From: a virus
DNA: 23,895 nucleotides
Direction: 5' to 3' (one strand)
Virus record (IMG/VR): IMGVR_UViG_3300010300_000106
Span: 1 to 23,895 of that record
Shown here in pieces: positions 1 through 23,895 of this stretch. Below the pieces are notes generated by a model, which saw only the letters and a program-made list of their open reading frames with translations, did no database searches and was not told where the DNA came from. Each line of letters begins with the position of its first letter. Position 1 is the stretch's first letter. Position numbers and translations under genes: made by a program.

Positions 1-195
1 GAAACAGCTACTGGTTTTAACTTAACACTTTGTGGTAAGGGTAGTTGTAAGTGTCCTGCAGTTGACATTGATGAAAACCGTGATGAAATCATAATTGGTG
101 GTGATGAAGAAGGATATACACGCTTCACAAAAGAACAATTCAAACTTTTAAGAGAAGAAATGAAGGCGGGTAGATTCGACAAATATCTTGATTAA
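1..195 (+). CDS. C-terminal part of a small Cys-motif protein (5' end outside window)
   Basis: The frame is open from base 1 to a TAA at 193-195, giving the last 64 residues of a protein whose start lies outside the window. It contains a cysteine cluster (LCGKGSCKCPAV, spacing C-x4-C-x-C) that could bind a metal, followed by an acidic stretch and a helical C-terminus (FTKEQFKLLREEMKAGRF). I do not recognise the family. The stop codon overlaps the ATG of the next gene by one base (TAATG), so the two are probably translated together. Confidence 0.75.
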   Translation, partial: ETATGFNLTLCGKGSCKCPAVDIDENRDEIIIGGDEEGYTRFTKEQFKLLREEMKAGRFDKYLD

Positions 196-317
196 TGGGT
201 TGTGGTTGTAAATCCAAAAAACCAAAATACAAGATTAACCAATCGAAGCTTAATGAAATAAAAGAAAGAATCGAAAGTGATTTCAAACAATCATTAAAAA
301 ACAAAAAGGGTAAGTAA
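195..317 (+). CDS. 40-residue basic protein with MGCGCK N-terminus
   Basis: A short frame of 40 codons starts at the ATG that overlaps the previous stop (TAATG) and ends with the TAA at 315-317. It begins MGCGCKSKKPKYK and continues as a lysine-rich amphipathic helix. The two N-terminal cysteines suggest metal binding or membrane/disulfide contact, but no function can be assigned. Its stop codon lies inside the stem-loop terminator at 303-331, which fits the last gene of a transcript. Translational coupling to the upstream Cys-motif gene supports it being real despite its length. Confidence 0.6.
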   Translation: MGCGCKSKKPKYKINQSKLNEIKERIESDFKQSLKNKKGK

Positions 318-331
318 TTTACCCTTTTTTT
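303..331 (+). terminator. Rho-independent terminator
   Basis: An 11-base stem AAAAAGGGTAA (303-313) pairs perfectly with TTACCCTTTTT (319-329) around a five-base loop and continues into a run of T (325-331). The A-run on the left arm means it could also stop transcription from the other strand. It closes the small Cys-protein operon. Confidence 0.85.
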
Positions 332-376
332 ATTTACCATATTTTATAAAAATTATATTTTTTTAAAAAAGTTATT

Positions 377-589
377 ATGAAAATAGTATCACACAAATTC
401 AAAAAAAACCAAAACGAAATAGGATATTTAGTCAACTTAGTTGATGTCAATGGACATCCATTAGAATCACATTTAGCTAAAGATTTCGATGAATGTTTGG
501 AAATTACTAATCAGTTAACAAAAAAATTCAATATTAAGAATATATCTCACAATACCAATTTTTCCCTTATACAAGACGATGACAATTGA
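377..589 (+). CDS. 70-residue hypothetical protein
   Basis: A 70-residue frame starts at an ATG preceded by an A/T-rich leader without Shine-Dalgarno sequence. The protein is soluble, with predicted beta-strands at the N-terminus (EIGYLVNLVDVNG) and an amphipathic helix near the middle (FDECLEITNQLTKKFN). No conserved motif is visible and I do not recognise the family. It overlaps the following coiled-coil gene by 11 bases in another frame, as expected for a compact phage operon starting after the terminator at 303-331. Confidence 0.65.
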   Translation: MKIVSHKFKKNQNEIGYLVNLVDVNGHPLESHLAKDFDECLEITNQLTKKFNIKNISHNTNFSLIQDDDN

Positions 590-752
590 TTTACAACAAA
601 AATTGACAGAACTCCAAAAGAAAATCCAAGAGTCACATGAAAATCGTGAGTTTGAACAAGTTCAAATCTATATCAACGAATTAAACCAGTTATGGGAAGA
701 AAATTCTGAAGAAATGAAAGAGAACGCTAGGAAAGAGGGGTTTGATGTTTAA
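579..752 (+). CDS. 57-residue coiled-coil protein
   Basis: ATG at 579 opens a 57-codon frame to the TAA at 750-752, overlapping the end of the previous gene. The sequence (MTIDLQQKLTELQKKIQESH and following residues) is strongly heptad-like and rich in Glu, Lys and Gln, so a short coiled coil is likely. No function can be assigned. The -33 element of the promoter at 741-772 lies within its last codons. Confidence 0.6.
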   Translation: MTIDLQQKLTELQKKIQESHENREFEQVQIYINELNQLWEENSEEMKENARKEGFDV

Positions 753-772
753 ATAATTTTTTTATATATTTG
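741..772 (+). promoter_or_regulatory. Bacteroidota-type promoter (TTTG-N20-TAnnTTTG)
   Basis: TTTG at 741-744 and TATATTTG at 765-772 are separated by 20 bases. This matches the known Bacteroidota housekeeping promoter pattern of a -33 TTG-type box and a -7 TAnnTTTG box. Transcription would start near 779, about a dozen bases before the ATG at 792, and drive the zinc-ribbon-like and bS21 genes. Confidence 0.6.
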
Positions 773-791
773 TTAATATTTATTGTATCTT

Positions 792-1022
792 ATGAGTGAT
801 AAGGAAAAAATCAATTTATTGATTAAACAAAAAAGTGTAGTTGATAAACAGATTCAAGAGATTCAGTCTGGTTGTAAACACACAGAAAAAACATTGAAGG
901 CTGTTGAAGGTGAAGACAATACAGTCAGTATCAGATGGGTTTGTGACGATTGTCAATATATTTTAGTTACACCACCATCACACGAAGAAGTAAAAAAATG
1001 GATGAGTAATGATAATAGTTAA
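792..1022 (+). CDS. 76-residue protein with zinc-ribbon-like Cys/His residues
   Basis: I chose the ATG at 792 rather than an in-frame TTG at 783 because it gives a sensible MSDKEK start just downstream of the promoter at 741-772. The N-terminal 30 residues form a helix (NLLIKQKSVVDKQIQEIQ). A C-x-H (CKH, residues 28-30) and a C-x2-C (CDDC) about 25 residues later could bind one zinc. The family is not recognised. The gene overlaps the bS21 start by 14 bases, so the two products are probably made together. Confidence 0.65.
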   Translation: MSDKEKINLLIKQKSVVDKQIQEIQSGCKHTEKTLKAVEGEDNTVSIRWVCDDCQYILVTPPSHEEVKKWMSNDNS

Positions 1023-1191
1023 AGTACAAAAAGGTAAATTAGAAAAAGCTCTAAGAACTTACAAAAAAAAGGTCAATAGTAGTGGCCTAAGTAATGAATT
1101 AAGAGAGAGGAAACAATATACAAAAAAATCAGTTACTCGTAGAGAACAACTTCAGAAAGCTAAATATAGACAAAAAAACTCAAAATCATAA
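1009..1191 (+). CDS. rpsU: Ribosomal protein bS21, phage-encoded
   Basis: This 60-residue basic protein matches bS21 along its length: a short beta start (MIIVKVQKG), the helix KLEKALRTYKKKVNSSGL, then LRERKQYTKKSVTRREQLQK and a lysine-rich tail. The pattern 'KPS-x-RR-x-Q-x-QKAxY' is typical of Bacteroidota bS21, seen here as KSVTRREQLQKAKYRQ. bS21 binds the 30S platform near the 3' end of 16S rRNA and influences translation initiation. Phage-encoded bS21 copies are known, especially in metagenomic phages. It overlaps the upstream gene by 14 bases and runs into the convergent gene on the minus strand by 6 bases. An effect on host ribosomes is inference. Confidence 0.85.
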   Translation: MIIVKVQKGKLEKALRTYKKKVNSSGLSNELRERKQYTKKSVTRREQLQKAKYRQKNSKS

Positions 1192-1197
1192 TTTGAG
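1179..1197 (-). terminator. Weak terminator-like hairpin for the minus-strand gene
   Basis: On the minus strand CTCAAA and TTTGAG form a 6-base stem around a 7-base loop, followed by a run of seven T (complement of the A-run at 1172-1178). The stem is short and AT-rich, so this is only a plausible terminator for the metalloprotease-like gene ending at 1186. It also overlaps the end of the bS21 gene. Confidence 0.35.
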
Positions 1198-1992
1198 TCT
1201 GTCGAGTATTTTCTGTGAAAGGTCAGTCAAATCCTCATCTTTTAGACCATATGTTTTTTGATTGTCTTTGAGGGAATCTAAGATTACATCTTCTATTGGT
1301 CTATTTTCATATTCAGCTCTCAATCTTAATCCCTGTGCTAAAGCATCTAATTCATGTTCTTGAGAATAATACTGATATGGGTCTGTGATGTCATCATCGG
1401 TTAAAGGTAATTCATCTCTAAGTAATTGACCGTGATGTTGAAATTCGTGTCTTATATACTCGACCAATTTAATGAATAATGTTTTTTTATCTATCTCAAA
1501 ATCATTTGGGTTCAATTTGATTATAATTTCTAATGATTCTTCTTCTGGATAAAAACCCGCGTCAACAAAAGGTTCTTCTACTTCATTGTCGAGAATTAGA
1601 TTCAGTTCTAAATTAAACTCAGAACCTTCAACACCGGAAAAGTAATCAGTGTTAGGTAAGTCTTCTGGTAAAAAGAAAACAAAAGTACCTTGTTTTTCTA
1701 TGTTTTCCTCTATAGTATCTATTATATCTTCAACGATTTTTAAGGTCCCAACATCATAAGATATTTTTGTTTCATTTAATGACTTTCTAGATTTAATTTT
1801 TTTAATCAAATCATTGAATATATTTTTAAATCCAATAGCTCCAATACCAATTAATATACTATTCAAGTAGGATGTAGGATTGTCTATTGAAATCATATTA
1901 TGTTTTATTAATCCCTCAAGTATATCTAATATGGGAAACGCAATAAATGTAAAAGATAATATGTCAGTCATTGAGTTTAAAGAATAACCCAC
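1186..1992 (-). CDS. HExxH minimal metallopeptidase-like protein, C-terminal part of a frame-disrupted gene
   Basis: From the GTG at 1992 this gives 268 residues, but the frame stays open and looks coding up to about 2097. It therefore appears to be the C-terminal part of one gene whose N-terminus is read in another frame (2052-2354). The first ~70 residues hold hydrophobic segments (ILSFTFIAFPILDIL, LIGIGAIGF). The C-terminal half is acidic and carries IRHEFQHHGQ, an HExxH zinc motif (HEFQH), followed about 25 residues later by EHELDALAQG, a plausible third ligand helix as in gluzincin-type mini proteases. Peptidase activity is inferred from the motif only. A cluster-mate with the same motif spacing lies at 9618-9977. 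The end overlaps bS21 by 6 bases. Confidence 0.7.
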   Translation of the reverse strand: MGYSLNSMTDILSFTFIAFPILDILEGLIKHNMISIDNPTSYLNSILIGIGAIGFKNIFNDLIKKIKSRKSLNETKISYDVGTLKIVEDIIDTIEENIEKQGTFVFFLPEDLPNTDYFSGVEGSEFNLELNLILDNEVEEPFVDAGFYPEEESLEIIIKLNPNDFEIDKKTLFIKLVEYIRHEFQHHGQLLRDELPLTDDDITDPYQYYSQEHELDALAQGLRLRAEYENRPIEDVILDSLKDNQKTYGLKDEDLTDLSQKILDRLKL

Positions 1993-2051
1993 GTTTTCGA
2001 AAACCTTGAATACTACCTTTTCAACTGAGTTTAGATAATCAGCTACTTTTT

Positions 2052-2354
2052 TTAAAACATCAAAAAGACCTTCCTCATTAATTTCATTGAGTAACTTTTT
2101 ACAAGTTCTTTATTTTTTCCCATTATCATGAAAATCGCTGTGATGTAAACCAAAACCAATTGAGTTTCACTTATTTCTATATTGGACCCACTAAGTAATT
2201 GTCTAACGGAAGGTAAAAAAGCTCCAATACCAGTACCAAAAGTAAAAGTACCATCAATTATACCACTCAAATCTTTAAGTGTTTTTTGAACTAACTTATC
2301 GTCCTTCTCTGTTTCTAAGATTAAAACTTTATTCATATTTTCTTGTAAATACAT
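2052..2354 (-). CDS. N-terminal part of the frame-disrupted membrane/HExxH gene
   Basis: I chose the ATG at 2354 (MYLQENMNKVLILE); another candidate is the ATG at 2336. An ATATTTATA box lies 16 bases upstream on this strand. The segment has a Gly/Phe-rich hydrophobic stretch (GTFTFGTGIGAFL) and a membrane-like helix (LVLVYITAIFMIM). After residue ~85 (KNKELVK) this frame degenerates into about 15 residues and stops. The -1 frame instead continues as KLLNEINEEGLFDVLKKVAD and joins the downstream metallopeptidase-like frame. Adding one A to the five-A tract (T-tract 2096-2100 on the plus strand) would restore a single protein of about 389 residues. Sequencing or assembly error and true mutation both fit. 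Confidence 0.6.
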   Translation of the reverse strand: MYLQENMNKVLILETEKDDKLVQKTLKDLSGIIDGTFTFGTGIGAFLPSVRQLLSGSNIEISETQLVLVYITAIFMIMGKNKELVKSYSMKLMRKVFLMF

Positions 2355-2370
2355 ATGTTTAACTAATATA

Positions 2371-2378
2371 TATAAATA
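2371..2378 (-). promoter_or_regulatory. ATATTTATA box upstream of the minus-strand membrane/HExxH gene
   Basis: Read on the minus strand the sequence is CATATTTATATAT, with TATTTATA ending 16 bases before the ATG at 2354. It overlaps the first base of the divergent plus-strand start at 2378. It belongs to the recurrent motif discussed under findings. Confidence 0.4.
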
Positions 2379-2743
2379 TGAGAATTTCAATAGGAAAACA
2401 TATACTTCCATGTGAAGTTATGGATACCGATATCAAGAGAGCTATGGGTATGATGTATCGTGATGAATTGGATGGTGCTATGTTGTTTGTATTTCCATCT
2501 GTAAAGGAACAAAAGTTTTGGATGGCAAATTGTATTATACCACTAGATATGATATTTTGTGTAAACGATAAAATAACAGAAATACATAAAAATGTTCCAC
2601 CCTGTTATAAGAACAGATGTCAGTCTTATGAGGGGTTAGCGAATAAAGTTATAGAACTTGAAGGTGGTACTTGTGATAGATTAGGTATCACAAAAAAAGA
2701 TAAGGTTCAACTCAATCCCTTTATGAACGAATTTTCTCTTTAA
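2378..2743 (+). CDS. DUF192 family protein
   Basis: This 121-residue protein shows the DUF192 signature in order: MGMMYRDEL (residues 23-31), MLFVF (35-39) and FWMANCIIPLDMIF (47-60). A Pro/Cys segment (VPPCYKNRCQSY) follows, then the VIELEGGTCDRLGITKKD ending. DUF192 proteins are small secreted or cytosolic beta proteins of unknown function that occur in bacteria, archaea and phages. No signal peptide is visible here. The pair C76/C81 is an extra feature that might form a disulfide. It is transcribed away from the frame-disrupted gene and overlaps the 3' end of the convergent DHH gene by 23 bases. Confidence 0.8.
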   Translation: MRISIGKHILPCEVMDTDIKRAMGMMYRDELDGAMLFVFPSVKEQKFWMANCIIPLDMIFCVNDKITEIHKNVPPCYKNRCQSYEGLANKVIELEGGTCDRLGITKKDKVQLNPFMNEFSL

Positions 2744-4115
2744 GTGTTGTTACAAAATCAGACTGCAGTTTTTTTAGTAAATCTACATACGCAGAAGTAT
2801 TTTCTGGTTTTTTGTATCTTCCTCTAGGTTTTCTCTTTCCTCGTTTAAAGAAATTAAGACCAGCTATATTAGTAATACACTTATGACCACCCGAGTTAGC
2901 AGTAATCACATCCCAAGCAGTCACATAAACATAATCCAAGTCCATCTTCTCCTCTTCAGTTAATGATGCCCAAGGTTTATCTAAAGACCTTCTTACATCA
3001 CTACCATATATTGAACGAGAAGAAGGCATTGCTTTTATCCTATCACCATAGAGAGCATATAAATCAGTAGTCTTAAACCCAATTGAATCTTCTGTAGCAG
3101 AACTTTCAGAAATTCTCTTAATAACCGATAGTGGAACTTTAGAAGATTTCAATTCAGTTTCATGTTTTAGTAATACTTCTTTAGCTATCTCACCTAAATT
3201 AACTCCCTTCAAAGCTCTTTCTTTTTTGAATGGATTACAAGAAGCTTGAAGTAGTCCCATTGGCCAAGCTATCACTAGAAAATCAGCATCTGGATAAATT
3301 TTGAAAGGTGTGTATCTATCATAAGACCCAGGTTTGAAAAATTTACCACCACCATACTGTACAATTATACCATCTTCAAATTTTACATTCTTACTTTCTC
3401 TTTGACTCTCTATGTATTCTTTTTGATTAAAAGCCATTTGTTCTGGAGTAGCAAATTTTCTTTCACCCGAAACTCTTTTAATATTATTCAAAATATTCAT
3501 AAGAGAGGGTGAAGAACTCATTACCAATTCCTCTAAGAAACCAGGTTTATTTTTGTAAGCTAGTAAAAGTTTGTTTGTAAGTAATGCCAGCATCCATTTA
3601 TTTTGTGGTAATGACCCATCTTTATCAAATTTAAATATGTAATTCATTACATCATCTGGACTTAGACCGTGTTGTGCGTAATTCGCACTATCAACAGTAG
3701 AAATCATCAAAATATCACTTGTGGGGAAAATGTCTTGAGGACTTAAAATTTGTGAGAGAGTTTCTACATTAGAACGTGCTTGTCTGAATGAAGTAGAAGT
3801 TTCATCTTCAACACCAACTTGTGTATCGTGGTGGTCAGTATGAATTTTAAAAATTGGTTTACCGTGAGCAAAGTCAACTAATACTGGCATGACATCAGTT
3901 GAAGCTTGAGGTTTTTTTACAGCAAATTCTTTATCACCATATTGAATTACGTGAGTGTCGATAACATCTATACCGTATTTCTCCAAGTACTCTTTCATTG
4001 CAATAGCACTCACCACTCCGTCTAAGTCTTGATGGAAATAAATTTCAGCTTTAGGATATCTTTCAGCCAATTTTTTGATATCTCTAACACCACTCTCAAT
4101 CAATAGGTTACTCAT
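2721..4115 (-). CDS. DHH/DHHA1-type phosphoesterase
   Basis: This is a 464-residue protein with the DHH-family motifs: DLDG (residues 30-33) for metal binding, VDFAHG (80-85), the signature TDHHD (93-97) and an STVDSANY segment with a further Asp (D142). A C-terminal SGGHK (408-412) resembles the GGH substrate-binding motif of DHHA1 domains. Relatives hydrolyse phosphodiester bonds in short oligonucleotides, cyclic dinucleotides or single-stranded DNA (NrnA- and RecJ-type). The length is greater than the ~320-residue nano-RNases, with an insertion between the two domains and a basic tail (KRGKRKPRGRYKK) that could bind nucleic acid. The substrate is unknown; nucleotide recycling or degradation of a signalling dinucleotide are both possible. 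Confidence 0.8.
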   Translation of the reverse strand: MSNLLIESGVRDIKKLAERYPKAEIYFHQDLDGVVSAIAMKEYLEKYGIDVIDTHVIQYGDKEFAVKKPQASTDVMPVLVDFAHGKPIFKIHTDHHDTQVGVEDETSTSFRQARSNVETLSQILSPQDIFPTSDILMISTVDSANYAQHGLSPDDVMNYIFKFDKDGSLPQNKWMLALLTNKLLLAYKNKPGFLEELVMSSSPSLMNILNNIKRVSGERKFATPEQMAFNQKEYIESQRESKNVKFEDGIIVQYGGGKFFKPGSYDRYTPFKIYPDADFLVIAWPMGLLQASCNPFKKERALKGVNLGEIAKEVLLKHETELKSSKVPLSVIKRISESSATEDSIGFKTTDLYALYGDRIKAMPSSRSIYGSDVRRSLDKPWASLTEEEKMDLDYVYVTAWDVITANSGGHKCITNIAGLNFFKRGKRKPRGRYKKPENTSAYVDLLKKLQSDFVTTLKEKIRS

Positions 4116-4128
4116 CGGAACATTTTGT

Positions 4129-4136
4129 TATAAATA
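4129..4136 (-). promoter_or_regulatory. ATATTTATA box 13 bases upstream of the DHH gene
   Basis: On the minus strand the sequence reads CATATTTATAAC and TATTTATA ends 13 bases before the ATG at 4115. The same spacing is found before the genes at 8089 and 21001. Confidence 0.45.
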
Positions 4137-4214
4137 TGTCCAGTAAACTATATGAGTAATCTACCAGCTTTAATTTGTAACTTTTCTTTCTCCTTTTCTA
4201 AAAAAATAATGAAA

Positions 4215-4529
4215 TTAATTATCTTTTTGAACATCTTGTAAAACTTCCTCATGTTCTTGTTCTAATTTTTTGATTAAATCTAATACTCTAGATTGTAACT
4301 TATCAATCTTTGTTACATCAGACTTCAAAATACTAACCAATTCTACTTTAGTTTCAAAATCACCAGGTAATACTAAAACTTTGTATCCGAAGTCTTCAGA
4401 TAGTTTCCTAGCAAAAGCTTGAAGTTCATCCTGTGGTGGTACTCTTAATAATTGAATTACTAAAATAGGTTCATACTTTTCAGTTAAAATCTTTTTCACA
4501 TTTTCTATATCAAAATTATCTTCAATCAT
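4215..4529 (-). CDS. 104-residue hypothetical protein
   Basis: This soluble, acidic 104-residue protein has an alternating strand/helix start (YEPILVIQLLRVPPQDELQ, YKVLVLPGDF) and a long C-terminal coiled-coil-like helix (LQSRVLDLIKKLEQEHEEV). The segment resembles a small alpha/beta fold, but I recognise no family. It lies upstream of the DHH gene on the same strand with a 99-base gap that holds the ATATTTATA box, so the two may be transcribed separately. Its start is divergent from the glutaredoxin gene at 4578. Confidence 0.65.
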   Translation of the reverse strand: MIEDNFDIENVKKILTEKYEPILVIQLLRVPPQDELQAFARKLSEDFGYKVLVLPGDFETKVELVSILKSDVTKIDKLQSRVLDLIKKLEQEHEEVLQDVQKDN

Positions 4530-4577
4530 CTTTTTTTTAGTTAAATATATCTTATATTAAAATAAAATAAACATAAT

Positions 4578-4850
4578 ATGAAACTGAAGTTGTACGGACA
4601 AACTGGCTGTAAAACATGTCATGACGTTAAAAATATTTTGGATGAAAGAAAAATACAATACAAGTATGTGAATGTATTTGATTTTCAAGAACAATGGGAT
4701 TTTTTAAAAAAACAAAACGATATTAAATACACACCCACACTGGAGATTTATTATCCAAAGGAAAAAAGATTTGTTTACATTGCTGCAGGCAAGGACTTTG
4801 ATGGTCCTAATGACTTCACGGAAAAAATTAAAAAATATGAATTTAACTGA
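4578..4850 (+). CDS. Glutaredoxin-like protein (CKTC)
   Basis: This 90-residue protein has a thioredoxin fold: strand KLKLYGQTG, active-site C11-K-T-C14, a second strand and the cis-proline segment YTPT (P53). The CxxC and TP motifs are the glutaredoxin hallmarks. It could reduce disulfides in ribonucleotide reductase or other targets, with glutathione or a thioredoxin-like reductase as partner. It is the first gene of a redox run and overlaps the thioredoxin gene by 14 bases. A plain thioredoxin-like redox adaptor is also possible because the glutathione-binding residues cannot be confirmed by eye. Confidence 0.8.
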   Translation: MKLKLYGQTGCKTCHDVKNILDERKIQYKYVNVFDFQEQWDFLKKQNDIKYTPTLEIYYPKEKRFVYIAAGKDFDGPNDFTEKIKKYEFN

Positions 4851-5154
4851 ACAAACACATAATGATTTTTTAAAAGAAAAAGAGGTAACACTCGTTGATT
4901 ACTACGCAAGTTGGTGTGGACCTTGTAAAATGTTAGCACCAATCATTGATAACTTATCTAACGATACTGAATTAAAAGATAATGTCTCGGTAGGAAAAGT
5001 AGATGTGGAAGAAGAATTCAGACTTAGCTCTGATTTGAACATAATGAATTTACCAACGGTCATTATTTATAAGAACGGAGAGGAAAAGGAAAGATTAATT
5101 GGTCTACAATCTCCCGATACTTATAAAGATAAAATCAAATATTACCTTAATTAA
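4837..5154 (+). CDS. Thioredoxin
   Basis: The ATG at 4837 gives MNLTEQTHNDF and a canonical 105-residue thioredoxin; a longer in-frame reading upstream would only add residues lying inside the glutaredoxin gene. The active site is SWCGPCK (WCGPC, residues 26-30) after strand VTLVDYYA, and the cis-proline loop is NLPT (P73). The buried Asp equivalent sits in LVDYYA. It would act as a general disulfide reductase, for example with ribonucleotide reductase or as a phage polymerase factor. It is sandwiched between two glutaredoxin genes (14-base and 1-base overlaps), so these proteins are probably produced together. Confidence 0.9.
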   Translation: MNLTEQTHNDFLKEKEVTLVDYYASWCGPCKMLAPIIDNLSNDTELKDNVSVGKVDVEEEFRLSSDLNIMNLPTVIIYKNGEEKERLIGLQSPDTYKDKIKYYLN

Positions 5155-5429
5155 TGAAAACCGTTTTACTATATTCATTGGATGGTTGTCCTTGGTGTGA
5201 TGAACTCAAAGATTTGTTGAACTCTCACAGTATCGAATATGTTGTTAGAGATATAGAAAAACATGATAAGGAGTGGGAGAACATAAAAAAAGAAACAAAA
5301 AACGAATTTGTTCCAGCGGTATGTATTTTACATCACGATAAAAAAATGAAGGAATATATCTTACCAGATATACACTTCGAAGATGTTGAAGAGTGTACTG
5401 AAAAAGTACTTAAAGTATTAGGGTATTAA
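5154..5429 (+). CDS. Glutaredoxin (CPWC)
   Basis: This 91-residue protein starts in a TAATG overlap with the thioredoxin stop. It has strand KTVLLYSLDG, active site C12-P-W-C15, and the FVPAV cis-proline segment (P54). The CPWC site is close to the classical CPYC of dithiol glutaredoxins. It likely reduces protein or glutathione mixed disulfides in the cytoplasm. It differs clearly in sequence from the CKTC and CGYC glutaredoxins nearby, so the three are not recent copies. Confidence 0.85.
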   Translation: MKTVLLYSLDGCPWCDELKDLLNSHSIEYVVRDIEKHDKEWENIKKETKNEFVPAVCILHHDKKMKEYILPDIHFEDVEECTEKVLKVLGY

Positions 5430-5441
5430 AAATATTTTTTT

Positions 5442-5449
5442 TATATTTG
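5442..5449 (+). promoter_or_regulatory. Possible -7 box TATATTTG
   Basis: TATATTTG fits the Bacteroidota -7 pattern TAnnTTTG and ends only four bases before the ATG at 5454. A start point six to seven bases downstream would fall at or inside the start codon, implying a leaderless mRNA or an accidental match. No good -33 TTG element was found at the right distance. Confidence 0.3.
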
Positions 5450-5453
5450 AAAC

Positions 5454-5846
5454 ATGAGTTCAAATAGAAAATTAAACAAACACCTTAGAGAAAATTTCAA
5501 CTTTGATTACAGTTTTCGAAACTATAGTCGTTTATTTTCTGGTAAAGTTCAAGTGTATCGTGTGAGAGATTATGGATACTACACGGAATTGGATATCAAA
5601 ATTTATGGGGAATATAGTCATAGTTTTTTGGACTCAACTTCACCATGTAACCAAGATTTTATATCTAGGTACAAGTCTAGATATTCAACTAGAAGGAATT
5701 TATGGAGATTGAGGTCTGACCACAAAAAAATATTTACATTAATACATCGACTACTCTCACCCCACACAAATTTCGGAGTTAAAAATATTGAGTGGGTTGA
5801 TGAAGATTACTTCGCAGGTAAAAAAATATCTAAATTACATTTGTAA
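5454..5846 (+). CDS. 130-residue basic hypothetical protein
   Basis: The protein is 130 residues long, rich in Arg, Tyr and Ser, with strands (GKVQVYRVRDYGYYTELDIK) and an Arg-rich middle (RYKSRYSTRRNLWRLRSDHK). The positive charge suggests a nucleic-acid or structural contact, but I recognise no family. A TATATTTG box lies just upstream. It sits between the glutaredoxin and ClpP genes with short intergenic gaps on both sides. Confidence 0.6.
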   Translation: MSSNRKLNKHLRENFNFDYSFRNYSRLFSGKVQVYRVRDYGYYTELDIKIYGEYSHSFLDSTSPCNQDFISRYKSRYSTRRNLWRLRSDHKKIFTLIHRLLSPHTNFGVKNIEWVDEDYFAGKKISKLHL

Positions 5847-5890
5847 TTCTCTTTTCAATAAAAATTGATTATCATTTAAAAAAATAACTT

Positions 5891-6541
5891 ATGTCAGAAT
5901 TAGAAAAGTATTTAAAAGGTCATCATGGATTTAGTTCAATCACCTTACAAAATTATGAAAATGTAATGACACCCATGATTTTGGAAGAAAGGGAAATGAG
6001 AGCGACCCAAATGTCTGTATTCGATAGATTGATGATGGATAGAATTATTTGGATAGCAGGACCAATCAGAGAAATCACAGGTCAGATTGTACAAGCTCAA
6101 TTGATGTTTTTAGATAACCATAGTGAAGGTGATATAACTATACATATTGATTCACCTGGTGGTTCTGTCAAAGCTGGTTTAGGTATTGTCGATGTTATGG
6201 AATATATTAAATGTGATGTGAGAACAGTGAATACAGGTATGGCCGCATCTATGGGTTCTGTTTTATTAGGAGCAGGAACGAAGGGAAAAAGAAGTTCTCT
6301 AAAATATTCAAAAACTATGTTACACCAATCTAGTGGTGGAGCAGTAGGAAATATCCAAGACGCTAGAATCACAATGAATGAATGGGAGAAGGTCAATAAA
6401 ATATTATTCGAACTCTTAGGTAAGTATTGTGGTAAAACTGCTAAACGTGTTGAAAAGGATGCAAGTAGAGATTTATGGTTAGACTCAAAAGAATCCTTAG
6501 ATTACGGAATAATTGATGAAATCATACAAAATCAGAATTAA
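5891..6541 (+). CDS. clpP: ClpP-family ATP-dependent protease subunit
   Basis: This 216-residue protein is the length of bacterial ClpP. It contains IDSPGGSV (residues 86-93), the nucleophile in GMAASMGSVLL (Ser120), the histidine in MLHQSSGG (His145) and the aspartate in SRDLWLDS (Asp194). The spacing of 25 and 49 residues equals that of Escherichia coli ClpP (97, 122, 171), so the catalytic triad is intact. ClpP forms a double seven-membered ring and degrades proteins fed to it by Clp ATPases. No phage ATPase is visible here, so it would need the host partner or act on small substrates. In phages ClpP-like proteins also serve as head-maturation proteases, but no capsid gene is adjacent. The TAA overlaps the next ATG by one base. 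Confidence 0.92.
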   Translation: MSELEKYLKGHHGFSSITLQNYENVMTPMILEEREMRATQMSVFDRLMMDRIIWIAGPIREITGQIVQAQLMFLDNHSEGDITIHIDSPGGSVKAGLGIVDVMEYIKCDVRTVNTGMAASMGSVLLGAGTKGKRSSLKYSKTMLHQSSGGAVGNIQDARITMNEWEKVNKILFELLGKYCGKTAKRVEKDASRDLWLDSKESLDYGIIDEIIQNQN

Positions 6542-6948
6542 TGAATCTCTTTGAAAGATACAACAACTTTTTAGAAAAGTTTTCAAAATCCTTAGTTAAT
6601 GGAACTTTCAAGGATTATGTGAAAAACAATTTTATCAAATTATTGTTGATATATGTGAGTATTCAATTCGCTGCAGTATGTTTGAATGTTTATTTAAGAG
6701 GTTATTGTGTTACTTGTGACAAAATAACCCAAAGTCAATTTGACCAAATGATTGAAGATGGTACTTTTTCTGACTGGACAAATGAACAAATATATGTCAA
6801 ATACCCTAACTTTAAAACATACTTAATAGATGTTGGTGGGGGATTCTTAGTCACATGCATTTATACTTTCACACTACTAATCGTTTTATATACAATATAT
6901 AAATTACTCAAACTTTTGGTCAAAAACATTATAAACATCAAAACATAA
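6541..6948 (+). CDS. Two-helix membrane protein
   Basis: This 135-residue protein has two predicted membrane helices: residues about 31-52 (FIKLLLIYVSIQFAAVCLNV) and about 98-122 (GGFLVTCIYTFTLLIVLYTI). They are separated by a polar loop holding a CVTC pair. The C-terminus is Lys-rich, suggesting both ends face the cytoplasm. The start overlaps the ClpP stop (TAATG), so the two are translationally coupled. No known family is recognised. A link to ClpP as an adaptor or membrane substrate is possible, but only context supports it. Confidence 0.7.
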   Translation: MNLFERYNNFLEKFSKSLVNGTFKDYVKNNFIKLLLIYVSIQFAAVCLNVYLRGYCVTCDKITQSQFDQMIEDGTFSDWTNEQIYVKYPNFKTYLIDVGGGFLVTCIYTFTLLIVLYTIYKLLKLLVKNIINIKT

Positions 6949-6959
6949 AGTTAGAAACT

Positions 6960-7442
6960 ATGGAAAGAAAGTTAATTATGTATACGATGTCTTCTTGTGG
7001 ATATTGTAAAAAAATGAAAGAAGAATTAAATAAACAAGAATTCGAATATATTGAAAGGGACTACAAAGAACATAATGAAGAATGGAATAGTGTCAAAGCA
7101 CTTACAAAGAGTGGTGTTTTCCCAACATTTGTATTCGGTAATGATATATTGATTCCAAATAGAGACTTCAAGTCCCCACAAGAACTTATGGGATTAGTTC
7201 AACATCTTGATTCATTACCACATCAAGAAAACGATTTTCAAACCTTGACTGAGTTGAATAAAAATTTAATATTCATGGTTAAAAATTTATCTATGAAAGT
7301 AGATGAATTGATTGAAAATCAAAAAAGGTCAAATCAAGGTGTATCTAATGATTTGAAAAAACAAATGGAGTTACGTAAACAACAATATCAAAAAAAAGTA
7401 GCTGACAATATAAAAAAACAACAAAATGGTTTGACTAATTAA
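6960..7442 (+). CDS. Glutaredoxin with C-terminal coiled coil (CGYC)
   Basis: Residues 1-85 form a glutaredoxin domain with strand RKLIMYTMSS, active site C13-G-Y-C16 and cis-proline VFPTF (P55). Residues about 95-160 are a long Lys/Gln-rich, heptad-like helix (LTELNKNLIFMVKNLSMKVD and after), which is unusual for a glutaredoxin and may allow oligomerisation or attachment to a partner. At 160 residues it is much longer than the ~85 of a normal glutaredoxin. It is the last gene before the tRNA-like RNA and the terminator. Confidence 0.85.
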   Translation: MERKLIMYTMSSCGYCKKMKEELNKQEFEYIERDYKEHNEEWNSVKALTKSGVFPTFVFGNDILIPNRDFKSPQELMGLVQHLDSLPHQENDFQTLTELNKNLIFMVKNLSMKVDELIENQKRSNQGVSNDLKKQMELRKQQYQKKVADNIKKQQNGLTN

Positions 7443-7470
7443 ATTTTGTTTTATAATATTGTTATAGACA

Positions 7471-7547
7471 AGCGGGAGAAGCTTTTATCCTTGATGAAGC
7501 GTCATCACACCCGATGAAGAAGAAGGTTCGAATCCTATCCTCCCGCT
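7471..7547 (+). tRNA. tRNA-like RNA, degenerate or unusual
   Basis: AGCGGGAG (7471-7478) and CTCCCGCT (7540-7547) form a perfect 8-base closing stem about 76 bases apart, the size of a tRNA. GGTTCGAATCC (7525-7535) is the classical T-loop sequence. GCTT/AAGC (7481-7484, 7497-7500) could be a D stem and TCATC/GATGA (7502-7506, 7513-7517) an anticodon stem. Several features are not canonical: the T stem is mismatched (GAAGG against CCTATC), the anticodon loop has six bases and no U33, and the D loop lacks GG. TCATCA can also pair with the upstream TGATGA. No CCA is encoded. I cannot assign an amino acid; a decayed phage tRNA or a tRNA-like structured RNA are the options. Confidence 0.45.
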
Positions 7548-7555
7548 CTAAAATT

Positions 7556-7577
7556 CACCTTACTTAGGTAAGTGGTG
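7556..7577 (+). other. Stem-loop between the tRNA-like RNA and terminator
   Basis: CACCTTAC (7556-7563) can pair with GTAAGTGGTG (7568-7577) around a TTAG loop, with a two-base bulge. It is followed by a G/C-richer stretch (7578-7602) with weak self-complementarity (GGC...GCC). No gene is visible here; it is probably part of the same non-coding transcript. Confidence 0.4.
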
Positions 7578-7606
7578 GAACGTTGGCAGCCTTGTCAGCC
7601 CCTATG

Positions 7607-7633
7607 AAACCCCCATTTTTTTGGGGGTTTTTT
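7607..7633 (+). terminator. Strong rho-independent terminator
   Basis: AAACCCCC (7607-7614) pairs with GGGGGTTT (7623-7630) around an eight-base loop rich in T, and a six-base T run follows (7628-7633). It is the most G/C-rich stem in the window and ends the ClpP/glutaredoxin/tRNA-like transcript. Confidence 0.9.
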
Positions 7634-7634
7634 A

Positions 7635-7642
7635 TATTTATA
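7635..7642 (+). promoter_or_regulatory. TATTTATA box after the terminator
   Basis: TATTTATA within ATATTTATAG lies directly after the terminator and five bases before the ATG at 7648. It is a copy of the recurrent upstream motif with the shortest spacing seen, so it may be fortuitous. Confidence 0.3.
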
Positions 7643-7647
7643 GTGGT

Positions 7648-7893
7648 ATGGTGAAAAATGATTTAGAATGGACAGATGAATTAATTGATGAAATTATTGA
7701 GACATATAAGGAAATCAAAGTGTTCGGTGGTGAACAATGGATTCAAAACTACACTATAGATAAAAAAACTAAATTGAATAAAATTAATTTGATGATTCAA
7801 TATTTTTCACACCCACAAATAGAGGAATATGAAAAATGTGTCTTCTTAAATGACTTGAAAAATAATATAAGTTCATATAGTTACATTTTATAA
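7648..7893 (+). CDS. 81-residue hypothetical protein
   Basis: I start this gene at the ATG at 7648 (MVKNDLEWTDELIDEI); an in-frame TTG upstream lies inside the terminator loop and is not credible. The protein is soluble, acidic and mostly helical, with a short aromatic tail (SSYSYIL). No family is recognised. It is the first gene after the strong terminator. Confidence 0.6.
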   Translation: MVKNDLEWTDELIDEIIETYKEIKVFGGEQWIQNYTIDKKTKLNKINLMIQYFSHPQIEEYEKCVFLNDLKNNISSYSYIL

Positions 7894-7921
7894 AAAAAAC
7901 TTTAAGATTAAAAAAAAAGTT

Positions 7922-8065
7922 ATGCCAAAAAGTAGAAACAGAAAAAATCAAAAAAAGAAATCACAACAGCGTACACAAGCTATTAAGTCACAACAAAAAA
8001 AATACATGCAACAGATGATGGAGATTATGCAAAAACAACAAATCGAATCATCATCAGAACAATGA
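7922..8065 (+). CDS. 47-residue Lys/Gln-rich basic protein
   Basis: ATG at 7922 opens 47 codons ending with the TGA at 8063-8065. The sequence starts MPKSRNRKNQKKKSQQRTQ and ends in a Met/Gln-rich helix (YMQQMMEIMQKQQ). Short proteins with an MPKSRxRKxxKKK start recur in large marine phages as far as I recall, with no assigned role. The high charge suggests nucleic-acid binding. An A/T-rich leader and tight spacing on both sides support it. Confidence 0.6.
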   Translation: MPKSRNRKNQKKKSQQRTQAIKSQQKKYMQQMMEIMQKQQIESSSEQ

Positions 8066-8067
8066 CA

Positions 8068-8075
8068 TATTTATA
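8068..8075 (+). promoter_or_regulatory. ATATTTATA box 13 bases upstream of the endolysin gene
   Basis: CATATTTATAAT precedes the endolysin gene and TATTTATA ends 13 bases before its ATG at 8089. Sequence and spacing match the box before the DHH gene on the other strand. No -33 element is visible. Confidence 0.45.
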
Positions 8076-8088
8076 ATAAAACTTAAAA

Positions 8089-9609
8089 ATGTCTAGAAAA
8101 AATTTTATAACAGATTTTCAGAGATTTAGTAATCATCAAAGTATAAGTAGAAGATATGTTTTGAAAGAAAATGTTAATTTACCAGGTGTTGAGTATTATG
8201 CAGATAGATTAACTTCTGACAAAAAATACGATAAAAGGGATATGAATAAGGTCGATAAAATTATTGTCCATCATACCGCTGGTCCCAAATCTCAATCTAT
8301 TGAAAGAGTTCACAATTACCATAAAGGAAAGGGATGGCCTAGAGTCGCTTACCACTTTTGGATTGATGAAGATGGTAGAATATTCCAACTAAATGACGTT
8401 GATACAAAAACTTTCCACGCTGGTAAATCGAACAGTAGTTCTATAGGAATTGTTTTACCTGGTTATTTTCATCCACCTAAAAATCACGTACCTTCACAAG
8501 CACAATTAGATAGTTTATATAACTTAGTTAATCAACTTGAGAGTAAGTATGGTTCAAAAAATGTTGTTGGTCATAGAGATGTTTCATCTACTTCATGTCC
8601 AGGAGATAATTTATACCCTTATGTTGAAATGATTAACCGAGGACAAAAACCTGTATTGGGTGATGTAGAATTAGAAAATACTGGTGACTCAGAAGAAAAA
8701 TTAGTTACTTATTATAGTGATGAATCAAAAAGTGATGTAAGTGACACACCTTTATTTGTGACTTATATGGGTAAAGAATACGAAAGACCCTCTCCTTCTG
8801 AATTTGTTGAAGATGATGTCATACTATTTGATGGGATGCCTCAAGGTAGAATGGATAGAAAAAATGAAGTCATGGAAATCCAACAGCTTCTCATTGATAG
8901 AAACTATAAACTACCAAATTTCGGTGTGGATGGTAAATTTGGACCAGAGACTTTAGCTGCTGTCAACGCATTTCAAACAGACCATGGTCTAACAGTTAAA
9001 GGTGTTGTTGACGAAGAAATGATGAATGAACTCGAGGTAGAAACGAATATCAATCAAAATCCTCAAGATAATGACCCACAAACCGTTCAAAGATATCAAC
9101 TTCAACCATGGGAACAACCTGTGGTTCAAGCTATTAAAGACGCAGCAGAGGAATATGGTATCGATGTTAAAGACGCTATGGTTATCGCTGAAGTAGAGAG
9201 TTCGGGTAATCCTAATGTGAAAAATGCGGGGGGATGTATAGGTTTATACCAATTTTGTCCGAGATGGATTAAAGGTTATGGTTTGAATTCCCAATCAGCA
9301 TTGGACCCATATCAAAACTCACTTGCGTTCGCAAAATCAATTAGAAAAAGAATAGATAATTTTAAATCCAAATATGGTAGAGAACCCGAACTACACGAAA
9401 CCTATATAATGTGGAATCAAGGTGAGAGTGGTGCTAATCAAATATTTGATGCTGTTTCAGAAGGTACTGGTGTCCCAAGACGTATAAGAAGAAATATGAG
9501 AGCACAAGGGAGTATGTTTTCCGATGACCCAGTAGAATTTGTGGAAGCTATGAAAAAATTTGTTCAGAACAAACAATCCCAATTTGAAAGTAGGGGTATT
9601 AAGATATAA
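8089..9609 (+). CDS. Modular endolysin: amidase_2, peptidoglycan-binding and lytic transglycosylase-like domains
   Basis: This 506-residue protein has three parts. Residues ~50-185 are an N-acetylmuramoyl-L-alanine amidase (amidase_2/PGRP type): IIVHHTAG (H61/H62), TFHAG (H110) and GHRDVSSTSCPG (H162, C170) give the zinc ligands. Residues ~256-315 are a PG_binding_1 domain (EIQQLLIDRNYKL, FGVDGKFGPETLAAVNAFQ). Residues ~340-460 resemble an SLT lytic transglycosylase/lysozyme: AEVESSGNP with the likely catalytic Glu370, GLYQF and YIMWNQGESGANQIF. Two enzymes cutting different peptidoglycan bonds are thus joined. No signal peptide is seen, so release would need the holin, unless the protein is a virion-borne wall hydrolase. 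It is followed closely by a mini HExxH gene and an M23 peptidase. Confidence 0.88.
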   Translation: MSRKNFITDFQRFSNHQSISRRYVLKENVNLPGVEYYADRLTSDKKYDKRDMNKVDKIIVHHTAGPKSQSIERVHNYHKGKGWPRVAYHFWIDEDGRIFQLNDVDTKTFHAGKSNSSSIGIVLPGYFHPPKNHVPSQAQLDSLYNLVNQLESKYGSKNVVGHRDVSSTSCPGDNLYPYVEMINRGQKPVLGDVELENTGDSEEKLVTYYSDESKSDVSDTPLFVTYMGKEYERPSPSEFVEDDVILFDGMPQGRMDRKNEVMEIQQLLIDRNYKLPNFGVDGKFGPETLAAVNAFQTDHGLTVKGVVDEEMMNELEVETNINQNPQDNDPQTVQRYQLQPWEQPVVQAIKDAAEEYGIDVKDAMVIAEVESSGNPNVKNAGGCIGLYQFCPRWIKGYGLNSQSALDPYQNSLAFAKSIRKRIDNFKSKYGREPELHETYIMWNQGESGANQIFDAVSEGTGVPRRIRRNMRAQGSMFSDDPVEFVEAMKKFVQNKQSQFESRGIKI

Positions 9610-9617
9610 ATTCACCA

Positions 9618-9977
9618 ATGTCTGTGATGGATAAAAAAACTATAGTCAATGAATTTGTTTCTTTTTGTAAGGACGAACTAGGTTTCACAAACCCAATAAA
9701 AATATCACTTACAAATAAAACTGACAAACTCGTTACACATGCTATATATGATTTCACAAATAATGAAATCAGAGTTTACTCCAAAAATAGACATTTGGTC
9801 GATGTCTTGAGGAGCTTAGCACACGAATTGGTACACCATAAACAAATAGAGGATGGCAGAATTGATTTCAATAATTTACCACAAGATATAGGTGGTGAAA
9901 TCGAGGATGAAGCAAACTCTTTAGCAGGTCAAATAATTAAGAAGTTCACTTATAAATTTGATGGTATTTATGAATAA
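9618..9977 (+). CDS. Mini HExxH metallopeptidase-like protein
   Basis: This 119-residue protein is essentially one small domain. Residues 63-75 read VLRSLAHELVHHK with the zinc motif HELVH (H69, E70, H73). Residues 94-103 (EIEDEANSLA) supply candidate third ligands, the arrangement of minimal gluzincin-like proteases. Before it come two strands (YDFTNNEIRVYSK). Its HExxH context resembles that of the disrupted gene at 1186-1992. It lies 8 bases after the endolysin and 3 bases before the M23 gene, so a role in the same wall or virion process is plausible. Proteolysis is not demonstrated by the motif alone. Confidence 0.75.
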   Translation: MSVMDKKTIVNEFVSFCKDELGFTNPIKISLTNKTDKLVTHAIYDFTNNEIRVYSKNRHLVDVLRSLAHELVHHKQIEDGRIDFNNLPQDIGGEIEDEANSLAGQIIKKFTYKFDGIYE

Positions 9978-9980
9978 GCT

Positions 9981-11498
9981 ATGAAGATACTAGTCACACA
10001 AAAACAACTTACTAATTTGGTTGAGAATAAAGAAAAAATAATTCTCAATGAGTCTCAGTTTACTAGTTCAGGCACTCAGTGGTTTGAACCACTAGGTAAA
10101 ATAGATTTCGATATTGGTGGAATGGCTGCAAGAGAATATGGTGCTCCTCGTCCTGGTGGAAGAAAACATCCAGGATATGATGTGGGTGCATCTAATGGAA
10201 CACCACTTTATAGTATTGCCGATGGAACAGTAATTGAAGCTAAACCAACATCGACAGCTTGTGGTCCTGGTGTTGTTTTTATCGACCACGGTGGTGGTAT
10301 AAAGTCAAGATTCTGTCACGTAACTAATATTAATGTAAAAAAAGGTGATAAAATCAAGGGTGGATGTCAATTTGGTACTGTAGGTGAAGGACACATGCAT
10401 ATTGAAATATATCACCCAAATAGTCCAAATGGAAGAGGTAGTTATATGAACCCTAGGGTATTTCACGATGTGAATAATTTCATCAAACATAATGGTGAAT
10501 ATTGTGGAAGTGAGTTAACACCATACACAGAAAAAGAGGATGGTACTTTAAGTTTCGAGATACCAGGAACTTCACGTTCTAAACAACCTACACCAATTGA
10601 TGATACTTACTTTACAAAAAAGGGAGATGTTAATGAAGAAAGAGTTGAGGTTTTACAAGAAATATTGACAGCTGCTGGATATGAAACGGAAGTAGATGGT
10701 GATTACGGTAATCTAACAATGGATTCTGTAAGAGAGGTTAAGGATGATTTAGATATTGATACAGTTGCTACTTATGTACTGAATAAGGAACTTATTAAAA
10801 TTGTTAATCATTTCGGTGAAATACAAGGTGATGAAATCGAAATAAATGGAAAAAAATTACCAATTGATTTATCAAAAGTAACTTCTGATACAACCACAAC
10901 AACAACAACTTCTACAACAAGACCTTCTGACAAGAATAGAGCGACAGCATATGCTAGAAATATAATTCTAGATGTACCAAACGGAGCTTATGGGGAATCA
11001 TTCAATTTGATTTATGGTTCTACTGACTTGATAAGTAGTGGGTACATTAGAGAATTGTTTCTAGAGTCTAACCCTAATGAATTTAAACAACATAATTTTA
11101 TTTTCGCAGATAAGGGGACTTCATTAAGTAAAATTAAAAGATTTATTAAGGATGAATTAGGTACAAGTAGTGACCCAAATATTGACACAATAACTTTAGT
11201 CGGTGCTTCAGCAACTAATTTTACGGAAAATCCTAGTGGAACATATGATAGGTATTTCTTTGTACAACCTTATCTTACAAAGAAAGGGTTGAGTGCTTTT
11301 AATGATAAAAGTCCTAATTACAGTAATGTGACGGTATTATCAAATCCTAATTTTTTCAAATCAAACGTTGAACAATTCGATTCTCTTAAAGTATTAAATG
11401 ACATTGTTATAAGAGGTGGTGGTGATGTAGAAACTGGAACTGAAGGTACTATCGCAATGTTAAAAAGTTTCTTTAAAAATTATTATAACCCACTTTAA
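9981..11498 (+). CDS. M23-family peptidoglycan endopeptidase with long unrecognised C-terminal region
   Basis: Residues ~45-165 form an M23 (LytM/lysostaphin-like) zinc peptidase: KHPGYDVGA (H63, D67), FCHVTN (H113) and GEGHMHIEIY (H138/H140), with the typical IADGTVIEA strand. Residues ~212-275 resemble a degenerate peptidoglycan-binding repeat (RVEVLQEILTAAGYETEVDG). A Thr-rich linker follows near residues 304-315. The last ~180 residues form an alpha/beta region (RNIILDVPNGAYGESFNLIY, IDTITLVGASATNF) with nucleotide-hydrolase- or SGNH-like looks but no motif I can assign. The N-terminus MKILVTQKQLTNLVE resembles leader segments seen on several phage virion proteins. It would cut peptide cross-links, either at lysis or at infection. 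Confidence 0.85.
   Translation: MKILVTQKQLTNLVENKEKIILNESQFTSSGTQWFEPLGKIDFDIGGMAAREYGAPRPGGRKHPGYDVGASNGTPLYSIADGTVIEAKPTSTACGPGVVFIDHGGGIKSRFCHVTNINVKKGDKIKGGCQFGTVGEGHMHIEIYHPNSPNGRGSYMNPRVFHDVNNFIKHNGEYCGSELTPYTEKEDGTLSFEIPGTSRSKQPTPIDDTYFTKKGDVNEERVEVLQEILTAAGYETEVDGDYGNLTMDSVREVKDDLDIDTVATYVLNKELIKIVNHFGEIQGDEIEINGKKLPIDLSKVTSDTTTTTTTSTTRPSDKNRATAYARNIILDVPNGAYGESFNLIYGSTDLISSGYIRELFLESNPNEFKQHNFIFADKGTSLSKIKRFIKDELGTSSDPNIDTITLVGASATNFTENPSGTYDRYFFVQPYLTKKGLSAFNDKSPNYSNVTVLSNPNFFKSNVEQFDSLKVLNDIVIRGGGDVETGTEGTIAMLKSFFKNYYNPL
10890..10922 (+). repeat. ACA-type triplet repeat encoding a Thr-rich linker
   Basis: An imperfect (ACA)n tract inside the M23 gene encodes seven threonines, one serine and two more threonines. 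It separates the peptidoglycan-binding part from the C-terminal domain and could change length by slippage. Confidence 0.7.
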
Positions 11499-11507
11499 TT
11501 TTACCTT

Positions 11508-13115
11508 ATGAATATAACTGAAGGTAAATATAGTAAATCATACTGTTTAAAAACACCATGTAGTGAAATGGGATTCAGTCAGAAAGCCTCTTGTAAAAGT
11601 CAAGGGTATAAAAATTGTTATAAGAAATCATTAGATGAAAAAGACCCTAAAGTAGGTACTGGAAAAAAACCAAAGGGTAGTGGAAGAAGATTGTATACTG
11701 ATGAAAACCCAAAAGACACGGTTAGTGTTAAGTTTAGAACAAAAGAAGACATAGTCGATACTTTGAATAAAACAAGCTTCAAAAACAAATCACACAAAAG
11801 ACAATCTCAAATAATCAATCTAATCCATCAAAGAGTCAGAGCTGCTCATAATAACGCGAAAGACCCAAAGGTTAAATCTAGATTTAAAAGAGGACTGGAT
11901 TATATCACAAACAGAAAAGAGAAATCAAAAGAAAAAACCAAAAGATTGAGAAGTTTGAATGAATCTAACCAAACTAATCAACCTCTTAAAAAGGGTGATG
12001 TTGTCTTAGTTGTAAATTTAGATAAAAGTAAAAAATATCTCGCAAATGGTAGAACCGACCTTTACGAACCAAAGTTATTTACACCATACAGAGTTTTTGG
12101 TTATTTTCACAGACAACCACAAAATTGGGAAAACCCAAATACTACTCAAATTGTTTACAAACTAGAACATTTAGATATTACTGATGAGGAAAGAATGATT
12201 GACTTCCAAAAAGGTGGTGGTGAAAGATTAGGTGTACACTTACTACCAGAGGATACATGGATTTTACAGAAAGATATACAAGAACTTAATGAAGGTAAGT
12301 CTCTTTTTATACGTAAAAAAGATATTGATGAGAGAGCAAGAACACTCGGTAACACAAGAAGACAAGGAGTGGACACATACTTTCCTAAATCAGCAATAAG
12401 AGCAAATCCTATGAGATTCAGACCTTATACTAGGGAGTTATATACGGAAACAGAGATGAGAGATAAGGATAAGAAAATAATGAAAACTAATTTGAATTTA
12501 TTCGGTCAGTTCCCTCTCGATAGTTACAAACAAATTAATCCACCTTCAGAGACAGAAACAAGAAAGGAACTTGAATTTTTGAAACGAATCAAAAAAAACG
12601 AAGATTTCATCTATGATAATGATAAAATAACAAAACAATATAAAGATAGGTTAGAAAAAATAGGTATTGAATATCCAAAGGGTGAACTTAAAAAATATAT
12701 GAATGAGATTAAAAAAATAATTTTGATTTTGAAATATTTCTTTAATCGTAAAAGACCTTATGGGTATGTAACAAAGGATAGTAATAGTGACTTAAATGTC
12801 ACGTTGTTAAATTCAGCTAAAACACCATCTTACCCATCGGGTCACGCAACTCAATCTGAGTTCATATCACAATACTTAGTACACAAATATCCTCAATACA
12901 AACAAGAAATACAAAATATAGCTGATGATATTTCTAAATCGAGGATGATTGCAAAAGTACATTTCCCCAGCGATATAAAATTCGGAAAAGTATTAGGAAA
13001 AGATTTGTTTACTTTTATTAAAAACGAAGATATTGATTTAAAAGAAGTTAAACCCGCAACTTTACAGTCTAATCAAAAAAAGATTGTTGATGGGTTTTCT
13101 AATTTTAGTCTATGA
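11508..13115 (+). CDS. Cys-motif / PAP2-type phosphatase fusion protein
   Basis: This 535-residue protein joins several parts. Residues 1-45 carry a cysteine motif (YCLKTPCSEMGFSQKASCKS) that I recall from structural-module proteins of marine T4-like phages. Residues 50-150 are very basic and helical. Residues 160-265 look like a beta domain (KKGDVVLVVNLDK). Residues ~400-505 hold the complete PAP2/vanadium-haloperoxidase phosphatase signature: K409-x6-R416-P417, P-S-G-H (443-446) and S478-R479-x5-H485-x3-D489. PAP2 enzymes remove phosphate from lipids such as undecaprenyl pyrophosphate, or act as soluble acid phosphatases. No membrane helices are seen, so the enzyme is probably soluble. Following the wall hydrolases, it might act on cell-envelope lipid phosphates, which is inference. 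Confidence 0.8.
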   Translation: MNITEGKYSKSYCLKTPCSEMGFSQKASCKSQGYKNCYKKSLDEKDPKVGTGKKPKGSGRRLYTDENPKDTVSVKFRTKEDIVDTLNKTSFKNKSHKRQSQIINLIHQRVRAAHNNAKDPKVKSRFKRGLDYITNRKEKSKEKTKRLRSLNESNQTNQPLKKGDVVLVVNLDKSKKYLANGRTDLYEPKLFTPYRVFGYFHRQPQNWENPNTTQIVYKLEHLDITDEERMIDFQKGGGERLGVHLLPEDTWILQKDIQELNEGKSLFIRKKDIDERARTLGNTRRQGVDTYFPKSAIRANPMRFRPYTRELYTETEMRDKDKKIMKTNLNLFGQFPLDSYKQINPPSETETRKELEFLKRIKKNEDFIYDNDKITKQYKDRLEKIGIEYPKGELKKYMNEIKKIILILKYFFNRKRPYGYVTKDSNSDLNVTLLNSAKTPSYPSGHATQSEFISQYLVHKYPQYKQEIQNIADDISKSRMIAKVHFPSDIKFGKVLGKDLFTFIKNEDIDLKEVKPATLQSNQKKIVDGFSNFSL

Positions 13116-13561
13116 TAATATTAATCACATCTTTTTTTAAGAATCTGAAATATTTCTTCAACTTTAGATATAAAAAAATCAATTTAAAAATATCTCAAAT
13201 TGAACCTATGTTTGTAATAAATCCATTGAAAAAGAAAAAGTACCAAAAACTCCAAAAACTTCAAAAGTCAATAGAGAAATTCGGTTTAGTAGAAGGATTA
13301 ATTGTTACTGATACTGGTGGGTTCAAAAATGGGGAAAAATCATTCAATCTAAAAAATGGTCATCATCGTTTACATATATTGAAAAACTTATATGGTGAAG
13401 ATTATTATGTTAAATGTTATTGGAGACCATTGACCAAACATGAAATAGATGCTGATATTAAAATAAAAAAAATTAAAAATGATATTGAAAAGAGTATACA
13501 TAATTTAAAAAAAACTAATACTTTTAAGAGAGGTAAAATTTATAAAATACTCAAAAAATAG
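13112..13561 (+). CDS. ParB/sulfiredoxin-like domain protein
   Basis: The ATG overlaps the previous stop by four bases (ATGA). After a hydrophobic/basic N-terminus (MIILITSFFKNLKYFFNF), residues ~25-105 match the ParB N-terminal/sulfiredoxin fold. ISQIEPMFVINPL is followed by KLQKSIEKFGLVEGLIV and then NGHHRLHIL (residues 82-90), equivalent to the GxRR/GHxR nucleotide-binding loop. Such small phage ParB-like proteins bind nucleotides, and some are nucleases or CTPases. The remaining 45 residues are Lys-rich and helical and could bind DNA. At 149 residues it lacks the ParB helix-turn-helix and dimerisation parts, so plasmid-type partitioning is unlikely. Confidence 0.65.
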   Translation: MIILITSFFKNLKYFFNFRYKKINLKISQIEPMFVINPLKKKKYQKLQKLQKSIEKFGLVEGLIVTDTGGFKNGEKSFNLKNGHHRLHILKNLYGEDYYVKCYWRPLTKHEIDADIKIKKIKNDIEKSIHNLKKTNTFKRGKIYKILKK

Positions 13562-13568
13562 GAAGATT

Positions 13569-13781
13569 ATGAATGATAAGGCTAAATATTATGAATGGTT
13601 GATGAGACAACATGATGAAATCACACAAAAAATTAATAGTATACCCAAGATACCTTTAGATGAACAAAGTAGGTCAGCATCTATGAATGAATATTATCCA
13701 AAAGAACAAGAAATGGTTAATAGATACAGAAGTAAACTTTACGAAATTGAACAAGAAGCTAGAAGAATTCAAATCCTCTAG
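13569..13781 (+). CDS. 70-residue helical protein
   Basis: This 70-residue protein is polar and mostly helical (KYYEWLMRQHDEITQKINS, RYRSKLYEIEQEARRIQIL), with a central Pro/Ser-rich turn. A two-helix hairpin is likely. It follows the ParB-like gene by 7 bases with a weak GGAAG upstream. Its end overlaps the convergent small gene by four bases. I do not recognise it. Confidence 0.6.
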   Translation: MNDKAKYYEWLMRQHDEITQKINSIPKIPLDEQSRSASMNEYYPKEQEMVNRYRSKLYEIEQEARRIQIL

Positions 13782-13963
13782 AACAACCATTCTATTGATT
13801 CGTCATTTGACCAAGTAAATTCAAAACTACCAATTTTTAAAAGAAGCCTATCTCCTTTATTTTCCAAAACGTAGGCCATTTTTCCATTGAATGCACTCCA
13901 ATACCCTTTTTTGGTGTTTATAATTCTAACGTGTTTAATCTCTTTCTTTTTCTTTTTGGTCAT
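13778..13963 (-). CDS. 61-residue small beta protein, SH3/KOW-like pattern
   Basis: After a Lys-rich start (MTKKKKKEIKHVRI) the protein shows alternating short strands: TKKGYWSAFNGKMAYVLE, DRLLLKIGSFEFTW. This is the pattern of a small SH3-like barrel, but no family is certain. It lies on the minus strand between plus-strand genes, overlapping the previous gene end by four bases. Its start is divergent from the gene at 14042 across an intergenic stretch that holds a perfect inverted repeat. Confidence 0.5.
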   Translation of the reverse strand: MTKKKKKEIKHVRIINTKKGYWSAFNGKMAYVLENKGDRLLLKIGSFEFTWSNDESIEWLF

Positions 13964-14002
13964 AGCTTTTTTTCTTTACCTAAAGATAGTGATTTTATTT
14001 GA

Positions 14003-14025
14003 CTTATAAAAAATAATTTTATAAG
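14003..14025. promoter_or_regulatory. Perfect 9-base inverted repeat in a divergent intergenic region
   Basis: CTTATAAAA (14003-14011) and TTTTATAAG (14017-14025) are perfect inverted repeats around AATAA. The element lies between the divergent starts at 13963 (-) and 14042 (+), the right place for an operator or a shared promoter element. The sequence is AT-only apart from its ends, so chance is possible. Confidence 0.4.
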
Positions 14026-14041
14026 ATTCTAATAAAATATT

Positions 14042-14272
14042 ATGACTCAGAAAGAATTTATATATTGGTTAAAGGGTATTATTGACACTACTAATTATGC
14101 ACCTTCACCAGCGACTTGGGATTTGATTAGTGATACACTAAAAGAAGTATTGAGAGATGACCCTAATAATGTTTATTTAGATAGAAGTGTTCTGAATAAA
14201 ATGGGTTTAGGTAAATACACAGGTAATACAACAATAGATATGTTCACTTACAAAAGAAAAAAAGATGAATAG
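14042..14272 (+). CDS. 76-residue phage protein
   Basis: This 76-residue protein begins MTQKEFIYWLKGIIDTTNYA and continues TWDLISDTLKEVLRDD, a two-helix pattern. Small phage proteins with an EFxxWLxGF start are common as far as I recall, but their function is unknown. The end overlaps the next ATG by eight bases. It starts a run of plus-strand genes up to 16594. Confidence 0.65.
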   Translation: MTQKEFIYWLKGIIDTTNYAPSPATWDLISDTLKEVLRDDPNNVYLDRSVLNKMGLGKYTGNTTIDMFTYKRKKDE

Positions 14273-14447
14273 ATATAGGATTTTAAAAAAAATGAGAGAT
14301 AAGTTTGGTAATCAAATGTTTGTCTTAATGACTGATGGTTATTCGGAAATATTGGAATTTGATAATGAGGATAAATGTTTGGAGATGATTAATATTTTAA
14401 ACGCCAACTCAGATAGTGGTTGGGATTACGAAATGGTAAAAAGTTAA
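14265..14447 (+). CDS. 60-residue hypothetical protein
   Basis: This is a compact 60-residue protein with a strand-strand-helix pattern (MFVLMTDGYSEILEF, DKCLEMINILNAN), overlapping the previous gene by eight bases. Its layout is similar to that of the protein at 377-589 (strands, then a helix starting near a Cys-Leu-Glu-like CLEM/CLEI), so the two may be distant relatives. No function is known. Confidence 0.6.
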   Translation: MNRYRILKKMRDKFGNQMFVLMTDGYSEILEFDNEDKCLEMINILNANSDSGWDYEMVKS

Positions 14448-14449
14448 TT

Positions 14450-14530
14450 ATGAAATTATATATTTTAAGTTTTATTTTGTTATGTCTATCTTTTTTACTA
14501 ACTTGGGTTTCTAAACGTATAGGAAAATGA
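14450..14530 (+). CDS. 26-residue single-membrane-helix microprotein
   Basis: ATG at 14450, two bases after the previous stop, opens 26 codons ending TGA at 14528-14530. It overlaps the next ATG (ATGA). Residues 3-21 (LYILSFILLCLSFLLTW) form one strongly hydrophobic helix, followed by a basic SKRIGK tail. The precise fit between two genes with a four-base overlap and the unbroken hydrophobic design suggest a real membrane microprotein. Proof would need expression data. Confidence 0.5.
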   Translation: MKLYILSFILLCLSFLLTWVSKRIGK

Positions 14531-15066
14531 CAGACCAAGAATTATCATATAAAATCAAAGGAGAAGACAGAAGAAGTTATCCATTAAATAAATGGGAATT
14601 GGAAGATGGGACCTATGTTTCAATATATCAAGGTTTTAGAGGTCAAAGACCCGAACTTGATTTCATTGTCAAATACAAAGAACCGTCTAAAAGACTAAGG
14701 ACACCATCTCATACACACTGGATTGTAGATTTACTAATTAAGGGTGAATGTAACAAATCATTAACAAAAGAATTTGTTGAGGACTTAATTAAGATTTATG
14801 ATTCATCAGTAAGATTCACAACTGTTGAGTCTAGAGACAACTACCAACTAAGATATTATGACGAACTAAAGACTAAGTACATGGAATTAAATAATCATGG
14901 ACAAATGTCAGTTCAGATGATTATTTCATTAGTTGAGTTATTTTCTATGTGTGAGAAACAAACCGATGGTGCATTCATGTTCAAAGGTATGATTGAATTG
15001 ATGAAACAATATCTAGAAGGGAAAAAGGATTACTATCAAGTGGTTGGTATTTCAAAAAGAGTTTAA
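14527..15066 (+). CDS. 179-residue hypothetical protein
   Basis: This soluble 179-residue protein has an N-terminal beta-rich half (DGTYVSIYQGFRGQRPELDF, FIVKYKE), a central HTHWIVDLLIKGE segment and a helical C-terminal half (DELKTKYMELNNHGQMSVQM). I do not recognise any family. The gene is coupled to the membrane microprotein by ATGA. Confidence 0.6.
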   Translation: MTDQELSYKIKGEDRRSYPLNKWELEDGTYVSIYQGFRGQRPELDFIVKYKEPSKRLRTPSHTHWIVDLLIKGECNKSLTKEFVEDLIKIYDSSVRFTTVESRDNYQLRYYDELKTKYMELNNHGQMSVQMIISLVELFSMCEKQTDGAFMFKGMIELMKQYLEGKKDYYQVVGISKRV

Positions 15067-15076
15067 ACAAATTAGT

Positions 15077-15436
15077 ATGTATCCGAAAATTATAGAAGAA
15101 TTTCTAGTAGAATCTTTTAACTCACTTTTTGATGATGAGGTGTTAGCGATAGAAGAATTAGATAAAGAACTGACACTACAGTCACACAATAAAATTATGG
15201 GTGAATTAGCCCTAAATTCTTGGTTAGATAATGGTGAAATTATTTTAACTGAAGAAGATATTATAACATCCGTCAAAAAAATAACATTAGATTCAACAAT
15301 GCAATCTTTGAAAAACATGGGATTTTTAAATTCAATCGAAGATGAAAATGGTGAAGAACTTTTTTGGGGAACAGATTTATTAAATATTTATGCAGAAAGT
15401 ATTCAAAATGCAACTCCATCAGGTAAAACTAACTAA
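15077..15436 (+). CDS. 119-residue acidic hypothetical protein
   Basis: I start at the ATG at 15077 (MYPKIIEEFLVES), 10 bases after the previous stop; a TTG further upstream lies inside the preceding gene. The protein is strongly acidic and helical. It has no recognisable motif. Its last 29 bases overlap the next gene. Confidence 0.55.
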   Translation: MYPKIIEEFLVESFNSLFDDEVLAIEELDKELTLQSHNKIMGELALNSWLDNGEIILTEEDIITSVKKITLDSTMQSLKNMGFLNSIEDENGEELFWGTDLLNIYAESIQNATPSGKTN

Positions 15437-15818
15437 GACCGATACGTGTTTGACATACGCGTTGAAGAGATTGGGTCTCGAACCAACTTATTGTGACCAC
15501 AATTCAATTCACGAATATTTCACACAACTTCCATTTCCCAAAAAGGAGGTAGAGTTAGAACCTGGTACAATTTTTTTATGGGATAAGGACATGGAATGGA
15601 CATGGTTACCGTGGAAAATAAACAAGTCTGGTAAAATAGAATGGTCAAATGTTCAAGTAGGATATCACTATGGATTATATGAAGGTGATGGTTTATTTTC
15701 TGATTGTACAAGATTAGTTAATACACCACATCCTACTATTAGAATGAGAAAATTAAATGAAGTTAAGAAAAGACCAGATTGGATATTGATATTTCAAGAA
15801 CCAAACATATACATATAA
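15408..15818 (+). CDS. Possible NlpC/P60- or CHAP-like cysteine hydrolase
   Basis: I chose the ATG at 15408; an in-frame ATG at 15390 would add six residues. The 136-residue protein has a helix with an N-terminal cysteine (TDTCLTYALKRLG, C14), a core strand after ELEPGTIFLWD, and YHYGLYEGDGLFSD with His87. This matches the Cys-helix, strand, His-strand order of NlpC/P60 and CHAP peptidoglycan hydrolases (HxGIYxGxG). The third polar residue is not clear. A wall peptidase role is therefore tentative. The stop overlaps the start of the Mom-like gene (TAATG). Confidence 0.5.
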   Translation: MQLHQVKLTKTDTCLTYALKRLGLEPTYCDHNSIHEYFTQLPFPKKEVELEPGTIFLWDKDMEWTWLPWKINKSGKIEWSNVQVGYHYGLYEGDGLFSDCTRLVNTPHPTIRMRKLNEVKKRPDWILIFQEPNIYI

Positions 15819-16594
15819 TGAACCAATTTTTAATTTTCGACAATCAAACTGAACTCGAAAATGATTTGAAATCTTTCAGAGAACGTTCCGTCAAAGCAAA
15901 ATCTATTTTTGAAATTAGAGGGATACTTAAATCCACTGCGTTAAAATTTGTTTCTCAACACCATTATCTCGGTGATGCAAAGTTTTTCTCAAAGTTCTCT
16001 TTCGGATTATTTCATAAGTCATCAGATACACTTTGTGGTGTAACTACTTTCTCCAATCCACAAGGTGCTGTAACTATGAAAGGATGGTTTGGTTTGACCA
16101 ATCAAGACCAATCTGTTTTAGAACTTAGTAGACTTTGTGTATTACCATCACTTAATGGTACTAACGCGACATCATACCTTTTAGGTCAGAGTATAAGATT
16201 TTTAAAAAAAGAAAACATAAGAGCGGTTATAACCTTAGCTGATAACTCAAGACATAATGGTAGTATCTACCAAGTATGTAATTTCAAATATTATGGTTTG
16301 TCAAATCCAAAGAGTGATTTCTTTTCATATGATGGTGACGGTAAATTCACAAAAAACTTCAGAGGAAAAACAAGTCAACACGATGGTGTATGGTTACCTA
16401 GAACAAGAAAACATCGTTATGCGTACATTATAGACCCTTCATTGCAATGCAACTACACTGAACAACTAAATCCGAAGAAGAGTGACTTTGAGTCTTATAA
16501 TTGTATTTGTGAGGATGAAAAGGTTTTTGATAAAAGATTTGGTCAATATTACTCGTGTCCCAACTGTACTGGTCAGTTAGTTAAAATTCAATAG
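15818..16594 (+). CDS. Mom-like acyltransferase (candidate DNA base modification) with C-terminal zinc finger
   Basis: The ATG at 15818 overlaps the previous stop; an upstream in-frame reading is internal to that gene. The 258-residue protein carries the pattern of phage Mom-type GNAT-fold proteins: HHYLG (residues 48-52), FGLF (62-65), CGVTTF (73-78), LELSRLCVLP (101-110), a helix LLGQSIRFLK and the ADNSRHNGSIYQVCNFKYYG block (141-160). Mom of phage Mu changes adenines in DNA to N6-carbamoylmethyladenine and so blocks host restriction. The C-terminus has C-x-C (CIC) and C-x2-C (CPNC), probably one zinc site. An assigned modification cannot be read from sequence. It converges with a candidate nuclease gene, overlapping by 14 bases. 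Confidence 0.65.
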   Translation: MNQFLIFDNQTELENDLKSFRERSVKAKSIFEIRGILKSTALKFVSQHHYLGDAKFFSKFSFGLFHKSSDTLCGVTTFSNPQGAVTMKGWFGLTNQDQSVLELSRLCVLPSLNGTNATSYLLGQSIRFLKKENIRAVITLADNSRHNGSIYQVCNFKYYGLSNPKSDFFSYDGDGKFTKNFRGKTSQHDGVWLPRTRKHRYAYIIDPSLQCNYTEQLNPKKSDFESYNCICEDEKVFDKRFGQYYSCPNCTGQLVKIQ

Positions 16595-17282
16595 GTTCGT
16601 TGTAATGTTTTACTTCATTTGGTGATACTACGTAGTATTGTCTGTTAGGGAATATTAAAATATCACCATTCATATTACTATAAACCATGTAGTCTACTTT
16701 CTTGGATTTGTAATTTCTCATCCCATAAGTATTAACAACATAAATCTTTTTGTCTCCTTTATCTATTACTTTATAATTCCTCAATGGTTTGTTTTGGAAC
16801 GTTTTATCACCAACAACAATGTCAATACCATTATATCGGTCCATTTTAGAACCAGGTGGGAAAACCTTATAAGGTCCACCGAATATATCACTTAGTTGTT
16901 TCCCAACCTTTTTTTCTAACTCCACACCATTTTTTATGGACTGCCACTGTCTCTCTACCAAGTTTTCAACAAAGCGAGTATCATTTTCAAACTTATCTAT
17001 CATATATTCAATAACATCACCTTTGTCTCTCGAATATCCTTTTTTTAACATTTCAATTATTTCTTTTTTGGTATCAAAGAAATTCATAATTGACCAATCC
17101 TCACCATCACCTGTACGTTCACCAATAGTGTATATACCTCTTATACCAGATGTGAAATTATCATCTTCGGGATACCAATTATCACTGAAACTTTTTTTCA
17201 ACGCAAATCTAATTGTTTTTGGGTTGATATCATTTAGACTGTACGATTCAACAAGTTCACGTAATTCGTTGATTAATTTCAT
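16581..17282 (-). CDS. Candidate PD-(D/E)XK-fold protein
   Basis: This 233-residue minus-strand protein begins MKLINELRELVESY, a helical leader like those of other phage proteins. In its C-terminal half GVELEKKVGKQLSDIF is followed by NGIDIVVGDKTFQNKPL, i.e. E123, D154 and Q163-N-K165. This resembles the E-D-(Q/E)xK catalytic arrangement of restriction-like nucleases, in a strand context (IDIVV, KTFQNK). Later strands (KIYVVNTYGM, DYMVYSNMNGDILIF) fit the fold. The N-terminal half (residues ~20-110) is unknown. The Q in place of D/E occurs in some real members. Nuclease activity is inference. It lies convergent to the Mom-like gene and divergent from the Nudix gene. Confidence 0.6.
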   Translation of the reverse strand: MKLINELRELVESYSLNDINPKTIRFALKKSFSDNWYPEDDNFTSGIRGIYTIGERTGDGEDWSIMNFFDTKKEIIEMLKKGYSRDKGDVIEYMIDKFENDTRFVENLVERQWQSIKNGVELEKKVGKQLSDIFGGPYKVFPPGSKMDRYNGIDIVVGDKTFQNKPLRNYKVIDKGDKKIYVVNTYGMRNYKSKKVDYMVYSNMNGDILIFPNRQYYVVSPNEVKHYNEPIEF

Positions 17283-17294
17283 AATTGAATTATT

Positions 17295-17314
17295 ATATTT
17301 ATGAATATAAATAT
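17295..17314. promoter_or_regulatory. Palindrome with two back-to-back ATATTTAT boxes
   Basis: ATATTTAT (17295-17302), GAAT, then ATAAATAT (17307-17314) is a perfect 8-base inverted repeat between the divergent starts at 17282 (-) and 17323 (+). Each arm reads as an ATATTTAT box pointing at its own gene: TATTTATG is 19 bases before 17323 and TATTTATA is 23 bases before 17282. Confidence 0.45.
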
Positions 17315-17322
17315 TTTAAAAG

Positions 17323-17709
17323 ATGATTAAAGTATCTTGTGGTATAATTTCAATTAATGATAGGGTGTTAGTAGTAAGAAGGTCTTCCACAGATAGATTC
17401 AATCCTTTTTTTTGGGAATTTCCAGGAGGTAAGGTAGATGAGGGTGAAAATTTTGAAGATGCATGTATCAGAGAACTGAAAGAGGAGTTGTCATTAGATG
17501 TTACACCAACAGACTCACTACAACCAGTATCAAATAGTAAAATAATCATTCAACCATTCATTTGTAAGTGGGATAGAGGGATGATTGAGTTATCATACGA
17601 ACATGATGATTATATGTTTGTTAACCAAATTGAATTGAACGAATTAGAAACAACTGATTTAAATCAAACAATAGCGAAACAATATTTTGACTTATATCAT
17701 AATATTTGA
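17323..17709 (+). CDS. Nudix (MutT-like) hydrolase
   Basis: This 128-residue protein is of typical MutT size. The Nudix box spans residues 36-58: G36-x5-E42-x7-R50-E51-L-K-E54-E55-L-S57-L, matching Gx5Ex7REUxEExGU except that the late Gly is Ser. Before it lies FFWEFPGGKVDEGE as in MutT-type 8-oxo-dGTP pyrophosphatases; the VLVVRRS strand is also typical. It would hydrolyse an oxidised or non-canonical NTP, or another nucleoside diphosphate-X, in the cytoplasm. Its neighbour is a MazG-like gene, another nucleotide pyrophosphatase family, so the pair may form a nucleotide clean-up step. Confidence 0.88.
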   Translation: MIKVSCGIISINDRVLVVRRSSTDRFNPFFWEFPGGKVDEGENFEDACIRELKEELSLDVTPTDSLQPVSNSKIIIQPFICKWDRGMIELSYEHDDYMFVNQIELNELETTDLNQTIAKQYFDLYHNI

Positions 17710-17721
17710 TATAATTTAATT

Positions 17722-17979
17722 ATGGAAGGAATAAGCAAAATAACAGATGAAGTTTGTCTAGATTTACAGACAAGAACAGAGAGAGGATTAAACAAATACG
17801 GTCATACGTTGGATGATAACAATCATGATGATATGATTCAACATGCTTACGAAGAAGTGTTAGATTTAGCACAATATCTCAAAAAAGAACAATCAATCTA
17901 TCAAAAGTTAAAAAAAATCATCAAGGAAAACCCCAATGATTATATATTAGGGGGAAAAGTACGAGAAATTTTTAGATAA
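17722..17979 (+). CDS. MazG-like (all-alpha NTP pyrophosphatase-related) protein
   Basis: This 85-residue helical protein has the pattern ERGLNKYGHTL followed by DMIQHAYEEVLDLAQYLKK. That matches phage MazG-like proteins, where KYG...L and the HAxEExxDxxxY helix hold the acidic metal-binding residues. Related enzymes hydrolyse NTPs or dNTPs to monophosphates. It is shorter than two-domain MazG and would act as an oligomer. The last ~25 residues (KIIKENPNDYILGGKVREIF) form an extra helix. It lies 12 bases after the Nudix gene, in the same operon. Confidence 0.65.
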   Translation: MEGISKITDEVCLDLQTRTERGLNKYGHTLDDNNHDDMIQHAYEEVLDLAQYLKKEQSIYQKLKKIIKENPNDYILGGKVREIFR

Positions 17980-17992
17980 AGACCACTTTATC
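17975..17992 (+). other. Stem-loop at the end of the MazG-like gene
   Basis: GATAAAG (17975-17981) and CTTTATC (17986-17992) form a perfect 7-base stem with loop ACCA, overlapping the stop codon. No T-run follows, so it may be an mRNA-stabilising hairpin or a weak terminator. The rest of the 60-base gap to 18040 holds only the TATTTATT box. Confidence 0.45.
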
Positions 17993-18015
17993 ACATATTT
18001 AATGTACTTAATTGG

Positions 18016-18023
18016 TATTTATT
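18016..18023 (+). promoter_or_regulatory. TATTTATT box upstream of the holin gene
   Basis: TATTTATT ends 16 bases before the ATG at 18040. It is a one-base variant of the recurrent TATTTATA box. Confidence 0.35.
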
Positions 18024-18039
18024 ACTGTAAGTCAATATC

Positions 18040-18492
18040 ATGACACCGAAACAAACAGTATTAAATATGATTAACTCTTCTATCATAACTAAGATTACGC
18101 TTAGTTTATCCAGTGTCGTGGCTTTTATCTCCACTTATTTTTTTCAACTAACCGTTACTAACGGTGAACAATTCTTATCAGTTGCTGCTGTTTTATTGTT
18201 AGATGGTTTCTTTGGTGTTATCGCTGGAACTAAACGTGAAGGATTCAAAACATTTAAAGCACTTAAAGTTGTTAAAAGTATTTTTTCTTGGTGGTTAATA
18301 CTGATGGTTGTACTAACTATAGAATCATCTTTTGGGGCATCTTGGTTGAGTGAAACAATTATTGCTCCGTTTATGGTATTACAACTTATCTCAGCACTTA
18401 AAAACGCTTCAATGTCTGGTTTCATAAAAAATGAAACTTTAAATGTGATATTAGATAAGATTGATTCCCACAAAGGTATCAGAGGAAAATGA
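18040..18492 (+). CDS. Phage holin (holin_4-like)
   Basis: This 150-residue membrane protein has three to four hydrophobic segments: residues ~17-38 (TKITLSLSSVVAFISTYFF), ~45-62 (FLSVAAVLLLDGFFGVIAG), ~83-102 (IFSWWLILMVVLTIESSF) and ~107-122 (IIAPFMVLQLISALK). The LLDGFFGVIAGTK and KALKVVKSIFSWW stretches and the Asn-Ala-Ser ending of the last helix resemble the holin_4_1/toxin-secretion holin family. It would make the inner-membrane lesion that lets endolysin out and triggers lysis. The stop overlaps the next ATG (ATGA), and a spanin candidate lies just beyond on the other strand. The endolysin is about 8.5 kb away, not adjacent. Confidence 0.75.
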   Translation: MTPKQTVLNMINSSIITKITLSLSSVVAFISTYFFQLTVTNGEQFLSVAAVLLLDGFFGVIAGTKREGFKTFKALKVVKSIFSWWLILMVVLTIESSFGASWLSETIIAPFMVLQLISALKNASMSGFIKNETLNVILDKIDSHKGIRGK

Positions 18493-18704
18493 GAAAGTTT
18501 GTAGGTAAAATGTTTGGAGTTGGTGATGATGTCAGTTCCAAAAGAGTTATAACATTTCTTGCTTTATTCTTTATGTTAGTTGGCTATGTTGCAAATCTTT
18601 TTTTCGACTTCATGGTTGAAAAACATATGTTTGAATCACTTCAGTGGATTGTGATGGCAGGTTTAGGTTTTGTAGCCGCAGAGAAGTTCTCACCAAATAA
18701 GTAA
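18489..18704 (+). CDS. 71-residue two-helix membrane protein, lysis accessory candidate
   Basis: This 71-residue protein has two membrane segments, about residues 21-39 (VITFLALFFMLVGYVANLFF) and about 51-65 (SLQWIVMAGLGFVAA), with charged ends. It starts inside the holin stop (ATGA), so both are co-translated. Size and topology fit a second holin, antiholin or pinholin. This is inference from position only. Confidence 0.65.
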   Translation: MRKFVGKMFGVGDDVSSKRVITFLALFFMLVGYVANLFFDFMVEKHMFESLQWIVMAGLGFVAAEKFSPNK

Positions 18705-18717
18705 AAGTTTTTTTACT
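18700..18717. terminator. Weak hairpin between convergent genes
   Basis: AGTAAAA (18700-18706) pairs with TTTTACT (18711-18717) around GTTT. It sits between the convergent ends of the small membrane protein and the spanin candidate. The stem is AT-rich and lacks a clear T-tail, so a bidirectional terminator is only a possibility. Confidence 0.3.
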
Positions 18718-19387
18718 ATTTGTTGGTTATTTTATGATAATAACCAATCCCAACGTAAGGTCTCGCTTTAACCACACCTAATTCGTTTTCATATGGCCAT
18801 TGTAAACCTCCTTTAACACCAATCATAAATCGTTTTTTAGTTCTTAACATCAATCCCATATCAATAAAAGCCATATCAAAAGGTTCAAAAGTAACACCAG
18901 TGTTAAATCCTAAATACAACTCACGAGCATTGATATAATGTTTTTCTGTTATTGTGTTTGTAATCGTGGGGTAAATGATATCGTATTTAGATGAACGTCC
19001 TGCTATTTGATTTTGTGTAATAGTATCATAAACTATAAATGTGAAACTATCGGATTGTAATATTGTATCGATATAATAATATTTTGCAAAGTAGTCTTCT
19101 AGGATAGCTGCAGTATCAGTTGGTTCAATCTTATACTCAATTTTAGTCACCGTATCGTGAATATATTTCACAACCTCTCTTTCATAATATTGTGGCACAT
19201 AACTAACAGTCTCATTGGTGATAGTATCGTATGTTACAATTGATGTAGTATCTCGTATGATAGTAGGTTCTGTAGGTCCACCATTACCACTACCACACTG
19301 TTTGAATAACAATAATAGTATTACAACTATTAATAATGCAGTATTTAATATCTTAATTTTTTCGTATTTGTTTTTTGTTTCACTCAT
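18716..19387 (-). CDS. N-anchored envelope protein, spanin candidate
   Basis: This 223-residue minus-strand protein starts with a charged stretch (MSETKNKYEKIKI). One membrane helix follows (residues ~14-29, LNTALLIVVILLLLF), then KQCGSGNGG. The middle is Thr/Tyr/Asp-rich with repeated strand-like DTITxE elements, and the C-terminal ~60 residues (ELYLGFNTGVTFEPFD, PYVGIGYYHKI) have alternating hydrophobics and Gly as in outer-membrane-type strands. Such an inner-membrane anchor plus periplasmic part next to a holin fits an i-spanin or one-piece spanin of phages on Gram-negative hosts. The family is not one I can name. It is coupled to the small membrane gene upstream. Confidence 0.55.
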   Translation of the reverse strand: MSETKNKYEKIKILNTALLIVVILLLLFKQCGSGNGGPTEPTIIRDTTSIVTYDTITNETVSYVPQYYEREVVKYIHDTVTKIEYKIEPTDTAAILEDYFAKYYYIDTILQSDSFTFIVYDTITQNQIAGRSSKYDIIYPTITNTITEKHYINARELYLGFNTGVTFEPFDMAFIDMGLMLRTKKRFMIGVKGGLQWPYENELGVVKARPYVGIGYYHKITNK

Positions 19388-19388
19388 A

Positions 19389-19544
19389 TCACCAAAATCT
19401 AATGTCTTTATATAACCAAACAGAGGGTCCTTTTATATATAACATGTAAATCAAAAAAATTATACCAAAAGCAAATAAACACAAAGATATTTCGGTATTT
19501 TTATCTTTGATTAGTTTTTTAAGTTTCATAAATATGGTTTTCAT
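19389..19544 (-). CDS. 51-residue single-helix membrane protein
   Basis: ATG at 19544 on the minus strand gives 51 codons ending TGA at 19391-19389, one base before the ATG of the spanin candidate. The protein starts MKTIFMKLKKLIKDKNTEIS and has one hydrophobic helix (residues ~20-37, SLCLFAFGIIFLIYMLY), followed by KGPSVWLYKD. A start at the second Met (residue 6) is possible. It is probably co-translated with the downstream envelope protein and may be part of the lysis set. No family is recognised. Confidence 0.55.
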   Translation of the reverse strand: MKTIFMKLKKLIKDKNTEISLCLFAFGIIFLIYMLYIKGPSVWLYKDIRFW

Positions 19545-19576
19545 TATAACTAATACTTTTTATCTCATTTGAAATA

Positions 19577-19584
19577 TATTTATT
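19577..19584 (+). promoter_or_regulatory. TATTTATT box upstream of the tandem protein family
   Basis: ATATATTTATTTTTG contains a TATTTATT box 20 bases before the ATG at 19605, and an overlapping TATTTTTG (19581-19588) that fits TAnnTTTG. No convincing -33 box is seen. It could start the transcript of the family array. Confidence 0.35.
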
Positions 19585-19604
19585 TTTGTAGAAAAACTCA
19601 AGGG

Positions 19605-20201
19605 ATGCAAAGCAGAAAAGAATTAGTTGAACTTATTTTATCACCACTAACTTCTAGACCGATAAAATTAGAGAATCATTTCGTAGTACAATTCCAACCC
19701 CAAAGAAAATATCAAATGGAAGGAGTAAGTACTAGAGCGACCTTATACTACGATGTTTATATTCAATTACACATCGATGTCTTAGATAAGTTTTTGGGTC
19801 CACACACTTTAGTTTTAGATGTGGAAACAGAAATTTTGGATATGCAACTAAAAAGTATAGATTGGGGTGTTGTGAATTATTCAGAATTTATTGGTCAAGA
19901 AATATTAGATGACGCTCTTCAAGATGCAATAAGAAATAATAATTTAAACTCTAAGTCATATTACCATATATCTACTTTTTATCCCCAACTTGCCCCAAAT
20001 ACACCACATCCTTTATTAATCACTTTGGTGGGACTAGAAACTCAAATTAGGGAAATGATTGATAATAAACTAAAAGTAATTAACAAATCACTTAAAAAAG
20101 ACTCTGAAGTTGATTCATATGTTTCAAATTTAATAGATGATGTTGGTAATATAGACACCACTAAATTTACTTTTTATAACAAATACAACTACGAATCATA
20201 A
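19605..20201 (+). CDS. Tandem family protein 1 (198 residues, unknown)
   Basis: I start at ATG 19605 (MQSRKELVELIL); a TTG at 19569 would place the start inside an A/T-rich leader. The protein is acidic, with an N-terminal helix, a long beta region (YYDVYIQLHIDVLDKFL, HTLVLDVETEILD) and a helical C-terminus (LKVINKSLKKDSEV). It contains a Pro-rich stretch (FYPQLAPNTPHPLLITLVG). Size and order of elements resemble the five following family members, but the C-terminal RLVN-type motif is missing or changed (TLVGLETQ), so it is the least certain member. Its stop overlaps the next ATG (TAATG). Confidence 0.6.
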   Translation: MQSRKELVELILSPLTSRPIKLENHFVVQFQPQRKYQMEGVSTRATLYYDVYIQLHIDVLDKFLGPHTLVLDVETEILDMQLKSIDWGVVNYSEFIGQEILDDALQDAIRNNNLNSKSYYHISTFYPQLAPNTPHPLLITLVGLETQIREMIDNKLKVINKSLKKDSEVDSYVSNLIDDVGNIDTTKFTFYNKYNYES

Positions 20202-20734
20202 TGGACTTTAAAAACATAGTAAAACATTCTGAATTAATGTCAAAACCACAATCGGTTAATGTAATTCGAAATAATCTGTTTCGTATACGACCTTTTTTTA
20301 CTGTCGATTACAAAATTAGATTACAAGTTTATGAGACAGATACGAGGAAATATATTCATCCCGTTGTCGATATATTGGATGTGGAGTTAAACACTTCTAA
20401 ATCTTTAGAAAATACACCAAAAAAAAATTTAGATTTTGAAAAGAAAAAAGGGGATGAACAATTTTTAATTAAACATGAAGTAGAACCTCAGTTTGAAGAT
20501 TTGATAGAGGTGTTAATGATTTTATCATCTGATATAATGCCAAAAAATAAGTACGAGTTGAACTACGTGTCTGATTATAGGATAGCTGATGGGTTGGAAA
20601 TGTCATTTACCCCATTCACTGAATACTTGACAGACGAAGCTAATTCACTTGCAAGATTGTATGGATTAGGGACTGACAATCCAAACTATTCTACATCATT
20701 AGGTTTCACACTTCCAGATTATTTTTACAAATAG
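20201..20734 (+). CDS. Tandem family protein 2 (177 residues, unknown)
   Basis: The protein has an N-terminal helix, beta strands (FFTVDYKIRLQVYETDTRK, PVVDILDVELN), a charged insertion and, near the C-terminus, DEANSLARLYGLG. The RLYGLG element parallels RLVNM, RLINL and RLVSL of the genes downstream. It starts in a TAATG overlap. No catalytic motif is visible and I do not recognise a named family. Confidence 0.6.
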   Translation: MDFKNIVKHSELMSKPQSVNVIRNNLFRIRPFFTVDYKIRLQVYETDTRKYIHPVVDILDVELNTSKSLENTPKKNLDFEKKKGDEQFLIKHEVEPQFEDLIEVLMILSSDIMPKNKYELNYVSDYRIADGLEMSFTPFTEYLTDEANSLARLYGLGTDNPNYSTSLGFTLPDYFYK

Positions 20735-20755
20735 AATATAGTCACCACAACTATT

Positions 20756-20763
20756 TATTTATA
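20756..20763 (+). promoter_or_regulatory. TATTTATA box upstream of the small membrane gene
   Basis: CTATTTATTTATATAG contains TATTTATA ten bases before the ATG at 20774, flanked by a 6-base inverted repeat AACTAT/ATAGTT. It belongs to the recurrent motif. Confidence 0.4.
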
Positions 20764-20773
20764 TAGTTAAAAT

Positions 20774-20977
20774 ATGGTGGAATTTATATATCATTTCTTT
20801 GGTTTCTGTGGTGAAACCCATATCTCCATACTTTATCTGTCTATTTTGTTCCTTTTACCTTTTCTTTTATCCTTAAATTTACTCAAACGAATTTTATTAT
20901 ACCCTATTAAACTTATTTACAAATTAATTAGAAAAAAAAGACCATCAGTTTGGGATATAGATGAAGAAGATTTTTAG
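20774..20977 (+). CDS. 67-residue membrane protein
   Basis: This 67-residue protein starts MVEFIYHFFGFCGETHISIL. It has one long hydrophobic stretch (residues ~17-40, ISILYLSILFLLPFLLSLNL), then basic residues (KRILLYPIKLIYKLIRKKRP) and an acidic end (DIDEEDF). Small phage proteins with an FGFCGExH element are, as far as I recall, frequent in large phages; their role is unknown. It interrupts the tandem family. Confidence 0.65.
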   Translation: MVEFIYHFFGFCGETHISILYLSILFLLPFLLSLNLLKRILLYPIKLIYKLIRKKRPSVWDIDEEDF

Positions 20978-20979
20978 TA

Positions 20980-20987
20980 TATTTATA
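20980..20987 (+). promoter_or_regulatory. ATATTTATA box 13 bases upstream of 21001
   Basis: TATATTTATATT places TATTTATA 13 bases before the ATG at 21001, the same spacing as before the DHH and endolysin genes. Confidence 0.45.
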
Positions 20988-21000
20988 TTAAAATAACTTT

Positions 21001-21528
21001 ATGGATAAGTTTACGTTGGTTGAGAATTATATTAGAAGAATAGTAAGAGAGCAAAAATTCAAGGAAGTCACTGTGGAAGATTATCTTAAAACAATTGATG
21101 TTCCAAAACTCTCAGATAGAGAAAAAAAGTCTTTAATACAGAGGATTAAGGAACTACAATACATCGTCAGAAGTAATGCCCGTTACCCAGATAAAACCGA
21201 CTTTGGTCCTACGATACAAAAGATTTTATCTGATTCTGAATATGATGATTTAATTTTGGGTGACCCATACGAAGATTTGGCTTTTTTAGAAGATAAATTA
21301 AAAGAGTTGAACAAAACAAAATCTAATTCAGATACAAGGGAAAAAGTTAAATCTGAACCTTTTGATAATATTGATTTTAGTACAACTAGACGTATGGATA
21401 AACCCTTAGAACGAAAAGGAAAAAGATATCAAACACAATACAAAGACAAAAAAAGTTTCATAAACCCTATATACTGGACAAGAAAACTCAAAGACGTTGT
21501 AGATGAGTTCGGTGATAGAGTACTTTAA
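21001..21528 (+). CDS. 175-residue helical protein with phage leader-like N-terminus
   Basis: The protein starts MDKFTLVENYIRRIVREQKF, an amphipathic helix like the start segments of several marine-phage proteins. It then has a basic helical body (LSDREKKSLIQRIKELQYIV), an acidic stretch (SDSEYDDLILGDPYEDLAFL) and a basic C-terminus (RKGKRYQTQYKDKKSF). It does not look like the tandem family around it. A structural or virion role is possible but not shown. Confidence 0.6.
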   Translation: MDKFTLVENYIRRIVREQKFKEVTVEDYLKTIDVPKLSDREKKSLIQRIKELQYIVRSNARYPDKTDFGPTIQKILSDSEYDDLILGDPYEDLAFLEDKLKELNKTKSNSDTREKVKSEPFDNIDFSTTRRMDKPLERKGKRYQTQYKDKKSFINPIYWTRKLKDVVDEFGDRVL

Positions 21529-21540
21529 ATAATACGAACT

Positions 21541-22116
21541 ATGACTTTGGATAAACTAATCACTTATTTTAATTCTATATCAAAACCTAAAAAAGGTAAG
21601 ATTGTGAAACACAAATATGGTGAAGAGATTTTTATTAATTTTTCAGATGAATCTGGTGATTATAAAACTAAGTTACACTCATCCTATGTCCCTATAGTAT
21701 TTGATTTTACCTATCAATTGGAACTTGTCAAAGAAGAAGAACCAATGTTTCACGAATTGTCACTGGTTGTTAATATAAGTGATATTAAAATTGATACCAA
21801 AACATCAGTTAAACTTCTTATTGAAAATATTAAATTTGGTCATGCACGTAACTATGGATTTGATGAAGATACCATAAATAGATATTTGATTCAAAATAAA
21901 GAAATAATCTTTCAGTATTTAGAATATCTATCAAAAGTTATTGCTAAAAAAATTAAGATAAATATTCTTAGAAATGAAGTATTTGACCCTAACGAATACC
22001 ATGAACCAGGTGGTCAAATCGAATTTAAGAGATTGGTGGAAAAAGAATTTAATGAATTTGGTAGATTAGTTAACATGGAATTTCAAGATTTATTTGGTGT
22101 AAAAACAAAATTTTGA
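21541..22116 (+). CDS. Tandem family protein 3 (191 residues, unknown)
   Basis: The order is an N-terminal helix (LDKLITYFNSI), beta strands (SYVPIVFDFTYQLELV, FHELSLVVNISDIKI), a variable helical region (FQYLEYLSKVIAKKIKI), then a C-terminal GRLVNMEFQ element. The GRLVNMEFQ segment is shared with protein 5 at 22702, and 21 DNA bases are identical there (22066-22086 and 23251-23271). I cannot name a family. Confidence 0.6.
   Translation: MTLDKLITYFNSISKPKKGKIVKHKYGEEIFINFSDESGDYKTKLHSSYVPIVFDFTYQLELVKEEEPMFHELSLVVNISDIKIDTKTSVKLLIENIKFGHARNYGFDEDTINRYLIQNKEIIFQYLEYLSKVIAKKIKINILRNEVFDPNEYHEPGGQIEFKRLVEKEFNEFGRLVNMEFQDLFGVKTKF
22066..22086 (+). repeat. 21-base exact direct repeat, copy 1
   Basis: The 21 bases here are identical to 23251-23271 and in the same reading phase, encoding LVNMEFQ (after R). 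The flanking bases differ on both sides. It marks relatedness or gene conversion between two tandem family genes. Confidence 0.8.
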
Positions 22117-22118
22117 TT

Positions 22119-22718
22119 ATGGCTAATATGTTCAACAATATTCATTTGTTAAACACCAAAGTTGATACAAATAGAAGTTTTATAACTTCAGTCGAAGGTA
22201 TATTTTATTTCGATGCAATCAGAAATGAAATAAGTGAGGTTGTTGTATCTATAGATGTTTTTTTTAAAGTTGACTTGGAATTCTTTTTTGATTTATATAA
22301 ATACGATAACTTCTACGAGATACATGTTATGATAGTCCTGCGTGATATTAAACCCTTAACTGATTTAACATTACAAAGTTATCAAAAAAAGTTAAAAGAA
22401 TATTCTAATAGTGGACTCCACTTTCCAGATGAATTGGAAGATGAAAGAGTCGAAAAGATTTTGGACTATCAGAATAAAATAGTGGAAAGTTACAAATCAT
22501 ATGATTATGGTAGTTATTGGTTTAGAAATTTCAATATTTATCCCAAAAAAAATAGTAAGTTTGATTTCAACAGTTACGTACCACAAATAATAACACCAAT
22601 AATTAGATTAATTAATTTAGACTCAAAAAATACTAGAAAGTCAGTAATCAATTATATGTCCCCCAATCATTTTAACCAATATAAAACTAAATTTTTGAAT
22701 TATGTCAAACATATCTGA
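22119..22718 (+). CDS. Tandem family protein 4 (199 residues, unknown)
   Basis: I start at ATG 22119 (MANMFNNIHLLNTKV), two bases after the previous stop; a TTG six bases earlier is less likely. Strands (VVVSIDVFFKVDLEFFFDL, YEIHVMIVLRDIKPLTDLTL) are followed by a Glu/Lys helix and a Tyr-rich region. The C-terminal IIRLINLDSKN corresponds to RLVNM. It overlaps the next gene by 17 bases. Function unknown. Confidence 0.6.
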   Translation: MANMFNNIHLLNTKVDTNRSFITSVEGIFYFDAIRNEISEVVVSIDVFFKVDLEFFFDLYKYDNFYEIHVMIVLRDIKPLTDLTLQSYQKKLKEYSNSGLHFPDELEDERVEKILDYQNKIVESYKSYDYGSYWFRNFNIYPKKNSKFDFNSYVPQIITPIIRLINLDSKNTRKSVINYMSPNHFNQYKTKFLNYVKHI

Positions 22719-23304
22719 TAGATTAGACTTATTGAACAAACTTATGAAGGATGAAGTTATTGACATAGCTTTAGAACAAAAGTGGGTTTATTTAAGGAGG
22801 GAACTAAAAGATTTATTTCCGTATATTTATTCACCAATCTTTTTTAAGAGTAATGTCAATACAAATATCTCCACAACAAACGGTGAGATTTTCAAACTAA
22901 CGATTAATCTTAATGATTTTGAAGTTTTGATTGACCCAACATTAGAATGTTTAGAAAGTATAGTTAATAAGGATTTGGAAAAAGAATATGGACTTCCACT
23001 ACACAACTACATTCAAAAAAGTATTGGTGGTACTACATTTAGTGTTGACCCAAAGTTTATCACTACATTCGAAAAAGATATAGAAAGAATATTATTTGGT
23101 ATTAGAAGATTTCCAAACATACCAAACTATTTCCTAGTTATGGGAGATACGACACATGAGGATTTCTGTAAAGAATATTATGAGGATTTGGGGATTTCAT
23201 TACCGAATATTGGTCCCTATTTTTTTGATAAGTTAAATCGATATGCTCGTTTAGTTAACATGGAATTTCAATATTCTGATATATTAATACATTTTAAATT
23301 TTGA
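22702..23304 (+). CDS. Tandem family protein 5 (200 residues, unknown)
   Basis: The start MSNISDRLDLLNKLMKDEV resembles MEGRQQRIELFNRL of protein 6 and MFNNIHLLN of protein 4. Strands (EIFKLTINLNDFEVLIDPTL) match the position of MIVLRDIKPLTDLTL in protein 4. The C-terminal YARLVNMEFQ is shared with protein 3. No catalytic motif is seen. Confidence 0.6.
   Translation: MSNISDRLDLLNKLMKDEVIDIALEQKWVYLRRELKDLFPYIYSPIFFKSNVNTNISTTNGEIFKLTINLNDFEVLIDPTLECLESIVNKDLEKEYGLPLHNYIQKSIGGTTFSVDPKFITTFEKDIERILFGIRRFPNIPNYFLVMGDTTHEDFCKEYYEDLGISLPNIGPYFFDKLNRYARLVNMEFQYSDILIHFKF
23251..23271 (+). repeat. 21-base exact direct repeat, copy 2
   Basis: Second copy of the 21-base identity with 22066-22086, in the same reading phase in tandem family protein 5. 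Confidence 0.8.
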
Positions 23305-23310
23305 TGAATT

Positions 23311-23844
23311 ATGGAAGGTAGACAACAAAGAATAGAATTATTCAATAGGTTAAGTGAATTCCAAAAATTCACGGTCTTGTACACACATTCTTTTTATTTA
23401 GACCGAGAAGAGTTTTTTGATATAAATCCTGGAGGAGAGATAAAGATTAATGTTTTTGTTAATATAGAATGTAAACCTCATGTGGTAAATTATAAAAATA
23501 AAGGTGAGTATGTCCTCTTTTATTTAGTTAAAACAGAAATATTATTGGATGAGACAATTAATTGCTTTAATAAACGTTTAGAACACAAAGGTTACCAACC
23601 AATAAACATTACAGATGAAAATGGTTTTATTGATGTCGTGACCGCTAGTTTCAAAGAATTTGATAGGGGATTATTTATTCAAGGAAAAGTCGTAGATGAA
23701 AGTCAAAGTAATTTTTCTGAATGTGACATTGTTTTAACAGATGACGATTTCGTGGAGACAATCGAGGAAATCGTAAATAAAACTTCTCGATTAGTTTCAT
23801 TAGGACCTAACGACATCGATGATACTAGAGTTATGTATGTATAA
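23311..23844 (+). CDS. Tandem family protein 6 (177 residues, unknown)
   Basis: The order of elements repeats: helix RIELFNRLSEFQ, strands (GGEIKINVFVNIECKPHVV, YVLFYLVKTEILLDETINC), a variable region and a C-terminal KTSRLVSLGPND element. The family role is not known. The start follows the previous stop by six bases, and the stop overlaps the next ATG (TAATG). Confidence 0.6.
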   Translation: MEGRQQRIELFNRLSEFQKFTVLYTHSFYLDREEFFDINPGGEIKINVFVNIECKPHVVNYKNKGEYVLFYLVKTEILLDETINCFNKRLEHKGYQPINITDENGFIDVVTASFKEFDRGLFIQGKVVDESQSNFSECDIVLTDDDFVETIEEIVNKTSRLVSLGPNDIDDTRVMYV

Positions 23845-23895
23845 TGAGAATCACTGACAAAATAATCAAAAAAATACAGAGTTTATTAAAACCAC
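23844..23895 (+). CDS. Start of a further gene, cut by the window end
   Basis: The ATG at 23844 overlaps the previous stop (TAATG) and the frame is open to the window end, giving MRITDKIIKKIQSLLKP. It may be another member of the tandem series (helical start), but too little is visible to say. Confidence 0.5.
   Translation, partial: MRITDKIIKKIQSLLKP

Follow-up and report, generated by a model that had tools for sequence, protein, structure and literature searches.

A lineage-specific tandem family of diverged paralogues in a probable large T4-like phage: candidate late virion or assembly proteins

One end of a viral DNA fragment carries six genes of similar size whose proteins belong to no recognised family. 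Are these genes copies of one another, and if so, what would such a set do for the phage? The fragment is a whole IMG/VR virus record (IMGVR_UViG_3300010300_000106), a linear sequence of 23,895 b, and is referred to here as the window. An earlier note made from the sequence had described a run of six tandem proteins and had offered receptor binding, anti-defence or virion decoration as possible roles.

Gene layout of the window

All six ORFs named in that note are found on the + strand with the peptides that it quoted. Designated by their first nucleotide, 19605, 20201, 21541, 22119, 22702 and 23311 encode 198, 177, 191, 199, 200 and 177 aa, respectively, a range of 177-200 residues where 177-199 had been given. 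At the local GC content of 28% the chance probability of a 177-codon open frame is ~7e-8, and the six ORFs are thus taken to be genes. Two unrelated genes split the copies, 20774-20977 (67 aa) and 21001-21528 (175 aa), leaving four copies in a row (21541-23844), with the fifth at 20201. The last four follow 21001 in a compact operon, 21001-21541-22119-22702-23311, that runs without large gaps up to 23844. Of the ORF that follows (23845 onward) the window includes no more than 17 codons, so the run may continue past 23844. An Rfam scan and a tRNA scan of the window returned nothing. The features are listed below; members are those supported by the analyses that follow, and blocks A and B were located by ungapped block search.

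19605..20201, + strand: first protein of the run, 198 aa; ORF, HMM rank 302
20201..20734, + strand: family member 1, 177 aa; retrieved first (E 1.4e-5) by the HMM of the other four, blocks A and B
20354..20431, + strand: block A (strand and helix) of member 20201
20612..20671, + strand: block B (C-terminal helix, RLYGL) of member 20201
20756..20763, + strand: TATTTATA element, 18 nt upstream of the 20774 start codon
20774..20977, + strand: 67-aa membrane-type protein inside the run, not a member; ORF, hydrophobic segment read from the sequence
20980..20987, + strand: TATTTATA element, 21 nt upstream of the 21001 start codon; probably the promoter for the operon 21001-23844
21001..21528, + strand: unrelated basic protein of 175 aa (pI 9.0), heads the operon that carries the last four copies
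21541..22116, + strand: family member 2, 191 aa, C-terminal KTKF; both blocks, HMM rank 4 of ~3,650
21757..21834, + strand: block A of member 21541
22021..22080, + strand: block B (RLVNM) of member 21541; overlaps the 43-nt DNA repeat
22119..22718, + strand: family member 3, 199 aa; pairwise z scores, HMM rank 1
22320..22397, + strand: block A of member 22119
22563..22622, + strand: block B (RLINL) of member 22119
22702..23304, + strand: family member 4, 200 aa; HMM rank 1 (E 0.005), both blocks
22891..22968, + strand: block A of member 22702
23206..23265, + strand: block B (RLVNM) of member 22702
23311..23844, + strand: family member 5, 177 aa; pair with 22119, both blocks
23506..23583, + strand: block A of member 23311
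23746..23805, + strand: block B (RLVSL) of member 23311

Evidence for a family of five paralogues

Kinship was assessed with a block test, in which the best common ungapped block over a set of proteins is found and the search is repeated on shuffled sequences. Because shuffling destroys helix periodicity, we added a real-protein control of 400 sets, each of five unrelated proteins of the same lengths from related phages. Applied to the last five proteins, the test returned a 20-residue block (block B), a C-terminal helix ending in RL(V/I/Y)(N/S/G)(L/M), e.g. DFVETIEEIVNKTSRLVSLG. Its sum-of-pairs score of 236 compares with 119+/-13 for the shuffles (maximum 149) and a maximum of 156 among the 400 real-protein sets. 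Within this block the five proteins carry RLYGL, RLVNM, RLINL, RLVNM and RLVSL, which bears out the C-terminal element reported earlier, including its absence from 19605. Removal of the C-terminal block revealed block A, 26 aa covering a long strand and the following helix, e.g. EYVLFYLVKTEILLDETINCFNKRLE, with a score of 159 against 78+/-13 (maximum 108) for the shuffles and a maximum of 143 for the real-protein sets. The two blocks occur in the same order in 5/5 members, with their starts 80-105 residues apart. Since these two collinear ungapped blocks beat every shuffled set and all 400 sets of unrelated real proteins, the view that 20201, 21541, 22119, 22702 and 23311 are paralogues of one diverged family is supported.

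Profile searches were in broad agreement. With leave-one-out HMMs run against ~3,650 proteins, 20201, 22119 and 22702 each ranked first, 21541 came fourth and 23311 65th. Pairwise alignment was mostly silent, the majority of pairs being not significant; the pairs above their shuffles were 22119-23311 (z 4.5 local and 6.3 global, the strongest pairwise link of 23311), 20201-22119 (z 4.4) and 22702-23311 (z 3.2). The neighbour 21001 was not retrieved by the family HMM, and putting it in the place of a member lowered the block score.

The family of six proposed earlier is therefore upheld for five members, and not for 19605. The HMM of the other five placed 19605 at rank 302 (E 33), and its fit to block B was matched by 38/200 random proteins. 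The strands of 19605 and a degenerate KVINK are no more than a hint of kinship. A PADLOC match of 19605 to CARF-HEPN (E 4e-4, 17.9 bits) was rejected as an identification: the match is partial and without RxxxxH, and the other copies are silent. For this gene we prefer the ATG at 19605 over the TTG at 19569, because a TATTTAT element (TATTTATT) lies at 19577, 28 nt before that ATG.

The copies have diverged far. In the alignment they are ~18-24% identical to 23311, and DNA similarity among them is confined to 43 nt at 81% identity, between 22048-22090 in 21541 and 23233-23275 in 22702. This repeat covers the C-terminal helix region of both genes, which are otherwise dissimilar at the DNA level, and suggests that this region is under constraint or has undergone local gene conversion. 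The earlier description of the family as expanding gains no support from these figures. No second phage with the family was found in the searched collections for a comparison of copy number.

Search for relatives

Pfam, PHROGs and NCBIfam searches gave no relative of the copies, and a sequence search of the PDB gave E values of 0.3 or worse. When all six proteins were compared by tblastn with 50,697 phage records, nothing reached E<=1, and blastn found no homologue in phage records. Four single-protein scans of 2.9 million viral contigs (19605 and 20201 left out) also detected no homologue. No relative was confirmed in ~60 related phage records; profile searches of sets of 3, 29, 31 and 1 records gave one match, in a huge-phage record, with E 0.042 and an internal stop. 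With hhalign, the best probability against 730 families or ORFs of related phages was 2.2%. A codon pattern for RLVNMEFQ matched viral contigs once, by chance, and genomes eight times, never in an array-like protein. Adjacent weak matches in the related phages G004, G001 and G031 were rejected, as they are glycosyltransferase-, sigma-factor- and nuclease-like and other unrelated proteins, as was a recurring weak HMM match (G004:45974-46780) that reads as a deoxyribose-phosphate-aldolase-like protein. As a sequence family, the copies thus appear to be new, having matched nothing in the collections searched.

Predicted structure

AlphaFold2 models were obtained for 23311 (four-row alignment; pLDDT 64.5, pTM 0.63) and 21541 (six-row alignment; pLDDT 65.0, pTM 0.61). 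The model of 23311 contains H2-14, E18-29, E43-60, E66-77, H79-92, H104-115, short strands and H147-161. That of 21541 begins with H3-13, E17-25, two extra strands, E50-67, E70-84 and H86-105, and ends with two helices, short strands, H162-176 and E187-190. Both models therefore share the order helix, strand, two long strands, helices, short strands and C-terminal helix, with the RLVxx motif on that last helix. The N-terminal helix and long strand pair described earlier are seen in both. A common fold had been proposed as a check on kinship; the shared order of elements is consistent with one, in models of low confidence (mean pLDDT ~65) that were not superposed and whose input alignments shared rows.

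A Foldseek viral search with both models gave no match at E<=0.001, and a PDB fold search gave none at Z>=5 and no known virion fold. Weak matches recurring for both models (the ring-building SpoIIIAG/FliF, TULIP (BPI/JHBP), SaPI2 Stl and chimallin) had Z ~2-4, below the tool's meaningful level. No signal peptide or membrane segment was evident in the copies, which are predicted to be compact soluble alpha/beta proteins.

Related phages and host

Relatives ~70% identical to the window's DHH-phosphoesterase gene occur in contigs of up to 246 kb. The gene order of much of the window from 1 to 15.4 kb is common to G004, G010, G006, G007 and G001, and G031 (298 kb) holds many of the same genes. 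G004 carries a T4-like set that includes tail sheath, tube and baseplate genes and others, and the phage appears to belong to a lineage of large T4-like phages. Its host is probably one of the Bacteroidota, as judged from a protein of a relative (L179:7054-7584) that reads as having a gliding-motility-type C-terminal domain.

Downstream of this block the gene content of the relatives is different and includes genes for RecA-like, CAP-domain and LRR proteins. In the relatives sharing the ~15 kb block, phmmer, HMM and hhalign searches did not find the family. Because relatives with the same 15 kb do without the family, its function is either one that can be spared or one that they supply by other means, and this is as compatible with an accessory role as with a structural one.

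A promoter-type element and the timing of expression

Among 657 ORFs (>=120 aa) in 854 kb of related phage DNA, ~79 have the octamer TATTTATA beginning 10-29 nt before their start codon, compared with 17 for its reverse complement at the same distance. From 50 nt upstream the counts drop to ~1-2 per 10-nt bin. Genes with PHROGs matches that it precedes include tail tube, tail sheath, gp25-like baseplate wedge and head-tail adaptor, and on the basis of these genes we infer that it is a late-type promoter element. It also precedes two helicase (replication-type) genes, so the class is not restricted to structural or virion genes. No paper pairing TATTTATA with 'late promoter' was found in the literature searched.

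T4 late promoters have the sequence TATAAATA. Read on the other strand, TATTTATA is the same octamer.

An exact copy stands 21 nt before the four-copy operon, which favours late, virion-related expression over early anti-defence. Both 19605 and 20201 have only a 7/8 match to the element, that of 19605 being TATTTATT. A late region is further suggested by the presence in the window of holin, lysozyme and M23 genes. The copies are probably made late, together with the virion genes. Among the roles suggested earlier, the virion type thus gains support, and early anti-defence loses it on the same evidence.

Discussion

We favour the reading that the window encodes a lineage-specific tandem family of at least five paralogues serving as late virion or assembly proteins in a large T4-like phage, at a probability of roughly 0.45. 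Association of the copies with the virion, argued from the genes and their promoter-type element, has in our judgement slightly less than an even chance. Gene duplication in place would have produced a row of small soluble alpha/beta proteins that keep one conserved element, the C-terminal helix. Each copy would act as a subunit, binding either related subunits or one shared partner, in the particle (head, neck or tail) or during its assembly. The helix with RL(V/I)N(L/M) might then be the contact that all copies have in common, with specificity lying in the variable middle. A more elaborate version, in which a single hetero-oligomeric ring or layer of the particle is built from the five copies as non-identical subunits, each position being filled by its own paralogue through the C-terminal RLVNL helix, is speculative and improbable; it would involve a family, and perhaps a fold, not seen before.

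The main rival, which we consider unlikely though well ahead of the others, is that these are late-made non-virion proteins that act on the host in takeover, counter-defence or lysis timing, each having diverged to its own host target. In its favour, the position of the copies is accessory and hypervariable, being taken up in relatives by unrelated genes, a tandem leucine-rich-repeat array among them, and the copies are small, soluble, fast-evolving and without homologues. The late-type promoter element before the operon argues against it, as does the lack of any PADLOC family apart from the weak partial match of 19605. Receptor-binding or variable surface (decoration) proteins would also fit that element, and tandem divergence would suit surface-protein variation, but the copies have no fibre-type repeats and no adhesin or Ig domain, match no tail-fibre or decoration family and adjoin no recognised tail-fibre gene. 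The sequences showed neither secretion signals nor variable tips, and the models predict a compact alpha/beta domain. We accordingly depart from the earlier suggestion of a variable receptor-binding or surface role, and regard it as quite improbable.

It could also be doubted that there is one family at all, the copies being instead similar-sized AT-rich ORFan genes alike by chance or through shared composition. Most pairwise scores are indeed not significant, 19605 is not retrieved, 23311 ranks low in the leave-one-out search and both structural models are of low confidence. Against this, the two collinear blocks exceed all shuffles and all unrelated real sets, the unrelated neighbour 21001 fails the same test and the predicted element order is the same in two models. 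This is the least probable of the alternatives, and we think it very unlikely.

Beyond this locus, TATTTATA may provide a simple means of separating likely late (virion-type) genes from the rest among the genes of unknown function in this phage group, and would thereby make many ORFan genes testable.

Comparison with known systems

Tandem paralogue families are already known in large phages. In the giant Salmonella phage SPN3US, paralogue family B has 20 members (gp83, gps 138-154, 161 and 237), of which 17 are numbered consecutively (gps 138-154); all are expected to be head proteins, and their function is unknown (PMC5694885). The likeness to the copies described here lies in many diverged, mostly consecutive paralogues in a large phage, and the SPN3US head has T4-like features. 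In contrast, SPN3US family B was shown in the particle by mass spectrometry, and the present copies had no tblastn match at E<=1 in the 50,697 phage records, which we assume to include SPN3US. The five inner-head paralogues of phiKZ (gp93, 94, 95, 162 and 163; pfam12699; PMC5694885) are likewise a paralogous virion family, with a copy number that varies between giant phages, but the proteins here have no Pfam match. Closer to the window, the related phage G006 carries tandem LRR paralogues (L171:156-2855), also downstream of the shared 15-kb block; these differ in being an LRR family, clearly alike in sequence and running in the opposite direction to the syntenic core. What appears new here, in the collections searched, is the sequence family. 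If the favoured reading is correct, this would be one more large phage whose particle is built from or equipped with a tandemly duplicated protein family of its own, as in SPN3US and phiKZ, in this case within a T4-like group probably infecting Bacteroidota and with a family that has no relatives in those collections.

A candidate promoter motif

The octamer TATTTATA occurs on both strands of the window and in related phages, at loci L287-L293, L258-L272 and L276-L286.

8068, 20756 and 20980, plus strand: TATTTATA octamer
4129-4136 and 17306-17313, minus strand: TATTTATA octamer

Across 657 ORFs of the phage group, the octamer lies 10-29 nt upstream of 79 start codons, compared with 17 for its reverse complement. 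TATTTATA is likely a late promoter; our literature search found no paper linking the motif to the term 'late promoter'.

DNA features of the paralogue array

Within the tandem paralogue array, a 43-nt direct repeat with 81% identity (22048-22090 and 23233-23275) contains an exact stretch of at least 18 nt and covers the RLVNMEFQ helix, the conserved C-terminal helix of the family. The two genes sharing this repeat are otherwise dissimilar at the DNA level, and the repeat may have arisen by gene conversion. Paralogue 21541 ends in KTKF, while 22119 continues beyond its own KTKF, across a longer T run, and overlaps 22702 (22690-22718). This run past KTKF is either a real extension or the product of an indel or assembly error.

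Neighboring genes

15779-16594: Mom-like protein (Pfam Mom, 2.8e-26; PHROG, 2.9e-32)
18040-18492: holin (PF05105)
18716-19387, minus strand: membrane-anchored protein, 223 aa

The Mom-like protein, which has relatives elsewhere in phages G004, G001, G006 and G007, possibly has an anti-restriction role through DNA modification. The holin is a mobile lysis gene; it has at least 151 relatives on viral contigs, and the surroundings of the best 80 are mostly unrelated to the window. Homologues of the membrane-anchored protein in L183, L188, L200 and L251 lie in a cluster that also contains a sigma factor gene and an amidase-like gene, and their orientation relative to the 14527 gene is reversed.

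A common N-terminal peptide

Many proteins of the phage group start with a short peptide whose last residues are (L/I)xE or a comparable motif (such as MNLVRRILRE, MSKRIRQIIRE, ...LNEQ, ...INEQ).

8089, 9981, 11508 and 21001: N-terminal (L/I)xE-type peptide
16581, minus strand: N-terminal (L/I)xE-type peptide
L169, L171, L183, L200 and others: the same in relatives

Four tandem leucine-rich-repeat paralogues downstream of the shared block in one relative (L171:156-2855) all carry the same tag at the N-terminus. A deoxyribose-phosphate-aldolase-like enzyme, likewise tagged at its N-terminus, sits within the structural gene cluster of related phages (G004:45974-46780, G031:26690-27790, G030:20705-21514). 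By a crude count, enrichment of the (L/I)xE-type peptide over protein interiors is modest (0.15 versus 0.10 per counting window). The peptide resembles a T4-type prohead-protease propeptide or a capsid-targeting tag.
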